Origin: an uncultured Prevotellaceae bacterium
GTDB lineage: Bacteria; Bacteroidota; Bacteroidia; Bacteroidales; Muribaculaceae
Direction: 5' to 3'
Length of the DNA stretch: 64,000 nucleotides
Assembly: GCA_900318645.1 (NCBI GenBank)
Contig: ONLH01000012.1
Span: 34,656 to 98,655 of the forward strand
In this document: positions 1-64,000 of the stretch, one piece after another
How positions within the stretch are numbered: the first letter of the stretch is position 1
How the letters are laid out: the number at the start of each line of letters is the position of its first letter
Notes under the pieces: generated by a model
What the model saw: only the letters and a program-made list of their open reading frames with translations
What the model was told of the DNA's origin: nothing
The model's database searches: none
Position numbers and translations under genes: made by a program

Positions 1-1211
1 GGGCCAGTGCCCAAATACCCATTCACGCCGTTCATCGTCGTCCACTGCCAATTGCAGTGCTCGTGCAGTTCGTCCTGTTGGGCCTTGGTCGGCATTTGCC
101 ACGACAGTCCCCAGTTCGCTTGGGCGGCATCGTCGGCAGGTTCCAGTTCATTCTTATTGTCAACTGTGCCATAATAGTTTTGGAAATTATACTTCGTCAG
201 AGAGTCCCATGTGCCGTTACACCATTTGTAAGTTTCCCATGTATAGACCTCCTTGGGAGCGGTCTCGCCCCAAGCGAAATAGTCGCCGTACTGCTCCGGG
301 CTGTTGGCACCCACGTTACACGTTGCCCATAGCGTGCCACTAGGCAACCCAAGGTCAACATATTCATGATTATCTTGAGGTGCACCGCCTCCCAGGATGA
401 GGTCGATGATGGCATTGACATCGGCAATGTTGATTTCACCGTCTTTGTTGACATCGGCAGCCGTGAGATTACCACTACCGCTCAAGATGATGTCCATGAC
501 AGCATTTATATCGGCAATATTGACCTCTTGGTCACCGTTGACATCGCCAGTTATGCTACCACCATCTCGTGAAACAATGATGTGAGTGGCACGATTTCCA
601 TCTCCTTGAGCGATGAAGTAGCCATATTCTTCGTGTTCGATATAGGCATCCACGGGAAAAGTAATAGCGCAGTTCAAGAAAGTAATGGATTCACCGAATC
701 TTTCTACTACACCATTGATGTCTGCTTGTACGTTGTCAAACTTAAGCGCACACAGCACTGCATCTCCACAATTAATGCCTTTGGTCGTCTGCAAAGTGAT
801 GTCTTTGATGGTCAAGCGAGTGCATTTGCAATAAATGCCACGCATAATGCTGGAGAGGTAGAGGCTGCCATCGCCTTGAATGGTCACTTTTTTACTATTA
901 GTGCCTTCAAAACCTATAGCCACAAAGCCCGTTGTGGTCAGCCGGCATTCACCCTTGATTACAATGGTAGCATCTTCGGTAATACGGATCGGGTAAACGT
1001 AGTCGTAGGGCGTCTCGCTGCTGTGTTCTACAACAGCCTTGTTCAGCGTCAATGTGTGGCTGGCAGCATCCCAGGTGATCGTTCCGCTCTTGATGAAAGA
1101 GCAGTTGAAATGGCCATTCTTATCAGGAGACACCTCACAAACTGTCACTTCTGCACTAGCACTTATGGCTACGAGAAGTGTAATGAGCAGTAATAGGAAA
1201 TTCTTTTTCAT
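1..1211 (-). CDS. Secreted dockerin and FISUMP-like domain protein, 3' end outside window
   Basis: The reading frame is open from an ATG at 1211 to the window edge, about 403 codons, so the C-terminus is missing. The N-terminus is a Sec signal peptide (MKKNFLLLLITLLVAISASA). Residues about 20-215 contain short hydrophobic repeats that resemble a right-handed beta-helix or carbohydrate-binding scaffold. Residues about 222-276 hold two dockerin-type Ca-binding repeats (GDVNGDQEVNIADI and DVNKDGEINIADV). From about residue 283 a FISUMP-like module begins (YVDLGLPSGTLWATCNVGA, YGDYFAWGE), known from Bacteroidetes and Fibrobacter surface proteins. Function is inferred only as extracellular or cell-surface. 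An internal rather than terminal dockerin is uncommon. No partner gene is visible because the downstream side is cut off. Confidence 0.85.
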   Translation of the reverse strand, partial: MKKNFLLLLITLLVAISASAEVTVCEVSPDKNGHFNCSFIKSGTITWDAASHTLTLNKAVVEHSSETPYDYVYPIRITEDATIVIKGECRLTTTGFVAIGFEGTNSKKVTIQGDGSLYLSSIMRGIYCKCTRLTIKDITLQTTKGINCGDAVLCALKFDNVQADINGVVERFGESITFLNCAITFPVDAYIEHEEYGYFIAQGDGNRATHIIVSRDGGSITGDVNGDQEVNIADINAVMDIILSGSGNLTAADVNKDGEINIADVNAIIDLILGGGAPQDNHEYVDLGLPSGTLWATCNVGANSPEQYGDYFAWGETAPKEVYTWETYKWCNGTWDSLTKYNFQNYYGTVDNKNELEPADDAAQANWGLSWQMPTKAQQDELHEHCNWQWTTMNGVNGYLGTG

Positions 1212-1270
1212 AAGCAGTTACATTTTTAGTTTATGTTTCAATGACAGGTTACTCAATTCATCCGCTATGA

Positions 1271-1310
1271 GGATGTGTCATCATTCGCCTCGCGGTTTTT
1301 AATCGGCCTG
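1271..1310. repeat. Fragment of MITE-like palindromic element
   Basis: This stretch closely matches one end of the element at 7731-7906, sharing GTGTCAT-ATTCGCCTCG followed by TTTTTAATCGGCCTG. It lies directly beside the more complete copy at 1318-1496. It appears to be a broken or nested copy. Confidence 0.55.
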
Positions 1311-1317
1311 ACGATTG

Positions 1318-1496
1318 GAGGGTGTGTCATAATTGCGACCTGGTAATATAACCGTGCTATCGCACGGGAAATTAAACAAATTTTTAAATTAAAATTAATA
1401 TTTTATTTATATTAATAAAAATTATATTATTAATTTGCTTAATTTCCCGCCCTGCGGGCGGTTATAATTCCAGCAATTGATTTATGGCTCACCCTC
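1318..1496. repeat. MITE-like palindromic intergenic element, diverged copy
   Basis: Imperfect terminal inverted repeats (GAGGGTGTGTCATAA at left, a related GAGGGTGAGCCATAA in inverse orientation at right) enclose inner inverted arms (GGGAAATTAAACAAATT and AATTTGCTTAATTTCCC). The core is very AT-rich. With the fragment before it, it fills most of the 348-base gap between the flanking genes. No coding potential was seen. It belongs to the family best preserved at 7731-7906. Confidence 0.65.
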
Positions 1497-1559
1497 TACA
1501 GGCCTCTGCAGGCTAACCAGTGGAGTTTAAGTATATATTATCGTTGAACTATCGTTTTG

Positions 1560-2042
1560 TTATTTCTGGGTGAGGGTCCCGAGCATTTCAACAAGTATGT
1601 CGAGTGCCTCGTTGGCACGACTGAGCGGGCACTGGATTGATCCAGAGAAGCCTTGCGGTTCCTTGGTGATCATCAAGAACCATACGACTACGGTCTGCGT
1701 TCCGTCATCCTCATCGGTTTCTATCGACCGCACGAGCGCATAGTCGTCTTTCACCAGTTTCTGGTCCACCTGGTGACCATGGCTCTCTTTCATGTACACC
1801 CAATTTTCTACAGCCTCTTGCAGCTGATTCTTCATTGGGCCACATTCATTGTAGGTGACATCAAAACAGATCTCGCCGTCCTCGGTGGCCACGTTCATGC
1901 AATCATCACTTTCATAAGTCACCTCCCAGTCGGCAGGATAGCTGATAGTAAACATCTCGTTCTCAAAGGTTTTAAAGTCGGTAGCCATCGAAACAAGGTT
2001 CACCATCAACGCCATCAGTAAAATCATCAATGCTTTCTTCAT
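1560..2042 (-). CDS. Small secreted protein, PsbP/DUF1795-like
   Basis: A 160-residue product if started at the internal ATG at 2042. That start is preferred because it gives a clean signal peptide (MKKALMILLMALMVNLVSMA), while the longer reading frame would begin inside the promoter. The mature part begins FKTFENEMFTISYPADWEV, the beginning typical of PsbP/DUF1795-like folds found in small periplasmic proteins. Four cysteines are present in the mature part. A well-formed promoter lies just upstream. It is probably monocistronic, and no molecular function can be assigned. Confidence 0.8.
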   Translation of the reverse strand: MKKALMILLMALMVNLVSMATDFKTFENEMFTISYPADWEVTYESDDCMNVATEDGEICFDVTYNECGPMKNQLQEAVENWVYMKESHGHQVDQKLVKDDYALVRSIETDEDDGTQTVVVWFLMITKEPQGFSGSIQCPLSRANEALDILVEMLGTLTQK

Positions 2043-2066
2043 AATTAAACAGTATTTGGATGGGTA

Positions 2067-2097
2067 CAAATATAGTTATTTTTCCGCTAAGCACAAA
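2067..2097 (-). promoter_or_regulatory. Bacteroidetes-type promoter for the 1560-2042 gene
   Basis: On the minus strand a -33 TTTG (2094-2097) is followed by 19 bases and a -7 TATATTTG (2067-2074), matching the Bacteroides housekeeping consensus. The start codon follows about 25 bases downstream. Confidence 0.7.
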
Positions 2098-2170
2098 CTT
2101 TCTTCTGGATTTTAATAAAAAGGCAGTGTGCCATATTGGTTATTACTTTCACTCTTTAGGCAGACGGAGA

Positions 2171-2680
2171 TCAATTCTTGCCAACGAGTTCTCGAAGTTG
2201 CTCTATGATATCCCTATCTTTCCTATACGACAAAGGGCCTTCGCCAGAATAATAGGCTAATGCAATGATTCCTATCGCAAGAGCTACACCCACAATAGTC
2301 CAAATATTAAATCCAGAGTGAACTAAGAGGATGGCAAAAAGAAATATGCTCCCAACAATCCATAAAATCATATTGTATCGGTGTTTCTTTTCGAACCAAT
2401 GCAGTAGCCGTTCTGGCGTGTCAAGGCTGTCAATATTCTTGAAAGACCTATAATTGAACAGCAATAACCATCCCCCAAAGCAAAAAATAGTTATCCAAAG
2501 CATGAAGTAAATGATGTTCTTGGGATCACCTAGTTTTTGAGCAGTGAAGAACAAAAGCGGTATGAATAAGATCAAGATGATGGATTCGTAGAGGTCACGT
2601 TTTAGCATTGATTTACACTTGCCCTTGAGCTCCTCGAACAATTCTCTTCTATTCTCGTTGTTTAATGTATTCGTTTCCAT
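2171..2680 (-). CDS. Four-helix membrane protein, anti-sigma-associated-like paralogue 1
   Basis: A 169-residue integral membrane protein: a charged N-terminal helix (METNTLNNENRRELFEELKG), about four transmembrane segments between residues 30 and 150, and a charged C-terminal tail ending EQLRELVGKN. It is a clear paralogue of the 4253-4786 product (same METNTL start, same DTPERLLHWFEK / ETPEELLHCFEK motif). In outline it resembles the product of 50761-51336, encoded next to an ECF sigma factor. Its upstream region is nearly identical to that of the 4786 gene and carries a candidate ECF promoter. Family name unknown; a membrane stress or anti-sigma-linked role is inferred from promoter and architecture only. 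Confidence 0.85.
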   Translation of the reverse strand: METNTLNNENRRELFEELKGKCKSMLKRDLYESIILILFIPLLFFTAQKLGDPKNIIYFMLWITIFCFGGWLLLFNYRSFKNIDSLDTPERLLHWFEKKHRYNMILWIVGSIFLFAILLVHSGFNIWTIVGVALAIGIIALAYYSGEGPLSYRKDRDIIEQLRELVGKN

Positions 2681-3021
2681 AATGATTTGCAGTTTATTGG
2701 GTTAATCATTTGATTTCACTCTTTAGACGCACAGTAGTGCCCAAAAACTACACAAAATCTTAAGTTTTTCACCTGGGGATGAGTAATCCAACCTCCCTAA
2801 GACAGGGCCAGGCATTAAACAGCGTGAGTTCGACGAAAATAAGTTGCTGATACTCAACTCCTCCCCTAAGTTAGGGGAGGTGCCCGTTAGGGCGGAGGAG
2901 TATGATTTGCCCTCGAATAACTTCTTCTTGGGGCATCAACGCCCCCTCGCCCCCTCTTCTAATCTTAGAGGGGGAGCTGCTAACGCTCTGATTGACAATC
3001 AATAATTTCATTGAACTTACA
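2681..3021. other. Intergenic region with two G/C-rich hairpins
   Basis: About 340 bases without a convincing gene. Besides the ECF-like promoter, it has a palindrome at 2861-2879 (CTCCCCTAA-GTTAGGGGAG) inside a larger imperfect inverted repeat at 2857-2901, and a second hairpin at 2950-2974 (CCCCCTCT and AGAGGGGG arms). Short CTCCCC-type palindromes like this recur widely between Bacteroidetes genes. The T-tracts are too poor for simple terminators. Confidence 0.6.
2721..2752 (-). promoter_or_regulatory. Candidate ECF-sigma promoter
   Basis: On the minus strand TAGTTTTT (2743-2750) is followed, 13 bases after the T-run, by CGTCTAAAG (2721-2729). The same arrangement stands before the genes starting at 4786, 46858 and 51828. 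A CGTC-type -10 is characteristic of ECF sigma promoters. The regulator is inferred, not shown. Confidence 0.5.
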
Positions 3022-3597
3022 TTAAACAGCGCTCTCTTGATGAACCAAATCTCCAAGTTCTTCAACGTCGGCACAGAAATCATCATCAAGATACCAGTTA
3101 TGCGACCAATCACTCCAAATCTGGCTTAGCGACATAACGATACCCAAAATAATCATGAATGGCCACAAATCTGATCCATAGAGGACAATCAGCGAACAAA
3201 CTATTGCAATGACGAGTGGGATCCAGTGTCGTACTTTGTAGGTTATTAAGAACTGCTTTACCGCCCGATAATGCTGTGGAGCAGTACCGGCGTTTTTCAT
3301 CTGTGTGAGAAAGTGTCGCATAATCCTGTACATGACAAAATATCCAATCAGGTCAACGACGATGAAAGTATTTAATCCCCAAAAATAAATACTACCATAG
3401 GAATCTACTTCGCACCATACCAAAAATGCGAACAAAATGACGCATAAAGCAATAACTGCAATCCGTTTCCAGCGGGACGCTTTTTCCGTTTTCAATCGCA
3501 TTTTGAGCAAACTCGCCACCTTTGCGTTGATGCGCTGTCGCAGATCCTGCAAGTGCAAATCCCCGTTCATTTCCAGAGGTTCTTTAAAGTCTTCCAT
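3022..3597 (-). CDS. Membrane protein, distant relative of neighbouring four-helix proteins
   Basis: A 191-residue membrane protein. It has a hydrophilic N-terminal segment of about 40 residues containing a basic stretch (RLKTEKASRWKR) and two pairs of transmembrane helices (about 45-100 and 125-165). The acidic C-terminus reads DDFCADVEELGDLVHQ. The layout (charged N-terminal coil, helix pair, loop, helix pair, acidic tail) matches the 2171, 4253 and 50761 products, suggesting the same broad family. No CGTCTAA motif was found in front of it. Not recognised as a named family. Confidence 0.8.
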   Translation of the reverse strand: MEDFKEPLEMNGDLHLQDLRQRINAKVASLLKMRLKTEKASRWKRIAVIALCVILFAFLVWCEVDSYGSIYFWGLNTFIVVDLIGYFVMYRIMRHFLTQMKNAGTAPQHYRAVKQFLITYKVRHWIPLVIAIVCSLIVLYGSDLWPFMIILGIVMSLSQIWSDWSHNWYLDDDFCADVEELGDLVHQESAV

Positions 3598-3668
3598 AAT
3601 AAAACCAGTATTTAATGTCCAAAACCTTATCTTGTCTATTGATTAGAAGCGACTTGTCCATGAGCAGA

Positions 3669-4202
3669 TTATTTTTCCTCCTTCCATTCAACTTGAGGTA
3701 AATAGGGTTTTAACGGTTCAGTGCCAAACTCGTTAAGGCCGTCTATACTTTTTTGAAAGAACAAGAAGAAAAAGGCTACGGCACCAATCATTAAAACAGC
3801 AAGGCCTGTGGCAAAGATAAGCAGTATCGGAATAATCGCATACCACCAATCGACACCCGCATCATGGCAACGTTTGAGCCCGGCAAAAACGACCAACACA
3901 GCTGCCAGAATGAAGGAAACGATAATAATTACACGATCAATCACCTCGTTCTGCCCATAGGTCTTGTCAATGATGGCGACTACTCCATATTCCAATAGCG
4001 CATAAAAAGCGACAGCAATTAATACGGTTACCAGATATTGTACACGCCCGATACGCCCTTTAGGACTGAAGAAATGACTAAAGAAATGACTATTATCAAT
4101 CGGGTTCACATAATTACGACATAAGCCAACATGATCCTTATCGTAATAAGGACATTCACTCAGACTACGTCCACAATGATTGCATTGTTCTATAATTGCC
4201 AT
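3669..4202 (-). CDS. DUF805 membrane protein with N-terminal zinc-finger-like cysteines
   Basis: A 177-residue protein. The first 30 residues carry CNHCGRSLSECPYY and a further Cys, resembling a small metal-binding ribbon. Residues about 45-165 match DUF805: SPKGRIGRVQYLV, then GLKRCHDAGVDWWYAI, and a final FGTEPLKPYLP. DUF805 proteins are inner-membrane proteins of unknown function. The gene starts 50 bases after the 4253-4786 gene, probably in the same transcription unit, and the sequence before its ATG keeps AAATGATTAA as in the two METNTL paralogues. Confidence 0.85.
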   Translation of the reverse strand: MAIIEQCNHCGRSLSECPYYDKDHVGLCRNYVNPIDNSHFFSHFFSPKGRIGRVQYLVTVLIAVAFYALLEYGVVAIIDKTYGQNEVIDRVIIIVSFILAAVLVVFAGLKRCHDAGVDWWYAIIPILLIFATGLAVLMIGAVAFFFLFFQKSIDGLNEFGTEPLKPYLPQVEWKEEK

Positions 4203-4252
4203 AACGATATCTGTTTAATCATTTAACTTTAGTGCCTCATGAACAGGCGGCG

Positions 4253-4786
4253 TTATTTATTCTCAACGAGATCTTCCAGTCGGCTGAGAATCTCCTCGTC
4301 GCGGCGAGTCTTATATGGCACAAAATCGCCTTTAAAATACGAGTAGATTAAGATTGCAAGATATGTGACTGCAAGCGCCAAAGCCGCCCACATCCATACC
4401 CTGTCACGATAGAACTCTGGAAAGGGACTAATGATTAGGCCAAAGAGTACCAACCTAGTCAGGTAATCAGGATTGCGTTGATCACTTAACCTCTTTTCAA
4501 AACAGTGCAACAACTCTTCTGGAGTTTCAAGGTTGTCTAACCTCTGTAGAAACCGGTAATTAATCACAGCGGACCAGACAAATGAAATAACAAAAAACAA
4601 TAACATACATGTAGGAATTACATGTACACGATTTAGCACCACCACAGCGATAATCAAAAAGGCTATGAAAGTGAGCGTAAACACCGCATAGAGCCTCAGC
4701 CTACGTTTTGCTTGTGAGCGACACTCGGCCTTGATCCGTTCAAAGCGTTCACTTCTGCTCTGGTTGTCTAATGTATTCGTTTCCAT
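4253..4786 (-). CDS. Four-helix membrane protein, anti-sigma-associated-like paralogue 2
   Basis: A 177-residue paralogue of the 2171-2680 product, with the same METNTL start, charged N-terminal helix, about four transmembrane segments and a charged end (SRLEDLVENK). The untranslated leader and about 90 upstream bases are almost identical to those of the paralogue, so the duplication included the promoter. The proteins have diverged much more than the leaders, which suggests the regulatory part is conserved or was converted. Function unknown. Confidence 0.85.
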   Translation of the reverse strand: METNTLDNQSRSERFERIKAECRSQAKRRLRLYAVFTLTFIAFLIIAVVVLNRVHVIPTCMLLFFVISFVWSAVINYRFLQRLDNLETPEELLHCFEKRLSDQRNPDYLTRLVLFGLIISPFPEFYRDRVWMWAALALAVTYLAILIYSYFKGDFVPYKTRRDEEILSRLEDLVENK

Positions 4787-4826
4787 AATGATTCGCAGTT
4801 TATTGGGTTAATCATTTGATTTCACT

Positions 4827-4858
4827 CTTTAGACGTACACCAATGCCCAAAAACTACA
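4827..4858 (-). promoter_or_regulatory. Candidate ECF-sigma promoter
   Basis: Minus strand: TAGTTTTT (4849-4856), then CGTCTAAAG (4827-4835), with the same spacing as at 2721-2752. The duplicated leader continues to the ATG at 4786. Confidence 0.5.
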
Positions 4859-4906
4859 TCAAAACGGAGATTTTTATGCAATCCACTGCATTTTTCTAAT
4901 AAAAAT

Positions 4907-5077
4907 GAGGGAGTGCCATCATTCATTCGTCGCTTTTTAATCGCGCTTTGCGCGAGAAATTAATCAAAATTATAAATAAAAATATAATAAAAATTTTTTG
5001 TTTAATTTGGCTACGCCGAGCTAAAGGTCCTCGGCCGTTAGGCCGATTTAAAAATCTAGAGGCGCTTTATGATAGAC
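4907..5077. repeat. MITE-like palindromic intergenic element, diverged copy
   Basis: The left end reads GTGCCATCATTCATTCG with an inner GCGCGAGAAATTAATCAAAATT. The right half has TTTGTTTAATTT, GGCCGTTAGGCCGATTTAAAAATC and AGGCGCTTTATGATAG. Both the order and the inverted symmetry match the element at 7731-7906. The element fills most of the gap between the genes at 4786 and 5202. Confidence 0.6.
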
Positions 5078-5079
5078 GT

Positions 5080-5202
5080 TTACTTTTTGCGTTTTTTCAA
5101 CTCATAGATTAGTGCGACGAACGCGATCAGCACTCCAATCATACCGACGAGCAGGGTGACCAGGTCGTAATTCTCTTTGAGCCATGTTGATATTGAGTCC
5201 AT
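5080..5202 (-). CDS. 40-residue single-helix membrane protein
   Basis: A small frame below usual length cut-offs. It starts MDSISTWLKENYD, has one hydrophobic helix (residues about 14-33) and ends in a strongly basic tail (ELKKRKK), giving a predicted N-out/C-in topology. It begins 17 bases after the stop of the 5220-6308 gene on the same strand, as expected for the last gene of an operon. The basic tail after a single helix and the tight spacing make a real small protein likely. No homologous family is recognised, so its role is unknown. Confidence 0.6.
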   Translation of the reverse strand: MDSISTWLKENYDLVTLLVGMIGVLIAFVALIYELKKRKK

Positions 5203-5219
5203 AGGGTAACAGTTTTTTG

Positions 5220-6308
5220 TTATTCTTTGTCTAACTTGAAGAGTTGATCGACAGCGGCCTTGAGGTTGAGCGCCAAGGGCGGAATGTGGTGAACCTGCTC
5301 AAGGCGGCGCAGTTCGTTGATGTCCATCTCCACCTCGTTCTCCTTGCGGGTCTGCTTGAACTCCTTCTTGTCGATGTAGTCACGGCCGATGGTATAGGTC
5401 TCGAGCAGGATGATGTAATCCTGGTCTGTCCTGTCAAAGTGGCCCGCTACAAGAATCTGTTTCATCACCAGGTCGTCAATGCGCGACTGCCCGCTCTCGT
5501 TGATGTTATAGACCTCATAGTAACCACGGTTGGCACTCTTATGCATTTTCACTTTTTGCTTCTTTCCGGTCTTTGCCTCCTTGGCGGCAGCCTCGGTCGC
5601 CTTGACGTGGTCGCTATAGCCCCAAATGTCGAAGCTGGTGGTGCGCTGTCCAGCCTGCAGGTCGTCATCGATATATCCCAGGACCGAGATGGTGTCACTC
5701 ACCACACGACGGCCCGAAGGCTCATCGGCGAGGAACAGGCTACCCTGCTCGACACCCTTGATAACCTTTTTATATTGGGTTGTCGTGTCAACGCGGGCCC
5801 ACTTGTCGATGTAACCACCGACGAGTGTACTCAGGAGAAAGCGCAAGAGACCGTTTTGGCCCTTTGCGACACTGCGGGTCTTAGCCGAAATCTTCCGCTT
5901 GGCAATCTCATAGGTGTTGTCCACTACGCCGGCACGAAAGTAAAGCGGTCCCTCATCACAGACATAGACGCAGCGGAAGTAGGTCTGCACATAGAGCAGT
6001 TCCTTGGGCTTGACGACCAGTTCAGAGAGTTCAAATTCCTCTTCCTGCATAACTACACGCTGGTCGGTGATAGTATCCACATCGACTTGCATCGCCTTGA
6101 ATGCCACGTGCGACAGATAGAGATGCTTCACGCCCTTGGCATCGTCGAGCCAGCCGTCTTGGTCGGTCGTACCCACCAGGGCGCCTTTCTCGTTGGTCAC
6201 ACAAACGGCACCAATGGGCATGCCATCGGTGTCAACGACTTGAATCCTCTGGGCATGGGCTACCATCGCCAAGAGCACGAACAGCAACAAAAAGTAAAGC
6301 TTTCTCAT
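5220..6308 (-). CDS. Secreted protein with carboxypeptidase-regulatory-like domain
   Basis: A 362-residue protein with a signal peptide ending MVAHAQ. Residues about 22-95 form a CarboxypepD_reg-like beta-sandwich (VVDTDGMPIGAVCVTNEKG, then DGWLDD) and end with EFELSELVVKP, the junction usually seen before TonB-dependent or other outer-membrane domains. The remainder (about 100-362) has no recognised motif and contains a lysine-rich stretch near 245-260. It is probably periplasmic or outer-membrane-associated. It lies downstream of porQ, but a strong terminator between them argues for partly separate transcription. Confidence 0.75.
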   Translation of the reverse strand: MRKLYFLLLFVLLAMVAHAQRIQVVDTDGMPIGAVCVTNEKGALVGTTDQDGWLDDAKGVKHLYLSHVAFKAMQVDVDTITDQRVVMQEEEFELSELVVKPKELLYVQTYFRCVYVCDEGPLYFRAGVVDNTYEIAKRKISAKTRSVAKGQNGLLRFLLSTLVGGYIDKWARVDTTTQYKKVIKGVEQGSLFLADEPSGRRVVSDTISVLGYIDDDLQAGQRTTSFDIWGYSDHVKATEAAAKEAKTGKKQKVKMHKSANRGYYEVYNINESGQSRIDDLVMKQILVAGHFDRTDQDYIILLETYTIGRDYIDKKEFKQTRKENEVEMDINELRRLEQVHHIPPLALNLKAAVDQLFKLDKE

Positions 6309-6321
6309 CTTGTATTCTGGA

Positions 6322-6350
6322 CAAAAAAAAGAGACGAATAAATCGCCTCT
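6322..6350 (-). terminator. Rho-independent terminator downstream of porQ
   Basis: On the minus strand AGAGGCGA, a four-base loop and TTCGTCTCT form a stem with one G-T pair, followed by a run of eight T. It sits between the porQ stop (6368) and the next start (6308), so it could end or attenuate transcription. Confidence 0.7.
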
Positions 6351-6367
6351 ACAGTAATCGTTATTCT

Positions 6368-7399
6368 TTATTTGAGCAACTCACCGATTGAAGTGGTGAG
6401 GTTGAACATAAACGTCGTCGCTCCCGTGTGGGGACGCGCAAAGGCGGCACCGATGCCGAATGCCCTGACCTTCAAGCCGCCGCACACCGACAGCCCCGAC
6501 ATGAAGTCGCGCTTATAGGTCGCCATGTCACTGCGCGTACGGTAGTTGTAACCAACACCCAAGTAGATGTTATCGGTGGGCAGGATGTCGGCGCCGAACA
6601 CCAGATGACGCAACAGGTTGCTGCCGAAGGAGTCTTTCTTAATCAGCCCGCTGTTGGGGTTGTTCACGTCTTCAATCTTGTAATAGGGCGAATTCCAGCG
6701 CGTGAGCTCATAGGCCGTAAGGTGCAGGCGGATGGGAGCCTTACCCAACATCTTGCTCATACCGAACTGGATGTCCCAGGGCAGGTTGTCCTTGTATTCG
6801 TTGAATTTCTTGACCTGACCACCCAAGTTCTTGGCCACGAGTGATGCTGAGAACTCATGATCGGGGTCGTAGTAATTGATACCCAAGTCGGCAGCAACAG
6901 CACCAGCGGAGTAGTCCTCATACTTGGAGTAGAGATACTTCACCGTGATACCGCCACGGAATCGCTCGCTGATGTCGTGGCTATAGGTCAGATTGAAGGC
7001 GATGTCACTGGCGTTGAATGTGCCCGTGAGTGTACCGTCGATAGCAGCTCCCTGGATGTTGCCGTAGCCGAAGTATTGGATACCCACAGCAATGGCTCCG
7101 TGCTCGCTCACGCCTTGACCGTAACGCAGGCCGGCAAAGTTGGTCTCGCCGATGTACTTCATGTAATTGAGACCCACCTGGTGGTCAAACTCCGGCCCCA
7201 GGAGCGCAGGGTTCTGCTCGACGAGGTTGATGTCGTCGTCGATGATGGTGAGGTTGTGTCCGCCCAAGCCATAAACGTGGCTCGATGAGGGCACACTCAG
7301 GAAATTATAAGCCGTGGTTTTAGGACCGTCATCGGCCATGGCAACAAGAGCCACAGCAGCCACGGCGATAAATATCAAGTGACGCAAACAGGTTGTCAT
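6368..7399 (-). CDS. porQ: Type IX secretion system protein PorQ
   Basis: A 343-residue outer-membrane-type beta-barrel protein with a signal peptide ending VALVAMA. It has the family's typical opening (YNFLSVPSSSHVYGLGGHN, then DDINLVEQNPALLGPE) and alternating beta strands to the C-terminus. PorQ, with PorZ/PorU/PorV, belongs to the attachment complex that modifies and anchors type IX cargo at the cell surface. No other T9SS component lies in this window, as is usual for scattered T9SS genes. The gene begins 60 bases after the DUF2007 gene, with no clear promoter of its own. Confidence 0.82.
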   Translation of the reverse strand: MTTCLRHLIFIAVAAVALVAMADDGPKTTAYNFLSVPSSSHVYGLGGHNLTIIDDDINLVEQNPALLGPEFDHQVGLNYMKYIGETNFAGLRYGQGVSEHGAIAVGIQYFGYGNIQGAAIDGTLTGTFNASDIAFNLTYSHDISERFRGGITVKYLYSKYEDYSAGAVAADLGINYYDPDHEFSASLVAKNLGGQVKKFNEYKDNLPWDIQFGMSKMLGKAPIRLHLTAYELTRWNSPYYKIEDVNNPNSGLIKKDSFGSNLLRHLVFGADILPTDNIYLGVGYNYRTRSDMATYKRDFMSGLSVCGGLKVRAFGIGAAFARPHTGATTFMFNLTTSIGELLK

Positions 7400-7459
7400 A
7401 TCGTTATTCCATTATATATTCAATAATACTATAACGAAAAAAACACCCTTTTAGTATAT

Positions 7460-7708
7460 TCAATTCTCTACGGGCTCGTCACCGGGCTCATCGGGCAGCT
7501 CGTCGGCCTCGGCGAGGACCTGCTTGGCAAGTTCCAGGTCTCGCTCAAAGACCACTACCCTGACAGGAGCCATCCAGATGGCATTGGCTGTGCTATCGAC
7601 GATGACGCCGGCAGGGATGCCGCTGGCTTCGAGGGCACCCTTGACAATATTGGCGTCAATGGGGCTGGTGTACTTCTTGAGAACTACAATCTTTTCTTCC
7701 TTTTCCAT
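7460..7708 (-). CDS. DUF2007 small cytoplasmic protein
   Basis: An 82-residue product if started at the ATG at 7708 (MEKEEKIVVL). The longer frame, beginning at 7741, would start inside the repeat element. The sequence KKYTSPIDANIVKGALEASGIPAGVIV ... VVVFERDLELAKQVL matches DUF2007, a ferredoxin-like fold proposed to act in signalling. The C-terminus is acidic and proline-rich (DELPDEPGDEPVEN). It sits between porQ and the palindromic element. Confidence 0.8.
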   Translation of the reverse strand: MEKEEKIVVLKKYTSPIDANIVKGALEASGIPAGVIVDSTANAIWMAPVRVVVFERDLELAKQVLAEADELPDEPGDEPVEN

Positions 7709-7730
7709 TGTCTTGATTTTTTTGATTGGA

Positions 7731-7906
7731 GGCTGTGTCATAATTCATTCGCTGCAAATTGAGTCGCGCTTCGCGCGAGAAATTAAGCAAAAATTTGTAT
7801 AAAAATTAAACAAAATACATTTTTTATTTTAATTTTATTAATAATTTTGCTTAATTTCTCGGCCGCCAGGCCGATTAAAAATCACGAGGCGAATTATGAC
7901 ACAGCC
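7731..7906. repeat. MITE-like palindromic intergenic element, best copy
   Basis: Perfect 16-base terminal inverted repeats (GGCTGTGTCATAATTC) at 7731-7746 and 7891-7906. Inside are a second pair of inverted arms (GAGAAATTAAGCAAAA and its complement), G/C-rich stems (GCGCTTCGCGC; GGCCGCCAGGCC) and an AT-rich core. It has no open frame, so any transposition would have to be driven in trans. Copies or fragments occur at 1271, 1318, 4907 and 58605. Confidence 0.75.
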
Positions 7907-7919
7907 CCACAGATGGACT

Positions 7920-8930
7920 TTACTTGATGCCACGGGCATTGAGGGCCGCCTGGTAGCGGTGGGCATTGTCGAGGTGGCTGGCATAGTCACGCGTGAAGTC
8001 GTGATAGCCGCTGAAGTCGGCACGGGCACACATGTACAGGTAATCGTGCTGTGGCGCGTTGAGGACTGCATCGATGGTCGACTTCTCGGGCAAACGGATG
8101 GGGCCAGGAGGCAAGCCGTCAACACGATAGGTGTTGTAGGGCGAGTTGACCTGAGTCATCGGCACGGTAATGCGCTTGATGGAGAAGTCACCGATGGCAA
8201 ACTTCACCGTCGGGTCGGCCTGCAGACGCATACCCTGCTGGTAACGGTTCAGGTAGAGGCGTGCCACCTTGCCGCGCTCGTCGGCCTTGCTGGTCTCCTC
8301 CTCGACAATCGATGCGACGGTAGCCACCTGATCGGGCGTGAGGCCCAAGCGCTCGGCTTTGGCCTTGCGCTCGCCGGTCCAGAAGTCGTTATAGTAGTCG
8401 TACATGCGGTCAAGCATCTTCTCGGGCGTGATGTTCCAGTAGAACTCGTAAGTGTCGGGCATCAGCAGGCAAGCGATGGTCTGCGGCGTTTTGTTATACT
8501 TGGCACAGAAAGCACTATCCTTCAACGCCTTGCGCATACTGTCGGGGCCTTCCATGAAGGTCTCTCCCCAGCGGTCGGTCCATTCGTCAAGAGTACGCAC
8601 GTTGTTGAATGTGAAGCGGATACCGTCCTGCACGCCGTTCTTGATGCGGCGCGCTGCGGTGAACGGGGTCATTCCCGGCGTGATGCGGAAGGCGCCCTCA
8701 CGGTTCTCAACCTTAGCACGCATCAGGCTCATCATCGTGGCAACCCGTTTACCGAAGGTCTCGTCAACATGGGCCTTGACACTGTCACCGATCATGTCGA
8801 TAGTGCTACCCTTGCGCACCTTGACGATGCCCTCGGCTGGAGCACCGATGAAGAAATAGGGTGCGGCGCAGGCCAGAGCCACAACTACCAGGGCAACCAG
8901 TGCGCCGATAATCCATTTAGTTTTTTTCAT
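7920..8930 (-). CDS. mltG: Endolytic murein transglycosylase MltG
   Basis: A 336-residue inner-membrane protein with one N-terminal transmembrane helix (about 6-28) and a YceG-like domain. Conserved blocks are MPDTYEFYW (157-165), ASIVEEET (206-213, with E210 the expected catalytic glutamate), LQADPTV (236-242), NSPYNTY and GLPPGPI. The enzyme cleaves nascent glycan strands and sets peptidoglycan chain length. It is encoded two bases after manA, so the two are cotranscribed. Length is normal for the Bacteroidetes version. Confidence 0.95.
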   Translation of the reverse strand: MKKTKWIIGALVALVVVALACAAPYFFIGAPAEGIVKVRKGSTIDMIGDSVKAHVDETFGKRVATMMSLMRAKVENREGAFRITPGMTPFTAARRIKNGVQDGIRFTFNNVRTLDEWTDRWGETFMEGPDSMRKALKDSAFCAKYNKTPQTIACLLMPDTYEFYWNITPEKMLDRMYDYYNDFWTGERKAKAERLGLTPDQVATVASIVEEETSKADERGKVARLYLNRYQQGMRLQADPTVKFAIGDFSIKRITVPMTQVNSPYNTYRVDGLPPGPIRLPEKSTIDAVLNAPQHDYLYMCARADFSGYHDFTRDYASHLDNAHRYQAALNARGIK

Positions 8931-8932
8931 AT

Positions 8933-9922
8933 CTAATACGGTTTTTTATTCTCTTCTGCGGGAATTGAGGCAAGCAGCAGGCGTGCTGCTCCGTTCATCT
9001 CCACCTTTTCAGCAATGGCTGGAACCAGAACGGTTTCGCCTTGACGCACGGTGACGGGTTTCATTCCCTCAACCTGAAGGGTTGCCTCGCCCTGAATGCA
9101 GACCATTGCCACAAACGATTGACAGCCAGGATTCTCAAACGTGTAATCACCATCAAACTCGAGATGACGTGCCAAAAAATAGGGACAGTTCACCAGTCCT
9201 ATCATGCCAGGACCCAGGTTGGGGCGGTCAATCACCTTATCCTCCTGGGGTGAAAAGTCAAGTGCCTCGCAGGCTTCCTCGATATGAAGCGGGCGCAGCT
9301 TGCCGTCGGCACCGCGCCGGTTGTAGTCCCACACGCGGTAAGTGATATCGCTGGACTGCTGTATCTCGACCAGGAAATTACCAGCACCGATGCTGTGAAT
9401 CTGACCGGCACGGAGGTAGAACACGTCCCCGGGACTTGAAGTAGTAGAATTCACGACATCGAGAATTGAGCCATCCTTCAATAGACTGGCAAATTCATCG
9501 GATGACAACTGACGGTTAAAACCCGCCCGGATCAAGGCATGCTCATCGGCATTGAGGATGTACCACATCTCATTCTTGCCAGAGCAGCCGTGCCGCTGTC
9601 GTGCCATCTTATCGTCAGGATGCACTTGTATGGACAGGTCGCGATGAGCGTCGATAAACTTGATGAGCAGGGGGAAACGGTCACCAAAACGGCGACTGAC
9701 ATCTTTTCCCACCAGTTCGGCACCATAATGATGAACGAGTTGGGAGAGTGTCATCCCCATTTCTTCACCCTGAGCCACCACCGACTCATTGCCAGGCATT
9801 GCCGAGAGTTCCCAACTCTCGCCGATAGGTTCATCACACGCTGGCAGATGCTTGAACTCCAGTAGTTTACTACCTCCCCACAGGACAGGTTTCAGAATGG
9901 TATTGAATTTATAAATCTGCAT
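8933..9922 (-). CDS. manA: Mannose-6-phosphate isomerase, type I-like
   Basis: A 329-residue cupin enzyme interconverting mannose-6-phosphate and fructose-6-phosphate. The Zn-binding set is visible: QVHPDD (Q99, H101), E118 in NEMWY and H176 in GQIHSIG. A second cupin half follows with the typical QGEATL ... GETVLVPA strand order. It is the first gene of the manA-mltG operon. A -7 element TACCTTTG lies about 50 bases upstream at 9972-9979. Confidence 0.93.
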   Translation of the reverse strand: MQIYKFNTILKPVLWGGSKLLEFKHLPACDEPIGESWELSAMPGNESVVAQGEEMGMTLSQLVHHYGAELVGKDVSRRFGDRFPLLIKFIDAHRDLSIQVHPDDKMARQRHGCSGKNEMWYILNADEHALIRAGFNRQLSSDEFASLLKDGSILDVVNSTTSSPGDVFYLRAGQIHSIGAGNFLVEIQQSSDITYRVWDYNRRGADGKLRPLHIEEACEALDFSPQEDKVIDRPNLGPGMIGLVNCPYFLARHLEFDGDYTFENPGCQSFVAMVCIQGEATLQVEGMKPVTVRQGETVLVPAIAEKVEMNGAARLLLASIPAEENKKPY

Positions 9923-9971
9923 AGTATATACTTTATCTATAGAAAAAGTTTCACTTAAATCAATTACTACG

Positions 9972-9979
9972 CAAAGGTA
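9972..9979 (-). promoter_or_regulatory. -7 promoter element upstream of manA
   Basis: TACCTTTG on the minus strand matches TAnnTTTG. No good -33 TTTG was found at the expected distance. Confidence 0.45.
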
Positions 9980-10028
9980 GTAAAACTTTTTAGTTTAATG
10001 TTCCCTATGTTGTCCTTATTTCTTAAGA

Positions 10029-11249
10029 TTATTGGGCGACCTTGTTGTTGTCGTCCTTGACCCATTTGATATACTGGCTGTAGTCATGGGCGACGAGCAC
10101 GCCGTTCTCCTTATCGTCACGCCAAGTGTCGGTCCAGTCCATGTCGTAGCCGTGACCCGTGGCATCGTGAAAGATGTGGCCCTCGCCTTCGTTCATCTTC
10201 CAATAGGCGACCAGGCCCTCGCTATGGGCGTTCACACCGGCAAATCCAGTGGCAATCTCGCTGGCGGTGAGGGCTCGGTTCCATACGCGCACCTCACACA
10301 GGCGACCCTGGAAGAACTGGCTCGTGCGGTAATTGCCCCACGACATGCCCAGCTCGAAGCGCTGGAAGGGTGTGGCCTTGCCCGTGCCGCTGGCCTGGGC
10401 ATCCTCAACGCCATCGACATACATCTTGAAGGTCGCGCCATCATAGGTGCAGGAAACCAGATACCATCGGTTGGTCTTGAAATGAGTCGAAGAGAAGCAG
10501 CGGCCACCAGGCAGAACCCACTGCAGGATATCACCACCAGCCGAACCGTTTTCGCCGAAGCGGAACATGTTGGCTTCTTCCTCATTCTTGCCCTCGATGG
10601 CAAGAACGCGCTTGATATTGCCCACGTTGCCGAACTTGTAGGAATAGACCTTGAACTCGATGGTATAGTTGGTAAGGTTCACCATCTTATCGTCAGGGAA
10701 GATATAGTTGGACGAGGCATTCTGGTTGTTCTCAAGCGAATAGAACGAGATGATGCGCGAAATCTGCAGGAAGATGGTACGGCTACTCTCAATGACCTCG
10801 CCGCCGTCGCCCGTCACTTGCCGAATGGTCACAGGGATAACGTATGTGGCCCCCTCAATAAAGCCATCGGTATTGATGACCTTGACCTGGGCTGTTGTGG
10901 ACAAAGCCTCGCCCTGCGGGATAGTCACCTCGCTGTTCTCTAGCGAGACGCACGAAGCGGGCACGGGATAATAAGCAGTGCCGTGGGTCTTGTTGTACTC
11001 GCGCACCAGGGCCGTGTCAATGGCGAGATGCACAGTAACGTCCTTGGAGCAACGACGGGTTGCCTTGACGGTCACTGCGTAGGCCGCCGGCAGTTCATCA
11101 ACGGTGAACCGCTGCACCGGCACCTGCTCGGTACCCGTAATGAGCAGTCCCACCTTCTGGTAATCAAACTTGTCGCCCTCGCTGTCACAGGCAGCAAGAG
11201 CCAATACCATCAGCCCCACAACAAAATATCTTATCATTCTCATAATCAT
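10029..11249 (-). CDS. Surface lipoprotein, DUF1735 plus LamG-like lectin domain
   Basis: A 406-residue lipoprotein (lipobox LALAACDS). Residues about 35-165 are a DUF1735/BT_3987-type N-terminal domain, containing the family-like DTALVREYNKTHGTAYYPVP. Residues about 175-390 are a concanavalin-like LamG sandwich (FKTNRWYLVSCTYDG, MYVDGVEDA, LCEVRVWNRALTASEI). Such proteins are surface glycan-binding partners in polysaccharide utilisation loci. It is the last gene of the SusC-SusD-GH18 operon and probably helps capture the same glycan. An alternative start two codons downstream is possible. Confidence 0.85.
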   Translation of the reverse strand: MIMRMIRYFVVGLMVLALAACDSEGDKFDYQKVGLLITGTEQVPVQRFTVDELPAAYAVTVKATRRCSKDVTVHLAIDTALVREYNKTHGTAYYPVPASCVSLENSEVTIPQGEALSTTAQVKVINTDGFIEGATYVIPVTIRQVTGDGGEVIESSRTIFLQISRIISFYSLENNQNASSNYIFPDDKMVNLTNYTIEFKVYSYKFGNVGNIKRVLAIEGKNEEEANMFRFGENGSAGGDILQWVLPGGRCFSSTHFKTNRWYLVSCTYDGATFKMYVDGVEDAQASGTGKATPFQRFELGMSWGNYRTSQFFQGRLCEVRVWNRALTASEIATGFAGVNAHSEGLVAYWKMNEGEGHIFHDATGHGYDMDWTDTWRDDKENGVLVAHDYSQYIKWVKDDNNKVAQ

Positions 11250-11305
11250 AACAATTCCTAAAGCCTAACGTCTAAAGTCTAAAGCCTAATGTCTAAAGTC
11301 TAAAC

Positions 11306-12235
11306 CTAACGAGCCGGATTCATAATCTGGATAGCGCGGCGGATGGCTCCATAGGGCACGCCATCGCTCGTGTTGTAATAGTTGCGCTCCACATAGTAGG
11401 CACCACAGCCGCCCTTGTGGCCCGTAGCTGGCTCCCAAGCGGCATAGTTAAAGATTTCACCGCCTGTGGGCTTCTGGCCGAAGGATTCACAATAGACGGT
11501 CTTCTCGTCGGGATGTCCCATGGCCCCTACCCCAGCCCCTTGCTGGCTGTAGGCCTGCTTGACATAGTAGTCCACAAACGGGTCACATGCCACTGGCGGA
11601 GACACCGAGAAATAATCGACAATGACCAGTTTTTCAGGATGTTGGCCATTGGGGCCAAAGATTTTGTCACACTCCTCAATAGCCCAAGTCAGGTGCTGGC
11701 CACTCCAGCCCTCGTAGTCAAAGTCCACACCATCAAGACCCGTCTTGATGACCGTGTCACAGACCCAGCGGGCATAGGCGCGGATAGCCTCCTCGCTACG
11801 GTCGGCAGATAGGTCATAGGAAACGCCTCCGGTGGTAAACTTGTGGTTATAGTTCGAGGCGTCGGCATGGAAGACAAAGCGTGTGCCCTTCTTCTCGCGC
11901 GTCTCAATCATGTCCTGATAGGCTACGGGGTGGGTCTCGGGCGTCGGGATGCCCATCCACAGGTTGACGATGTCAATACTGTCGGGCAAGCCGATGATGC
12001 GTTCGCCCCACGAGGCAGGATCCTTGTAGCCGCTGGCGCCCTCGATGGGTGCCCAGTCGGCATAATAAACGTAGCAGATTTCGTGACTGCTCGCCTTGTA
12101 GTCACGCAGGGCCTGATAATACTCCTCGCTATATTCCTTTAGCGGCTGCAGGTCCAGCGCCTCAGGCTCAGTGTCACAGGCCGCCATCAGCAATGACAGC
12201 AATGACAAAACCATTAAATATCTTGTCGTTCTCAT
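11306..12235 (-). CDS. GH18 endo-beta-N-acetylglucosaminidase-like lipoprotein
   Basis: A 309-residue lipoprotein (lipobox LLMAACDT). The catalytic GH18 motif LDGVDFDYEG is at 167-176, with D171, D173 and the proton donor E175 present. Flanking blocks fit a TIM barrel (ICYVYYADW near the start, YFSVSPP, YYVKQAY later). GH18 enzymes of this size in Sus loci typically cut the chitobiose core of N-glycans or related GlcNAc linkages. The exact substrate is not readable. Context: downstream of SusCD, upstream of a lectin-type lipoprotein. Confidence 0.87.
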   Translation of the reverse strand: MRTTRYLMVLSLLSLLMAACDTEPEALDLQPLKEYSEEYYQALRDYKASSHEICYVYYADWAPIEGASGYKDPASWGERIIGLPDSIDIVNLWMGIPTPETHPVAYQDMIETREKKGTRFVFHADASNYNHKFTTGGVSYDLSADRSEEAIRAYARWVCDTVIKTGLDGVDFDYEGWSGQHLTWAIEECDKIFGPNGQHPEKLVIVDYFSVSPPVACDPFVDYYVKQAYSQQGAGVGAMGHPDEKTVYCESFGQKPTGGEIFNYAAWEPATGHKGGCGAYYVERNYYNTSDGVPYGAIRRAIQIMNPAR

Positions 12236-12247
12236 AACTTCTAACTC

Positions 12248-13885
12248 CTAATTACTAACTCCTAACTCCTTGCGATCCCACCACAGGCGGGTGCCGCCAT
12301 TGTCCTGACCACCTCCGAGCGCCTCGCTGTCCAGCAGTTGGATAGCGGCCTGTACAGCAGCCTCGTTGGTATTATACTCCTGCACCGGGAAGGGGCAACG
12401 GCGCACCTGAATCTGAGTGTCTATCAGTCCCTGGCTGTCGTTGTTCACGACGGGCAGTAGGCGGGGATAGCCCGTGCGCCGGAACTCGGCCCAGCCTTCG
12501 CACCCATCGGGGTACATGGCAATCCACTTCTGGGTGATGATGCGCTCCAGATTGGCTTCAAACTCGGCCTCATCGTTCCAAGCAATGGTAATGTCGCTGG
12601 GGGCACTGGCAGCGTTGCCGCCATTGGTGCGGTCCACATAGCGGGTCGGCTTCAGCGTCGAGTTGGTGACATAGGCATCGGCTCCGCTGACGTTGTTCTC
12701 GTCAAACGACACGCGGATGCCCGCCTCATAGAATGCCTTGGCCGTGCCGCCCATATTCCAACCGCGCAGTGCCGCTTCGGCACGCAGGAAGAAACCCTCG
12801 GCTGCCGTCATCCACACGATGGGCGTCGTAGCGCGGTCAATGTTGAGGTTGGACACATAAATGCCGGCATAGCGCGTGGGGTTCATGTTATGGACACCCA
12901 ATCGCACACCGTGATACTTGTTGTCGCTGCTTGCCAGAACGAAGTAAGCGGCCAGTCGCGGGTCACTGTAGCCGTTCATGTAGCAATCCATCGTGGCTCC
13001 CATGCGCACCTCGCCCGCATTAAAGTTGTAGGCCATGTCATAGTTGGGATGGAAATAGGTCAAGCGGCCATGCAGCAACTGGGCACGCTCGGCAGCCGTC
13101 TCGATAAAGCCCATCGGGCAGGCTGCCGATTTCTCGGCTTCCTGCTGCGCCAGGGCGGGGTCGGCATAGACCACGCGCAGGGCCAGTCGCAGGCGCAAGG
13201 TGTTAGCAAACTTCACCCAGCGTGCCACGTTGCCCTCATAGACGTTATCATAGTCGGGCAACAGGGTGCTTCCCGACTCGGCCAACGGCATCAGCACGTC
13301 GATGGCGGCATCCAGTTCCTCAAAGAACTTTTTGTACACCTCCTGCTGGCGGTCATAGGTCGTGCCCAGTGTACCACTGCCGAAGTGGATATAAGGTATC
13401 GGCCCGTACATATCGGTCACGCGGTGCAAGGCCTCGACCTTGACAATGGTAGCGAGGGCGGCCACTGCGGGCTGGCCCATCTCATTGGCAACCTTGGTGA
13501 CACGCTGCCAAGCCGGCATCACCTCGCTGAAGGCACGCGTGAACATCTGGTCATACCAGCCACTCACAAAGCTGTAGGAGCCGTTGTGCACACCGTTGCG
13601 CCAGGTGCCCGTGAGGGCGAGATAGCCCGAGAAGGCATCGGCGCTCAAGCCCTGAGCCACCTGGTAGTCCGAGGAGAGGCAGTTGCCCGAACCATCGTCA
13701 AAGAGGACAACGCGGTTGACCATCTGTGAGAAGAAGGCTCCCACGTTCTGGTAGTCGTTGGCCAGTTCCTCGTCGGTGAGTTGGTGCTGGTTGGTGTTGA
13801 TGTCGTCAAACGACTTGGTGCATCCAGCAGCCATCACCAGCGCCACACACATATATAATAGATTTCTTGTCTTCATAGCCATCAT
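12248..13885 (-). CDS. SusD/RagB-type outer-membrane nutrient-binding lipoprotein
   Basis: A 545-residue lipoprotein (signal ending VMAAGC, then TKSFDDINTNQ, typical of the SusD-like_2 subgroup). Its helical repeats capture oligosaccharides over the SusC barrel. The start overlaps the SusC stop by one base (TGATG), implying translational coupling. A second ATG directly follows the first. It forms the binding half of the transporter serving the GH18 locus. Confidence 0.92.
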   Translation of the reverse strand: MMAMKTRNLLYMCVALVMAAGCTKSFDDINTNQHQLTDEELANDYQNVGAFFSQMVNRVVLFDDGSGNCLSSDYQVAQGLSADAFSGYLALTGTWRNGVHNGSYSFVSGWYDQMFTRAFSEVMPAWQRVTKVANEMGQPAVAALATIVKVEALHRVTDMYGPIPYIHFGSGTLGTTYDRQQEVYKKFFEELDAAIDVLMPLAESGSTLLPDYDNVYEGNVARWVKFANTLRLRLALRVVYADPALAQQEAEKSAACPMGFIETAAERAQLLHGRLTYFHPNYDMAYNFNAGEVRMGATMDCYMNGYSDPRLAAYFVLASSDNKYHGVRLGVHNMNPTRYAGIYVSNLNIDRATTPIVWMTAAEGFFLRAEAALRGWNMGGTAKAFYEAGIRVSFDENNVSGADAYVTNSTLKPTRYVDRTNGGNAASAPSDITIAWNDEAEFEANLERIITQKWIAMYPDGCEGWAEFRRTGYPRLLPVVNNDSQGLIDTQIQVRRCPFPVQEYNTNEAAVQAAIQLLDSEALGGGQDNGGTRLWWDRKELGVSN

Positions 13886-16800
13886 CAGAATTTGAGTTTC
13901 ACATTAAATCCCATTGAGCGCAGGCTGGGCTGCATGAAGTAGTCTATACCCTGGTAGTAAGTGCCCGTGTTGGAGGTTGCCTCAGGGTCATAGGGTGCCT
14001 TGTTGTAAAGCATACACAAGTTGTGGGCGACAAAGGAAACATTCAGTCCTTTAATCCACTTGACCCAACGATTGACCGGCACGTCATAGCCGAGGCTCAA
14101 CTCGGCCAGGCGCAGGTTGGTCGCGCTATAGACATATCGGGAATCCACAGTGCCGTTGGGGTTGCCCACGGTCTGGTAATAGCCCTGGGCATTGATTTTC
14201 TTGCCGTTGATAACCACGCCACCGTCATTGCGGGCATCCTGAGTGGCACGCGAGGCACCGTAATAGTCCAGAATGGCTTGGGTCTCGCTCACGACAATGC
14301 CGCCGTTGCGATAAGCCAGCAGGGCCGACAGGGTAATGCCCTTAAACGACAGTGCATTGCCCCACGAGAGGTTGTAGCGTGGCGCTGCCTGTCCGGCATA
14401 GATGTAGTAGGCATTGTTGTTCGGGTTGGCTTCGACGGTCTGACGCTCGGGATTGACATAGATGGCGCCGTGCTCATCGGTCTTGAGCGTGGAGACATAC
14501 ACGTCGCTGAGGGTGCCGCCCTCGGTCAGGCGAATCTGGTAGCCCGAAGTGCCGCCCATATAGAGTTCATCCAGGTTATATATCTCACCGTCGATGGGAT
14601 TGCGCCAGTTCTTGAGCAACTCCTTCACCTTGTTGCGGTTGAGCGTCCAGGTCACAAAAGTTTCCCAAGTGACAGGGCCGATGGGCTGCGTGTAGCGTGC
14701 CGTGAGTTCCACACCCTTGTTATCGACGCGGCCGCCGTTGACGACAGCGCTTGTATAACCCGACGAAGCGGGCAACGTGGGATAGAAGAACTGGTTGCGC
14801 GTGCTGGATTTGTACAGCGTCGCATTCACGCGCAGGCGGCTGCTGAACATGTACATATCGATACCGGCCTCCCATGAGTCGGTGCGCTCGGGCTTGAGGT
14901 CAGTAAGCATCCGCGTCGAGGTTTCGGCAAGACCTGTCGAGGGGTTGATGGCGTAGGTCTCACGCGTCAAGAAAGGCTCATTGGGCTCATTACCCACTTG
15001 AGAATAACCCACGCGGGTCTTCAGGTAGTTGAGCCAATCATTGCTCTTGATGGCGGGGAAGATATCGGTCCAAATGGCGGACAGACCTGCCGACCAGTAG
15101 AAGTAACTCTTTTCCAGTTTGCTGGACCAGTCATTGCGGGCCGTCACGTCAAGGTAGGCCATGCCGCGATACCCCAATTGGGCGGTGGCATACACGCTCT
15201 GCAACTGGGTGCGATAGCCGCTCTGCACGGGCTTGAAGGTCGAGTTGGTAGTCTTGACGTTGGCAAGGGTAAACTTGTTGGCGGTGCCTTTCAAGTGGCC
15301 ACTGAAGCCCTCAATGCTATTGTCGCGCTGGTCAAAACTGGTGCCCAACACGCCGCTGATGTTCCAACGGTCACCGGCAAAGTACTTGTTGACCTTAGCA
15401 AAGGCCTCGGCATAGAGTTGGCGGTTGCTCACGTTGCGAAGGCCGTAGTGGCCATATTTGGAGGCATAGAGCGTATTGGTCGAGGCAAAGAACTTCTCCT
15501 CGTACTTGTCGCTGCTCTTGTCATACTTCACGCGGCCAGTGATGTCGAGCCACGGGGTGATGATCCAGTTGAGCGAAACGGTCGCCTGATGGCGTTCCTT
15601 GTGGTTGATAAAGCGCTCGCGCTCGGTCTCCCAATAGGGGTTCTCCATCGAGATGTCATAGTTGTAGGGCCAGTATTGCACGGGGAAATTGCGGCCCGTG
15701 TCATAGCGCTCAAAGTAGCCCAACTTGGAGAAATCGTCACCAGCGGGGAACAGATAGACCGGCACCAGCGGATTGTGGTACTGGCCTTGGCTGATCATAT
15801 TCTGCTCCTTGACGGCTGTGAGCATGTAGCTCAAGTCGAGCGTCATGCGATCGTCAAGGAATTCGGTGGTATTGCGTACGCTCACGTTATAGCGGTCGTA
15901 ATTGTTGCTGTGGATGATGCCTTGGGCATTGGTGGCACCTAGCGACAGGTAGGTCTGGTTCTCGTCGGTGCCGGTGCTCAGGCTCACCGAGTTGGCGATG
16001 TTGGTACCCGTCTGGAAGAAGTCGGCAGGACGGTAACTGCTGGGCTCTGCCAGTTTCTCGCCCCAACTGAAGTAACTGCCCGTCTCGCTGGGTCCGTACT
16101 GGTTCTGGAAACGCGGCAACACAAAGGGCTTGGAGAACTGGAAACTGCCGTTGTAGGTCACATCCACCCTACCCTCACGTCCGCGCTTGGTGGTGATGAG
16201 GATGACACCGTTGGCAGCATTGGCGCCGTAGAGCGCTGCTGCCGTGGGACCCGTAAGGGCGCTGATGCTCTCAATATCATCGGGGTTGATGTTGGCAGTG
16301 GCATCGCCCGTCTGTCCCGCTCCGGCAAAGATGCCTTCGGGTTGTTCGCTCGAGAGGTTCTGCATCGGGATGCCGTCCACAACATACAGCACATTGTTGT
16401 TGCCATTGATGGACTTGGCACCACGCATCACGACGCGGCTGCTGCCGCCTGCACCCGTCGCGCTGGCATTGATGGTCACACCTGCCACCTTACCTGCCAG
16501 CGAGTTGACAAAGTTGGCGTCAGGCACACGCGTCAGCGCATCTCCGTCCAGCTGCTGTACATTGTAGGACAGTGATTTGGCTTCTTTCTTGATACCCAAG
16601 GCGGTCACGACGACCTCATCGAGGTCAAGAGCAGCAGACGGTTTCATCGTAATCGTCAAGTTGGAACCATCCACCCGCACATTGCGGGTTTCATAGCCCA
16701 CATAGCTCACGGTCAAGGTTGCACCCTGGGCAGCACTGATGCTGAACCGCCCGTCAGTATCGGTGGCAGTAGCCACAATGGTGCCCTTGACATTGACCGT

Positions 16801-16989
16801 CGCCCCTATCATGGGCTCGCCGTTCTCGTCAAGCACCCGTCCCGTCACCGTTGAGGTCTGCACCGTAGCGCTCTGCCCCTGAGGCAACGGTTCGGCCAAT
16901 GCCGTACCACCCCCTAGGGCGATTGCCGCCACAATGTAGAGACGCAAAATCTTGCGTCTCCAGGACTTGGATTTCAGTCTTTTTATCAT
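13885..16989 (-). CDS. SusC/RagA-type TonB-dependent outer-membrane transporter
   Basis: Started at the ATG at 16989 the product has 1034 residues. The longer frame would begin upstream of the -33 element. It has an N-terminal signal, then a CarboxypepD_reg domain (TGRVLDENGEPMIGATVNVKGT region), the junction DLDEVVVTALG, a plug domain (NNVLYVVDGIPM, ANGVILITTKRG) and a long barrel ending SMGFNVKLKF. It imports glycan fragments with the SusD partner. First gene of a four-gene operon (SusC, SusD, GH18, LamG lipoprotein). No regulator gene (HTCS or sigma/anti-sigma) is adjacent. Confidence 0.93.
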   Translation of the reverse strand: MIKRLKSKSWRRKILRLYIVAAIALGGGTALAEPLPQGQSATVQTSTVTGRVLDENGEPMIGATVNVKGTIVATATDTDGRFSISAAQGATLTVSYVGYETRNVRVDGSNLTITMKPSAALDLDEVVVTALGIKKEAKSLSYNVQQLDGDALTRVPDANFVNSLAGKVAGVTINASATGAGGSSRVVMRGAKSINGNNNVLYVVDGIPMQNLSSEQPEGIFAGAGQTGDATANINPDDIESISALTGPTAAALYGANAANGVILITTKRGREGRVDVTYNGSFQFSKPFVLPRFQNQYGPSETGSYFSWGEKLAEPSSYRPADFFQTGTNIANSVSLSTGTDENQTYLSLGATNAQGIIHSNNYDRYNVSVRNTTEFLDDRMTLDLSYMLTAVKEQNMISQGQYHNPLVPVYLFPAGDDFSKLGYFERYDTGRNFPVQYWPYNYDISMENPYWETERERFINHKERHQATVSLNWIITPWLDITGRVKYDKSSDKYEEKFFASTNTLYASKYGHYGLRNVSNRQLYAEAFAKVNKYFAGDRWNISGVLGTSFDQRDNSIEGFSGHLKGTANKFTLANVKTTNSTFKPVQSGYRTQLQSVYATAQLGYRGMAYLDVTARNDWSSKLEKSYFYWSAGLSAIWTDIFPAIKSNDWLNYLKTRVGYSQVGNEPNEPFLTRETYAINPSTGLAETSTRMLTDLKPERTDSWEAGIDMYMFSSRLRVNATLYKSSTRNQFFYPTLPASSGYTSAVVNGGRVDNKGVELTARYTQPIGPVTWETFVTWTLNRNKVKELLKNWRNPIDGEIYNLDELYMGGTSGYQIRLTEGGTLSDVYVSTLKTDEHGAIYVNPERQTVEANPNNNAYYIYAGQAAPRYNLSWGNALSFKGITLSALLAYRNGGIVVSETQAILDYYGASRATQDARNDGGVVINGKKINAQGYYQTVGNPNGTVDSRYVYSATNLRLAELSLGYDVPVNRWVKWIKGLNVSFVAHNLCMLYNKAPYDPEATSNTGTYYQGIDYFMQPSLRSMGFNVKLKF

Positions 16990-17023
16990 AAATATCTCAA
17001 TTAACGTGTTATTCCTGTTGCCA

Positions 17024-17054
17024 CAAAGGTAGTGATGATTCTTAATACTATCAA
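17024..17054 (-). promoter_or_regulatory. Promoter of the SusC-SusD-GH18 operon
   Basis: Minus strand: TTGA (17051-17054), 19 bases, TACCTTTG (17024-17031). The spacing matches the Bacteroidetes consensus, and the chosen SusC start is 35 bases downstream. Confidence 0.65.
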
Positions 17055-17059
17055 CCATT

Positions 17060-17100
17060 TAAATAAAAAAATAACAGGCGCCCCAACAATGAGGCGCCTG
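17060..17100 (-). terminator. Rho-independent terminator of the 17140-18366 gene
   Basis: On the minus strand CAGGCGCC ... GGCGCCTG forms an eight-pair stem (17075-17082 with 17093-17100), followed by TTATTTTTTTATTT. It separates this gene from the SusC promoter. Confidence 0.8.
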
Positions 17101-17139
17101 CTATGTCTTTTGCCAAAATGCTAATAGCTAACGGCTGAT

Positions 17140-18366
17140 TTACTTGATGACCTTAGCGGTAGAGGTGCTGCCGTCGGTGTAGGTGGTAACAACGATGTTC
17201 ACACCATTGACGGGCTGAGCGCTCTGCTGACCAGCCAGGTTGTAGTAAGCTACACCAGCAACAGTCTTGTTGGCATTGATCTCTTCAACAGCAGTCCTGT
17301 TGTCGATAACCAGGTTGACGTCGGCATAGATGTCTTCAAAGGTGAACGAACCGCGTGACTTGCCACCAGCATAGATGTAGTAAGTCTTGGTGTGGTCCAG
17401 ACCAGTGAACAAGCCTTCCTCAGCGGGCTCAATCTCGTTACCATCCTCATCAACCAACTGGTAGATGGTCTCGTAACCCACGCAGGTAACGCGCACGTCA
17501 TTGGTGTAATAAGGAGTGCGGAAAGCGGGCAGGCGGTGCTTGGGAAGCTCGTACATCAAATCGATGCCAAAGACGTCCCTGATAGCAGCCTGAGACTCAC
17601 TGTTGAAGCAGATATTGCCTGCACGGAAGAGGCTGGCATACTCGGCCTCAGCATCATCATAAGCCATATAGTGATACTTCATGCGAGTACCGGGGTTGAT
17701 GAGCCACAGCGTGAGGTAGATGTTTTCACCCTTGTACCAGAAAGGCAGCTCGGGATCGTCATGATTGCCGAAGGGGATGTCAACGATTGCACAAGGATTC
17801 TGGGCATCGGCGGTGAGGTCAAAGCGGCAAAGGTAACCAGGCTGAGTACCGGATGCATTGCAATATTCGATGGTATCGGTGAAGAGGTCACCCTGGGGAA
17901 CATGTGCCCTGTAACCGTCAAACAAGTCAAGATAATCAAGTTCCATCTTGTCACGGGGGATGTTACGGCACCATGCAGTTACTCTGTGGTAAACGCCACC
18001 ACCAGGCATCATCTCGCTACCGATGTCAAAACCATCAAGACCCAAGCCAATCACCTTAGCGTTGTTGGGCAGGCTGGCAGTACCCTTATCGGTGTCACCA
18101 TGAGAAAAGTCCTCGGCGGTTACCAGATATTCGGGCTGGAACTTACCATTGATCATGGGAGTCGTCTGACCAGTGGTAGGATTTACATAGTCATAAGCGG
18201 TCCAAATCTCCTGTGACAACTCGGGATTTACCGGCAACGCAAAAAGCAGCGTGTCGTTTGCGGGCTGAGGCACGTTAGATGCAGTAATGATAATCTCCTG
18301 AGTAGCATTAGCAACACCATAGCTAGCTAAAGCCATCAAAAATGCAGAAAGTAATGATTTCTTCAT
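17140..18366 (-). CDS. Secreted protein with sorting-domain-like C-terminus
   Basis: A 408-residue protein with a signal peptide (MKKSLLSAFLMALASYGVANA). The body is unrecognised. The last 40 residues (VAGVAYYNLAGQQ ... GVNIVVTTYTDGSTSTAKVIK in part) have the YNLAGQ and terminal basic-strand pattern of C-terminal sorting domains used by type IX-related secretion in Bacteroidales. It is probably exported to the surface or medium. Monocistronic, with its own good promoter and terminator. Possible partner of the PorQ-containing system, by inference only. Confidence 0.72.
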   Translation of the reverse strand: MKKSLLSAFLMALASYGVANATQEIIITASNVPQPANDTLLFALPVNPELSQEIWTAYDYVNPTTGQTTPMINGKFQPEYLVTAEDFSHGDTDKGTASLPNNAKVIGLGLDGFDIGSEMMPGGGVYHRVTAWCRNIPRDKMELDYLDLFDGYRAHVPQGDLFTDTIEYCNASGTQPGYLCRFDLTADAQNPCAIVDIPFGNHDDPELPFWYKGENIYLTLWLINPGTRMKYHYMAYDDAEAEYASLFRAGNICFNSESQAAIRDVFGIDLMYELPKHRLPAFRTPYYTNDVRVTCVGYETIYQLVDEDGNEIEPAEEGLFTGLDHTKTYYIYAGGKSRGSFTFEDIYADVNLVIDNRTAVEEINANKTVAGVAYYNLAGQQSAQPVNGVNIVVTTYTDGSTSTAKVIK

Positions 18367-18427
18367 GATGTTTTAATTAAATTGATAATTTATTTTATAT
18401 TTAGTTCTCAATCGTATATAGATGCTG

Positions 18428-18458
18428 CAAAATTACAGCTAATTGCCGAAACCACAAA
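18428..18458 (-). promoter_or_regulatory. Bacteroidetes-type promoter of the 17140-18366 gene
   Basis: Minus strand: TTTG (18455-18458), 19 bases, TAATTTTG (18428-18435). Both boxes match the consensus exactly. Confidence 0.75.
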
Positions 18459-18485
18459 GAAAAAACCCAAATATTTTAACTAGGG

Positions 18486-21185
18486 CTACCTGTTTTTAAT
18501 CCATGCTACAAACTGTCCTATTATTAATACGGGTGATGTACACAGTATGATCAGCAACCAGGTGGTCAGGTCCAGCGGCTCACAGTCAAACAGCGGATAA
18601 CAGCATTGGACAAGGAAAATCTGACCAATGAAGATAACGACAGCTACCGCCCAGAAGACCTTGCTATCCTCCATATTGTTGAAAGCCCACTTGCCTGTCG
18701 CAAACGACCTTGCATTCAACATATTCCAGAACTGCAGGAAAACAAACACACTGAAGAAGATGCCCATCTCACGCAGACTGATGTTGGGATTGATGCCACG
18801 CGCAAATACAGGCCTGCCCTCGTTGGCAATATGCACATAATAGTAGTACATGCCTATCATCAATACCGCAAACAGAATTCCAGTCACGAGAATGAAACGC
18901 ATCATCATGGGCGTGATAATGCTCGCCCGTGAATCTCGAGGACGCTGACGCATCAACACGCTGTTAGGCGGTAAGGAGGCAAGCGCCAGAGCGGCAAAGG
19001 TGTCCATGATGAGGTTAACCCACAGCATCTGGGTTACCGTGAGCGCCGGCTGTTTGCTGAAGAATGAGCACACAGCAACCACCAGGCAGGCACACACGTT
19101 GACGGCCAGCTGGAAGAGGACAAAACGCTGGATATTGCTGTACAATGAGCGTCCCCACAGCACGGCTTTGTTGATGCTTGCAAAGGAATTGTCAAGGATG
19201 GTGATGTCGCTGGCCTCCTTGGCAACGGCAGTGCCATCGCCCATCGACAAGCCCACCTGGGCTGCATTGAGCGCGGGAGCATCGTTGGTGCCGTCGCCAG
19301 TGACGGCAACCACTTCGCCTTGCTGCTGCAACAAGCGCACAAGACGTGATTTATCATCGGGACGTGCTCTTGCCATGATCTTGATGGATGCGGCTCGACG
19401 AGCGGCTTCGTCATCATCGAGGGCAGCAAAATCAGGACCGTTGATGATGGCGTCCTGACGGTTGTCGTCGTCATCACTCCACAGGCCCACCTGACGGCCA
19501 ATCTCACGCGCTGTGGCGCCAGTGTCACCCGTCACAATCTTGACCTTCACACCGGCATTACGGCAATCCTGGATCGCACGAGGCACATCAGGGCGAACGG
19601 GGTCGCTGATGGCGACGATGCCCATGAACCTGAGCGCCTGACCTTGGCCTGTCTTGAGTATGCGAAGGACTTGCTGTGGATCCTCATTTTCGTCGAGTTC
19701 ACAGTAGGCGAATGCCAGGGTGCGCATGGCCTTGATCTGATAGGTCGTCAGTTCATCTGTTACCTGCTGGAAAGTCAAGCCCCCGACGACTGAGCCGCAC
19801 AAGCGCATCACAATCTCGGGAGCACCCTTGAGCAGCAACAGACGCTTTCCGGTGGTGCTCCTGATAACCGTTGCCATGAACTTTGTCATGGTCGAGAAAG
19901 GCATTTGTGCCAGCACCTCACACTCTTCACGAGAAGCCAAGTAGTCATATCCTGCATCATGCAGCCATAGCAACAAAGCGCCTTCAGTGGGATTACCCAG
20001 GGCCACGAGATTGTTGGGGTCACTGTCATCAAGAAATGCACTGCTGTTGCAGGCGATGCTCTCACGAATGATCGTTCCAGTCTCATCATCAGTGAGTCGG
20101 GAACCATCCTCAAGGCCATAGAAATGAGCCTGATAGACTTGCATCTTGTTTTGCGTGAGGGTTCCTGTCTTGTCGGTACAGATGACGGTTGCCGCGCCCA
20201 TCGTCTCACAGGCGTGCATGCGGCGCACCAGATTATTGTGCTTGAGCATCTTTCGCATACTCAAGGCAAGCGACAAGGTCACACTCATGGGTAGTCCCTC
20301 AGGAACCGACACCACAATGAGCGTCACAGCCAGCATCACCGTCTCAATAAAGTACTGGGCATCGGCAACGAGGCCTTCACTTCCCCCGACGAGGAACTCT
20401 ACCACACGCCCCAACACCAGCAGGCCGGCCATGACATAACTGCCACGGGCGATCAAATGGCCCAGACGGTCAAGCTGCTGGGTAAGAGGTGTCTTAATAT
20501 CATTATCAATCTGTGCGTCACGATAGATTTTTCCGTACTCGGTCTTGTCGCCGACACGATCGACACGCATCGTGGCACTGCCCTCGATGACGGTGCTGGC
20601 ACGCAGCAGCATGGTGGCTGGATAGGTCGCCTCGGTCGCCGTCGCGGCAGCCTCGACGTCATGCGTTTTCCATGCCGAAGGCTCGCCGGTGAAAGAGCTC
20701 TCATCAACCGTGAGGTTGAGGCTGTCGATGATGGTGCCGTCGGCGGGAACCTTCTCACCAGTCTCCAGAATCACGATGTCACCCACCACGATGTCACAAC
20801 GCGGCACCTGTGTCACATGGCCCGAACGCATCACTTTGACCTTGACGTGGTCATCTGACTGATTGAGCAGTCTGAATTTTTTATTGGCATTAACCTCGAC
20901 GAGAAACCCGACAAGGGTTGCCAGCACAATAGCAATGAAAATTCCTGTCGGTTCAAACAGGACACTCACTCCCGCATGCAGCCCCAAAAATTCATAAAGG
21001 GACAATCCAACCGACAGCACGAGAGCAAACAGCAAGATTTTGATGAGCGGGTCCTTGAATTTCTCCAGGAATTGCTTCCACAAGGGTTCACGCAACGGCT
21101 GGGTCAATACATTGTCACCATGTTCACGGCGACTGGCAATCACCTGTTCGTCGGTCAATCCTATATGATGTTTCTGTTTGGCCAT
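18486..21185 (-). CDS. Calcium-translocating P-type ATPase, PMCA type
   Basis: An 899-residue pump with an N-terminal cation-ATPase domain and about ten membrane helices. VPEGLPM (294-300) marks the ion-binding fourth helix. CTDKTGTLT carries the phosphorylated D338, and VTGDGTNDAPAL is the hinge motif. The dephosphorylation loop reads FTGEP instead of the usual TGES, a variation seen in some P2 ATPases. It exports Ca2+ using ATP. It follows the glycosyltransferase gene after an 80-base spacer of TCTAGA-phased repeats, probably in one operon. Confidence 0.93.
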   Translation of the reverse strand: MAKQKHHIGLTDEQVIASRREHGDNVLTQPLREPLWKQFLEKFKDPLIKILLFALVLSVGLSLYEFLGLHAGVSVLFEPTGIFIAIVLATLVGFLVEVNANKKFRLLNQSDDHVKVKVMRSGHVTQVPRCDIVVGDIVILETGEKVPADGTIIDSLNLTVDESSFTGEPSAWKTHDVEAAATATEATYPATMLLRASTVIEGSATMRVDRVGDKTEYGKIYRDAQIDNDIKTPLTQQLDRLGHLIARGSYVMAGLLVLGRVVEFLVGGSEGLVADAQYFIETVMLAVTLIVVSVPEGLPMSVTLSLALSMRKMLKHNNLVRRMHACETMGAATVICTDKTGTLTQNKMQVYQAHFYGLEDGSRLTDDETGTIIRESIACNSSAFLDDSDPNNLVALGNPTEGALLLWLHDAGYDYLASREECEVLAQMPFSTMTKFMATVIRSTTGKRLLLLKGAPEIVMRLCGSVVGGLTFQQVTDELTTYQIKAMRTLAFAYCELDENEDPQQVLRILKTGQGQALRFMGIVAISDPVRPDVPRAIQDCRNAGVKVKIVTGDTGATAREIGRQVGLWSDDDDNRQDAIINGPDFAALDDDEAARRAASIKIMARARPDDKSRLVRLLQQQGEVVAVTGDGTNDAPALNAAQVGLSMGDGTAVAKEASDITILDNSFASINKAVLWGRSLYSNIQRFVLFQLAVNVCACLVVAVCSFFSKQPALTVTQMLWVNLIMDTFAALALASLPPNSVLMRQRPRDSRASIITPMMMRFILVTGILFAVLMIGMYYYYVHIANEGRPVFARGINPNISLREMGIFFSVFVFLQFWNMLNARSFATGKWAFNNMEDSKVFWAVAVVIFIGQIFLVQCCYPLFDCEPLDLTTWLLIILCTSPVLIIGQFVAWIKNR

Positions 21186-21194
21186 TTATCAGTT

Positions 21195-21256
21195 TTACAG
21201 TTTCTTCTAGATTATCTAGATAGTCTAGTTAGTCTAGAGCATCTAGAGATGCTAGC
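21195..21256. repeat. TCTAGA-phased spacer repeat
   Basis: Short units around TCTAGA/CTAGAT recur every 9-11 bases (TCTAGATTATCTAGATAG, then GTCTAGAGCATCTAGAG). It lies between two same-strand genes. Similar stretches occur at 22999-23052, 26292-26335, 26780-26824 and 33100-33142. Confidence 0.7.
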
Positions 21257-21265
21257 ACCTAAAGC

Positions 21266-22018
21266 CTATCTAAGCCGGCGCCTAAAGCGGTTCTTGTTGA
21301 AAAGGGAATCCCAACGCAGCTTGATCACACCGAACAGTGCCTCAAAGAAGATGCTGCTGTTCATCTTGCTCTCGCCATAGACGCGGTTGACAAACACGAT
21401 GGGCACTTCCTTGATTTTAAAGCCCATGCAATGAGCCGTGAACTTCATCTCTATCTGGAAAGCATAGCCCTTAAACTCGATAGCGTCAAGGTCAATAGAC
21501 AACAGCACTTCGCGACGGTAGCAGACATATCCTGCCGTCGCATCACGCACCTTCATTCCCGTAATCAAGCGTACATAGGCCGATGCGAAGTAACTCATAA
21601 GCATCCTTCCCATCGGCCAGTTGACGACATTCACGCCAGTGATATATCTTGAGCCGACCGAGACATCAGCACCGCCAGTGGCACATGCCGCCTGCAACTC
21701 GGGCAACTTATCGACAGGATGGGAAAAGTCAGCGTCCATCTCAATGATATACTCATAACCCTGCTCCAAAGCCCACTTGAATCCAGCGATATAGGCCGTA
21801 CCCAGGCCCTGCTTGCCGGCTCGTTTGAGAATATGGATGCGCTCCGGACGCTCGGCAATCATCGAGTCCACGATGGCACCAGTGCCGTCGGGGGAATTGT
21901 CGTCAACAATGAGCACATCAAACTCGTGCTTACTCAGTGCTAGCACGGCGTTAATGATATTCCTGATGTTCTCCTTCTCGTTATAAGTAGGAATGATTAC
22001 TAAACTGTCTGACTTCAT
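21266..22018 (-). CDS. Polyprenol/dolichyl-phosphate mannosyltransferase-like GT2 enzyme
   Basis: A 250-residue family 2 glycosyltransferase. The N-terminal VIIPTYNEKENI, VDDNSPDGTG, EMDADFSHP (DxD-type metal site) and later FKGYAFQIEMKF match bacterial DPM-synthase-like proteins, which transfer a sugar from GDP-mannose (or UDP-sugar) to a lipid phosphate. There is no C-terminal membrane domain, so it would act at the cytoplasmic face as a peripheral enzyme. Basic tail NKNRFRRRLR. A TACCTTTG element lies 35 bases upstream at 22053-22060. Confidence 0.88.
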   Translation of the reverse strand: MKSDSLVIIPTYNEKENIRNIINAVLALSKHEFDVLIVDDNSPDGTGAIVDSMIAERPERIHILKRAGKQGLGTAYIAGFKWALEQGYEYIIEMDADFSHPVDKLPELQAACATGGADVSVGSRYITGVNVVNWPMGRMLMSYFASAYVRLITGMKVRDATAGYVCYRREVLLSIDLDAIEFKGYAFQIEMKFTAHCMGFKIKEVPIVFVNRVYGESKMNSSIFFEALFGVIKLRWDSLFNKNRFRRRLR

Positions 22019-22052
22019 TAGTGCTTATATTTACGTCGTCTGAATGAAACAA

Positions 22053-22060
22053 CAAAGGTA
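22053..22060 (-). promoter_or_regulatory. -7 promoter element upstream of the GT2 gene
   Basis: TACCTTTG on the minus strand. No clear -33 TTTG at 19-21 bases. Confidence 0.45.
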
Positions 22061-22356
22061 CTATTTTTTTTGATACTAACGCCTCACTTTGAGAGGTTAT
22101 TATTCCATTTCAGCCGTTTTTTAAATCTTTCACAACGATTAACACTCCTTTTAAGCGTGCAAAAACCATGCCAGCCCATGGCCCCATGGATAACCACAAA
22201 ACCACTCTCTCGAGATGCATTCGCTCACATCATAACATGATAACATTTTCCGCAAGATTCAGCATTGACGTTAAGTCAACTAGCGACAATCAAGAGCCGC
22301 GAGAATCAACTGGTCACGGCTCTTTTTCACTGCATTCGTCAAGAAAAAGAGCATAA
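22061..22356. other. Intergenic region between divergent genes
   Basis: The gap from 22019 to 22423 holds the two divergent promoters. In its middle is a hairpin at 22293-22328 in which AGAGCCG pairs with CGGCTCT, followed by TTTTTC on the plus strand. A 62-codon plus-strand frame here (22168-22356) has no ribosome site or recognisable content. Nothing else is seen. Confidence 0.5.
22293..22328 (+). terminator. Orphan terminator-like hairpin
   Basis: AGAGCCG (22293-22299) pairs with CGGCTCT and is followed by T5. No plus-strand gene ends here, so it may close a small untranslated RNA or be incidental. Confidence 0.35.
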
Positions 22357-22390
22357 TTGTGAGGACACTAGAAAAAAAGCAGTATCTTTG
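22357..22390 (+). promoter_or_regulatory. Promoter of the DUF1599 operon
   Basis: TTGT (22357-22360), 22 bases, TATCTTTG (22383-22390). The spacing is slightly long; the -7 box is perfect. The DUF1599 ATG is 34 bases downstream. Confidence 0.6.
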
Positions 22391-22423
22391 TAGGTTAAAT
22401 CAATTTGAATCAAATTTTTGACT

Positions 22424-22972
22424 ATGCACAATACCAGCAAACAATATGATGAGGTGATTGCCACCTGCCGCGAGTTGTTCATCAACAAGATGAAGGACTA
22501 CGGCCCCTCGTGGCGTATCCTGAGACCGCAATCGGTTACCGACCAGATTTTCATCAAGGCCAAGCGCATCCGCACCTTGGAGCTCAACGGTGAGACCAAG
22601 GTGGGCGAAGGCATCTGGCCCGAATTCATCGGCATCATCAACTATGGCATCATCGGACTGATCCAACTGCGCCTCGGCTACACCGATATAGTTGACATCA
22701 CCGCCACGGAGGCCTTGGAACTCTATGACAAATACATCGCCGACACCAAGGACCTGATGATTGCCAAGAACACCGACTATGGCGAGGCCTGGCGCGACAT
22801 GCGTATCTCAAGCTACACCGACCTGATCCTGACCAAGATCCAGCGCACCAAGGAAATTGAGAACCACGGTGGCGCCACGCTGGTGAGCGAGGGCATCGAC
22901 GCCAACTATCAGGACATGATCAACTATAGCGTGTTCGCCCTCATCAAGCACAACGAGGAGGAAATGAAGTGA
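22424..22972 (+). CDS. DUF1599 protein
   Basis: A 182-residue protein started at the ATG at 22424. An in-frame TTG two codons earlier is less likely. It has two repeats of a DUF1599 unit: KMKDYGPSWRILRP ... IKAKRIRTLE and KNTDYGEAWRDMRI ... LTKIQRTKEIE, each with a D-Y-G-x-x-W core. DUF1599 is described as a nucleotide-modification-associated domain; no reaction has been established here. First gene of an operon with a DoxX/MauE protein and the kinase-AAA fusion. Confidence 0.88.
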   Translation: MHNTSKQYDEVIATCRELFINKMKDYGPSWRILRPQSVTDQIFIKAKRIRTLELNGETKVGEGIWPEFIGIINYGIIGLIQLRLGYTDIVDITATEALELYDKYIADTKDLMIAKNTDYGEAWRDMRISSYTDLILTKIQRTKEIENHGGATLVSEGIDANYQDMINYSVFALIKHNEEEMK

Positions 22973-23090
22973 GAAGTTAGAAGTGAGAAGTTAGGAGTTA
23001 GAATTTAATCTCTAGACTATCTAGATCATCTAGATCATCTAGAAAATCTAGAACAACTAACAACTGAAAACTGAAAACTAAAAACTGAAC
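22973..23090. repeat. Spacer with phased TCTAGA and AACTGAAAA repeats
   Basis: AGAAGTTAG/AGAAGTGAG units, then TCTAGATCA repeated three times, then AACTGAAAACTGAAAACTAAAAACTG-type units directly before the next ATG. It is an intra-operon spacer without coding potential. Confidence 0.7.
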
Positions 23091-24416
23091 ATGACCATCA
23101 AAGCCTTCATCAATGCTGTCAAGGGCGAGAAGTGGTGCCAGCTGCTTACCGTGCTCATGCGACTTACCGTGGGAGGAATCTTTGCCTTCTCGGGGTTCGC
23201 TAAGGGGATTGACCCCTGGGGCACTTATTACAAAGTCTCGGACTACTTGACCGCTATGGGACTCGATCAATGGGCCGATACTGCTCTGTTCATTGCCGTG
23301 GCTCTTGCGGCCATTGAGTTCATGATTGGTATCGCCATCATCGTGGGCGCCTATCGCCGCAGTTCGCCATGGATGGCGCTGGTTTTCATGCTCATCATGA
23401 CGCCCATCACACTGTGGATTGCCATCACTGGGGCGGTCGCCGACTGCGGCTGTTTCGGCGATGCACTCCACCTGAGCAACTGGGCCACCTTCGGCAAGAA
23501 CTTACTCTTGCTGCTGGGAGTCATCTATCAGCTGGCATTCAACCGTTCGGTCCGCAGTATCTACGGCCCTGCAATCCAGTGGATGGTGATGGCTGTATCC
23601 TTTGCCCTGGTCATGGCGATTGCCTACTATGGCTACTTCAAGCAGCCCCTCATTGACTACCGCCCCTACCCCATCGGCACACGGCTCGTGGCCACCACCG
23701 ACAATAATGAGGAAAGTGAGGATGATTACACCTTCATCTATCGCAAGGACGGTGTTGAGCACGAATTTTCTATCGACAGCCTGCCCGATGAGGAAGAGGG
23801 CTGGGAATATGTGACTCGTTACCATTCACGGCGCCCTAACGGCAAAATCATCGTGCAGAACGGCAACGACCAGGACGGCATAGCCATCCTTGACGAGGAG
23901 GGCAACGACGTCACCATCGATGTGCTGAGCGATAGCCGGCGGACTGTGCTCTTGCTCTTCCCCGACCTGTCGCAGGTGGGCGTGGTCAACTCCTATGCGC
24001 TGAACGAGCTCAACGATGCTGCTATCGTGGCCGAGGCCAACGTCGTGGGGCTGACTCCTGCAACGGCTGAGGAGATTGAGCAATGGCAAGACGTGTCGAT
24101 GTCGAGCTATCCCATCTACAACATGGATGACAGCGAACTCAAAATGGTAGCTCGTGGTAATCCTGCCGTGGTTTATCTGCAGGACGGAGTCATCCAGTGG
24201 AAACGTACCCTATCCTCAATCGAAGACGTGGAGCAACCTGTCGAACTGAGCGAGATGGGCAAGGATTATAATCCCGATACGATTCTGACACGCCTGCTGG
24301 TGTACTTCATGATCGCGATGATAGTACTGCTGTTCATCAACCGCACCTATCCCGTTATGAAGCACCTGCACTCCCGCAAAAAATCAAAAAACCGACAACT
24401 GACAACTGACAACTAA
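23091..24416 (+). CDS. DoxX/MauE-family membrane protein (BT_3928-like)
   Basis: A 441-residue protein. Residues about 15-150 hold four membrane helices of the DoxX/MauE type, including the DCGCFGD loop (about 123-129) with redox-suited cysteines. A fifth helix is near 165-185. A periplasmic domain (about 190-395) and a final helix (about 400-420) follow. MauE relatives act in disulfide or redox handling at the membrane. A DUF1599-DoxX pair is, as I recall, a common Bacteroidales arrangement. The next gene starts two bases after the stop. Confidence 0.82.
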   Translation: MTIKAFINAVKGEKWCQLLTVLMRLTVGGIFAFSGFAKGIDPWGTYYKVSDYLTAMGLDQWADTALFIAVALAAIEFMIGIAIIVGAYRRSSPWMALVFMLIMTPITLWIAITGAVADCGCFGDALHLSNWATFGKNLLLLLGVIYQLAFNRSVRSIYGPAIQWMVMAVSFALVMAIAYYGYFKQPLIDYRPYPIGTRLVATTDNNEESEDDYTFIYRKDGVEHEFSIDSLPDEEEGWEYVTRYHSRRPNGKIIVQNGNDQDGIAILDEEGNDVTIDVLSDSRRTVLLLFPDLSQVGVVNSYALNELNDAAIVAEANVVGLTPATAEEIEQWQDVSMSSYPIYNMDDSELKMVARGNPAVVYLQDGVIQWKRTLSSIEDVEQPVELSEMGKDYNPDTILTRLLVYFMIAMIVLLFINRTYPVMKHLHSRKKSKNRQLTTDN

Positions 24417-24418
24417 AT

Positions 24419-26281
24419 ATGATACTCAAACAAGGACAAATCATCGACAACAAGTGGCATGTGGTTTATCTCATCAAGGCAAACCCCTATGCCGAGAGTT
24501 ACCGCGTAGAGGATGAGAGCGGCAACCCCTACTTCATGAAGATTTACCGTCTCAAGAACACGCCCGAGAAACTCATTGAGAATGGTACCGTATGGGAAAT
24601 CGTGTGGTCCCTGTTCATTAAGCACAAGAACATCATCAGCATGATTGATAATGGCGGCTACAAGGACGAGGAGGGCGAGTGCCGCTACCTGGTAGCCAAC
24701 TACTTCAGCGGTGAACTGCTCAGTGAGTTGATCCAGCGCAAGGGTAAACTCCCGGCCAAACGGGCTACCAAGATCTTCCTGGAGATGCTCCAAGGTCTGC
24801 AATACATGCACAACATGAAGAGTGGATGCCTGCACAACGACATCAACCCCACCAACGTCATGCTCAGCAGCAAGACCGGCGGCACGGCCGAGCTCATTGA
24901 CTTGGGCCACGTCTCGACCTACTTCATGGGTACACCGCCATTTGACACGGCCGACCTGGACCCGCGCTATGCCAGCGGCCAGTCGTTTATCGGCAAGTAT
25001 GACGAGCGCAACGATATCTTTGCCGCCACAGGCGTGTTCTACACGATGCTCACGGGACGAGTGCCCTGGGATATAGAATTCAGGCCCGACATGACCCGTA
25101 AAGAGAAAATCAAACTCGTCCAGAAAGTACGCGGTGATCAAGGAGAAATCAACGTTGATGCCATCAAGGACAAGAAACTCAAAGCCATCATTTCTAAAGG
25201 ATTGGCTCTGGGCTATAACGACCGTTACGGCAGCGTAGAGGAAATCATGCTCGACCTCATCGAGGGCGATGACAGCGAGACCGCCCAGGAAGTACGTAGC
25301 AAACTCGCAAACGAGGAAGCCGATCTCGGCTTAGATAGCTTTGATGACTTGGAGAACTCCATCAAATCAGACGATGACAGCACCCATAACGCCCCTCGCT
25401 CACAGGCTGCCACCGAGACCAGTGCCGATGTCGAGGTCAAGCGCGGTGGGGGCAACGGATTTGCCGATATCGCCGGAATGGACGACCTGAAGGAGATGCT
25501 GCGCAAGCGCGTCATCCTCATCCTCAAGGACAAGGAACTGGCCGAGAAATACAAGCTCACGCCACCCAATGGCATGTTGCTGTACGGCCCTCCGGGATGC
25601 GGCAAGAGCTTCTTTGCCGAGAAATTTGCCGAGGAGACGGGCTTCAACTTCATCCTCGTCAAGGCCAGCGACCTGGGTTCCATCTACATCCACGGCTCAC
25701 AAGGCAAGATTGCCGACCTGTTCAAGAAGGCCGAAGAGAACGCCCCGTCGATTTTGTGCTTCGATGAGTTCGACGCTTTCGTACCCAGCCGTTCGGGAGA
25801 CTTGGGCAGCAACCAAGCCGGTGAGGTCAACGAATTCCTCTCCCAACTCAACAACTGCTCCAAGCGCGGCATCTTTGTCATCGCTACCAGCAACCGTCCC
25901 GACAAGGTGGATCCCGCCGTGCTCCGCACTGGCCGCATCGACAAGCAGGTCTATGTGCCCATGCCCGACAAGACGGCTCGCAAACTTATGTTTGAGCTAT
26001 ACCTCAAGGGCCGTCCCTGTGATAAGATCGACAGTGACGAACTTGCTGAAAAGGCCGATGGCTATGTCGCCAGCGATATCGCCTACGTGGTCAACGAGGC
26101 AGCCACCATCGCCGCCTTCAACCACGAGAACATCACCCAGGAGCTGCTGTGCAAAACCATCGAGGGCATCAAGCCGTCAATCAACAAGGAACTGCTCAAG
26201 GAATATGAGGAAATGCGCGACAAGATGGAAGGCATCTCACGCACCAATGCTCTGCCTCGTGTAGGCTTCAATGTAAATTAG
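24419..26281 (+). CDS. Fusion of Hanks-type protein kinase and Cdc48/FtsH-like AAA+ ATPase
   Basis: A 620-residue protein. The kinase domain (about 8-285) has K41 in YFMKIY as ATP-anchoring lysine and the catalytic loop HNDINPTN (139-146; D141 and N146 kept, but N143 in place of the usual Lys). DLG (161-163) stands in for DFG, and DERNDI (195-200) is at the helix F start. No glycine-rich loop is obvious. An acidic linker (about 286-345) leads to an AAA+ module: FADIAGMDDLKEML, Walker A GPPGCGKS (390-397), Walker B ILCFDEFD (445-452), sensor ATSNRPD, and arginines R503 and R506. No membrane segment or protease domain. Likely a cytoplasmic signalling-controlled unfoldase; substrate unknown. The kinase may be weak or a pseudokinase because of the catalytic-loop substitution. 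Confidence 0.88.
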   Translation: MILKQGQIIDNKWHVVYLIKANPYAESYRVEDESGNPYFMKIYRLKNTPEKLIENGTVWEIVWSLFIKHKNIISMIDNGGYKDEEGECRYLVANYFSGELLSELIQRKGKLPAKRATKIFLEMLQGLQYMHNMKSGCLHNDINPTNVMLSSKTGGTAELIDLGHVSTYFMGTPPFDTADLDPRYASGQSFIGKYDERNDIFAATGVFYTMLTGRVPWDIEFRPDMTRKEKIKLVQKVRGDQGEINVDAIKDKKLKAIISKGLALGYNDRYGSVEEIMLDLIEGDDSETAQEVRSKLANEEADLGLDSFDDLENSIKSDDDSTHNAPRSQAATETSADVEVKRGGGNGFADIAGMDDLKEMLRKRVILILKDKELAEKYKLTPPNGMLLYGPPGCGKSFFAEKFAEETGFNFILVKASDLGSIYIHGSQGKIADLFKKAEENAPSILCFDEFDAFVPSRSGDLGSNQAGEVNEFLSQLNNCSKRGIFVIATSNRPDKVDPAVLRTGRIDKQVYVPMPDKTARKLMFELYLKGRPCDKIDSDELAEKADGYVASDIAYVVNEAATIAAFNHENITQELLCKTIEGIKPSINKELLKEYEEMRDKMEGISRTNALPRVGFNVN

Positions 26282-26291
26282 GAGTGAGGAT

Positions 26292-26335
26292 TTAATCTCT
26301 AGACTATCTAGATCATCTAGAAATTCTAGAAAAAA
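26292..26335. repeat. TCTAGA-phased spacer repeat
   Basis: TCTAGACTATCTAGATCA followed by TCTAGAAATTCTAG, between the kinase-AAA gene and the YbjN-like gene. Confidence 0.65.
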
Positions 26336-26363
26336 CCGACAACAAAAACTAAAAACTGAGAAT

Positions 26364-26780
26364 ATGGACTTAAACAAATTGATTTTTGATTTTCTGGCCG
26401 AGGAAGGATTCCGTCCACACGAGACGGAATTTGGTATCGCTTTCAAGTCTGAGGGTTTCAACTTCCTGTTCTTTAAGGATGATGAGGATGAGCAGTACTT
26501 CAGGCTTATGATGCCTGCCATCTTTGAGGTCACCGAGGACAACGAGGACATGATCCTCAAGGCAATGAACGATGTGAACGGTAACATCAAGGTGGTGAAA
26601 CTCTATACCATGGAAATGGAAGATGAGGAAGAGAAAAAATCCACCAGCGTGTGGGTTGCCTTCGAAATCCTTGCCGACACCACCCCCGAGATAGGCGACA
26701 TCATGCCGCGTGCCATCACCCTACTCAAGGGCGGACGCATCGCTTTCCTCGCCCGACTCGAAGAAATGGCTGACAATTAA
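26364..26780 (+). CDS. YbjN-like / secretion-chaperone-fold protein
   Basis: A 138-residue acidic protein. The alternation FLAEEGFRPHETEFGIAFKSEGFNFLFF ... YFRLMMPAIFEVTED ... WVAFEILAD fits the YbjN/CesT-like alpha-beta fold, used by chaperone-like and stress-linked proteins. It starts 82 bases after the kinase-AAA gene, across a phased-repeat spacer, and ends at a bidirectional terminator, so it is probably the last gene of that operon. By position it is a candidate adaptor or substrate-presenting partner of the AAA+ protein (inference). Confidence 0.75.
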   Translation: MDLNKLIFDFLAEEGFRPHETEFGIAFKSEGFNFLFFKDDEDEQYFRLMMPAIFEVTEDNEDMILKAMNDVNGNIKVVKLYTMEMEDEEEKKSTSVWVAFEILADTTPEIGDIMPRAITLLKGGRIAFLARLEEMADN

Positions 26781-26824
26781 TCTAGACCATCTAGATCATC
26801 TAGATCATCTAGAAAATCTAGAAA
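26780..26824. repeat. TCTAGA-phased spacer repeat
   Basis: Units of TCTAGATCA in series directly after the stop codon of the YbjN-like gene, before the terminator. Confidence 0.65.
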
Positions 26825-26832
26825 AAAACTGA

Positions 26833-26880
26833 AATCATGAGGGCGCACTAGTTGAACTGGTGCGCCCTCATGATTGTTTT
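26833..26880. terminator. Bidirectional terminator between convergent genes
   Basis: Near-perfect palindrome 26833-26875 (arms beginning AATCATGAGGGCGCAC, with a short central loop). It is followed by GTTTTTATT on the plus strand and, five bases on, by a T7 run on the minus strand. It serves both the YbjN-like gene and the C10 peptidase gene. Confidence 0.9.
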
Positions 26881-26898
26881 TATTCCCTAACGGCGGTA

Positions 26899-28971
26899 TT
26901 AATCACTACGGCGGCTTAGCAACAGATTAATCAGGGCTGTAACATCGGCAATCGACACCTTGTCATCACCATTGACATTGGAGCAGATTGTACAAGCATT
27001 ATCAGTCGCCCCCGACAACAGATAGTTGATCAATGCGGTAACATCGGCGATAGAAACCTTTTTATCGTGATTCACATCACCAGGCTCATAGCCGTGGCCT
27101 TGCTCCTCAAGCAAGGTAACGGTCTGGAGATTTGATTTCTTGGTTACGCCATCGGCAAAATGCGTCACGACCAGGTAACGGTAAGTAGCTCCCATGGACA
27201 AGCCCGAAACAGTATATTGCTTGGTATCAATGTCAGGGATCACCATGGACTCAGCATTGTAATAGCCCACCTCGGTCGGGTCACGTTCGTCACCCGTAAC
27301 GACCACCACATCATCAATATAGAATCGGCTGGCACGCCCCGTGCAACCAAATGTCACTGTTGCACCAGCAGCAACGTTCTCAAACACCACGGCATAGTCT
27401 GTCGCCATTCGCGACAACGCTATTTGCTGCTGGCTGTCGCCACAAGTGATGAGCACCGAGCTATTTTCGTGGCCATAGTAACGGGCGTTGAACCTCACGG
27501 TTATCACGCCATCGCTACCCACATTAAGCGGGGGCGTTGTCAGTGAACCCACATACTTCTGGCCACCGACGATAAAGCAACCGCCAGCACCCAGATAAAC
27601 GAAGTTGCCGGTCCAGCCCGGTTGATCACAATAATTAGCTACCTTGTTCGATGACAGCGCTGTCGTAGCATCCAGATTGACGTCAATGGCTGAGAAGGTC
27701 TCGTTAAGCAATACCTCATGGGCATAGGCGTCATAGGGCTGTACATACAGCGTGTAGCCAGTCACCATCTCGGCAGGGGTCGTGTCGGACCATGTAGCCG
27801 TGAACGAGGTGGATTCCACATTGGTGGCCTCATCCAGATCCGCAGCATGTTTGTCATATAGATATCCCGTCGGGTAAACCTGATACAGCATCTGCTGTTC
27901 ACTGGAGTATTTCAGCCCGCTATAGGTAAAGGCATCAAGGGCAAAATAGCCATTGCCTGCGCCACTCCAACCCCAATTCACATGATACATACCACCGCCA
28001 CAGCCATCCACCACGAAGGCATGCCCTGCATTCTTGTCAGGGTCAACACCTCCATATAGGATGGGGCACCCGGCAGCGAGCTGGGCCTCAATCATGTCGG
28101 CCCATGCTTCGGCACTGTAGTTGTCACGGTCAAGCAGGGTCGCATCAGCATTGTAACCGAACGTTTTCATTCCCTCTAGCTCATCGTCACTGTACGCACC
28201 ACTGCCAGCGGTGCCATAATTCATATAACAAGCCTGTCCACAATAGCGCATCAGCATCGCCACGGCATCACGCTGCTGAGTAGTGGCACTGTTTGTGTAT
28301 TCGTCAAGCATATTCTCCCAGTCAAATGTTCCACCAGGTAAAGCGCCCACCGTGCCACCATTGACCGACGAGGTATAGCTATCCATTGCAGGAGCCTCGG
28401 CAGGGAACTTCCAGTAATACATCACTTGGGCCATCGCCGTGGCCACACACCCTGTCAAGCAATGCTGGGTGCCGCTGGTAGGGCACTGGTTGTAGTAAGG
28501 TGAACGCTGGTTCCAGGCACACGAGAGGAGTGGTGACACCACCGTTGCCGTTTGAAGGGACGTTCTGTCGACGTTCATGTCGGGGTGTTGCCGCAGGACG
28601 GCCATCTGCCGCTTGTAGTGGCCGAGCAGCCACTGCATATTGCATGGCAGGTTATCCATATCCAGGGACTGACCACCATAAGCCAGCACCTGGGTCGCAC
28701 GGTCATCGCCCGCTATAATCACAAATGCGCTGCCGTCTTCGGTATTGAACACATAGTAGTCGGCCAAGCGGGAATCTGATGCCGATGGCTCAACATGGGC
28801 AAGCATCAGACTACCAGCAGAAGCGTTGATGGCCCTCCGAGTCTGTTGCGCCAGGAATCCTGACGCCTTCAGGCGCGCCTCGTGGGAATCGACAGCGGCT
28901 GCCGACGCATCTATCGCAAGAAAGAGACTCCCGGCCAATGCCAAGGTCTTCAAGTAATTGATGGTTTTCAT
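26899..28971 (-). CDS. Secreted C10 (streptopain-like) cysteine peptidase with dockerin repeats
   Basis: A 690-residue protein from the ATG at 28971, chosen because a clean signal peptide follows (MKTINYLKTLALAGSLFLAI). Residues about 25-140 are the propeptide. The catalytic domain holds HCLTGCVATAMAQVMYYW with C175, NAGHAFVVDG with H317, and WGWSG at 333-337, the streptopain set. A C-terminal jelly-roll-like region (about 380-600) precedes two dockerin-type repeats (GDVNHDKKVSIADVTALI and NVNGDDKVSIADVTALI). Streptopain relatives degrade host or dietary proteins. Last gene of a protease operon with an M6 peptidase. Confidence 0.93.
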   Translation of the reverse strand: MKTINYLKTLALAGSLFLAIDASAAAVDSHEARLKASGFLAQQTRRAINASAGSLMLAHVEPSASDSRLADYYVFNTEDGSAFVIIAGDDRATQVLAYGGQSLDMDNLPCNMQWLLGHYKRQMAVLRQHPDMNVDRTSLQTATVVSPLLSCAWNQRSPYYNQCPTSGTQHCLTGCVATAMAQVMYYWKFPAEAPAMDSYTSSVNGGTVGALPGGTFDWENMLDEYTNSATTQQRDAVAMLMRYCGQACYMNYGTAGSGAYSDDELEGMKTFGYNADATLLDRDNYSAEAWADMIEAQLAAGCPILYGGVDPDKNAGHAFVVDGCGGGMYHVNWGWSGAGNGYFALDAFTYSGLKYSSEQQMLYQVYPTGYLYDKHAADLDEATNVESTSFTATWSDTTPAEMVTGYTLYVQPYDAYAHEVLLNETFSAIDVNLDATTALSSNKVANYCDQPGWTGNFVYLGAGGCFIVGGQKYVGSLTTPPLNVGSDGVITVRFNARYYGHENSSVLITCGDSQQQIALSRMATDYAVVFENVAAGATVTFGCTGRASRFYIDDVVVVTGDERDPTEVGYYNAESMVIPDIDTKQYTVSGLSMGATYRYLVVTHFADGVTKKSNLQTVTLLEEQGHGYEPGDVNHDKKVSIADVTALINYLLSGATDNACTICSNVNGDDKVSIADVTALINLLLSRRSD

Positions 28972-29054
28972 GATTTCAAGGATGTTTAGTATTGTAGCGG
29001 GACCAGCCAGATCCAGTGGTATTGCCAAACGCCCTACAGACTAAAAGCTACCAA

Positions 29055-30770
29055 CTATTTAGTCAGAATCATGTCGATGAGGGCAGTGATATCGGCAACA
29101 TTCACTTCTCCGTCACTATTCACGTCAAAGGTGGCAAGATCGTATTGCTTGCTCAGGATGGCGTCGATGAGCGTGGTGACGTCAGCGATATTGACCTCGC
29201 CATCTCGATTCACGTCACCGCGTTTGAAATTGGACTTCATGTACCAGAAGCTGGCCACGCCGTCGGCTACGGTCATGCCGGTGATTGGTTTGTTCATAAA
29301 TTCGCCGGTATAGACCATGGCTGGAGGTGTGGAGTTGTTGGTCAACGAGTCTAGCCCTTCCTGAGGCCACAAGTCATACCTATTACTATAACTTGACAGG
29401 AGGTTGTCGGCGGGAATAAGTGACATGCGTGGATGATTACCATTATTGTTAGGTGTGTTTTCGTCCCATGCCGTCTTGTCATAATCGACATGCAGGATCA
29501 TGATGCCCTCAGCGGGCAGGAACTCGTCCCAACCTGTCTTGACACGATAATCCAGCAGGTAATATTCATCGGGATTGGCGTCGTTGGTCACCTTGACAGC
29601 GGTACCATCGTCGGTATTGAGCGGCAGCATAAAGTATTGCGTATTTTCCTCGGGTTCAATAAGGTCCAACCAACCCATGAAATGACGCTCATAGGAGGTA
29701 TAGCCACAGGGACGGTGGGCATTGTCCAAGTAGCAGCCCACGTCCATGATGTCCCAGGCATTCATGCCATAGATGCCGCCTCCGACGGTGGAATAGAAAT
29801 CGGGAAGTCCCAGGCAATGGCCAAACTCATGGCAGAAGGTGCCCACGCCATCGATGGTGGTGCTGTAGTTGTTGTTGCCTTCCAACTCGTTGAACACGGC
29901 ATACTTATCAATCGTCACGCCATTGAGCTCGAACGGGCCCACCGTGCTGCAACCCCAGTCCAGGGATTCCTGCATGTCCCACTGGCAAGGCCACACGCTC
30001 TCGGGGACGGTGCGCCAAGCCTGAGCCTCGCCCACGCCAGCAAAAAGCACAACCACCACATCGACATAGCCGTCGTCATCGTTGTCATAGTTCGAAAAAT
30101 CGACATCGGGCAATCCAGTGCAGGCGTCATAGATCATCGTTCCCAACTGGGTATCAACTTCCTGACCATAGATATACTTGTTAGCGCCATAGAAAGCCCG
30201 ATTCTGGGGCAGGTTGACGGGACCCAGGATGTCAAACCGGGGCGAGAACCTGCCGCGAGACTGCGATTCAAAATAATGCAGGCTGCTGTATTCCATCAAG
30301 TTGAACTGGTTCTCGAACGTATTGACGGGATTCTCGTCAACAAACTGTATGTCGGTGTAATTGACTAGAATGATAGGGATGCGGGGAGTGCCTAGCGTGG
30401 GAACCTGCGGCGTGGGGTTTTCCTCCTCACGGCGCGGCAAGCGGCTTCTTCCTGCACCCAGTGCCATCTGGCTACGATAGGCGCTGATGAATGCCGTCTC
30501 CTCAATGCCACGATGACCCTGGTCATGGGCCAGCACATCACTCAGCGAGCCGGCAGCCTTGTAACAGTAGTCACCGTTCATGTCACGACCCACGGTCAAG
30601 CCGTCAAGCGTCATCAGCGAGTGGTTGAATTCTCCACCGCCCATCATCAGCGTCACGGTCGTGCCATCGCTCTGAACGTGGGTGAACGGCTCGGGCTTAG
30701 CCGGCGCCGCCATCACTGCAGCACAACACATCGCGGCCACTATTGTCAATAATATTTTTTTCATCTTCAT
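29055..30770 (-). CDS. Secreted M6-family metallopeptidase with dockerin repeats
   Basis: A 571-residue protein with a signal peptide (MKMKKILLTIVAAMCCAAVMA). The zinc motif HEFGHCLGLPD is at 314-324 (H314, E315, H318, D324), typical of immune-inhibitor-A-like M6 peptidases. The downstream segment IYGMNAWDIMDVG carries the Met-turn. The C-terminus (about 510-571) has two dockerin-type repeats (GDVNRDGEVNIADVTTLI and DVNSDGEVNVADITALI). Its ATG overlaps the stop of the upstream lipoprotein gene by four bases. No cohesin partner is visible in the window. Confidence 0.92.
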   Translation of the reverse strand: MKMKKILLTIVAAMCCAAVMAAPAKPEPFTHVQSDGTTVTLMMGGGEFNHSLMTLDGLTVGRDMNGDYCYKAAGSLSDVLAHDQGHRGIEETAFISAYRSQMALGAGRSRLPRREEENPTPQVPTLGTPRIPIILVNYTDIQFVDENPVNTFENQFNLMEYSSLHYFESQSRGRFSPRFDILGPVNLPQNRAFYGANKYIYGQEVDTQLGTMIYDACTGLPDVDFSNYDNDDDGYVDVVVVLFAGVGEAQAWRTVPESVWPCQWDMQESLDWGCSTVGPFELNGVTIDKYAVFNELEGNNNYSTTIDGVGTFCHEFGHCLGLPDFYSTVGGGIYGMNAWDIMDVGCYLDNAHRPCGYTSYERHFMGWLDLIEPEENTQYFMLPLNTDDGTAVKVTNDANPDEYYLLDYRVKTGWDEFLPAEGIMILHVDYDKTAWDENTPNNNGNHPRMSLIPADNLLSSYSNRYDLWPQEGLDSLTNNSTPPAMVYTGEFMNKPITGMTVADGVASFWYMKSNFKRGDVNRDGEVNIADVTTLIDAILSKQYDLATFDVNSDGEVNVADITALIDMILTK

Positions 30771-31366
30771 TTTTTGGTCTTGGCAGTTTCTTCCTCAATA
30801 TATTGCTGCATCGCGCGTTTTAAGTCCATATCACCATCAGCCTGCTTGAAGTCATCGATTTTCCAGGAGCCGTCCTCTTTAACCAACAGCAGACCCACAG
30901 TCTGAACAGAATCAAAGTTGTGCAACTTCATCTGCACGGTAGCCTCGTTCTCTGCCACATTCTGCACCTCGATGTCACTGATTGACAGATTGTGCCAGTC
31001 CTGTCCCATAATCCAGTAATCGAATTCCCAGAATCCCAACTCACCTTCATGGTTCAAACTGTCAATCTCATTAACCTTGGCAAGCAAGAGGTTCCACTCC
31101 TTGCTGCAGTAATCCTTGTTGAACCGGTCACTGTTCTCAAACACGCCATTCTCCATCTGGATGTCCAGGTTGCGCAACGAGTCCTCCTCGTTATACACCT
31201 TGAAGACAGCACTGTAAATGTCGCGAACCCTGTTCTGCACCTCAGTCGCCGTCAGTTGTTCCGATACCGTTGTCTTTTGGGACTCAGCAGCCTGCTGACT
31301 GCCGTTCGACTGGCAAGCGGCAAGCATAGCCACCAATGCCACCAGAGATAAAATCAATTTTTTCAT
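30767..31366 (-). CDS. Small lipoprotein upstream of the protease genes
   Basis: A 199-residue lipoprotein (lipobox AMLAACQS). The mature protein is helical at first, with a later NTF2/DUF3828-like pattern (EATVQMKLHNFDSVQTVGLLLVKEDGSWKIDDF, written here only as a description of the strand-turn-strand end). The final GSWKIDDF motif is common in DUF3828-type lipoproteins. Translationally coupled to the M6 peptidase gene. A good promoter lies upstream, so this gene opens the protease operon. Function not established. Confidence 0.8.
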   Translation of the reverse strand: MKKLILSLVALVAMLAACQSNGSQQAAESQKTTVSEQLTATEVQNRVRDIYSAVFKVYNEEDSLRNLDIQMENGVFENSDRFNKDYCSKEWNLLLAKVNEIDSLNHEGELGFWEFDYWIMGQDWHNLSISDIEVQNVAENEATVQMKLHNFDSVQTVGLLLVKEDGSWKIDDFKQADGDMDLKRAMQQYIEEETAKTKK

Positions 31367-31391
31367 ACTTAATAAGTCTAAAGTTTTCCCG

Positions 31392-31422
31392 CAAAATTAC
31401 ATCATTTCCTAATAACCACCAA
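31392..31422 (-). promoter_or_regulatory. Promoter of the protease operon
   Basis: Minus strand: TTGG (31419-31422), 19 bases, TAATTTTG (31392-31399), 26 bases before the lipoprotein ATG. Confidence 0.65.
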
Positions 31423-31462
31423 CTTTGAACCGTAAACACTAAACTTTAATCGGGAAAAAGCT

Positions 31463-31470
31463 TATCTTTG
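31463..31470 (+). promoter_or_regulatory. -7 promoter element for the split lysO pair
   Basis: TATCTTTG just upstream of the ATG at 31478. The leader would be almost absent if initiation occurs at the usual distance, suggesting a near-leaderless message. No clear -33 box. Confidence 0.5.
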
Positions 31471-31477
31471 CAGCCTT

Positions 31478-31753
31478 ATGTTGAAGATTGTTGCCATCAT
31501 GCTCAGCGGTATGGCTGTCGGTTTCCTGTTGAGAAAGCGCCGGCTCAGGGTGGTGCCTCACGCTGTGACGGTGCTCATCTGGTTATTGCTGTTTTTCCTG
31601 GGTGTCGAGGTGGGTGAAAATCCGCAGGTCATCAACGGAATAAGCAGCCTAGGTCTTGAAGCCTTGTGGCTGTCACTCACCGGAATTGTCGGCACCGTGC
31701 TCTTCTCATGGGCACTATGGCGATGGGTGAACAAGAAAGGAGGTAAGCGATGA
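31478..31753 (+). CDS. LysO-type lysine exporter, N-terminal part as separate gene
   Basis: A 91-residue protein with three membrane helices (LKIVAIMLSGMAVGFLL, VTVLIWLLLFFLGVEVG, ALWLSLTGIVGTVLF), matching the N-terminal part of Lys_export/DUF340. The motif FFLGVEVG corresponds to the conserved LGxxxG segment of LysO. It overlaps the next gene by four bases (ATGA). The two chains add up to the length of single-chain LysO (about 290-300), so they probably assemble into one transporter exporting lysine or a toxic analogue. Confidence 0.82.
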   Translation: MLKIVAIMLSGMAVGFLLRKRRLRVVPHAVTVLIWLLLFFLGVEVGENPQVINGISSLGLEALWLSLTGIVGTVLFSWALWRWVNKKGGKR

Positions 31754-32352
31754 AAGGCAGCCTCATCATCGTCGGCTTTTTCATTCTGGGCATCATCTGC
31801 GGTGTGATGCACTGGCTGCCCGACCTGAATGCTTATGGCAACGTGAGTTTCTGGACGCTGTGCGCGCTGTTATTCAGCGTCGGCATTACTGTGGGCAACA
31901 ACACAACGCTATTGAAGTCTTTTACCAAGCTGGACAAGCGGCTGATGCTGCTCCCCTTGATGACCATCGTCGGCACACTTGCCGCTACTGCCATCGCCTC
32001 TTTGGGGTTGCCGGGACGCAGCATGACGGACTGCCTCGCCGTGGGCTCAGGCTTCGGTTACTACTCCCTATCGAGCATTCTCATCACGCAGTACCGCGGT
32101 CCCGATTTAGGCACCGTCGCCCTGCTTGCCAATATCATTCGTGAAGTCATTACCCTATTGGGAGCGCCCCTGTTGGTCAGATACTTTGGTCCTCTCTCAC
32201 CTATCTCCTGCGGCGGCGCCACAACGATGGACACGACCCTGCCCATCATCACCCGCACCAGCGGTCAGGATTTCGTCATCCTGTCGCTGTTCCACGGTTT
32301 CCTCGTGGATTTCTCGGTCCCCTTCCTCGTCTCTTTCTTCTGCTCCCTATAG
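31750..32352 (+). CDS. LysO-type lysine exporter, C-terminal part as separate gene
   Basis: A 200-residue membrane protein with about six helices. LLFSVGITVG echoes the motif in the partner chain. GSGFGYYSLSSILITQYRGPDLGTVALLANIIRE is the family signature region and GGATTMDTTLPII follows, both conserved in LysO. It is coupled to the 31478 gene by a four-base overlap. Whether the split is ancestral in the Bacteroidales or a later event cannot be seen here. Confidence 0.85.
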   Translation: MKGSLIIVGFFILGIICGVMHWLPDLNAYGNVSFWTLCALLFSVGITVGNNTTLLKSFTKLDKRLMLLPLMTIVGTLAATAIASLGLPGRSMTDCLAVGSGFGYYSLSSILITQYRGPDLGTVALLANIIREVITLLGAPLLVRYFGPLSPISCGGATTMDTTLPIITRTSGQDFVILSLFHGFLVDFSVPFLVSFFCSL

Positions 32353-32390
32353 CATCTTTAGATACTATAGAAACTATAGAACTATAGTTT

Positions 32391-33083
32391 CTATTGAGCA
32401 CAGGCCTCCTTCGGGAACTGGTCAATCTGTTTCATGCGTTTCTTGATGGTATTGTGCATCTTCTTCATCTTGGCTGTCGGGTGAGCGCTGTCACGCAGCA
32501 GGGGGTTGGGCAGCGACACGGCAATGTAGGCACACTGGTCCTTGGTGAGCTTGTCGGGTGTGGTATTGAAGTTGATGCGGGCGACAGCATCGGCGCCATA
32601 GATACCCTTACCCATCTCGATGGAATTAAGATAAACCTCCATGATGCGCTCCTTGCCCCAGATTTTCTCAATCAGGAAAGTGAAATAGGCCTCAAGTCCC
32701 TTTCGCAGCCATGAGCGCTTCTGCCACAGGAAGACGTTGCGCGCCGTCTGCTGGCTGATGGTGCTCGCACCGCGTTGCCGCTTGCCCTCCTGCGCCTCGA
32801 GCTGAGCCTTTTGAATCTGTTCCAAGTCAAAGCCGCCATGCTTCAGAAACAGGTTGTCCTCGCTCGCCATCACCGCTTGAGGCAGGTTGTGGTTGATACG
32901 GTCCAGCGGCACCCAATAGTGCTTGATGACTGGATCCTGGCCATCCATCATCTGCTCCACAGCGCGGATGAGCATCAGCGGCGTGACATACACAGGGATA
33001 TACTTCAGTATCACCACCGACAATATCGTCGAGGTGAAAAAGAATATCATAATGTTTCGTATCCAGCGAGTTACATTTTTCAT
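32391..33083 (-). CDS. mtgA: Monofunctional biosynthetic peptidoglycan glycosyltransferase
   Basis: A 230-residue GT51 protein: one N-terminal membrane helix, then MASEDNLFLKHGGFD (E-D-x-x-F-x-x-H-x-G-x-D, with the catalytic Glu), RGASTISQQTARNVFL, and KERIMEVYLNSIEMG. These are GT51 motifs 1-4. It polymerises lipid II into glycan strands without a transpeptidase domain. Separated from the upstream Fur-family gene by a spacer of phased TCTAGA and CTAACTC units, same strand. Confidence 0.94.
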   Translation of the reverse strand: MKNVTRWIRNIMIFFFTSTILSVVILKYIPVYVTPLMLIRAVEQMMDGQDPVIKHYWVPLDRINHNLPQAVMASEDNLFLKHGGFDLEQIQKAQLEAQEGKRQRGASTISQQTARNVFLWQKRSWLRKGLEAYFTFLIEKIWGKERIMEVYLNSIEMGKGIYGADAVARINFNTTPDKLTKDQCAYIAVSLPNPLLRDSAHPTAKMKKMHNTIKKRMKQIDQFPKEACAQ

Positions 33084-33086
33084 TGT

Positions 33087-33186
33087 CTTTCCGTTTTTTC
33101 TAGTTCATCTAGTTTATCTAGATAGTCTAGATCCTCTAGAGATACCAACTCCTAACTCCTCACTCCTCACTCCTAACTCCTAACTC
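33087..33186. repeat. Spacer with phased TCTAGA and ACTCCTA units
   Basis: TCTAGTTCATCTAGTTTATC-type units, then TAGTCTAGATCCTCTAGAG, then six to seven copies of a 7-base ACTCCTA/ACTCCTC unit. It lies between fur-like and mtgA. No gene content. Confidence 0.7.
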
Positions 33187-33627
33187 CTAACTAGAACAGC
33201 ACTCCGGGCACAGTCCCTTGAGCACGTAGTTGATGCTATGGACCTGGAAATTACCAGGCAATGACACCAACGGCACTTGGGTCGTCTGCAGGCAGAAGGT
33301 CTTGCCACATTTCTCGCAATAGAAATGGGCATGCATGTGATCAATGGTGCCATCGTCCTCACCGCAATGACAATCGGGGCTGCACACGGCATACTTGAAC
33401 ATCCCGGTACCATCATCAATAGCATGAATGAGATGATGTGTCAAGAAGAGGGTGATGGTGCGGTAGATGGTCGATTTATCCACCGTATCCAATTCATCTT
33501 CCAGGCTCTGCAGCGAGAAAGCGTCATCGTGAGCCATCATCGTGCGCAACAGCAGGATGCGCATCGCCGTGGGCTTCACGTCATGCGCTTCCAAGCGTTC
33601 AATATATTTCGTTTCGTCCTTCATCAA
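33187..33627 (-). CDS. Fur-family metal-responsive transcriptional repressor
   Basis: A 146-residue protein with an N-terminal winged helix (MRILLLRTMMAH ... DKSTIYRTITLFL) and a C-terminal metal-binding half (DHMHAHFYCEKCGKTFCL, and a final CPEC giving a second structural Cys pair). Whether it senses Fe, Zn or peroxide cannot be read. The first ATG overlaps the SusD stop by four bases, so it is translated with the SusCD pair. This suggests the SusCD pair may transport a metal complex or be metal-regulated (inference). A start one codon later (MKDETK) is also possible. Confidence 0.9.
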   Translation of the reverse strand: MMKDETKYIERLEAHDVKPTAMRILLLRTMMAHDDAFSLQSLEDELDTVDKSTIYRTITLFLTHHLIHAIDDGTGMFKYAVCSPDCHCGEDDGTIDHMHAHFYCEKCGKTFCLQTTQVPLVSLPGNFQVHSINYVLKGLCPECCSS

Positions 33628-35258
33628 TATCCAGGATTTTGGGCACTGCCACTTGCCGTGAGTGTTTCACCGGGAATGGGAAACACGAGGGTGTAGCCAT
33701 TCACGTCGGCATCAAGCTGTGGGCGATCAGTATAGGGACGGGTGAACTGACCGAAGCGAATCAGGTCATTGCGTCGCCAGCCCTCCCAAGCCAATTCCAG
33801 CAAACGTTCCTCAAGAACATTGTCGAGGGTGGCTGGACGTGGCTCCATATCGGCTCGGGAGCGCACTGCATTGAGCAGGGCGTCGGCTTCGGCACCGGCC
33901 TTGCCGTCACGCAACATCGCCTCACATTGCATCAGCAGCACGTCGGCATAGCGGAACAGCACGATATCGTTGCGCCGCAACTGGCCGTCGCTCATCGACG
34001 CCAGGTCAATCTCATATTTGTACATGCGTGCGCCAGCTGTCTTCTCGTAGGGGGTTCCCGATACGTCAAGGTGTGCCTCCAGCGGGTAATAAACCAGTGG
34101 CGTACCGTCATCGAGCAGAACGGGGTCGGAGGTCATGGCATGATGAACTTCATCAATGTAGTATGTCCAAAACAGACGGTTATCACTGTCCTCTTCGCCG
34201 TAGCCGAAAGCGCGCATCGCCTCAATAGTCGCGCAAGGGCCATTCTCACCATTCAATCCCAATGCCGATGCATGGTTATAGTGCAGCGAACGGAACTGCT
34301 GAGTGAAACGGTTAGAGTAGTTGTAGATATCCATCGGTATGGTGAAGATTAACTCGGGCGACTCTTCGTTATTGATACTGAAGTTGTCGTTAAAGCTTGT
34401 TGCCAATGTATAGCCATAAACACCCAGCAGGTCACAATAATAAACGACTGCCTCCCAAGTGTTCATCTGTCCACCATCCACTATCCACATCATGGATGAC
34501 CCATTGGGGCGGGTATTGTCGGTCCAGTTATCGTCGGCATAGACCTCGGCATTAAGCAGCAGCTTCGCCAAGAGGAAATAGGCCACTGGAGCCGTCATGC
34601 GACCATAATATGTTCCAGGCCGTGGGCTACGGTCGATAGGGAGGTCATGCACAGCGTCCTGCAGCTCGTCAACGATGTGGTGGAAAGCTGTTGAGCGCTC
34701 CTGCAACTTCAGTTCCTGGGCCGTAGGGTTGGTGTTCTTGAACAGCGGCACACGCCCATAAAGGTCCATCGCATAGAACAGATACATGGCCCTTAAGGCA
34801 CGCACCTCAGCACGCAGGGATGTGACATCCTCGGCAGGATGCTTTGCCGTGAACGCATCAATGCGCTCGAGCGCACGGTTACAGGCCAACACCTGCTTGA
34901 ACAGGTAATTCCACGTGTCGCCCGTGAAATCCACGTTGCCGAAACGGTGCAAGAACAGGTTTTGCCAGATGCCGCCGTCATACCAGTCGGCTCCTCGTAT
35001 GGGAATAATGGCCTCATCGGTCGAGAACGTGTTCAGGTCCCACACGCCACGCGCGGTGCCTTGCAAACCCTGGGAGGCACTGCTGCCTCCGATGTTGTTG
35101 TAGATACTGGCCAGCGCATTGAGCCACAGGTCATTGACAGTCTCGTAAGCCTCGTCCATAGGGATACGGTCGGTGGGGTCATCCTCAAGAAATTTGTCAC
35201 AGGAGACCAACGGTAGAACGAGGGTCAACAACAGCAGATAAGTGATATAGCGTTTCAT
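33624..35258 (-). CDS. SusD/RagB-family outer-membrane lipoprotein
   Basis: A 544-residue lipoprotein (signal ending LPLVSC, then DKFLEDDPTDRIP, typical of SusD/RagB). The C-terminal region YADVLLMQCEAMLRDGKAG ... LAWEGWRRNDLIRFGQF carries the SusD-family signature (E-A ... E-x-W-R-x-x-D-L-I-R-x-G). It follows the SusC gene by 15 bases and overlaps the Fur-family gene by four. Substrate unknown; no glycosidase lies in this operon. Confidence 0.92.
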   Translation of the reverse strand: MKRYITYLLLLTLVLPLVSCDKFLEDDPTDRIPMDEAYETVNDLWLNALASIYNNIGGSSASQGLQGTARGVWDLNTFSTDEAIIPIRGADWYDGGIWQNLFLHRFGNVDFTGDTWNYLFKQVLACNRALERIDAFTAKHPAEDVTSLRAEVRALRAMYLFYAMDLYGRVPLFKNTNPTAQELKLQERSTAFHHIVDELQDAVHDLPIDRSPRPGTYYGRMTAPVAYFLLAKLLLNAEVYADDNWTDNTRPNGSSMMWIVDGGQMNTWEAVVYYCDLLGVYGYTLATSFNDNFSINNEESPELIFTIPMDIYNYSNRFTQQFRSLHYNHASALGLNGENGPCATIEAMRAFGYGEEDSDNRLFWTYYIDEVHHAMTSDPVLLDDGTPLVYYPLEAHLDVSGTPYEKTAGARMYKYEIDLASMSDGQLRRNDIVLFRYADVLLMQCEAMLRDGKAGAEADALLNAVRSRADMEPRPATLDNVLEERLLELAWEGWRRNDLIRFGQFTRPYTDRPQLDADVNGYTLVFPIPGETLTASGSAQNPGY

Positions 35259-35273
35259 AATTGTGACTCTTTT

Positions 35274-37964
35274 TTAGAAGGTAACAGTAACGCCCAGATA
35301 ATAAGACCGGGTGACGGGATACACGTTCTTGTCATCAACGCCCAGTGTGGCACCAGCCGTCGAACTGTTGATCATGGGAGTGAGGCCTGAGTAACCCGTG
35401 ATGGTACCCAGGTCATTGATGGTGAGTGCCAAGCGCAGGTTGCGGATTGAGCGCCTGGCTTTTTCACTCAGTGGCACGTTCCAGCCCAGCGTCAAGTAAT
35501 CAAAGTGGGCGTAGTCGCCGCGCTCCAGCCAGTAGTCGGTGGCCGTTTGGTCCTTGATGTTGTGCTCGGGAGCACTTGCCAGAACATTATAGCCTGGCAA
35601 ACTATTCATGTTCATATAGGTCAACGCCGTGCCGTTGTAGATCTTGTGCCCGAAAGCACCATTGATCTGCAACGCCACGTCCCATTGACGGTAGCGGAAG
35701 TTGATGTTGCTGCCCAGCAACACCTTAGGCATCGCCTGGCCACAGATACGACGGTCTTTGCCGTTGGCGATGCTGATGTCACCCGAACCGTCAAGGTCGG
35801 CAATGTCATACACATATCCCCCGGCTCCATCGCTCTTGAGTCCCGTGCAATGCGGCAGGTAGAATACACCGAGGGGCTGCCCCACTATCTGATAAACAAT
35901 ATGGTTATTGCCGCCGTGGAAACCGGCACCGTTCAGGTTGACCATATCCACCTCGCCTGGGGCTTCCAGCCAGTAGTCATTATAGTATCCGCTCAACGAC
36001 AGCAGTTTATTGTACTGGTAAGAGATGTTGGCGTTGATATTCAGCTCCATGTCTTTGGTAGTGAGCGGCGTGAAACCCAGGGCCAACTCTACACCGCTGT
36101 TGCGCATTGAGCCCAGATTGTCCAGCAACTTATTGTAACTGAACGGAGGTACGCCCACATTATACAAGTAGAGCATATCGATCGTTTTGGAGGTATAGAA
36201 ATCAAGCGATGCGATAATGTGGTTACCCAGGAAAGCGGCATTCAGGCCCGTGTTGAAGCTACGTTTTACCTCCCACTTGAGGTCGGGGTTGGCATTGCGC
36301 AACTCATCAAAGGTCACATTCAGCGTCTGCCCGACCGGAGCGATGCCGGCTGGCATAAGCAGTTTTTGGGTCATGTAACTGTCCACACCGCCCAAGTTGC
36401 CCGCCAGGCCATAACCGATATTCCACTTCAGGTCATCGAGCCAACTGACACCACGCAAGAACGCCTCATTTCTCAAATTCCACGATGCCGACACCGAGGG
36501 GAAATATCCCCATTTGTTGCCCTTACCGAACTTGCTGGTACCATCGGCACGCAGGGCGGCGGTGAGCGAGTAACGGCCTAGGTAGTCATAGGACACCCTT
36601 GCCATGAACGACGCCAGCGACGGCGCGTCATGGAAACTGCCCGTGCCGTCCCACAAGGTCACGGCACCCGACTGGATGGCGTCAATGCCGATAGCATTGG
36701 TCGAGAAACCTGTCGTGGTGGTATAGAAGCCCGAATGGGTGTCGCGCTCAACTTCGGCCAGTCCCATCACATTGACATGATGCCCTCCCAGCATTTTGTC
36801 CCAAGTCACTGTGGCAAGGCCCAACAACGATTCCGTCTTGGCGCTACTACGATAGCCTTTACCGCCACTCCAGATGCTGGTAGGCAGGAACTGGGCTATC
36901 TCTACCTCGTTGTGGCTATAGGCCCCGAAGAGAGACACTGTCCACCCCTTCACCAAGTTAAAGGTGAGTTTAGCATGGGTACTCAAGTGAGTGGTCTTGT
37001 CACGGGTGCGACTGTCCATGAGTGCCAATGGGTGATTTATCTGGTTAGCATAGGTAAAGCCGTCCCAACCACCGCTGCTGTTGCGCTCGGTGCTAAATGT
37101 GGGGTTCCACGCTTGGGCCGAGTAGAACGTCTTCTGCACGTCATAGACGGCTGTCTGGTCCTTATGCACATTGCCGAACATGCCCACCTCGATAGTCAAC
37201 AGGTCGCCAAACATGCGCTGGTGCATGTTCATGTTGCTCGTCAGATTACGCAACTTGTCATGCAAGATCACACCGTCATGGTCCATATATCCTAACGACA
37301 CGCGGTAGCCTGAACGCTCACCTCCTCCCATGAAGGCGATATGATGGTCTTGCATAAAAGCAGTCTGCTCTATGGTCTTTTGCCAATGGGTATCGTAACT
37401 CTTGTCGATGGGTAGCAGCCCCAAAGCACGAACGGCATTCACATAGCCTCCCGCATCGAGCATGTTCAGATTCTTGGTTACATGTGAAATGCCTACACTG
37501 CCGTTATAAGTTACTGTAGTGCGGCTGGCAGAGCCCTTCTTGGTCGTCACTTCGATGACACCCGAGGCTCCACGCGATCCATATTGGGCCGTCTCACTGG
37601 CATCTTTCAGGACCGTGAAACTTTCAATATCCGACGGATAAATCGATGACAATGTACTCAGGTCACCGAACACGCCGTCAATGATAATCAGCGGGTCATT
37701 GCCGCCGGTCACCGACGTCGTGCCACGCACACGCACGGCATTCATCGCGGCGGCTCCGTTGTTACTCTTCTGAATGGTGACACCTGCCACACGGCCATTG
37801 ATGGCTTCCAACGGGTTGGTCACCTGTTGCTGACTCATCTGGTCGGCAGTAACCACATCGGGCGATGCCAGGCGGGCAGTAGTGTCCACAGGGGCGATGT
37901 GTTGCGCCTGAACATGCAGCGTCAAGAAGGCTACAACCGCTGCTATCAGTAACGTTCTGTTCAT
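35274..37964 (-). CDS. SusC/RagA-type TonB-dependent transporter without regulatory N-domain
   Basis: An 896-residue protein with signal peptide MNRTLLIAAVVAFLTLHVQA. It lacks the CarboxypepD_reg domain usual in SusC. The plug starts almost at once (VTNPLEAINGRVAGV, DPLIIIDGVFGD, SRGASGVIEVTTKKG), and the barrel ends YYLGVTVTF. Its ATG overlaps the rsmD stop by four bases, so it is coupled to a housekeeping gene. Together with SusD it would move an unknown ligand. Shorter than the 1034-residue SusC at 13885 mainly because of the missing N-domain. Confidence 0.92.
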   Translation of the reverse strand: MNRTLLIAAVVAFLTLHVQAQHIAPVDTTARLASPDVVTADQMSQQQVTNPLEAINGRVAGVTIQKSNNGAAAMNAVRVRGTTSVTGGNDPLIIIDGVFGDLSTLSSIYPSDIESFTVLKDASETAQYGSRGASGVIEVTTKKGSASRTTVTYNGSVGISHVTKNLNMLDAGGYVNAVRALGLLPIDKSYDTHWQKTIEQTAFMQDHHIAFMGGGERSGYRVSLGYMDHDGVILHDKLRNLTSNMNMHQRMFGDLLTIEVGMFGNVHKDQTAVYDVQKTFYSAQAWNPTFSTERNSSGGWDGFTYANQINHPLALMDSRTRDKTTHLSTHAKLTFNLVKGWTVSLFGAYSHNEVEIAQFLPTSIWSGGKGYRSSAKTESLLGLATVTWDKMLGGHHVNVMGLAEVERDTHSGFYTTTTGFSTNAIGIDAIQSGAVTLWDGTGSFHDAPSLASFMARVSYDYLGRYSLTAALRADGTSKFGKGNKWGYFPSVSASWNLRNEAFLRGVSWLDDLKWNIGYGLAGNLGGVDSYMTQKLLMPAGIAPVGQTLNVTFDELRNANPDLKWEVKRSFNTGLNAAFLGNHIIASLDFYTSKTIDMLYLYNVGVPPFSYNKLLDNLGSMRNSGVELALGFTPLTTKDMELNINANISYQYNKLLSLSGYYNDYWLEAPGEVDMVNLNGAGFHGGNNHIVYQIVGQPLGVFYLPHCTGLKSDGAGGYVYDIADLDGSGDISIANGKDRRICGQAMPKVLLGSNINFRYRQWDVALQINGAFGHKIYNGTALTYMNMNSLPGYNVLASAPEHNIKDQTATDYWLERGDYAHFDYLTLGWNVPLSEKARRSIRNLRLALTINDLGTITGYSGLTPMINSSTAGATLGVDDKNVYPVTRSYYLGVTVTF

Positions 37965-38515
37965 GTGTCTTGTGTGGATTGATTGATTTCAAACAAGGAG
38001 AAGTTGACCTTGCCATATACTCGCTGCTGCGAGAAGTGAGGCAGAGCGCTGAAATCATGCTCTCGAGGGTGCTCCATGATAAACAGCGTGCCGTCTTGCA
38101 CAACCGACGATTCAAGCACCAGCTTGGGAATCTCGCCAAAACACGGCAAGTCATAAGGCGGGTCTGCAAAAATGATGTCAAACGACTGGCGGCAGGTGGA
38201 CAGGAACTTGAACACATCGCCGCGCACCAACGTCAGATTAGGATCATCGAGTTGACGCTGCACCTTCTTAATGAACTCGGCCTGAACACGGGCCTTCTCG
38301 ACAGCAGTGACGTGGGCACAACCTCGAGAGAGAAATTCAAAGCTCATCGCTCCTGTACCAGCAAAAAGGTCAAGCACCGTCTTTCCCTCCAGGTCAATGA
38401 TATTGCCCAGCACGTTGAACAGGTTCTCACGCGCCATGTCGGTCGTAGGACGGGCTGTGATGTTGGTGGGCACGTCAAAACGGCGACGGCCGTATTTTCC
38501 GCTGATTATTCGCAT
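37961..38515 (-). CDS. rsmD: 16S rRNA (guanine966-N2)-methyltransferase RsmD
   Basis: A 184-residue Rossmann methyltransferase. MRIISGKYGRRRF is the classic start. RPTTDMARENLFNVL, LDLFAGTGAMSFEFLSRG (SAM-binding) and FADPPYDLP (NPPY-type catalytic motif) are all present. It methylates G966 of 16S rRNA during 30S assembly. The gene overlaps DUF3822 by ten bases and SusC by four. DUF3822-rsmD adjacency is, as I recall, common in Bacteroidales. Confidence 0.95.
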   Translation of the reverse strand: MRIISGKYGRRRFDVPTNITARPTTDMARENLFNVLGNIIDLEGKTVLDLFAGTGAMSFEFLSRGCAHVTAVEKARVQAEFIKKVQRQLDDPNLTLVRGDVFKFLSTCRQSFDIIFADPPYDLPCFGEIPKLVLESSVVQDGTLFIMEHPREHDFSALPHFSQQRVYGKVNFSLFEINQSTQDT

Positions 38516-39315
38516 AGGGCAAGTAATATCAGTTCCAGCGGTGCCTGCATCGCATTACGCCCCAGCCGCATGGCAGCGGCGGGATAGACAGCAGGCATCA
38601 CATATTTTACAAATTCACGCAACTTGGGCGACAAGGCGGCACACGACTCGCGATCTCCCATCAGTTGCAACTCATCGGTCAACTGGTCAAGGCCATAGCT
38701 GCGCCATGCCTTGAGAGCAAAGAAGACCGCATCCTGATGATTGGCAAAGCCATAAGTGTTGGCACACTGTAATTGACCTTCTCGATAGACGGCAAGGTCC
38801 ATGCGGGTTTTTTCCAGGTTGAGAAACATCTGTGAGACGCCATCTCCGTGATGCAGATCTTTGAAGTGCTCACACATCGGGTACAAGTGATGATACAGGA
38901 CCGGATAGTTAAACGTGCGCCCAAGAAAAGCCTGCAAACCTTGGGGCATCAGGTAGGCAATCTTCACGCCGTTAAGCGGCATTGGGCACACGGCCGCCTG
39001 ACCGTCATCACCAGGGAAAGCATGGCGCAACAGAGCCTTGCAATCCTCATCGGCAGTTTCATCGGGGAAGAGCACAAAGTGCTGGGAATGGACAACCACG
39101 GTCACGCGCTTGTACTCGTTCAACAGCAACGGTGTGTCATAGATGGCATCTTCCAGCGCCTGCAAGGTGTCATCAATCAACGCCATGTCACCCATGACGA
39201 GCGAGTTGGCAACCGTCGGTGTGAACAAGATATAGCTCACTTGCTTGTCCGCGATGGAGACAAGCAATTCCCATGCTTCGGGATGCTCAATATGGATGTC
39301 CTCTTTATGTTTCAT
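38506..39315 (-). CDS. DUF3822 protein
   Basis: A 269-residue soluble protein. Although the sequence alone shows no catalytic motif, LNLEKTRMDLAVYREGQLQCANTYGFANHQDAVFFALKAWRSYGLD (in part) and the following LMGDRE fit DUF3822, an actin/ASKHA-like fold protein found next to rsmD in Bacteroidetes. First gene of the long overlapping operon running through rsmD, SusC, SusD and fur-like to mtgA. A TAATTTTG box stands eight bases before its start. Role unknown. Confidence 0.82.
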   Translation of the reverse strand: MKHKEDIHIEHPEAWELLVSIADKQVSYILFTPTVANSLVMGDMALIDDTLQALEDAIYDTPLLLNEYKRVTVVVHSQHFVLFPDETADEDCKALLRHAFPGDDGQAAVCPMPLNGVKIAYLMPQGLQAFLGRTFNYPVLYHHLYPMCEHFKDLHHGDGVSQMFLNLEKTRMDLAVYREGQLQCANTYGFANHQDAVFFALKAWRSYGLDQLTDELQLMGDRESCAALSPKLREFVKYVMPAVYPAAAMRLGRNAMQAPLELILLALCE

Positions 39316-39322
39316 TAATCGG

Positions 39323-39330
39323 CAAAATTA
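39323..39330 (-). promoter_or_regulatory. -7 promoter element upstream of DUF3822
   Basis: TAATTTTG on the minus strand very close to the ATG, implying a very short leader. -33 box unclear. Confidence 0.45.
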
Positions 39331-39382
39331 GTAAAAAAACAAGGATTACAGGGGCTGGAAGACAAAATTTGCGTTTTTTTAG

Positions 39383-39390
39383 TAATTTTG
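39383..39390 (+). promoter_or_regulatory. -7 promoter element for the 39420 gene
   Basis: TAATTTTG on the plus strand, 30 bases before the lipoprotein ATG and divergent to the DUF3822 promoter. No TTTG at the usual -33 distance. Confidence 0.45.
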
Positions 39391-39419
39391 CAAATCAGCA
39401 CTAATCTTTACAACTTGAT

Positions 39420-40463
39420 ATGAGGACTTCATTCTTTTGCGGCTTTGCTCTTTACCTGTTACTCCTGACCGGGTGCGCTAACGGGGAAAAAGTCAATAAC
39501 GACCAGTTCAGTTTCATGGATAGCCTGGGCATCACGATTACCGACCAGCTCTTGCTGGGCGACACGCTCTCGTTGCCCGACATCTATTGCGGTGACCCCA
39601 ATCAGAAGAAGAGTGACCTCAAGGGACAGGGAATCAACCACAAGCAATATGAAGCACTCGTCATCCCCGCAGGCAGCCACTTCGCCGATGAGATGGCCAA
39701 CTGGCTGCTGATGGGCGTACGCGACATGGGCAACGACGTCACGCTAGCAGCTTTTTACGCTTGCAGCGGTGCCGGCTATTGTGTCGAACTGATGACTTAT
39801 GACCGACAGGGAAACCTGCTCGACGCCATCAATGCCCGTGAGCTGCACCTGCTGTGGCGCATCCACCTGGATGATGCCAAGAATGACACGGTATTCACCC
39901 TCGACGGGCAGTTCTCCTTCAACGGCAACCAGGTAAAGTTGCGCCGCACGATGGGCAGAGCCATCATGGACTTCAACGGGGACCTCAAGGGACAGCCATT
40001 CTGGCAACAGGGATGGGAACAGAACTATATCGTCAATCCCAAGGGACACTTTGTCCTACAAGGACAGCACGTGGTTATGGAAAAGGGCAAGGTGGACCAG
40101 TATGCCGCCCTAGATTTCAAGTCCTGGGATATGCTTGTGTGTTCCCTCCACGACCCAGCCATCATGGACATCTGGAACGACTACACCGAACTGGTCAACT
40201 CCACCTATGACCCCGACTACGAGTACAACCCGTTCCCGTGGGACGTGGCACAGCTCTACAACATGAATCCCCAGCGTTTCCTGCAATGGATGGCGGCCCA
40301 CCGCGGTACGGACAACCGCCTGCTACCTTGCTTCAAGCTACCGCCCCACAACCGCCCTGCCCTACTTGAGGAAATCGCCCGTCTCGACGACCCCTCAGCC
40401 CGCCAGTGGCTCACCGCCCTCGTCAACTCCTGGGACGACATCCCCCTCACCAAACACCTTTAG
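39420..40463 (+). CDS. Hypothetical lipoprotein
   Basis: A 347-residue lipoprotein (lipobox LLLTGCAN). The rest is a globular, tryptophan-containing protein with segments such as HFADEMANWLLMGVRDMGND and MAAHRGTDNRLLPCFKLP. The C-terminal third (LARLDDPSARQWLTALVNSW-like helices) resembles the end of the 42424-43440 product, and both end with helical pairs suited to packing. They may be distant paralogues. No family recognised; function unknown. Confidence 0.75.
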   Translation: MRTSFFCGFALYLLLLTGCANGEKVNNDQFSFMDSLGITITDQLLLGDTLSLPDIYCGDPNQKKSDLKGQGINHKQYEALVIPAGSHFADEMANWLLMGVRDMGNDVTLAAFYACSGAGYCVELMTYDRQGNLLDAINARELHLLWRIHLDDAKNDTVFTLDGQFSFNGNQVKLRRTMGRAIMDFNGDLKGQPFWQQGWEQNYIVNPKGHFVLQGQHVVMEKGKVDQYAALDFKSWDMLVCSLHDPAIMDIWNDYTELVNSTYDPDYEYNPFPWDVAQLYNMNPQRFLQWMAAHRGTDNRLLPCFKLPPHNRPALLEEIARLDDPSARQWLTALVNSWDDIPLTKHL

Positions 40464-40551
40464 CACCCCACCACCAGTCCGTAAAGGCTCCTGCGCGCCT
40501 GGCAGTTGATGTATTGCAAGGCTCTGCCTTGCACATTTTCCTGCCCCATTG

Positions 40552-40582
40552 TTGCAACAATGGCGGGAATTCACTACCTTTG
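40552..40582 (+). promoter_or_regulatory. Promoter of ettA
   Basis: TTGC (40552-40555), 19 bases, TACCTTTG (40575-40582), 30 bases before the ATG. Confidence 0.65.
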
Positions 40583-40611
40583 CAAGCAGTAACTAAATCG
40601 ACAAGAGAATT

Positions 40612-42333
40612 ATGGCAACAGTTGACGACAAGAAAATCATCTTCTCGATGGTGGGCGTGAGCAAAACCATCCAGCAGAACCAGAAACAAATCCTCAAGAA
40701 CATCTACCTCTCACAAATCCTCAAGAACATCTACCTCTCGTTCTACTATGGTGCCAAAATCGGTATCATCGGTCTGAACGGTGCCGGTAAATCCACGCTG
40801 ATGAAGATTATCGCCGGCTTGGAGACGCAGTACCAGGGCCAGGTGGTCTTTGCTCCCGGCTACTCGGTGGGCTACTTGCCTCAGGACCCGCAACTTGACC
40901 CAACCAAGACTGTCAAGGAAGTGGTACAAGAAGGCGTACAGCATGTGGTGGACGCACTGAAGGAGTTTGAGGAAATCAACCTCAAGTTCGGCATGCCCGA
41001 GTACTATGAGGATCCCGAGAAGATGGACAAATTGTTTGCTCGTCAGGCCGAGTTGCAGGACGTCATTGATGCCACCGACGCCTGGAACCTCGACAGCCGA
41101 CTGGAAAGGGCGATGGATGCCTTGCGCTGCCCCGAGGGTGACCAGCTGACTGAGCACCTGAGCGGTGGCGAGCGTCGCCGTGTGGCTCTGTGCCGCCTGC
41201 TGTTGCAGAAACCCGATGTCCTCCTGCTCGACGAGCCCACCAACCACCTCGATGCCGAGTCCATCGACTGGTTGGAGCAGCACCTGCAGCAATACGAGGG
41301 CACGGTCATCGCCGTGACCCACGACCGCTATTTCCTTGACCATGTAGCCGGATGGATTCTCGAACTTGACCGCGGCGAGGGCATTCCCTGGAAGGGCAAC
41401 TACAGCAGTTGGCTGGAACAGAAGACCCAGCGCCTCGCCATGGAAGAAAAGACCGAAAGCAAGCGCCAGAAGACCCTGCAACGCGAGTTGGAATGGGTAC
41501 GCATGGCTCCTAAGGCCCGTCAGGCCAAGGGTAAAGCCCGTCTGAACAGCTACGATAAACTGTTGAACGAAACCGTCAAGGAAAAAGAGGAGAAACTCGA
41601 AATCTTCATCCCCAACGGTCCCCGCTTGGGCAACAAGGTCATCGAGGCACAGCATGTTGCCAAGGCCTTCGGTGACAAGCTGCTGTTTGACGACCTCAAC
41701 TTCATGCTGCCGCCCAACGGCATCGTGGGCGTCATTGGCCCCAACGGTGCCGGTAAGACGACGCTGTTCCGCCTCATCATGGGCCTCGAGAAGCCCGACA
41801 GTGGTGTTTTTGAAGTCGGCGAAACGGTCAAGGCGGTTTATGTCGACCAGCAGCACACGAGCATTGACCCCGACAAGACGGTCTATGAGGTCATATCGGG
41901 TGGTGTGGAACTGCTACGCATGGGTGGTCGCGACGTTAACGCCCGAGCCTACCTGTCACGCTTCAACTTCAGCGGCGTGGACCAGCAGAAGAAGTGCGGT
42001 GTCCTCTCAGGCGGTGAACGCAACCGCCTGCAACTGGCGTTGGCACTCAAGGAGGAGGGCAACGTCCTCTTGCTCGATGAGCCCACCAACGATATCGACG
42101 TCAACACCCTGCGAGCCCTGGAGGAAGGTCTTGAAGACTTCGCTGGCTGTGCCGTGGTCATCAGCCACGACCGCTGGTTCCTGGACCGCATCTGCACCCA
42201 CATCCTCGCCTTCGAGGGCAACAGCAACGTGTTCTTCTTCGAGGGTAGCTACAGCGAGTATGAGGAGAATAAGTTGAAGCGCTTGGGCAAGGAAGAGCCC
42301 ACCCGTGTACGTTACCGCAAGTTAGAAGTTTAA
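40612..42333 (+). CDS. ettA: Energy-dependent translational throttle protein EttA (ABC-F)
   Basis: A 573-residue ABC-F protein with two nucleotide-binding domains. First: GLNGAGKST, LSGGERRR, LLDEPTNHLD, with an arm-like insertion between. Second: GPNGAGKTT, LSGGERNRL, LLDEPTNDID. EttA binds the ribosomal E-site and gates translation with the ATP/ADP ratio. Odd: residues QILKNIYLS occur twice in tandem just before the first Walker A, through a 27-base duplication at 40687-40740. EttA normally has this segment once, followed by FYGAKIG. The frame remains intact, so the gene is probably functional or recently altered. Confidence 0.93.
   Translation: MATVDDKKIIFSMVGVSKTIQQNQKQILKNIYLSQILKNIYLSFYYGAKIGIIGLNGAGKSTLMKIIAGLETQYQGQVVFAPGYSVGYLPQDPQLDPTKTVKEVVQEGVQHVVDALKEFEEINLKFGMPEYYEDPEKMDKLFARQAELQDVIDATDAWNLDSRLERAMDALRCPEGDQLTEHLSGGERRRVALCRLLLQKPDVLLLDEPTNHLDAESIDWLEQHLQQYEGTVIAVTHDRYFLDHVAGWILELDRGEGIPWKGNYSSWLEQKTQRLAMEEKTESKRQKTLQRELEWVRMAPKARQAKGKARLNSYDKLLNETVKEKEEKLEIFIPNGPRLGNKVIEAQHVAKAFGDKLLFDDLNFMLPPNGIVGVIGPNGAGKTTLFRLIMGLEKPDSGVFEVGETVKAVYVDQQHTSIDPDKTVYEVISGGVELLRMGGRDVNARAYLSRFNFSGVDQQKKCGVLSGGERNRLQLALALKEEGNVLLLDEPTNDIDVNTLRALEEGLEDFAGCAVVISHDRWFLDRICTHILAFEGNSNVFFFEGSYSEYEENKLKRLGKEEPTRVRYRKLEV
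40687..40740 (+). repeat. In-frame 27-bp tandem duplication inside ettA
   Basis: Two copies of a 27-base unit, 40687-40713 and 40714-40740, differ only at the last base (A versus G). Each encodes QILKNIYLS. Such near-identity indicates a recent slippage event or an assembly error. Confidence 0.95.
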
Positions 42334-42423
42334 AATCCCACAACTTTCCGTCAAGGTCTTCCGTGCCGTGGCTCCTGCCACGGCCACCAATGGCAAGAAA
42401 CCAAAAACCAAAAACTAAACAAT

Positions 42424-43440
42424 ATGAAACATCTCGTTTTAATTATTCTGACATTGGCCATCGTGTCATGTACAGGCAAGTGGCAACAGGGCGATGCAAT
42501 CAACAATGGGCACGATTTCTTGTGCAGTGTGGGTATCTGTGACGACTCACTAAACCTCTCCAGCAACGAGCTCCGCTATGATGACGATGGCGAGAGATAT
42601 CCCCACAGGTACCTTGACCTGGCCGAGTGTCAGGCTTTGGGCATTAACAAGGTGATGTTTGTGGACACGATGAACACTACTGTTAGTGTGTGGGGCGTGA
42701 AGGACTACCCAGACAAGGGCATCACTCTGCTGCTGGGACATACGTCCTACAGCGACATGCGTACCTGTTGGCTGGCAACCTATGGCAAGGACGGCATGAT
42801 TGACTTCATGCGCCTGGGCGAGTGCGGCGGCGCCGTGAACCTGTCCTACTGGGACGACATTGACGAGCACACACGCAACATGGGCATCGACTCAATGCGT
42901 ATGGTCTTGCCCGACAAGTGGGGCAAACCCATCAACGTGAGCCGCTGGATTTCCTACAATGAGCAGCGCGATGGCGTGGACACCGACTCCACCCTGTGGT
43001 TCATCCACAACGAGCTGCCCGTCACCATCGGCAACGACGGTATCTTCAACGTGGGTAAAATCGGCACTGTCTATAGCGCCGACACGACCCTGCTGACCAA
43101 CTACTGGCGCGACAAACGCGCAATGGAGGTACTCTCGTGGACTCCGCTCAGTGACACGACCTTCTATGACAGGGTCGAAACATTCCTCCACGAGGCAAAA
43201 GGCCACATTACCGAGCCCGCTCAACTGTTGGGTGATTTCCAGATCCTCGTGTGGAACCGTTTCTACTGCGATACAGAACGCATGATGCGATGGTGCCTCG
43301 ACCACCCCGACAGCCAAGTCACACTCGGCCTCATCCAGAGCCTCAAGGACATCAACCCCGAGTGGACCTTAAGCGACTTACAGAGAATCAAGGACCCGCA
43401 ACTCCTCGCCCGCAGCAAAAAACTCCTGGGCCTAAAGTAA
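42424..43440 (+). CDS. Hypothetical lipoprotein
   Basis: A 338-residue lipoprotein (signal MKHLVLIILTLAIVSC). The mature part has DDGERYPHRYLDLAECQALG and several Trp/Asp-rich loops. The C-terminal stretch (YCDTERMMRWCLDHPDSQVT ... SDLQRIKDPQLLARSKKLL) is helical. Partly similar in size and ending to the 39420 product on the other side of ettA. No catalytic motif or named family is recognised. It ends at a long inverted repeat that probably terminates transcription. Confidence 0.75.
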   Translation: MKHLVLIILTLAIVSCTGKWQQGDAINNGHDFLCSVGICDDSLNLSSNELRYDDDGERYPHRYLDLAECQALGINKVMFVDTMNTTVSVWGVKDYPDKGITLLLGHTSYSDMRTCWLATYGKDGMIDFMRLGECGGAVNLSYWDDIDEHTRNMGIDSMRMVLPDKWGKPINVSRWISYNEQRDGVDTDSTLWFIHNELPVTIGNDGIFNVGKIGTVYSADTTLLTNYWRDKRAMEVLSWTPLSDTTFYDRVETFLHEAKGHITEPAQLLGDFQILVWNRFYCDTERMMRWCLDHPDSQVTLGLIQSLKDINPEWTLSDLQRIKDPQLLARSKKLLGLK

Positions 43441-43447
43441 TCCCCCT

Positions 43448-43513
43448 AGATAGAACGAATAAAACGGAAATGACGGGGTGTGCTCCGTCATTTCCGTTTT
43501 ATCCGTTCTATCT
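43448..43513. terminator. Long inverted repeat between convergent genes
   Basis: Two 29-base arms (43448-43476 and 43485-43513) match with one mismatch around an 8-base loop. The inner stem is GGAAATGACGG/CCGTCATTTCC. It lies between the ends of the 42424 (+) and 43575 (-) genes, so a bidirectional terminator role is likely. T-tracts are weak. Its right arm merges into ATCCGT-type tandem units. Confidence 0.65.
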
Positions 43514-43574
43514 ATCCGTCCTATCCGTCCGTTCTATCCGTTTCCAGCACTACACGTCCGCAGCGTGCAAACAA

Positions 43575-44717
43575 TTACAGTATCTCACCACGCCACAAAG
43601 CCTCAAAAAACTCAACAACCGGCCACACTTCTACGTCTCCCATTGTACGACGCGCCGTGTCCAACGACACTATCATCCTGCGGGAAGACGGATGCTCCTC
43701 AGCAAATGCCTTCAGACCTTTTAAATGACGCGTCTGCACCTCCTGAGACGATTTTATCTCTATTGCTACATCTGCATCTCCATAAACTAAATCCACCTCT
43801 TGTCCCGATGCTGTGCGCCAATATGATAGTTGTTTTCGCTGACGCGTATAAGATAGATAAGCCACCAATTCCTGTACCACAAGATGCTCTAAAGCATGGC
43901 CAAAATCGGTCGAGCCGGGCGCCATCCCTCGGCGGTTACACAAGTAGTTGACAACCCCCACATCAAAGAAATAGAACTTGGGTGCCTTGATCAACCGCCG
44001 TTTCTTAACGCGGGTAAAGGCTGGGATCATATAACCTATCATCGTCTCTTGCAAGATATTGAAATACCCCTTAATAGTCACTGAACTGATACCACAATCC
44101 GTTGCAATATTGTTATAATTCAACATTTCGCCGCTCGACAGCGCAGCAACCTCAAGAAATCGGGTAAACGTCCCCAGATTTCTTGTCAATGCTTCGGCTT
44201 CAATTTCTTGTTGCAAATAATTACCGATATAGCCCTCCAAACGGTACCATGGATCATTAGCAAGATAATGACGGGGAAGCATTCCATGATTGACTGCTCT
44301 AATTAAATCAAAATCAGGTATTTCAGCACTCACAAGGGGATATAACCTGCGAGTAGCAGCCCGTCCGCCAAGCATATTGGACCCCAACCGTCTAAGCTTT
44401 CGGGCGCTGGAGCCACAAAGCAAGAATCTTACACCGCGATTTACAATAAGCCATTGAACAGCATTAAGTAGGCTAGGCAGCATCTGTACCTCATCAATAA
44501 TCACAAGGTCATCGGCAGTACATTGTTTCAATTCTTCAATCAGCAATTCAGGATGACGTTGCAACCGACTATAGGCATCAGGCAATAACAAGTCATAATA
44601 CCTTATGTTAGGGTAAAGCATCTTGAGCAACGTGCTCTTGCCAGTCTGCCTTGCGCCCCACAAGAACACGCTATCCTCATTCAATTCTGGTATAGTCAAC
44701 AAACGTCTCAGTATCAT
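43575..44717 (-). CDS. AAA_14 ATPase with DUF4143 domain
   Basis: A 380-residue protein with Walker A WGARQTGKST (20-29), Walker B DLVIIDEVQ and a sensor GSSARKL, typical of AAA_14. The C-terminal half is DUF4143, with a nuclease-like end (GQEVDLVYGDADVAIEIKSS; E-V-D-L then E-I-K-S, the PD-(D/E)XK-type pattern). Such proteins are widespread, of unclear role, often variable between strains. The promoter region has multiple GATAATTTAAA-type sites. AT-rich surroundings suggest horizontal gain. Confidence 0.9.
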   Translation of the reverse strand: MILRRLLTIPELNEDSVFLWGARQTGKSTLLKMLYPNIRYYDLLLPDAYSRLQRHPELLIEELKQCTADDLVIIDEVQMLPSLLNAVQWLIVNRGVRFLLCGSSARKLRRLGSNMLGGRAATRRLYPLVSAEIPDFDLIRAVNHGMLPRHYLANDPWYRLEGYIGNYLQQEIEAEALTRNLGTFTRFLEVAALSSGEMLNYNNIATDCGISSVTIKGYFNILQETMIGYMIPAFTRVKKRRLIKAPKFYFFDVGVVNYLCNRRGMAPGSTDFGHALEHLVVQELVAYLSYTRQRKQLSYWRTASGQEVDLVYGDADVAIEIKSSQEVQTRHLKGLKAFAEEHPSSRRMIVSLDTARRTMGDVEVWPVVEFFEALWRGEIL

Positions 44718-44763
44718 CTATTTAAATCTATTAATTTCCCTTAATATGCTATCCTAAATTTCC

Positions 44764-44950
44764 GATAATTTAAAACTGATATTTAATATATCATGATATT
44801 TTAAAGTGGCGGTTTAAATTATCATAGCGCAAAGGTAAATAATCAAAACAGAATACCCAAATATTTAATGTAAAAAATGCTGATAATTCAAACTACGACT
44901 TTAAATTATCATGATATTTTAAAGCAGCGGTTTAAATTATCAGCATTTTT
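44764..44950. repeat. Palindromic repeat cluster around the promoter of the AAA_14 gene
   Basis: A 35-base unit occurs directly repeated at 44790-44824 and 44908-44942 (33 of 35 identical). GATAATTTAAA or its complement TTTAAATTATC occurs at about 44764, 44813, 44881 (with one change), 44900 and 44931. The segment 44873-44950 also folds as a large inverted repeat (AAAAATGCTGATAATT with its complement). A promoter lies between the two 35-base copies. Confidence 0.8.
44830..44861 (-). promoter_or_regulatory. Promoter of the AAA_14 gene, flanked by operator-like repeats
   Basis: Minus strand: TTTG (44858-44861), 20 bases, TACCTTTG (44830-44837). Repeat copies sit on both sides, an arrangement suited to repression. 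Confidence 0.65.
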
Positions 44951-45013
44951 GACTTCCATGATAGCATCATGGTTGCCATCTATGTTATCCCTGTTGTATG
45001 AGAAAAAGGCGGG

Positions 45014-45331
45014 CTACACGTCGGCGGCGTGAAGCGCCGAGGCGATAGTCTGCCACAGGACGGTGACGGTGACGGCACCCATCATGAAGTTGTAGAGGAC
45101 GTCGCGTACCGTGACAGCTCCCCAATCCTGGCTGCGCCACATCATCAGCCAGCAGATGGCACACACCACCAGGGCGATGGCATATACAACCGTCGTGGCC
45201 CACGAGCCACGCGGTTGTTTCTCGGGCAGCTTGTTGAGCACGCGACGGGTGAACCAGGGATTCTCCCCTGGGTCATGTGCGCCCTGCTTGAGCACCTGCG
45301 CCAGTTTCTTGTCTTCTTCGTTGGTATTCAT
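45014..45331 (-). CDS. Small membrane protein, probable anti-sigma partner
   Basis: A 105-residue protein with a soluble N-terminus of about 45 residues (DKKLAQVLKQGAHDPGENPWFTRRVLNKLPEK) and two membrane helices (about 46-66 and 80-100). The segment ENPWFTRRVLNKLPEK is typical of proteins encoded after ECF sigma genes in Bacteroidetes. It begins 17 bases after the sigma gene. An anti-sigma role is inferred from position and topology. Confidence 0.75.
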   Translation of the reverse strand: MNTNEEDKKLAQVLKQGAHDPGENPWFTRRVLNKLPEKQPRGSWATTVVYAIALVVCAICWLMMWRSQDWGAVTVRDVLYNFMMGAVTVTVLWQTIASALHAADV

Positions 45332-45348
45332 ATCTTAATAACGGTTTA

Positions 45349-45876
45349 TTATTCAATAAATTGTTTCATTTTGCCTTTAGCTCGGTGGATAAGTGACTTC
45401 ACTGAGCCTTCAGGCATCTGCATGATCTTGGAAACCTGCTTCAAGGGCTGGTCCTCGATATAGAACAAGGTGACGGCAACACGCTCATTTTCATTGAGGC
45501 GCGCTAACGCTTCCTGCACCGTCATCGAGGCGTCGATAGCATCGGTTGCAGCCGTGCTCACGTCACCCAAGCGGGCGATGTCATCGACGTGATCCTCCTG
45601 ATGGCGACGTGTGTGGTTGTAGAACTCATTATAGGCAATGCGGTATAGCCAGGTGCCGAAAGACGAAAGCCCCTTGAACCCACGGATGCCCACATAAGCC
45701 TTGATGAAGGTCTCCTGTGCAAGGTCGTCGGTCAGCATCTCGTCGCCCGTGGTCAGGTTCAGCAGGAACCGACGCACACGCGGCTGATATGCCTCGACGA
45801 GCCTGCCGAATGCGTCCCGGTTGTCGGCCAGGGCGCATTGCGACAGCAGTCTTATTTCATCAAGCTTGGATAACAT
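45349..45876 (-). CDS. ECF-family RNA polymerase sigma factor
   Basis: A 175-residue sigma-70 family protein with only regions 2 and 4. Region 2: FGRLVEAYQPRVRRFLL ... DDLAQETFIKAY ... FGTWLYRIAYNEFYNHTRR. Region 4: LARLNENERVAVTLFYIEDQPLKQVSKIMQMPEGSVKSLIHRAKGKMK. It directs transcription of envelope or stress genes when released by its anti-sigma. Second gene of an operon: DUF6249 protein, sigma, small membrane protein. The operon has a CGTCTAA-type promoter, suggesting autoregulation. Confidence 0.93.
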   Translation of the reverse strand: MLSKLDEIRLLSQCALADNRDAFGRLVEAYQPRVRRFLLNLTTGDEMLTDDLAQETFIKAYVGIRGFKGLSSFGTWLYRIAYNEFYNHTRRHQEDHVDDIARLGDVSTAATDAIDASMTVQEALARLNENERVAVTLFYIEDQPLKQVSKIMQMPEGSVKSLIHRAKGKMKQFIE

Positions 45877-45931
45877 ATTGTGTTGCTCTTTCTTATTACA
45901 AGCCTCACACTAAGGCGCTGAGAGTTATATT

Positions 45932-46858
45932 TTAATAGGGCTGATAGGTATTGTTGTCATCCTCCTTGTAGTCCTCATCAAGGGGTGGAGGCACAGGGAT
46001 TCCCTCACGCATCGGCTCGCGGGATTGCATCTGCTGGCCGCGCTTCCAAGCCTCTTGCAGTGACTTCTGCTCCTTGTAGAGGATGAAGCCCTTGCACACA
46101 CCCACCACGATCAGTGCCAAACCAATGGGCCAGAAGGGATTCTCAGCATCACCAATTGCTACGCTGAAGAGTACCAGCAGGGTTCCCCACCCTATCCACT
46201 TGATAGCGGGCATCAAGGCACGCCAGTTGACCATGTCGGTCATCACGATGGGATTGGCAGCGGTCTGTCCACCAATAGGCGTACCCACGGGCACCTGGCC
46301 AGGCTGCTGTGCAGCAGCACCATTGGCCATGGGAGGAGCAGTCACGATAGGCTGCTGCACATAGATGGCACTGCGACGTGTGTCATTCAGCGAGATTTCA
46401 TTAAGTGGATAGTTGTTCTCGATGGCCTTCTCAATGACACGGTACTTGTTGCGGCGGTTCAGGAAGCGGAAGAGCAATACCAGGGTCACAATTCCCAGCA
46501 AGCAGAAACATCCGCTGATGATCATTTGCTTGACCACAAGAGCCCAATGGTTGCTGATCTCCTTCACGTCCTCGGGTGACAAATCACCGTGGTGGTCTCC
46601 AATTTCCACCATAGTGCCACTTCCGGCATTGAGGGTATCGTCAAGGGCACGGTTGATTTTGTCGCGCACCTTCTGCATCTCGGGCAGACCGCTCACGGTC
46701 ACCGACTCGTCGCCATCGGTAATGACTACCGAGTCACCCTTGAATTGAACGTTGGTGTCGGCCTTACCCTTGGCCGGTGTCGCTTTGATGACGGGGCCTG
46801 CTGTGGCTGCGAGCGTCATCGTCAGCATCATTGCAAATAATAAAATCGTCTTTCTCAT
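45932..46858 (-). CDS. DUF6249-type membrane protein heading the ECF operon
   Basis: A 308-residue protein with a signal peptide (MRKTILLFAMMLTMTLAATA), a periplasmic region of about 90 residues and one transmembrane helix (about 112-134). The next motif, RNKYRVIEKAIENNYPL, is characteristic of DUF6249. A Gln/Pro-rich stretch, two more helices (about 218-252) and a basic-acidic tail follow. DUF6249 proteins are usually encoded beside ECF sigma factors. Transcribed first in the operon, from the ECF-like promoter at 46915-46947. Confidence 0.82.
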   Translation of the reverse strand: MRKTILLFAMMLTMTLAATAGPVIKATPAKGKADTNVQFKGDSVVITDGDESVTVSGLPEMQKVRDKINRALDDTLNAGSGTMVEIGDHHGDLSPEDVKEISNHWALVVKQMIISGCFCLLGIVTLVLLFRFLNRRNKYRVIEKAIENNYPLNEISLNDTRRSAIYVQQPIVTAPPMANGAAAQQPGQVPVGTPIGGQTAANPIVMTDMVNWRALMPAIKWIGWGTLLVLFSVAIGDAENPFWPIGLALIVVGVCKGFILYKEQKSLQEAWKRGQQMQSREPMREGIPVPPPLDEDYKEDDNNTYQPY

Positions 46859-46914
46859 TGTTTTATTTCTTTTAAGTCGTTGTTAATAGTTTGTGGCTTT
46901 TAGCCGTTTTCATG

Positions 46915-46947
46915 CATTAGACGTTGCATCGCCTCAAAAAAGTTGCA
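46915..46947 (-). promoter_or_regulatory. Candidate ECF-sigma promoter of the DUF6249-sigma operon
   Basis: Minus strand: TGCAACTTTTTT (35 region), 16 bases, CGTCTAATG (46915-46923). It matches the sites at 51859, 4827 and 2721, consistent with autoregulation by an ECF sigma. Confidence 0.55.
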
Positions 46948-47063
46948 CAAAGATTAATTTTTTTCTTTTTTATTGTTGGATTAAATCACTAAATTATTGG
47001 AAATCACCCAATTAAAAAACAATATTTTCTTCACCATGAGTAGTCCATCGACAGTCCACCTCA

Positions 47064-47244
47064 ACAATGCTTGATTGGGCGAAGACCATCGCGGCCTGTG
47101 AGGGCCATGCTTGACTGTCAGAGCCTCGAAGAGGCTTGGCGGGTCGAAGACCCGACTTCGTTGGGAAACACCATGCAAGTGGGTCGAAGACCCACGCAGC
47201 TTGGTGCTTGGCAAATCGCCATGAAAGTGCCTCGAAGAGGAACT
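47064..47244. repeat. Hairpin array, left of the transposase gene
   Basis: A string of small stems each closed by a GAA loop: GCCTC-GAA-GAGGC (47123-47135), CGGGTC-GAA-GACCCG (47140-47154), TGGGTC-GAA-GACCCA (47180-47194), CCTC-GAA-GAGG (47230-47240). A weaker one lies near 47076. The intervening text (GGGAAACACCATGCAAG; CGCAGCTTGGTGC) recurs in inverse orientation in the array at 47742-47910. Open frames through this region are by-products of the repeats. Confidence 0.8.
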
Positions 47245-47688
47245 TCATGTCAGCCGCTTATCATTCCACTCAATCCCCGACAGCTCCAGCATACCCTTAT
47301 ATTCGTCTTCAAAGGTTTTCATCTTGTGGTGCTCACGTTGGTTTTTGATGTAATTAATTATCGCATCTTTATCTCTACAACTGCATGAAAACGCTCCATA
47401 TTCTTTGCCCCAACCGCTGAACTGAGGGAAATAGACTTGCTGTTTAGCCCACTTGCTGCTACCTTGCTTGATATCACGCACAAGATCGCTCAATGCGACA
47501 GTTGGAGCCAGTTCGATGAGCATGTGGACGTGATTACCTATTCCATTGATACGATATAGACGACAGCCACGGCTCTTGATGATAGACCAGATGTAACGAT
47601 ACAGGTGCTCACTCGTCTCATCAGGAATAGTCATCTGTCGGCGATAAGTGTTAATGACGACGTGATACATCGAACTGACAGCACTCAT
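47245..47688 (-). CDS. IS200/RAYT-type Y1 transposase-like protein
   Basis: A 147-residue HUH single-strand DNA transposase fold. GNHVHML places the metal histidines at H53 and H55, and the catalytic tyrosine is Y113 in INYIKNQREHH. KTFEDEYKGMLELSGIEWNDK is a normal family ending. Length fits TnpA of IS200 or the related REP-associated tyrosine transposases. The gene lies between two inverted arrays of GAA-loop hairpins, which would be its recognition DNA. No tnpB/IscB gene accompanies it. Confidence 0.92.
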   Translation of the reverse strand: MSAVSSMYHVVINTYRRQMTIPDETSEHLYRYIWSIIKSRGCRLYRINGIGNHVHMLIELAPTVALSDLVRDIKQGSSKWAKQQVYFPQFSGWGKEYGAFSCSCRDKDAIINYIKNQREHHKMKTFEDEYKGMLELSGIEWNDKRLT

Positions 47689-47714
47689 AATTACTACTTA
47701 TTAGAATTGAATTG

Positions 47715-47745
47715 CAAAAATAGCATAAAACACTCAAAGGTACAA
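47715..47745 (-). promoter_or_regulatory. Promoter of the transposase gene
   Basis: Minus strand: TTGT (47742-47745), 19 bases, TATTTTTG (47715-47722). A second possible -7 TACCTTTG is at 47735-47742. The start codon follows about 27 bases after the first. Confidence 0.5.
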
Positions 47746-47910
47746 CCTTCGAGCGCTTTGAAGTTCGTCTACGACGCACTTTCCAGCCTTGTCCTTTGGC
47801 ACCAAGCTGCGCCCATCTTCGACGGGCTTGCATGGTGTTTCCCATTGAAATCGGGTATTCTACCCGATTGACCTCTCCGAGGCCATTCTGGCAATCGGCA
47901 TTTCAAATCA
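47746..47910. repeat. Hairpin array, right of the transposase gene
   Basis: Inverted counterpart of the left array: GTC-TAC-GAC (47767-47775), GCCCATC-TTC-GACGGGC (47811-47827, one mismatch), TCGGGTA-TTC-TACCCGA (47851-47867), CCTC-TCC-GAGG (47872-47882). Stem letters differ from the left array while pairing is kept, and the loop reads TTC, the complement of GAA. AAAAAGTTGCACAAAGAT at 47912 also recurs near 46937. Confidence 0.78.
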
Positions 47911-47953
47911 CAAAAAGTTGCACAAAGATGAGAAAAAATTTGGAAATATTCTC

Positions 47954-47961
47954 TAACTTTG
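47954..47961 (+). promoter_or_regulatory. -7 promoter element for the GHL10 gene
   Basis: TAACTTTG on the plus strand, 49 bases before the ATG at 48011. -33 box unclear. Confidence 0.45.
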
Positions 47962-48010
47962 TGGCTATTAAGTAAAAAGAATTCCAAAAAATCCTCTAAA
48001 ACTTATCATT

Positions 48011-50671
48011 ATGATGAAAAAATTCTTACTGTTACTCATTTCCTTGACGATTGCAATCGGCATCAATGCCGATGAGGCTATGAAGCGCGAAATGCGTGCC
48101 GCATGGGTCGCAACGGTATGGGGCATCGACTGGCCTACGACAACCAACAACGCCAGCGCCCAAAAGGCTGAGCTCAACGCCTATCTCGACAACCTCCAGG
48201 CCCAAAATTTCAATGCAATCTTCTTCCAGGTGCGCTCGATGTGCGACGCCATGTACCAGTCCAGTTACGAGCCGTGGTCCAGCTACCTGACAGGTACCCG
48301 CGGCAAGAACCCCGGTTATGACCCGCTGGCTTATGCCGTCGAGCAGTGCCACGCCCGTGGCATCCAATGTCACGCCTGGGTCAACCCCTATCGCTGGAGC
48401 ACAGGGACCAACTGGAACACTGCTCAAGATCAGGAACTGAAAAACAAGGGCATGCTGCTCTCCTATACTAATGGTAGCACGACAACCACTATCCTCAATC
48501 CCGGATTGTCCGAGACGCGCCAGCGCATCGTGGACGTGATCAGGGAGATCATTACCAACTATGATGTGGACGGCATCGTCTTCGATGACTATTTCTATCC
48601 CAACGGGATCCCCACCAACAACAAAGCCGAGGACTATAACCTGTGGAACGATTCCAATGTGGACATGACCTTTGCCGATTGGCGCCGCAACAACGTCAAC
48701 ATGATGGTCAGGGATGTCTATTATATGATTCAGGACACGAAGCCCGAGGTGCGTTTCGGCATCAGTCCCGCCGGCGTGGCTGGCACCGCCAGCACATCGG
48801 CAGGGCAGCATGGCGTCACCCCTTGCCCCACGGGCAGCGACTGGCAGTTTAACGGCATCTTCAGCGACCCGTTGGCATGGTTGGAACAAGGCACCATCGA
48901 CTATATCTCGCCACAACTCTACTGGAAAACCAACCACAGCACCAACCCCTTCGGACCCTTAACCGACTGGTGGAGCTACATCGCCAAGCACTATGGTCGT
49001 CACCACTACGCCAGCCACAGCATCTCGTTCCTCGCCTCACAGAGCAACACTACCAACGATTGGGCCGAAATCGTTAGCCAAATCAGTTTCTCACGCCAAT
49101 ATACCGAGGACAACTCCCCCGGTGTTGTGCTCTATAGCGCCAAAAACATCAACGGCAACAACAACGGCGTCAGCGGTCTGGGCAACTACCTGCTGGCCAA
49201 TGCCTTCCAGCGTCCTGCTATGATTCCTGCCGTGACATGGAAGGCAGCACCAGGCTATGGCGCTCCCGCCAATCTGGCCAAGAGCGGCAACGACCTTAGT
49301 TGGTCAGTCCAAGAGGGAGTATTGGTAAAATACTCGGTCTACGCCGTACCTGCCGAGGTCACTGTTGAGAATGCCATGAGCGAGATATATGACGGTATCA
49401 GGAGCGACTATCTGCTTGACGTTACCTACAAACCGTCTTATACATTACCCAGTGCCAACCAGGATGGCTACTGGTATGCCGTGTGTGTCATCGATGGCTA
49501 TGGCAACGAGAGCGAGCCCGCTTATCTAGGCGTGAATGACAACCCCGTTGACCCCGAACAGCCCACACCTGTCACTTACACTATCGAGAAAGTTTGGGAA
49601 ATCAACAACCTCGACTTCCTCACCATGGCCGACGCACGTCAGGGCTTCGGCATGGACGGCAAGTTCTATATCAATGATAAGGGCACAAGCACCATCCTCG
49701 TGGTGGACCGCAACGGCTTGACAGGCGAGACCTTCGAGGGCGGCGTCAACGTAGGCTTTACCCGCGACCAGGCAGGCAACCTGGTAGTTAGCAACGCCCA
49801 CTTCCCCGATCCCTGGGCAAGCAATACCCAACTCAAAGTCATCAACCCGGCTACTGGCGAAGTGGTGACCCATACCCTACCCGCCGAGGTCATCAACTTC
49901 GGTCGCAGCGACAACATGGGCTTCCCGATGGGCAACCTGATGGAGGACGGCGAGCTTTACCTTGTGGGCGCCAACAGCGGCACATCCATCAGCCGCATCA
50001 AGTTCACTGACGGCGAAATCAATACCGATGACACCTATCTGGCCAACTGCGACGGTGTGAGCCCCAACAGCGGCACGGTGCTCAACTACTATACCGACAT
50101 CAATGGCGATGATGCCATCCTCTACGTCAACCGCTCCAGTACGCTCAAGAAACTGGCATTCAGCGGCGACGGATTCACCGCAACAAATATTTCATTGCCC
50201 AACAAGGGTAACTGCAACGGCACCTTCCCCTTCATCTGGGACGGCAAGGAACTCATGGTATATCCCACACTGAGCAATTATCGTGACGGATTTGCCGTGG
50301 CCGAGGTCAATGCGGCAACTCCGCTCGTCAGTGTTGCACAGACAGCCAGTGCCGATGCCAATTCCTATCAGGCCAACTGGCTCAATGCCGAAGTCATCGA
50401 CTCCCGTCACGTGACCATCTACCAGTACTATCCCGGTGGCCACCTCACCGTATGGAGCCTGACCAAACAGGGAGGCCTCCTGCGCGGCGATGTCAACGAG
50501 GACAGCAAAGTCAACATCTCTGATGTCACAGCCCTCATTAGCTACCTCCTCAGCGGCAACACCGACGGCACCAACACCGACAACGCCGACTGCAACATGG
50601 ATTCTACCACCAACATCAGCGACGTCACCGCCCTGATCAACTACCTCCTCAGCGACTCCTGGCCCGAGTAA
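48011..50671 (+). CDS. Secreted family-10-like glycosyl hydrolase (DUF187/GHL10) with dockerin repeats
   Basis: An 886-residue secreted protein (signal MMKKFLLLLISLTIAIGINA). Residues about 25-390 are a GHL10/DUF187 TIM barrel: EMRAAWVATVWGIDWP, NFNAIFFQVRSMCDAMY, WVNPYRW, VDGIVFDDYFYP and IDYISPQLYW. Then comes a fibronectin-like segment (about 400-505) and a beta-propeller-like region (about 520-815). Two C-terminal dockerin repeats follow (GDVNEDSKVNISDVTALI and NMDSTTNISDVTALI). It probably acts on cell-wall or glycan material outside the cell. Single gene ending at a strong terminator. Confidence 0.9.
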   Translation: MMKKFLLLLISLTIAIGINADEAMKREMRAAWVATVWGIDWPTTTNNASAQKAELNAYLDNLQAQNFNAIFFQVRSMCDAMYQSSYEPWSSYLTGTRGKNPGYDPLAYAVEQCHARGIQCHAWVNPYRWSTGTNWNTAQDQELKNKGMLLSYTNGSTTTTILNPGLSETRQRIVDVIREIITNYDVDGIVFDDYFYPNGIPTNNKAEDYNLWNDSNVDMTFADWRRNNVNMMVRDVYYMIQDTKPEVRFGISPAGVAGTASTSAGQHGVTPCPTGSDWQFNGIFSDPLAWLEQGTIDYISPQLYWKTNHSTNPFGPLTDWWSYIAKHYGRHHYASHSISFLASQSNTTNDWAEIVSQISFSRQYTEDNSPGVVLYSAKNINGNNNGVSGLGNYLLANAFQRPAMIPAVTWKAAPGYGAPANLAKSGNDLSWSVQEGVLVKYSVYAVPAEVTVENAMSEIYDGIRSDYLLDVTYKPSYTLPSANQDGYWYAVCVIDGYGNESEPAYLGVNDNPVDPEQPTPVTYTIEKVWEINNLDFLTMADARQGFGMDGKFYINDKGTSTILVVDRNGLTGETFEGGVNVGFTRDQAGNLVVSNAHFPDPWASNTQLKVINPATGEVVTHTLPAEVINFGRSDNMGFPMGNLMEDGELYLVGANSGTSISRIKFTDGEINTDDTYLANCDGVSPNSGTVLNYYTDINGDDAILYVNRSSTLKKLAFSGDGFTATNISLPNKGNCNGTFPFIWDGKELMVYPTLSNYRDGFAVAEVNAATPLVSVAQTASADANSYQANWLNAEVIDSRHVTIYQYYPGGHLTVWSLTKQGGLLRGDVNEDSKVNISDVTALISYLLSGNTDGTNTDNADCNMDSTTNISDVTALINYLLSDSWPE

Positions 50672-50700
50672 ATACAGAGTACCAACAACCCCTAACAAAG

Positions 50701-50744
50701 TTGTCTCCGAAAAGTGCTTTTCTTTCCGGAGACAATTTGTTTTG
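50701..50744. terminator. Bidirectional terminator
   Basis: TTGTCTCCG (50701-50709) pairs with CGGAGACAA (50727-50735) and is followed by TTTGTTTTGG. It lies between the convergent GHL10 gene and the 50761 gene. Confidence 0.8.
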
Positions 50745-50760
50745 GCCTTTTGACGCAGGA

Positions 50761-51336
50761 TTACTTGGCGTCTTCCAAGTCCTCGAGTTGCTCAAGGACG
50801 TCACGGTAGTGACGCTGTGTCTTGAAATGTACTTTCAAACCAATCAATGCGCCAACAATGATACCCACGATGCAACAGGGCACTAAATACTCGCCGCCAC
50901 CTGTCTTCTGTACCATCTCATAGACAGCCCATGAGGCCCAAGCCAGTGCCACAGGAATACCGAACCATGGCCAGTTGCCATCACGCTTCTTGGCAAGAGC
51001 CAATTTGCGCTTCACCTCCACCAGGTTGCCACCCATCAAGTTGTCGTCTCGCAGGACGCTTCCGTTAAAGTAAATGAATCCCACAACCGTAAGCATCATC
51101 ACACACATGGCAATCCACAGGGCAACGGAGAGACCGTTAAGCATCACAAAGGCCCAGTAACCATAGGGAATCATCACGAGGGCTATGATTGCCATGACCA
51201 GATAGCGCCTGTTGAGGGTACTCACACCGCGCTTGATGGAGCGGCGGATGAAACGGTCGTTCACAATAGTTTGGTTCTCGAGTTTATCTTTCAATATCGC
51301 CATCTGCTGGCGCATTTCATCAAGTTCGTAGTCCAT
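50761..51336 (-). CDS. Membrane protein downstream of ECF sigma, probable anti-sigma
   Basis: A 191-residue protein: a coiled N-terminal part (MDYELDEMRQQMAILKDKLENQTIVNDRFIRRSIKRG), two membrane helices (about 45-85), a charged loop (about 90-120), two further helices (about 125-165) and the tail VLEQLEDLEDAK. The arrangement recalls the 2171, 3022 and 4253 products. It begins 15 bases after the sigma gene and is presumably cotranscribed and regulatory. Confidence 0.8.
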   Translation of the reverse strand: MDYELDEMRQQMAILKDKLENQTIVNDRFIRRSIKRGVSTLNRRYLVMAIIALVMIPYGYWAFVMLNGLSVALWIAMCVMMLTVVGFIYFNGSVLRDDNLMGGNLVEVKRKLALAKKRDGNWPWFGIPVALAWASWAVYEMVQKTGGGEYLVPCCIVGIIVGALIGLKVHFKTQRHYRDVLEQLEDLEDAK

Positions 51337-51351
51337 AATTTTAAAATCTTT

Positions 51352-51828
51352 TTAATTGTTCATTTTCTTGAGTTGTTCTTTGATGCGGTAAAGGCGGGTC
51401 GCAACAGCGGTCGTCGTGATGCCCACCACCTGGCCGATTTCCTCGTAGGGCATATTCTCCAGCCACAGCAGCACGATGGCGCGGTCGAAGGGCTGCAGGC
51501 GGCTGATACGCTTGTGGAGCATGTCCACCTGGCGGGAATCGGCATCATGGTCCTCAAACAGGTTGATGTCCATTGACAACGGTTCACTGCTCGTGCGGCG
51601 GTTCTTGCGGTCAAGTGAGATACAGGTGTTGAGCGCCACGCGGTAAATCCACGTCTTCACATTGCTGCGGTTCTCAAATCCCTCAAAGCCTCGCCACATG
51701 TTGATGACCGCCTCTTGAAAGAGGTCGTTCACCTCATCGGCATCTTTCGAGAACATGTAGCACACAGTGTAGATGGTGCTCTTGTTCTGCTTGATGATTT
51801 GTGCAAATTTGCTTTCCAGTTCGTTCAT
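51352..51828 (-). CDS. ECF-family RNA polymerase sigma factor
   Basis: A 158-residue sigma with region 2 (VCYMFSKDADEVNDLFQEAVINMWRGFEGF ... VKTWIYRVALNTCISLDRK) and region 4 (ISRLQPFDRAIVLLWLENMPYEEIGQVVGITTTAVATRLYRIKEQLKK). Coupled with the downstream four-helix membrane protein. Its own promoter at 51859-51890 carries CGTCTAATG, so autoregulation is plausible. Relation to the other ECF operon at 45349 and to the METNTL paralogues near 2-5 kb is suggested by the shared motif. Confidence 0.93.
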   Translation of the reverse strand: MNELESKFAQIIKQNKSTIYTVCYMFSKDADEVNDLFQEAVINMWRGFEGFENRSNVKTWIYRVALNTCISLDRKNRRTSSEPLSMDINLFEDHDADSRQVDMLHKRISRLQPFDRAIVLLWLENMPYEEIGQVVGITTTAVATRLYRIKEQLKKMNN

Positions 51829-51858
51829 TTTTTCGTCGTTTTAAAACTTTCTTTTGCC

Positions 51859-51890
51859 CATTAGACGAACAACCCAATTAAAAAATCACA
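51859..51890 (-). promoter_or_regulatory. Candidate ECF-sigma promoter
   Basis: Minus strand: GTGATTTTTT (51880-51889), then CGTCTAATG (51859-51867), with 12 bases between the T-run and CGTC. Same motif as before the genes at 46858, 4786 and 2680. Confidence 0.55.
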
Positions 51891-51941
51891 CAAAAATAAA
51901 AAAAATTTTCAAGAGCTCTAGATGGTATTAAAAATAATTCC

Positions 51942-51949
51942 TATCTTTG
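51942..51949 (+). promoter_or_regulatory. -7 promoter element for the DUF4160 gene
   Basis: TATCTTTG on the plus strand, 28 bases before the proposed ATT start. Confidence 0.5.
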
Positions 51950-51976
51950 TGACCAAAATCATTATAAAGAATCATT

Positions 51977-52216
51977 ATTAAGCCTGAAATTTTTCGTTTT
52001 TTTGGCTTTTCTTTCTTCTTTTATAACAAAGAGCATGAGCCTATTCACATCCATGTCGAGGGTAATGACGGCATGGCAAAGTTTGACTGGGATGGAGAGC
52101 AGTTTATTCTCGTCGAGAAACACAATATCAAAGCAGGAGACATGAAAAAAATCAAAGCTGTTATCGATGAGAATGCTGACATCATCATCACCCGCTGGAA
52201 TGAACATTTCAACTAA
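51977..52216 (+). CDS. DUF4160 protein with no standard start codon (proposed ATT)
   Basis: A conserved frame of about 79 codons encoding a DUF4160-type protein: KPEIFRFFGFSFFFY, then KEHEPIHIHVEG, MAKFDWDGEQFILVEKH and a final RWNEHFN. Its upstream stop is at 51965-51967, and between that stop and the family's first residues there is no ATG, GTG or TTG, only AGA, ATC, ATT, ATT. Either ATT (51974 or 51977) is used, or the start codon was lost and the gene is decaying. The body is intact, with the HEPIHIHV motif. A DUF2442 gene follows 18 bases later, the usual partner. Function of the pair is unproven; a toxin-antitoxin-like role has been suggested. Confidence 0.75.
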   Translation: MKPEIFRFFGFSFFFYNKEHEPIHIHVEGNDGMAKFDWDGEQFILVEKHNIKAGDMKKIKAVIDENADIIITRWNEHFN

Positions 52217-52234
52217 ATAATCAATCTAATAATT

Positions 52235-52642
52235 ATGAAAATTATCAAAATTTGGTTTGACTCCGATTATATCTATGGCATTGACGAGAGTGGCAATGAA
52301 TACCGTCAATCATTGCTGTGGTATCCAAAATTGAGGACTGCCACCGATGAGCAACGTGCTGAATACACATTCGGCATGGGCGGTATCCACTGGCGAGCCT
52401 TAGACGAGGACATCAGCTTTGAGAGTTTTACCTATGACGATGCTGAACCCTCTCCCATGCAGCGATTTTTCTTGACCCACAAGGAAATCAACGTAGCTGA
52501 ATTTGCCCGATCAATAGGAATGAATGCCACCTTGCTACGCAACTACATCAACGGATTCAAGAAACCCTCTGCCGAACGCCAGCAGGCCATCCTCAACCAC
52601 ATCCACAAATTAGGACAAGAATTAACCGCCGCCTGCTTCTAA
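52235..52642 (+). CDS. DUF2442 protein with C-terminal helix-turn-helix
   Basis: A 135-residue protein. The N-terminal half (IKIWFDSDYIYGIDESGNEYRQSLLWYPKLRTATDEQR in part) matches DUF2442. The C-terminal part EINVAEFARSIGMNATLLRNYINGFKKPSAERQQAIL has a Cro/XRE-like helix-turn-helix. It may repress its own operon with the preceding DUF4160 partner. Same strand, 18-base spacing. Confidence 0.85.
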   Translation: MKIIKIWFDSDYIYGIDESGNEYRQSLLWYPKLRTATDEQRAEYTFGMGGIHWRALDEDISFESFTYDDAEPSPMQRFFLTHKEINVAEFARSIGMNATLLRNYINGFKKPSAERQQAILNHIHKLGQELTAACF

Positions 52643-52698
52643 TTCTTCATCATCACTCATGACGTAAAAATGATGAAAGATAAAAAGTTGGCACGCAA

Positions 52699-52730
52699 TT
52701 TGCCTATGTGGCATTTGCGTAGTAATTTTG
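52699..52730 (+). promoter_or_regulatory. Promoter of panCD
   Basis: TTTG (52699-52702), 20 bases, TAATTTTG (52723-52730). It decides the panC start: the ATG at 52764 lies downstream, while the earlier possible start at 52728 falls inside the -7 box. Confidence 0.75.
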
Positions 52731-52763
52731 CAGTTTGAATTTACATCTTATAATAAAAGAAGA

Positions 52764-53612
52764 ATGAAGATTATCAGCAAGGTCAATGAGTTGCGCGAGG
52801 CCGTGGAGGCTTTTCGCCAGGCAGGTAAGTCAGTAGGTCTGGTGCCCACGATGGGCGCTCTGCACGAGGGTCACAAGTCGCTTATCGATCGCGCCCGCAA
52901 GGAGAACGATGCCGTTGTAGTGAGCTGTTTCCTGAACCCCACGCAGTTCAACAATAAAGAAGACCTGCGCACCTATCCCCGCACCGCCGAGCGCGATGCC
53001 GCGATGCTCGAGGGCTGTGGTGTTGATGTGGCTTTCATGCCCACCGTCGAGGAAATCTATCCTGAGCCCGACACCCGCGTGTTTGACCTCGGTCCCGTTC
53101 AGCAGGTGATGGAAGGCGCCATGCGCCCCGGTCATTTCAATGGTGTGTGCCAGATTGTGAGCAAGCTCTTCTCATGGGTGATGCCCGACCGTGCCTACTT
53201 CGGTGAGAAGGACTTCCAGCAGATTGCTGTCATCCGCGCCATGATCAAGCAGCTGGGCTTTGATATCAATATCGTGCAGTGTCCCTGCATCCGCGAGGAC
53301 GACGGACTGGCCAAGAGCAGCCGCAACGTGCGCCTCACCCCCCAGGTACGCAAGGTCGCCCCGCAGATCTACGCCACCCTTCAGCGCAGTCTGGAGTTCG
53401 CTAAGGACCATTCCGTAGAACAGACCCACGACTGGGTTGTCGCCACCATCAATGCCTGGCCAGAGATGGATACCGAGTACTTCTCGATCTGTGACGGCAT
53501 CACGTTGCAGCCCGTGACCGACTGGGACGAGAGCGACTACATCGTCGGTTGCATCACCGTCTATTGCGGTGACGTGCGCGAAATCGACAACATCACCTAT
53601 AAGAAGCTTTAG
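52764..53612 (+). CDS. panC: Pantothenate synthetase PanC
   Basis: A 282-residue enzyme joining pantoate and beta-alanine with ATP. VPTMGALHEGHKSLI carries the HIGH-type nucleotide motif. VSCFLNPTQF, RPGHFNGVCQIVSKLF, FGEKDFQQ and CIREDDGLAKSSRNVRL (the KMSKS-like lysine region) follow. Start set by the promoter and by the family-typical MKIISKVNELR. Cotranscribed with panD, 55 bases downstream, giving two steps of the pathway. Confidence 0.95.
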   Translation: MKIISKVNELREAVEAFRQAGKSVGLVPTMGALHEGHKSLIDRARKENDAVVVSCFLNPTQFNNKEDLRTYPRTAERDAAMLEGCGVDVAFMPTVEEIYPEPDTRVFDLGPVQQVMEGAMRPGHFNGVCQIVSKLFSWVMPDRAYFGEKDFQQIAVIRAMIKQLGFDINIVQCPCIREDDGLAKSSRNVRLTPQVRKVAPQIYATLQRSLEFAKDHSVEQTHDWVVATINAWPEMDTEYFSICDGITLQPVTDWDESDYIVGCITVYCGDVREIDNITYKKL

Positions 53613-53667
53613 GCTTCAGCAAATCGCTGACAACTAAAAACTGACAACTAAAAACTGAGAAATAGAT

Positions 53668-54030
53668 ATGTACATCCAGGTCATGAAATCCAAGATTCAC
53701 CGTGTCACGGTGACCGATGCTAACCTCAACTACATCGGTAGCATCACTATCGACCAGGACCTCATGGATGCCGCAGGCATCATCGAGGGCGAACGCGTGT
53801 ATATCGTTGACGTGAACAACGGCGAGCGTCTTGACACCTACACCATCGCTGGCGAGCGCGGCAGTGGCACCATCTGCCTCAACGGCGCGGCAGCCCGCAA
53901 GGTCGAGGTCGGTGACATTGTCATCATCATGGCCTATGCCATTGTCACCCCCGAGGAGGGCCGCGAGTTCAAGCCGCAGATTGTCTTCCCCGACACCGCC
54001 ACCAATCGCCTCATCAAGAAAAAGAAATAA
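53668..54030 (+). CDS. panD: Aspartate 1-decarboxylase precursor PanD
   Basis: A 120-residue pyruvoyl enzyme making beta-alanine from aspartate. [24 protein letters not shown] contains the self-cleavage Gly-Ser (IGS) that forms the pyruvoyl group. [23 protein letters not shown] and VIIMAYAIV are family-typical. Follows panC on the same strand, after a spacer of AACTAAAAACTG-type repeats. Confidence 0.96.
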
Positions 54031-54155
54031 GATATCAATTCTTCCATGCTAAGGCGCAAAGGCGCTAAGCTAGAATAAAAACTTAGCGTCTTTGCGACTT
54101 TGCGTGAGATGATGATGGCAGGAAAAACTGAGAAATTCTAAAAACCACCAAAATA
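54031..54155. other. Spacer with inverted GGCGCAAAGGCGC-type repeats
   Basis: CTAAGGCGCAAAGGCGCTAAG and a complementary-looking CTTAGCGTCTTTGCGAC, each shorter than a full hairpin, lie between panD and ffh. A related phrase (CTTAGCGCCTTAGCGTG) recurs near 60078. No gene or promoter is evident. Confidence 0.55.
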
Positions 54156-55505
54156 ATGTTTGAAAATTTATCTGATAAACTTGAACGGTCATTTAAAGTC
54201 CTGAAAGGACAAGGCCGCATTACCGAAATCAACGTAGCATCCACCCTCAAGGAAGTGCGCCGCGCTCTGGTTGACGCCGACGTCAGCTATCCCGTCGCCA
54301 AGAAGTTTGTCGATGACGTGAAGCAGAAGGCCTTGGGCCAGAACGTCATCAACGCCGTCAACCCCAGCCAGTTGATGGTCAAGATTGTCCACGACGAGCT
54401 GGCCGAACTCATGGGTGGCGAGGAAGCTACCTTCAGCATCGAGGGCAACCCCGCCGTCATCCTGATGTCGGGTCTGCAAGGTTCCGGTAAAACCACCTTC
54501 ACCGGCAAACTGGCCAACCGCCTGAAAACGGGTAAAGAGAAGCGTAAACCCTTGTTGGTAGCCTGTGACGTTTACCGTCCCGCCGCTATTGACCAGTTGA
54601 AGACCATCGCCGAGCAGATCGAGGTGCCCGTCTATAGCGAGCCCGAGAGCAAGGATCCCGTGGCCATCGCTCTGCACGCCATCGAGCACGCCAAGCAGAA
54701 TGGCTATGACCTGGTGATTGTCGATACCGCCGGTCGTCTGGCTGTTGACGAGGCCATGATGGTCGAGATTAAGGCCATCAAGGATGCCATCCACCCCAAC
54801 GAGACCTTGTTTGTCGTGGACTCGATGACTGGTCAAGATGCTGTCAACACTGCTAAGGCGTTCAACGAGCGTCTCGACTTTGACGGCGTCGTGCTCACCA
54901 AGCTCGACGGTGATACCCGTGGTGGTGCTGCCCTGTCCATCCGCGCCGTCGTCGATAAGCCCATCAAGTTTGTGGGTATCGGCGAGAAGATGACCGACCT
55001 GGACCCCTTCCGTCCCAAAGGTATGGCCGACCGCATCCTGGGCATGGGTGACATCGTGTCGTTTGTGGACCGCATGCAGCAGCAGTATGATGAGGAAGAG
55101 GCCGAGAAGCTGGAGAAGAAAATCAAGCAAAACAAGTTTGACTTCGACGACTTCATCAAGCAAATCAAGCAAATCAAGAAGATGGGTAACCTCAAGAGCC
55201 TGGCATCAATGATTCCTGGCGTGGGCAAGGCCATCAAGGACATTGATATCCCCGACGACGCCTTCAAGGGTGTAGAGGCCATTATCGGCTCAATGACCCC
55301 CCAGGAGCGCGCCAACCCCGACATCATCGACGCCAGCCGTCGCAAACGCATCGCCGCCGGTAGCGGTACCAGCGTTGAGGAGGTGAACCGCCTGTTGAAG
55401 CAGTTCCTCTCGATGCGCAAGGTGATGCACCAGGTTTCGACCAATCCCATGCAGATGATGCGCAACGCTAAGGCTCAAGCCAAGGCGGCCAAGCGCGGAC
55501 GCTAA
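54156..55505 (+). CDS. ffh: Signal recognition particle protein Ffh
   Basis: A 449-residue SRP GTPase. N-domain (about 1-90). G-domain with GLQGSGKTT (G1), ACDVYRPAAIDQL, VIVDTAGRL (G3) and TKLDGD (G4). The C-terminal methionine-rich M domain ends MRNAKAQAKAAKRGR and binds 4.5S RNA and signal sequences. It targets inner-membrane and secreted proteins to the translocon. Single gene with a hairpin downstream. Confidence 0.97.
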   Translation: MFENLSDKLERSFKVLKGQGRITEINVASTLKEVRRALVDADVSYPVAKKFVDDVKQKALGQNVINAVNPSQLMVKIVHDELAELMGGEEATFSIEGNPAVILMSGLQGSGKTTFTGKLANRLKTGKEKRKPLLVACDVYRPAAIDQLKTIAEQIEVPVYSEPESKDPVAIALHAIEHAKQNGYDLVIVDTAGRLAVDEAMMVEIKAIKDAIHPNETLFVVDSMTGQDAVNTAKAFNERLDFDGVVLTKLDGDTRGGAALSIRAVVDKPIKFVGIGEKMTDLDPFRPKGMADRILGMGDIVSFVDRMQQQYDEEEAEKLEKKIKQNKFDFDDFIKQIKQIKKMGNLKSLASMIPGVGKAIKDIDIPDDAFKGVEAIIGSMTPQERANPDIIDASRRKRIAAGSGTSVEEVNRLLKQFLSMRKVMHQVSTNPMQMMRNAKAQAKAAKRGR

Positions 55506-55511
55506 CCATCA

Positions 55512-55546
55512 TTCAAGTGAGCACGCGTTTTGCCTGCTCACTTGAA
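55512..55546 (+). terminator. Terminator-like hairpin after ffh
   Basis: TTCAAGTGAGCA (55512-55523) is exactly complementary to TGCTCACTTGAA (55535-55546). The T-tract is short (GTTTAAAGTTT), so it may stop transcription only partly. Confidence 0.6.
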
Positions 55547-55641
55547 GTTTAAAGTTTAGGGTTTAGAGATAGCAACCCTAAACTTTAATCATTAAACACT
55601 AAACATTAAACTCTAAACTGCGGGTAAAGCCCGCTTAAACT

Positions 55642-56703
55642 ATGAAGCTTCTCTCCATATTGATGCTGTCGATCGTGTCGCTGCTGCAGAGCAACCACAC
55701 GGTCAATCTGATGTTTGTGGGCGACGCCATGCAGCATGCACCGCAGATTACCGCTGCCCAGCAACCCGACGGCACCTACGATTACTCCCCTTGTTTCCAA
55801 TACATCGAGGACGATGTCCGCTGGGCCGACCTTGCCGTAGTCAATCTGGAGTGTCCCTTGGCGGGCAAGCCCTACACGGGCTATCCCTGCTTCAGTGCCC
55901 CCGACAGCTATGCCCAGCGACTCAAGGACGTGGGCTTCGACCTGTTCCTCACCGCCAACAACCACTGTCTGGACCGTCGTGACAAGGGCCTGGTGCGTAC
56001 CTATCACGCTTTGGATTCTATGGGTATAGCCCACATCGGCACCTATCCCAATGACCAGGAACGTGCCAATCGCATCCCTTACATCGTCACTATCAAGGGC
56101 TTGAAAATTGCCTTCCTGGACTACACTTACGGCACCAACGGCATTCCCATTCAGGGCGATGTCATTGTCGATTTCATTGACCAGCAGCAGATTGCCGACG
56201 ACATCGCGCTGGCGCGTGAGCGCGGGGCGCATGCCATCTGCGTCAACCTGCACTGGGGCATCGAGTACCAGTTGAAACCCGTCGCTTCACAACGCACCCT
56301 GGCCGACTGGCTCGTCACCCAGGGCGTAGATCTCATTATCGGCGGACATCCCCATGTCGTGGAGCCCATGGAGGTGCGCCACAGCGAGGAATATGACAAG
56401 GACGTGCTGCTCGTCTATAGCATGGGCAACTTCATCAGCAACCAGAGCGACATCGACACTCGTGGCGGCGCCATGGTCAAGGTATCGTTAAGGATGGAAA
56501 ACGGACATGCCGTCATCGTAGACCCGCGCTACAAACTCTTCTTTGTCCAGAAACCCGTCGCCCGTGGCCAGAACTACGTCCTCATCCCCGAGGCCCGTCC
56601 CGACCTGCTGCGCCCCGACTCCAAGGCCGAATTCACCCGCTTCATGCAGCGCACCCACAACCTCGTCATGAGCAACAACAAGAACGTTCCCCAAGAACAA
56701 TAG
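55642..56703 (+). CDS. CapA/PgsA-type metallophosphatase family protein
   Basis: A 353-residue protein with a short N-terminal hydrophobic segment. FVGDAMQHAPQI, VNLECPLAG, TANNHCLD, NLHWGIEYQ, GGHPHVVEP and YSMGNFISNQ are the metal-ligand motifs of the CapA (poly-gamma-glutamate synthesis) family. These proteins are surface- or periplasm-facing calcineurin-like enzymes. The biological substrate here is unknown; no capB/capC genes adjoin. It starts after a spacer of TAAACATTAAAC-type repeats. Confidence 0.9.
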   Translation: MKLLSILMLSIVSLLQSNHTVNLMFVGDAMQHAPQITAAQQPDGTYDYSPCFQYIEDDVRWADLAVVNLECPLAGKPYTGYPCFSAPDSYAQRLKDVGFDLFLTANNHCLDRRDKGLVRTYHALDSMGIAHIGTYPNDQERANRIPYIVTIKGLKIAFLDYTYGTNGIPIQGDVIVDFIDQQQIADDIALARERGAHAICVNLHWGIEYQLKPVASQRTLADWLVTQGVDLIIGGHPHVVEPMEVRHSEEYDKDVLLVYSMGNFISNQSDIDTRGGAMVKVSLRMENGHAVIVDPRYKLFFVQKPVARGQNYVLIPEARPDLLRPDSKAEFTRFMQRTHNLVMSNNKNVPQEQ

Positions 56704-56766
56704 CCCAGAATAATTCCCAGTCATCACATTATTCCCAGTCACTCCCAGTCCTCCCAGTCGCTCCCA

Positions 56767-57693
56767 TTACGACAGGTACTGCTTCACGTCGATGGCGGCG
56801 CGGCAGCCTCCAGCAGCTGCGACAATGGCCTGGCGGTAGTGCGGGTCGGCGACGTCACCGGCAGCAAACACGCCCTCGACGTTGGTCGCGGTATTGTGGC
56901 CAGTGAGCTTGATGTAACCCTGCTCGTCAAGGTCAATCTGTCCGCCCAAGAACTCGGTGTTGGGACGGTGGCCGATGGCGAGGAAGAAGCCGTCGATAGC
57001 GATGTCAAACAGTTCCTCCTTGTCGGTGCCCTTAAAGCGTACCAGGTGGGCGCCCTCCACGCCGTTGTCGCCAAACAGGCCCACGGTATTGGTGTTGAAC
57101 AGGATTTCGATCTTCTCATTCTCCTTGACGCGCTGCTGCATCGCCTCGCTGGCGCGCAGGTAGTCCTTGCGCACGATGAGATAGACCTTGCTGGCCAGAT
57201 GGCTCAGGTAGTCAGCCTCCTCACAGGCGGTATCGCCACCGCCCACGACAGCCACCACCTTCTTACGGTAGAAGAAGCCGTCGCAGGTCGCACAGGCCGA
57301 TACACCCTGCCCTGCATACTTCGTCTCATCGGGCAGACCCAGGTACTTGGCGGTGGCACCTGTAGCCACGATGATGGTGTCGGCAGTCATCTGCTCACCA
57401 CCGTCGAGGGTGATGAGGAACGGACGCTGGCTCATGTCGATGCCAGCCACGAGGCCCGATTTCATCTTCGCGCCCAGGTTCACCGCCTGCTGGCGCATAT
57501 TCTCCATCAACTGGTAGCCGTCAACACCCTCGGGGAAGCCCGGGAAATTCTCGATGGTAGTCGTCTGTGTCAACTGTCCGCCCACCTGCAAGCCCTCAAT
57601 GAGCAGGCAGTCAATGGCTGAGCGCACCAGATAAATCGCTGCAGTATATCCGGCAGGGCCGGACCCGATAATCAAACATTGAGTATGGTTCAT
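56767..57693 (-). CDS. trxB: Thioredoxin-disulfide reductase
   Basis: A 308-residue FAD enzyme. IIGSGPAGYTAAIY (FAD site), the redox CATC in ACATCDGFFYR, GGGDTACEEADYL (NADPH) and GVFAAGDVADPHYRQ (second FAD motif) are all present. Reduces thioredoxin using NADPH in the cytoplasm. Neighbours are not functionally linked, though a cluster of thioredoxin-fold lipoproteins lies a little further on. Confidence 0.96.
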   Translation of the reverse strand: MNHTQCLIIGSGPAGYTAAIYLVRSAIDCLLIEGLQVGGQLTQTTTIENFPGFPEGVDGYQLMENMRQQAVNLGAKMKSGLVAGIDMSQRPFLITLDGGEQMTADTIIVATGATAKYLGLPDETKYAGQGVSACATCDGFFYRKKVVAVVGGGDTACEEADYLSHLASKVYLIVRKDYLRASEAMQQRVKENEKIEILFNTNTVGLFGDNGVEGAHLVRFKGTDKEELFDIAIDGFFLAIGHRPNTEFLGGQIDLDEQGYIKLTGHNTATNVEGVFAAGDVADPHYRQAIVAAAGGCRAAIDVKQYLS

Positions 57694-57748
57694 TTTTGCT
57701 AAGTTTAAGTTGTCAATATTTAGTTGATTGGTAAGTCTTTATTCTTAT

Positions 57749-58552
57749 TTAATCCTCATCGGGATACATGGTGGCTTTATTTTTTTTGTAATTATTCATT
57801 GCCCGGGCTCTCCTCTCAATATCTTTCAAGTATTCTTTATCCACAACGTCATACAGGGAATCAATATCTGATTGTTCATAACCAATCATCTTGGAATTGA
57901 ACTTTGCATAATCTTTATCTGAAATTCCCATGATACGCTTATTCAACTCATTGGCAGCCTTAATTTCATTGATTAATCCAGATGAACAAGCCACATAATA
58001 CTCAGATTTAATTGCCAACAGGTCATCCAATTTCAGGATTTCGTGACCATCTTTTGGTTCTACCAACTCATGGAAAGCATCAATAACTTCCGTCTTATAC
58101 TCTTCACGAAGAATGTAACAGCCGCTCACGTTGTCGATAAAATCCACCTTACCTATCGTGCTCCAAGTGTCCACATTGGAAGTAAAGATGTGCTCGGTTG
58201 TATGGGCAAACTTTATGTACGACGGGTCATTGCTAGCCAGCATCACACTGGCGATACCCAAAGACTCGCTGTACCTGCCCTCAAGTACCTCAAATTGCAA
58301 GTCATGGTATTTCCTAAGGAGGCTATCGACCTGCTCCATCTGCTTGATGGACTCGTCGATGTCATGGATGATCATCATCGCCATTCTGCGTTGAGCCTGC
58401 TTCTTATGATGACCTTCTACCAGATTGGCGGAGCCGAATGTAAGCACAATCGAGATGCTGGTGGCGAGAATCGTCATCAACAACTCCTTGATCCAATACT
58501 TTTTGGTTCTCAGCTTCTTGCCGAGCTTGGGCATTCTGACCTTAACGTTCAT
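57749..58552 (-). CDS. Membrane-anchored hypothetical protein
   Basis: A 267-residue protein: basic N-terminus (MNVKVRMPKLGKKLRTKKYW), one transmembrane helix (about 25-45) and a largely helical extracytoplasmic or cytoplasmic domain with a coiled stretch (IIHDIDESIKQMEQVDSLLRKYHDL). The N-terminal layout (charged start, IKELLMTILATSISIVLTFG) recalls short DUF6090-like membrane proteins, but the assignment is uncertain. The codon composition is more AT-rich than that of trxB next door. No function assigned. Confidence 0.7.
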   Translation of the reverse strand: MNVKVRMPKLGKKLRTKKYWIKELLMTILATSISIVLTFGSANLVEGHHKKQAQRRMAMMIIHDIDESIKQMEQVDSLLRKYHDLQFEVLEGRYSESLGIASVMLASNDPSYIKFAHTTEHIFTSNVDTWSTIGKVDFIDNVSGCYILREEYKTEVIDAFHELVEPKDGHEILKLDDLLAIKSEYYVACSSGLINEIKAANELNKRIMGISDKDYAKFNSKMIGYEQSDIDSLYDVVDKEYLKDIERRARAMNNYKKNKATMYPDED

Positions 58553-58604
58553 TTTTCAGTTTATTTCATTTGGTATAAATCAGGCTTTTACCAGGAAGTC
58601 CTAC

Positions 58605-58680
58605 AAACTTATATCAAAATCAAACAATAATTTTTTATTCTAATTTTGTTTAATTTCTCGCCCGTCAGGGCGATTATCTT
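58605..58680. repeat. Half copy of the MITE-like element
   Basis: ATCAAACAATAATTTTT ... AATTTTGTTTAATTTCTCG and GCCCGTCAGGGCGATTA match the right half of the element at 7731-7906 (inner arm plus G/C-rich stem). The outer terminal repeat is missing. Confidence 0.55.
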
Positions 58681-58695
58681 TGCTTTATAGCCAGA

Positions 58696-59814
58696 TTACT
58701 TCAGCACCTTGTCCAGATAATCGTAGAAGCCGGCTGACTCGCCCACGACAACCTTTGCCACCTTACCCTCGGGGTCAATGATAATCTTGGTGGGGAAGTT
58801 TTCTATATGGTACAGCTCCATCGGGTTGTCGCCCTTCTCTCTATCACAATAGACGTGCAACCAGGGCAGCTCGTGCTTGGCGACTGCGCCTTTCCACTTC
58901 TCGACAGTGTCGTTGCAGTCCACACCCAGGATTTCGAGTTTGTCCTGATATTTGGCATAGTATTCCTTCATCTTGGGCATGCCCTTGATACACCACACGC
59001 ACCACGAGCCCCAGAAGTCGAGAACCACCCACTTGCCACGCAGCGAGCTCAGCGCCAGCGGCTTGCCGTTGATGTCCATCAACGTGAAGTCGGGAGCCAT
59101 GGCACCTACTCTACCATGCTTGGCAGCCTCCTTTAGGGCACTCTCGAGTTTTGTCTTGTACAGGTGGGCGGCCACACTATTACGGGCGCGCTCAGTCAAC
59201 ATAGCGTCGGCAGATTCCAGAAAGTCGAGTTCCTCGGGCAATTCAGCAATCAGCGCGGCAGCTGCATCCTGGTCGGGATGTGCCTTGACATAGCCCATCA
59301 CGGCATCAGACAACATCTGCACCAGCACGGGAACTTTTGCCTGATACAATGCCATCAGTTCTTCCTCGGCAGCGCCAGCCTGCATTTTGCTCGTGAGCTC
59401 CTTCATGAGTGCATCACCTTCCTTATTGACTGGATCCACCCTTTTCCATGCCTCGTCATAATCCACATAGAACTGCGAGCCATTCAAACTGAGCCCTCCA
59501 TTTGCATCCTTGGAAACGACAAGCGTCTCGCCAGGGATAGCGGGAAGCGTGATATCACCATCCTCGTTAAGAGGACGCCCTGTATGCCAGCGTCCTATGG
59601 TGATAAAGTTCGCATCCTCAAGGTCAAATGTCACCTCAATCATCTTGCCGGTTACAGTACGAATATCACCTTGATCCAAGTCGTGGGATAAGAAGAACAC
59701 TACCGAGTCACCGAGATGCTCAAACGTGCCCTTCACCGTGAATTTACCGTCCTGGGCCACGGCGCCCAGCATCATCATGCCCATGAGCATGGATAAAATC
59801 AATTTCTTCATCAC
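58696..59814 (-). CDS. DUF4369/TlpA-like thioredoxin-fold protein, copy 1
   Basis: A 372-residue secreted protein with signal peptide MMKKLILSMLMGMMMLGAVA. Residues about 21-125 form a DUF4369-like beta domain (DGKFTVKGTFEHLGDSV). A helical linker follows, with the paralogue-wide DPVNKEGD/ADAMLTERARNSVAAHLYK block. Residues about 235-372 form a TlpA/AhpC-type thioredoxin domain with redox pair CVWC in FWGSWCVWCIKGMPK. It probably keeps periplasmic or surface cysteines reduced. Part of a run of four related genes. Confidence 0.88.
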   Translation of the reverse strand: MMKKLILSMLMGMMMLGAVAQDGKFTVKGTFEHLGDSVVFFLSHDLDQGDIRTVTGKMIEVTFDLEDANFITIGRWHTGRPLNEDGDITLPAIPGETLVVSKDANGGLSLNGSQFYVDYDEAWKRVDPVNKEGDALMKELTSKMQAGAAEEELMALYQAKVPVLVQMLSDAVMGYVKAHPDQDAAAALIAELPEELDFLESADAMLTERARNSVAAHLYKTKLESALKEAAKHGRVGAMAPDFTLMDINGKPLALSSLRGKWVVLDFWGSWCVWCIKGMPKMKEYYAKYQDKLEILGVDCNDTVEKWKGAVAKHELPWLHVYCDREKGDNPMELYHIENFPTKIIIDPEGKVAKVVVGESAGFYDYLDKVLK

Positions 59815-59843
59815 AACAAGTGTTCTAAACGATTATCTTTCCG

Positions 59844-59875
59844 CAAAGTTAGTAACAATCAAATTGATATGCAAA
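59844..59875 (-). promoter_or_regulatory. Promoter of DUF4369/TlpA copy 1
   Basis: Minus strand: TTTG (59872-59875), 20 bases, TAACTTTG (59844-59851). Almost the same sequence recurs at 62687-62718 before copy 3. Confidence 0.75.
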
Positions 59876-60149
59876 TCTATCAATAAAATACTCATCCCCA
59901 TCCCATTTTATCCGTTTTATCCGTTTTATCCGTGCTATCCGTTATATCCGTTATATCCGAGCCACCACAAACCTCACGCAAAGCCGCGAAGTCTTTATTA
60001 AACATTTGCTCGCAAGAGGCTCGCAAAAAAGAATTGTCTTTAATCTGTTGCGAGCCTCTTGCGAGCAAACAAAATTTCTTAGCAACTTAGCGCCTTAGCG
60101 TGCCACGTTATATCCGTGTTATTCAAGCACCGCCAACCGCACGCTTGAT
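59876..60149. other. Spacer with ATCCGTT tandem units and a perfect inverted repeat
   Basis: Contains ATCCGTTTTATCCGT-type units (59905-59960). A perfect 22-base inverted repeat has arms at 60005-60026 and 60048-60069 around a 21-base loop; each arm holds GCTCGCAA twice. No T-tract follows either side, so a simple terminator is doubtful. No gene seen. Confidence 0.7.
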
Positions 60150-61280
60150 TCACTTCAGCACCTCGTCGAGGTAGTCATAGAAAGCGGGATCCTCACCAAC
60201 AATAATCTTGGTAATCTTGCCCTCGGGATCCACAACGACCTTGGTGGGGAAGCCTTGCACGCCATAGAGTTCCAACGGGTTGTCACCCTTTTCCTTGTCC
60301 CAATAGACATGGAGCCAGGGTATCTCGTGCTTGGCAACAGCGTTTTTCCACTTCTCGACCGTGTCGTTGCAGTCCACGCCCAGGATTTCGAGTTTGCCAG
60401 CATACTTAGCATAGTATTCCTTCATCTTGGGCATACCCTTGATGCACCAGCCGCACCATGAGCCCCAGAAGTCAAGGATTACCCACTTGCCACGCAGGCT
60501 ACTCAACGCCAGCGGCTTGCCGCTGATGTCGTTGAGCGTGAAGTCGGGTGCCAAATTACCCTCAAGTCCCTCTTGGAGTGACTGACTGGCTTTTTCTTTC
60601 TCGGCAGAGGCTAGCATTGCCTTATAAAGATTGGCGGCAACACTACCACGGACACGCTCGGTCAGCAAAGCCGCACCCTCTTTCATGTGCTCGGCATCAC
60701 TGCCCAAATCGGAGAGCAGCACAGCCGATGCATCCTGATCAGGATGAGCCTTGACATAGCCCAGCACCGCATCGGCCAAAGCCTGTTCAAGAGCGGGATA
60801 TTTCTCCTCTAACACTTTGTTGATATCTTCCTCGGACACACCCGACGCAAACTTGTCACGGCACTCATTTACGAAGTCTCGGAGAGCCTTTTGAGGGGCC
60901 TTGATGATATTGGAGGCCTCGTGATAATCGATATAGACCTGTGAGCCACCCAGGGTGTAATCGTCACCTTCGCCTTCGATGACTGCATTCTCGCCAGTCA
61001 GAGCAGGAATGGCAAACGAGTTGTTGACGCTCAACTGGCCATTTTCCAAGCCGAACATATAGAAGAATCCCACATCATCCAGGTCAAACGTCATGTTGAA
61101 CTTGTCACCATCGATAGCACGATTCTCCTGAACCAGCATATCACCGTTTGCGTTCATAAGAAAGACCTTTACCGAGTCGCCTAGCCCCTTTAAGGAGCCG
61201 CTAACCGTGAATTTACCGTCCTGGGCCGTCATGCCCAGCATCATCATGCCCGCAAGCATGGACAAAAATAATTTTCTCAT
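60150..61280 (-). CDS. DUF4369/TlpA-like thioredoxin-fold protein, copy 2
   Basis: A 376-residue secreted protein (signal ending MMLGMTAQ). N-terminal DUF4369-like domain (DGKFTVSGSLKGLGDSVKVF), linker with AALLTERVRGSVAANLYKA, then the thioredoxin domain with CGWC in FWGSWCGWCIKGMPK. Paralogue of copy 1, most similar in the thioredoxin part (identical runs LEILGVDCNDTVEKWK). Both probably act on the same class of substrates in the periplasm. Confidence 0.88.
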   Translation of the reverse strand: MRKLFLSMLAGMMMLGMTAQDGKFTVSGSLKGLGDSVKVFLMNANGDMLVQENRAIDGDKFNMTFDLDDVGFFYMFGLENGQLSVNNSFAIPALTGENAVIEGEGDDYTLGGSQVYIDYHEASNIIKAPQKALRDFVNECRDKFASGVSEEDINKVLEEKYPALEQALADAVLGYVKAHPDQDASAVLLSDLGSDAEHMKEGAALLTERVRGSVAANLYKAMLASAEKEKASQSLQEGLEGNLAPDFTLNDISGKPLALSSLRGKWVILDFWGSWCGWCIKGMPKMKEYYAKYAGKLEILGVDCNDTVEKWKNAVAKHEIPWLHVYWDKEKGDNPLELYGVQGFPTKVVVDPEGKITKIIVGEDPAFYDYLDEVLK

Positions 61281-61364
61281 ATCAAACGTTATATTTTAGT
61301 TTCGTTCAAATCAAAATTCGAATCTACATCTATTCGTGAGATTTGCAAAATGAAAACATATTAA

Positions 61365-62657
61365 TTATTTAGGTTTCACCCGATTTCTCTTCTTTGCCTC
61401 GGCAAGTATAGGCTTATACAAGTTGGCGGCCACACTGTTACGCACTCGCTCGGTCAGCAGGGCATCGCCCCGCACTACGGCATCGTACCGAATTCCTGCC
61501 CCATCTTTGTTGATAAAAATTCCCAGCAGTGCTGCCGATGCTTCCTGGTCGGGATGATCCTTTATATATGCAAATAAGGCCTCTACATAATTGTCGAACA
61601 GGTCATAATTCTTACTTTCACAAAGCTCAATCAATTGAGGCTCAATAGCCCGAACTGTTTCATCATAATCAATATAAAACTGCGAACCACCCAAACCGTA
61701 ATAAGGTTCACCCTCCATATAAAAAACGACCGTATCACCAGGAATGGCTGGTATTTCAATATGTCTCTGGTAACCCTGTCGGCCGTCGTACACAATGAGC
61801 AACGCAGCATCCTTCAAATCAAACGACAACTCCAACATCTCAGCACTCGCGGCACGAGTCTCAAAGTATAGCTCTTCGTTATAAAGTGGATTTCCACAAT
61901 CAAGGATCTGGAATGTCACCGAGTCACCCTCGCATAAAAACCAGCCCTGTACTGTGAATTTTCCACCCTGGCCCATGGTGTCCAACGCCATCGTGCCACT
62001 CTCTTCTGCCTCGGCAAGATAAGGCTTATACAAGTTGGCGACCACACTGTTACGCACTCGCTCGGTCAGCATGGCATCACCCCGCCCTAAGACATCATCC
62101 CAATCGACAATCACATTTTGGGCAAAAATTCCCAGCAGTGCTGCCGATGCTTCCTGGTCGGGATGATCCTCGACATACGCCAACAAGGCCTCTTCATAAT
62201 TGTTGAACGCTTCCGCCAGATACTGATCACTATCAGCATCCTGTTTACAACGCGCTTCATAAAGCTCAATCGCTTGAGGCTCAATAGCCCGAACTGCTTC
62301 ATCATAATCAATATAAAACTGCGAACCACCCAAACGGTAATAAGGTTCACCCTCCATATAAAAAACGACCGTATCACCAGGAATGGCTGGTATTTCAATA
62401 TGTCTCTGGTAACCCTGTCGGCCGTCGTACACATGAAGCAACGCAACATCCTCCAGATCAAACGACAACTCCAACATCTCAGCACTCGCGGCACAAGTCT
62501 CAAAGTATAGGACTTCATATTCACAATCAATGATTTCTAAAGTCACCGAGTCGCCCTCGCATTCAAACCAGCCCTGTACTGTGAATTTGCCACCCTGGGC
62601 CATCGCACCCAGCGCCATCATGCCCGCGAGAATGGAAAGTAATAACTTTTTCATCAT
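61365..62657 (-). CDS. Fused double DUF4369-like protein lacking the thioredoxin domain, copy 3
   Basis: A 430-residue secreted protein (signal MMKKLLLSILAGMMALGAMA) with two nearly identical units of about 205 residues. Unit 1 starts QGGKFTVQGWFECEGDSV and unit 2 QGGKFTVQGWFLCEGDSV. Each ends with the LTERVRNSV...NLYKP block. No CxxC thioredoxin domain follows. Just before unit 2 stands TMALDTMGQGG, matching the end of the signal peptide of unit 1 (MMALGAMAQGG). This shows that two tandem copies fused through loss of the region between them. Function now probably structural or lost. Confidence 0.85.
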   Translation of the reverse strand: MMKKLLLSILAGMMALGAMAQGGKFTVQGWFECEGDSVTLEIIDCEYEVLYFETCAASAEMLELSFDLEDVALLHVYDGRQGYQRHIEIPAIPGDTVVFYMEGEPYYRLGGSQFYIDYDEAVRAIEPQAIELYEARCKQDADSDQYLAEAFNNYEEALLAYVEDHPDQEASAALLGIFAQNVIVDWDDVLGRGDAMLTERVRNSVVANLYKPYLAEAEESGTMALDTMGQGGKFTVQGWFLCEGDSVTFQILDCGNPLYNEELYFETRAASAEMLELSFDLKDAALLIVYDGRQGYQRHIEIPAIPGDTVVFYMEGEPYYGLGGSQFYIDYDETVRAIEPQLIELCESKNYDLFDNYVEALFAYIKDHPDQEASAALLGIFINKDGAGIRYDAVVRGDALLTERVRNSVAANLYKPILAEAKKRNRVKPK

Positions 62658-62686
62658 AGCAAGTATCTTTAGTAATTATCTTTCCG

Positions 62687-62718
62687 CAAAGTTAGCAACA
62701 ATCAAATTGATATGCAAA
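62687..62718 (-). promoter_or_regulatory. Promoter of DUF4369 copy 3
   Basis: Minus strand: TTTG (62715-62718), 20 bases, TAACTTTG (62687-62694), almost identical to the copy-1 promoter, so the duplication included regulatory DNA. Confidence 0.75.
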
Positions 62719-62841
62719 TCTGTCAATAAAATACGGCCCTATAAAAATTTTAGAAGGTTCGGATGACAGTAAATCAGCCACCCGAACCTCTGACAAGAAC
62801 ATTAATTATTTGAATTAATTTCTTCTATGAATCTCAAATCA

Positions 62842-64000
62842 CTATTTCCCGAGCAATTCAGCCAGTTTCTGGGCGAGAGCCTCGCCACGGGCGTTTTCGC
62901 CTGATTCAATCACTGTCAGGTTCTCGGCATCAAGCAAGAACATGGCGGGGATAGAACGCACCTTATAGGCATCGGCTGCCCCCATGCGGTCCAGGAAGTT
63001 GGGCCATTGCAACTGCTCCTGCTCCACAGCCTTGCGCCATGCGGCCTCATTCTTGTCGATGCTGATGCTCACGACCTCAAGGCCCTTGTCCTTATAGAGC
63101 TCGTACAGTTTCTTGACATTGGGTATCTCCTTGCGGCACGGTCCGCACCACGAAGCCCAGAAGTCGATGAGTAACACCTTTTTGCCCTTGGCCAGGTCTT
63201 CAAGTGTCAGTTCCTTGCCGTCATCGCCTTTTACGGTCAACTGTTTGGCCTTTTGGCCCGTGTCACCTGCCGGCATCATTTCGTCAAGCATCTTCTTGCC
63301 ATACCAGCTCTGTTGCGCCTCGGGCGAGAGAGAGTCATACAAGGGCTTGTCATTGGCTGTGAAATAGGTCCACAGATAGATAGCCATCATGGGTCCCCAA
63401 TAAGTATCCTTGTTCTCGTCGACGATGCCCTTGTAGGTCTCCTCGACCTTGGCAAAGAAATCCTTCTCGGCCTTTTCAAAGACCTTGTATTCCTCAGTCC
63501 CCATGATCTGCTTTTCGCGGGCACTGTCCTTGGCCATTCGGGCTTCATTGACCTGCTGGATGACCTGGGCATGCTGTTCGTGGTATTCATTGAAGAGCTT
63601 GTCCAGATCGGCACGGCGCTGCTTGTAACCATTGAATTTATCGGTCAGCGGTGATCCCTTGACAATGATGTCCCAAGTGTAATTGGTCACCCCGTTCTGG
63701 TCAGGTTCGCCCTTGGTGGCCTTGCCCTCGATAGTGATGTCACCCTTGTCAAGCATGAAGCTCTCGATGCCCAATGCATCCTTGACCTTGATGTTGACAC
63801 AGATGGGCAACGGCAGGCTGTCGCCGACTTCACCCTCGAAGGTAAATTTACCGCCATTGACTGTAGCCTCGGCAATAGGCTCTTCATTGTCGTGGCTCAT
63901 GGGCACGAGTTGCACAATGGTGCCATCGTCAAGTCCGGCAACATTACCCTCGACCTTATACTGACGGGAATTACAACTGCACACGAGCATGCACAACAGG
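62842..64000 (-). CDS. TlpA-like thioredoxin lipoprotein, 5' end outside window
   Basis: The frame is open to the window edge, so the true start is missing. What remains begins within a lipoprotein signal (LLCMLVCSCNSRQYKV). A DUF4369-like domain (about 15-125) is followed by a helical DUF4369/TlpA linker. A TlpA thioredoxin domain carries CGPC in FWASWCGPCRKEIPNVKKLY and a cis-Pro region SIPAMFLLD. It differs from copies 1-3 by its CGPC pair and lipid anchor. It may reduce or maturate periplasmic disulfides or cytochromes. Confidence 0.9.
   Translation of the reverse strand, partial: LLCMLVCSCNSRQYKVEGNVAGLDDGTIVQLVPMSHDNEEPIAEATVNGGKFTFEGEVGDSLPLPICVNIKVKDALGIESFMLDKGDITIEGKATKGEPDQNGVTNYTWDIIVKGSPLTDKFNGYKQRRADLDKLFNEYHEQHAQVIQQVNEARMAKDSAREKQIMGTEEYKVFEKAEKDFFAKVEETYKGIVDENKDTYWGPMMAIYLWTYFTANDKPLYDSLSPEAQQSWYGKKMLDEMMPAGDTGQKAKQLTVKGDDGKELTLEDLAKGKKVLLIDFWASWCGPCRKEIPNVKKLYELYKDKGLEVVSISIDKNEAAWRKAVEQEQLQWPNFLDRMGAADAYKVRSIPAMFLLDAENLTVIESGENARGEALAQKLAELLGK

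Follow-up and report, generated by a model that had tools for sequence, protein, structure and literature searches.

A kinase-fold domain fused to a classical AAA+ ATPase and paired with a YbjN-like protein in Bacteroidales: a possible protein-remodelling module

What might a single polypeptide do with both a protein kinase fold and an AAA+ motor, and why should a gene for a small YbjN-like protein follow it so closely? These questions are raised by a locus within the window, by which we mean the whole 64-kb stretch of DNA that was analysed. A preliminary description had proposed that a kinase domain is joined in one chain to a complete AAA+ module; Pfam detects both domains in the 620-aa frame, and all the residues named there are at the positions given for them. 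Our contention, from the sequence evidence set out below, is that the two genes may constitute a protein-remodelling module, in which the kinase fold gates an AAA+ motor and a chaperone that binds clients supplies them to it, and we would give this reading an even chance. The features of the locus are these:

24419..26281 (stop codon included), + strand: kinase-AAA fusion gene, 620 aa (open reading frame, Pfam, NCBIfam, PDB sequence search)
24419..25273, + strand: N-terminal protein-kinase-fold domain, residues about 1-285 (K41, HND at 139-141, N143 at the Lys position, N146, DLG at 161-163)
25274..25450, + strand: variable linker, residues about 286-344 (mean pairwise identity 0.20 in 39 relatives)
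25451..26227, + strand: classical AAA+ module, residues about 345-603 (Pfam AAA and AAA_lid_3, VCP-like match, invariant residues)
26228..26278, + strand: C-terminal tail of the fusion, with a conserved hydrophobic-Gly-aromatic motif (motif count in 98 fusion proteins)
26364..26780, + strand: YbjN/TY-chaperone-fold partner gene, 138 aa (open reading frame, fold comparison, Pfam matches of relatives)
26833..26875, + strand: terminator-like hairpin of 20 pairs with a T tract, 3' of the YbjN-like gene (terminator scan)

The YbjN-like gene begins 82 bases downstream of the fusion gene and on the same + strand. The terminator scan listed no + strand hairpin between the two, and because such a hairpin follows the second gene they probably end in one common transcript; terminator-like sites in 22000-27200 numbered 7, against 4.8 +/- 1.9 in shuffled sequence. 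Two genes stand upstream of the fusion, one of the BT_3928 family (MauE/DoxX) and one of DUF1599 (Pfam, NCBIfam). The former had been mentioned in the preliminary description as the preceding gene, but it is adjacent in near relatives only, at just 36 of the 78 loci with room upstream, and we do not count it as a member of the system. Short 9-base tandem repeats around TCTAGATCA occupy intergenic positions 21206-21242, 23011-23047, 26298-26325, 26781-26817 and 33117-33135; clusters of this type flank the YbjN-like gene on both sides and contain 21 of the 23 TCTAGA sites in the 64 kb. No Rfam family matched within the 64-kb window. Elsewhere in it, 58696-62657 encodes three adjacent paralogous proteins whose N-termini look exported, two of them ending in a thioredoxin-like CxxC region and the third seemingly without such a region and with its N-terminal part in duplicate, and proteins encoded at 26899-30770 and 48011-50671 carry C-terminal duplicated GDVNxDxxVxIADVTALI repeats, which we take to be dockerin-like.

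Within the fusion, conservation is highest in the AAA region (mean pairwise identity 0.71, compared with 0.48 for the kinase, 0.47 for the tail and 0.20 for the linker, the least conserved), and the sequence motifs of a classical AAA+ ATPase are present in each of the 39 aligned relatives. Its landmarks are Walker A (390-397), Tyr423 at the pore-loop position, Walker B (445-450), the sensor Asn492, the two arginine fingers Arg503/Arg506 and the lid; K396, D449, E450, N492, R503 and R506 are invariant in 39/39, and position 423 is always aromatic (Tyr in 32, Phe in 7). All 39 have His at the third pore-loop position, where FtsH and Cdc48 have Gly. The nearest solved sequence is that of the VCP-like ATPase 5vc7 (E 1.9e-88), and NCBIfam matches the domain to CDC48 (E 2.7e-54) and FtsH (E 5.5e-45), below the family cut-off in either case (TIGR01243, 184.7 bits against 802.65; TIGR01241, 154.2 bits against 600). 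The AAA part of the predicted structure reaches moderate confidence only. As the preliminary description maintained, the protein has no zinc protease or other protease family according to Pfam and no membrane-span-like stretch. From its membership of the classical AAA clade we infer that the AAA+ half would form a ring and thread clients through a pore whose lining would include the conserved aromatic residue 423, and, because the fusion comes without a protease, it would unfold, disaggregate or dismantle complexes, thus remodelling its clients instead of degrading them. Of 98 fusion proteins, 92 have the tail motif, [VIFL][GN][FYW], ending no more than five residues from the C terminus; it resembles an HbYX docking motif but lies 2-5 residues inward of the end in 50 of the 92. 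A proteasome- or HslV-type protease was considered as a partner and rejected, there being no match to PF00227 in the genome from which the window comes (91% complete) and 10 of 14 control genomes being positive.

Residues 1-285 are predicted with high confidence to adopt a kinase fold, nearest to PknB, and kinases made up every row listed in the VIA-align structure comparison of the fusion. In the YbjN-linked clade, K41, H139, N140, D141, P144, N146 and D161 are invariant in 39/39 aligned fusions, all of which thus possess the beta3 Lys of a Hanks-type kinase together with its catalytic Asp, the Asn of the catalytic loop and the DFG Asp; Glu60 is retained in 34 of the 39. The catalytic-loop Lys, on whose replacement the earlier suggestion of a weak kinase or pseudokinase relied, is absent from all 39 (Thr in 30, Asn in 9; N143 in the window protein), but the Lys, Asn and Asp that serve ATP and Mg, as well as the catalytic Asp, all persist. 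The glycine-rich-loop stretch of the window protein, YLIKANPYAESYR, contains no Gly. With this mixture of conserved and replaced residues, the kinase domain of the YbjN-linked clade ought to bind ATP and may yet be capable of phosphotransfer. An alternative reading would have it as a working protein kinase, delivered or recycled by the AAA half, with phosphorylation as the main output. The constancy of K41, D141, N146 and D161, the retention of Glu60 in most relatives and the confidence with which the kinase part is modelled are all consistent with this, but the loss of the catalytic-loop Lys, the absence of Gly from the window protein's loop and the better conservation of the AAA half argue against it. 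So too does the absence of the catalytic Asp from most of the Hsp70-linked relatives described below, from which catalysis would appear to be dispensable family-wide; we therefore regard a working kinase as decidedly improbable. In the remodelling module that we favour, the kinase-fold domain would stand in place of the usual N-domain and gate the ring, binding ATP/Mg and either phosphorylating itself or its client, or acting as a nucleotide-sensing pseudokinase.

The fusion is not confined to its own assembly. In a preliminary set of 41 genomes it occurred both within its own genus and in a different family of the order, and a survey of the genus (threshold E 1e-60) found it in 60 of 101 genomes. 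An assembly artefact or split gene is ruled out, since 58 of these 60 matches are near the whole length of the model and no inner stop codon is listed in the 60; the match in G022 stops at a contig edge, and G088 has the AAA part only (model 277-600) in a 354-aa frame. The YbjN-like gene is found in 56 of the 101 genomes and accompanies the fusion in 55 of the 60 that have it (Fisher's exact p 2e-21, ignoring relatedness), with the two genes no more than 500 bases apart in 53 of the 55, G016 and G057 being the exceptions. Five genomes have the fusion alone, namely G022 (contig edge) and G043, G070, G106 and G115 (divergent fusion), and one, G046, has the YbjN-like gene alone, as a weak match. 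Extra YbjN-like copies lie off the fusion contig in G057 and G016 (L170 2211-3237, L067 3314-3688, L066 7029-7415).

Named genomes yielded 384 stretches with a fusion relative, from which the best 80 by score were kept, a choice that leans to the YbjN-linked clade; they represent Prevotellaceae, Muribaculaceae, Bacteroidaceae, Paludibacteraceae, Alistipes and others, and many are ruminant-derived. A YbjN-like gene follows within 500 bases at 71 of these best 80 of 384 loci (63 by the script rule, and eight where its stop-to-stop frame starts inside the end of the fusion), the median gap being 45 bases over 70 pairs. The nine loci without an adjacent partner are L108, four from Paludibacteraceae (L127, L132, L133, L140), where no partner was recognised next to the fusion, and four from Alistipes/Rikenellaceae (L139, L142, L146, L147). 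The flanks of the pair vary, the commonest Pfam family among 98 neighbours occurring in 4. Distances between fusion proteins and between their YbjN-like partners are strongly correlated (r 0.936 over 70 pairs; maximum 0.346 in 999 permutations), which we read as showing co-inheritance, not contact, as partnership and shared descent alike would give it.

In the sample of the order, 11 of 295 genomes have fusion matches, those in G593 and G647 being AAA-only or partial; the G614 and G508 rows show one TAA, the frames there being 594 and 585 aa. The YbjN-like gene occurs in 10 of the 295, six times without the fusion (G511, G543, G572, G678, G712, G728), and the G678 and G728 proteins have N-termini that look exported on a reading of their sequence. 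Both genes are found in 4, and at seven of the 11 fusion or AAA matches the YbjN-like gene is missing, five of the seven having instead the Hsp70 operon described below. An even sample of the phylum, at E 1e-60, has the fusion in 8 of 392 genomes, its own included. Neither outcome that the preliminary description named as counting against it (a fusion restricted to this assembly, or a YbjN-like gene that does not co-occur with it) is seen within the genus or the best named loci, where the pair is conserved; across the order the link is looser. Carriage by phages was considered and rejected: no phage record covers 80%, and two peptide patterns, applied to viral contigs, produced 13 partial AAA matches.

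In predicted fold the partner protein corresponds to YbjN and the type III secretion chaperones, with matching order of elements. The window protein itself lies below the Pfam threshold (PF10722 YbjN, 13.7 bits against a gathering score of 22), and among 48 relatives 16 match Pfam YbjN and 11 match TY-Chap1 at E <=0.01, the best YbjN match being 1.2e-6. PMC3575483, from which our wording of the topology derives, describes this fold as that of chaperones binding partly unfolded clients. One could instead suppose that the YbjN-like protein regulates or brakes the motor and is not a client-binding adaptor; it is after all a single small partner, adjacent and co-inherited, and regulatory roles have been described for YbjN-family proteins too. 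The chaperone character of the fold and the presence of Hsp70 among the alternative partners in relatives both speak against a brake, which we think quite unlikely. As a TY-type chaperone in the remodelling module, the protein would keep clients partly unfolded and pass them to the ring. Type III secretion chaperones likewise deliver their clients to the secretion ATPase. At L173 (6709-8627) a kinase-less AAA protein of 311 aa is followed by two YbjN-like genes; this single case, along with the existence of two alternative partner sets, suggests that the YbjN-like partner serves the AAA half.

The second of these partner sets, of which the preliminary description had no inkling, belongs to divergent full-length fusions that occupy a different operon, with genes for an NPFR-type protein, an Hsp70, a coiled-coil protein and often TerB. 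Fourteen such loci, picked for having that operon, all contain the NPFR-type protein, the Hsp70 and the fusion, 13 the coiled-coil protein and 9 TerB; gene order in L165 differs from the others, and the 3.6 kb contig L184 holds a further set of Hsp70, fusion and TerB. This form was found not only in the genus (G043, G070, G106, G115) but also elsewhere in the order and the phylum, and on the Haliscomenobacter hydrossis plasmid pHALHY02. An Hsp70-linked profile matched 25 of 394 genomes of the phylum sample, in full length in five (G127, G258, G321, G331, G452), the other matches, including the window's own fusion, covering the AAA part only. No dedicated Hsp70 lies beside the fusion in the window, and the only Hsp70 match in its genome, a frame of 650 aa, lies on contig C51, the window being on C48. 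In 14 of 15 Hsp70-linked fusions the catalytic Asp is replaced (by Glu, Ala, Asn, Ser or Gly), and because of this loss they are probably pseudokinases, the exception being L164, which retains HRD and the Gly-rich loop. The pseudokinase reading would accordingly be much stronger in these relatives than in the clade of the window. Here, the partners of the same motor would be a dedicated Hsp70, the NPFR-type and coiled-coil proteins and, in many cases, TerB.

The NPFR protein was considered as a possible J-domain protein: there was no Pfam DnaJ match in the four scanned, hhalign of A9 with the DnaJ of the window's own genome aligned 20 columns at a probability of 15, and PDB matches to J proteins (2cug, 6iws and Sec63) had E values of 0.33-1.5. 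In Alistipes/Rikenellaceae a 501-503-aa TerB-like gene replaces the YbjN-like gene (L139 11843-13351, L142 11861-13369, L146 11857-13365, L147 3707-5212), its TerB-like N-terminus having been tested with Pfam for L139 and L142; a YbjN-like domain was looked for within the 503-aa Alistipes protein and none was seen. Neither kind of partner was recognised beside the fusions of G601, the second G614 copy, Paludibacteraceae and L108. In a tree of 50 proteins, a branch with SH-aLRT 99 unites 34 rows (27 with YbjN, 5 with no partner and 2 with the 503-aa TerB-like protein) and contains no Hsp70-linked row, L173 also falling outside it; any order with the Hsp70 form first would hang on a weak root (38) and on long branches in what is a quick tree.

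The surroundings of this second form introduce the main rival to a remodelling module, namely a conflict (anti-phage or anti-plasmid) module in which the kinase-AAA protein would sense infection and remodel or phosphorylate host proteins. Five genes, for NPFR-type, coiled-coil, Hsp70, kinase-AAA and TerB proteins, are found both at L203 3553-11078 (pHALHY02), where they are annotated as CFI-box-CTERM protein, septum formation initiator, Hsp70, AAA ATPase and TerB and adjoin the BREX genes brxL and pglZ, and at L161 3914-11234, which by our reading is beside type I restriction-modification genes; 62 neighbours hold one type I methyltransferase and one specificity subunit. This operon looks like a separate, undescribed chaperone or conflict system. 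A defence role would also agree with the patchiness of the fusion in the phylum sample and with the good scores of the PADLOC models PD-T4-6, MADS6 and IetA on it, but any kinase or AAA domain could yield such matches, the likeness to these defence proteins being one of shared kinase or AAA domains. The three other window proteins that were scanned with PADLOC had no match. Moreover, the 98 neighbours of the YbjN form were matched by 56 PADLOC families at E 1e-10 and, among the 25 listed, the commonest occurs in three and Cas1 in one; the two-gene module has no nuclease, TIR or membrane effector; and 60 of the 101 genomes surveyed in the genus carry the fusion. We consider a conflict module unlikely, and an unfoldase with a dedicated adaptor, as first proposed, still seems the best mechanism. 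The presence of an Hsp70 gene in the operons of related fusions supports a remodelling motor; the loose pairing at the level of the order, the nine of 80 loci without a partner and the His at the third pore-loop position count against the module as we read it.

Among the matches listed, we found no description of the YbjN-linked pair or of the Hsp70 operon in the open-access literature. PMC7159879 describes conflict systems in which chaperones accompany AAA+ or GTPase motors, in many cases along with kinases whose catalytic residues are disrupted, but their cores (MoxR-vWA, GTPase-tubulin-HSP70 and double-FtsH) are joined differently from the fusion operons; neither TerB nor YbjN appears in its text, nor in passages of PMC8195603 and PMC12839542. 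In its classical AAA domain the fusion is like Cdc48/VCP, FtsH and the proteasome-activating AAA+ ATPases, but it differs from them in that it has one AAA domain with a kinase fold ahead of it, lacks both protease family and membrane-span-like stretch, and scores far under the NCBIfam family cut-offs. The partner differs from YbjN, DR1245, the TY-chaperones and the class I type III secretion chaperones in that it usually adjoins an AAA motor (71 of the best 80 loci), and the window's own representative falls below the cut-off of the YbjN family in Pfam. Each main part belongs to a known family, in a combination that is apparently undescribed, common in one gut Bacteroidales genus (60/101) and patchy beyond it (11/295 in the order). 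If our reading is correct, a kinase fold linked directly to an unfolding motor in one chain would bear on how kinases and pseudokinases gate AAA+ rings, and the alternative partners of one motor would make the job of a YbjN-type chaperone comparable with that of Hsp70 in related machines. It is conceivable, although we would put it somewhat short of an even chance, that these fusions represent an undescribed class of machine, in which a kinase fold en route to pseudokinase gates a classical AAA+ unfoldase with interchangeable client-loading chaperones, one branch using a single TY-type chaperone of YbjN fold and the other an Hsp70 set, often with TerB. The logic of such a class would parallel, in bacteria, that of the pairs formed by Hsp70 and disaggregases or by chaperones and secretion ATPases, with nucleotide or phosphate signalling built in.
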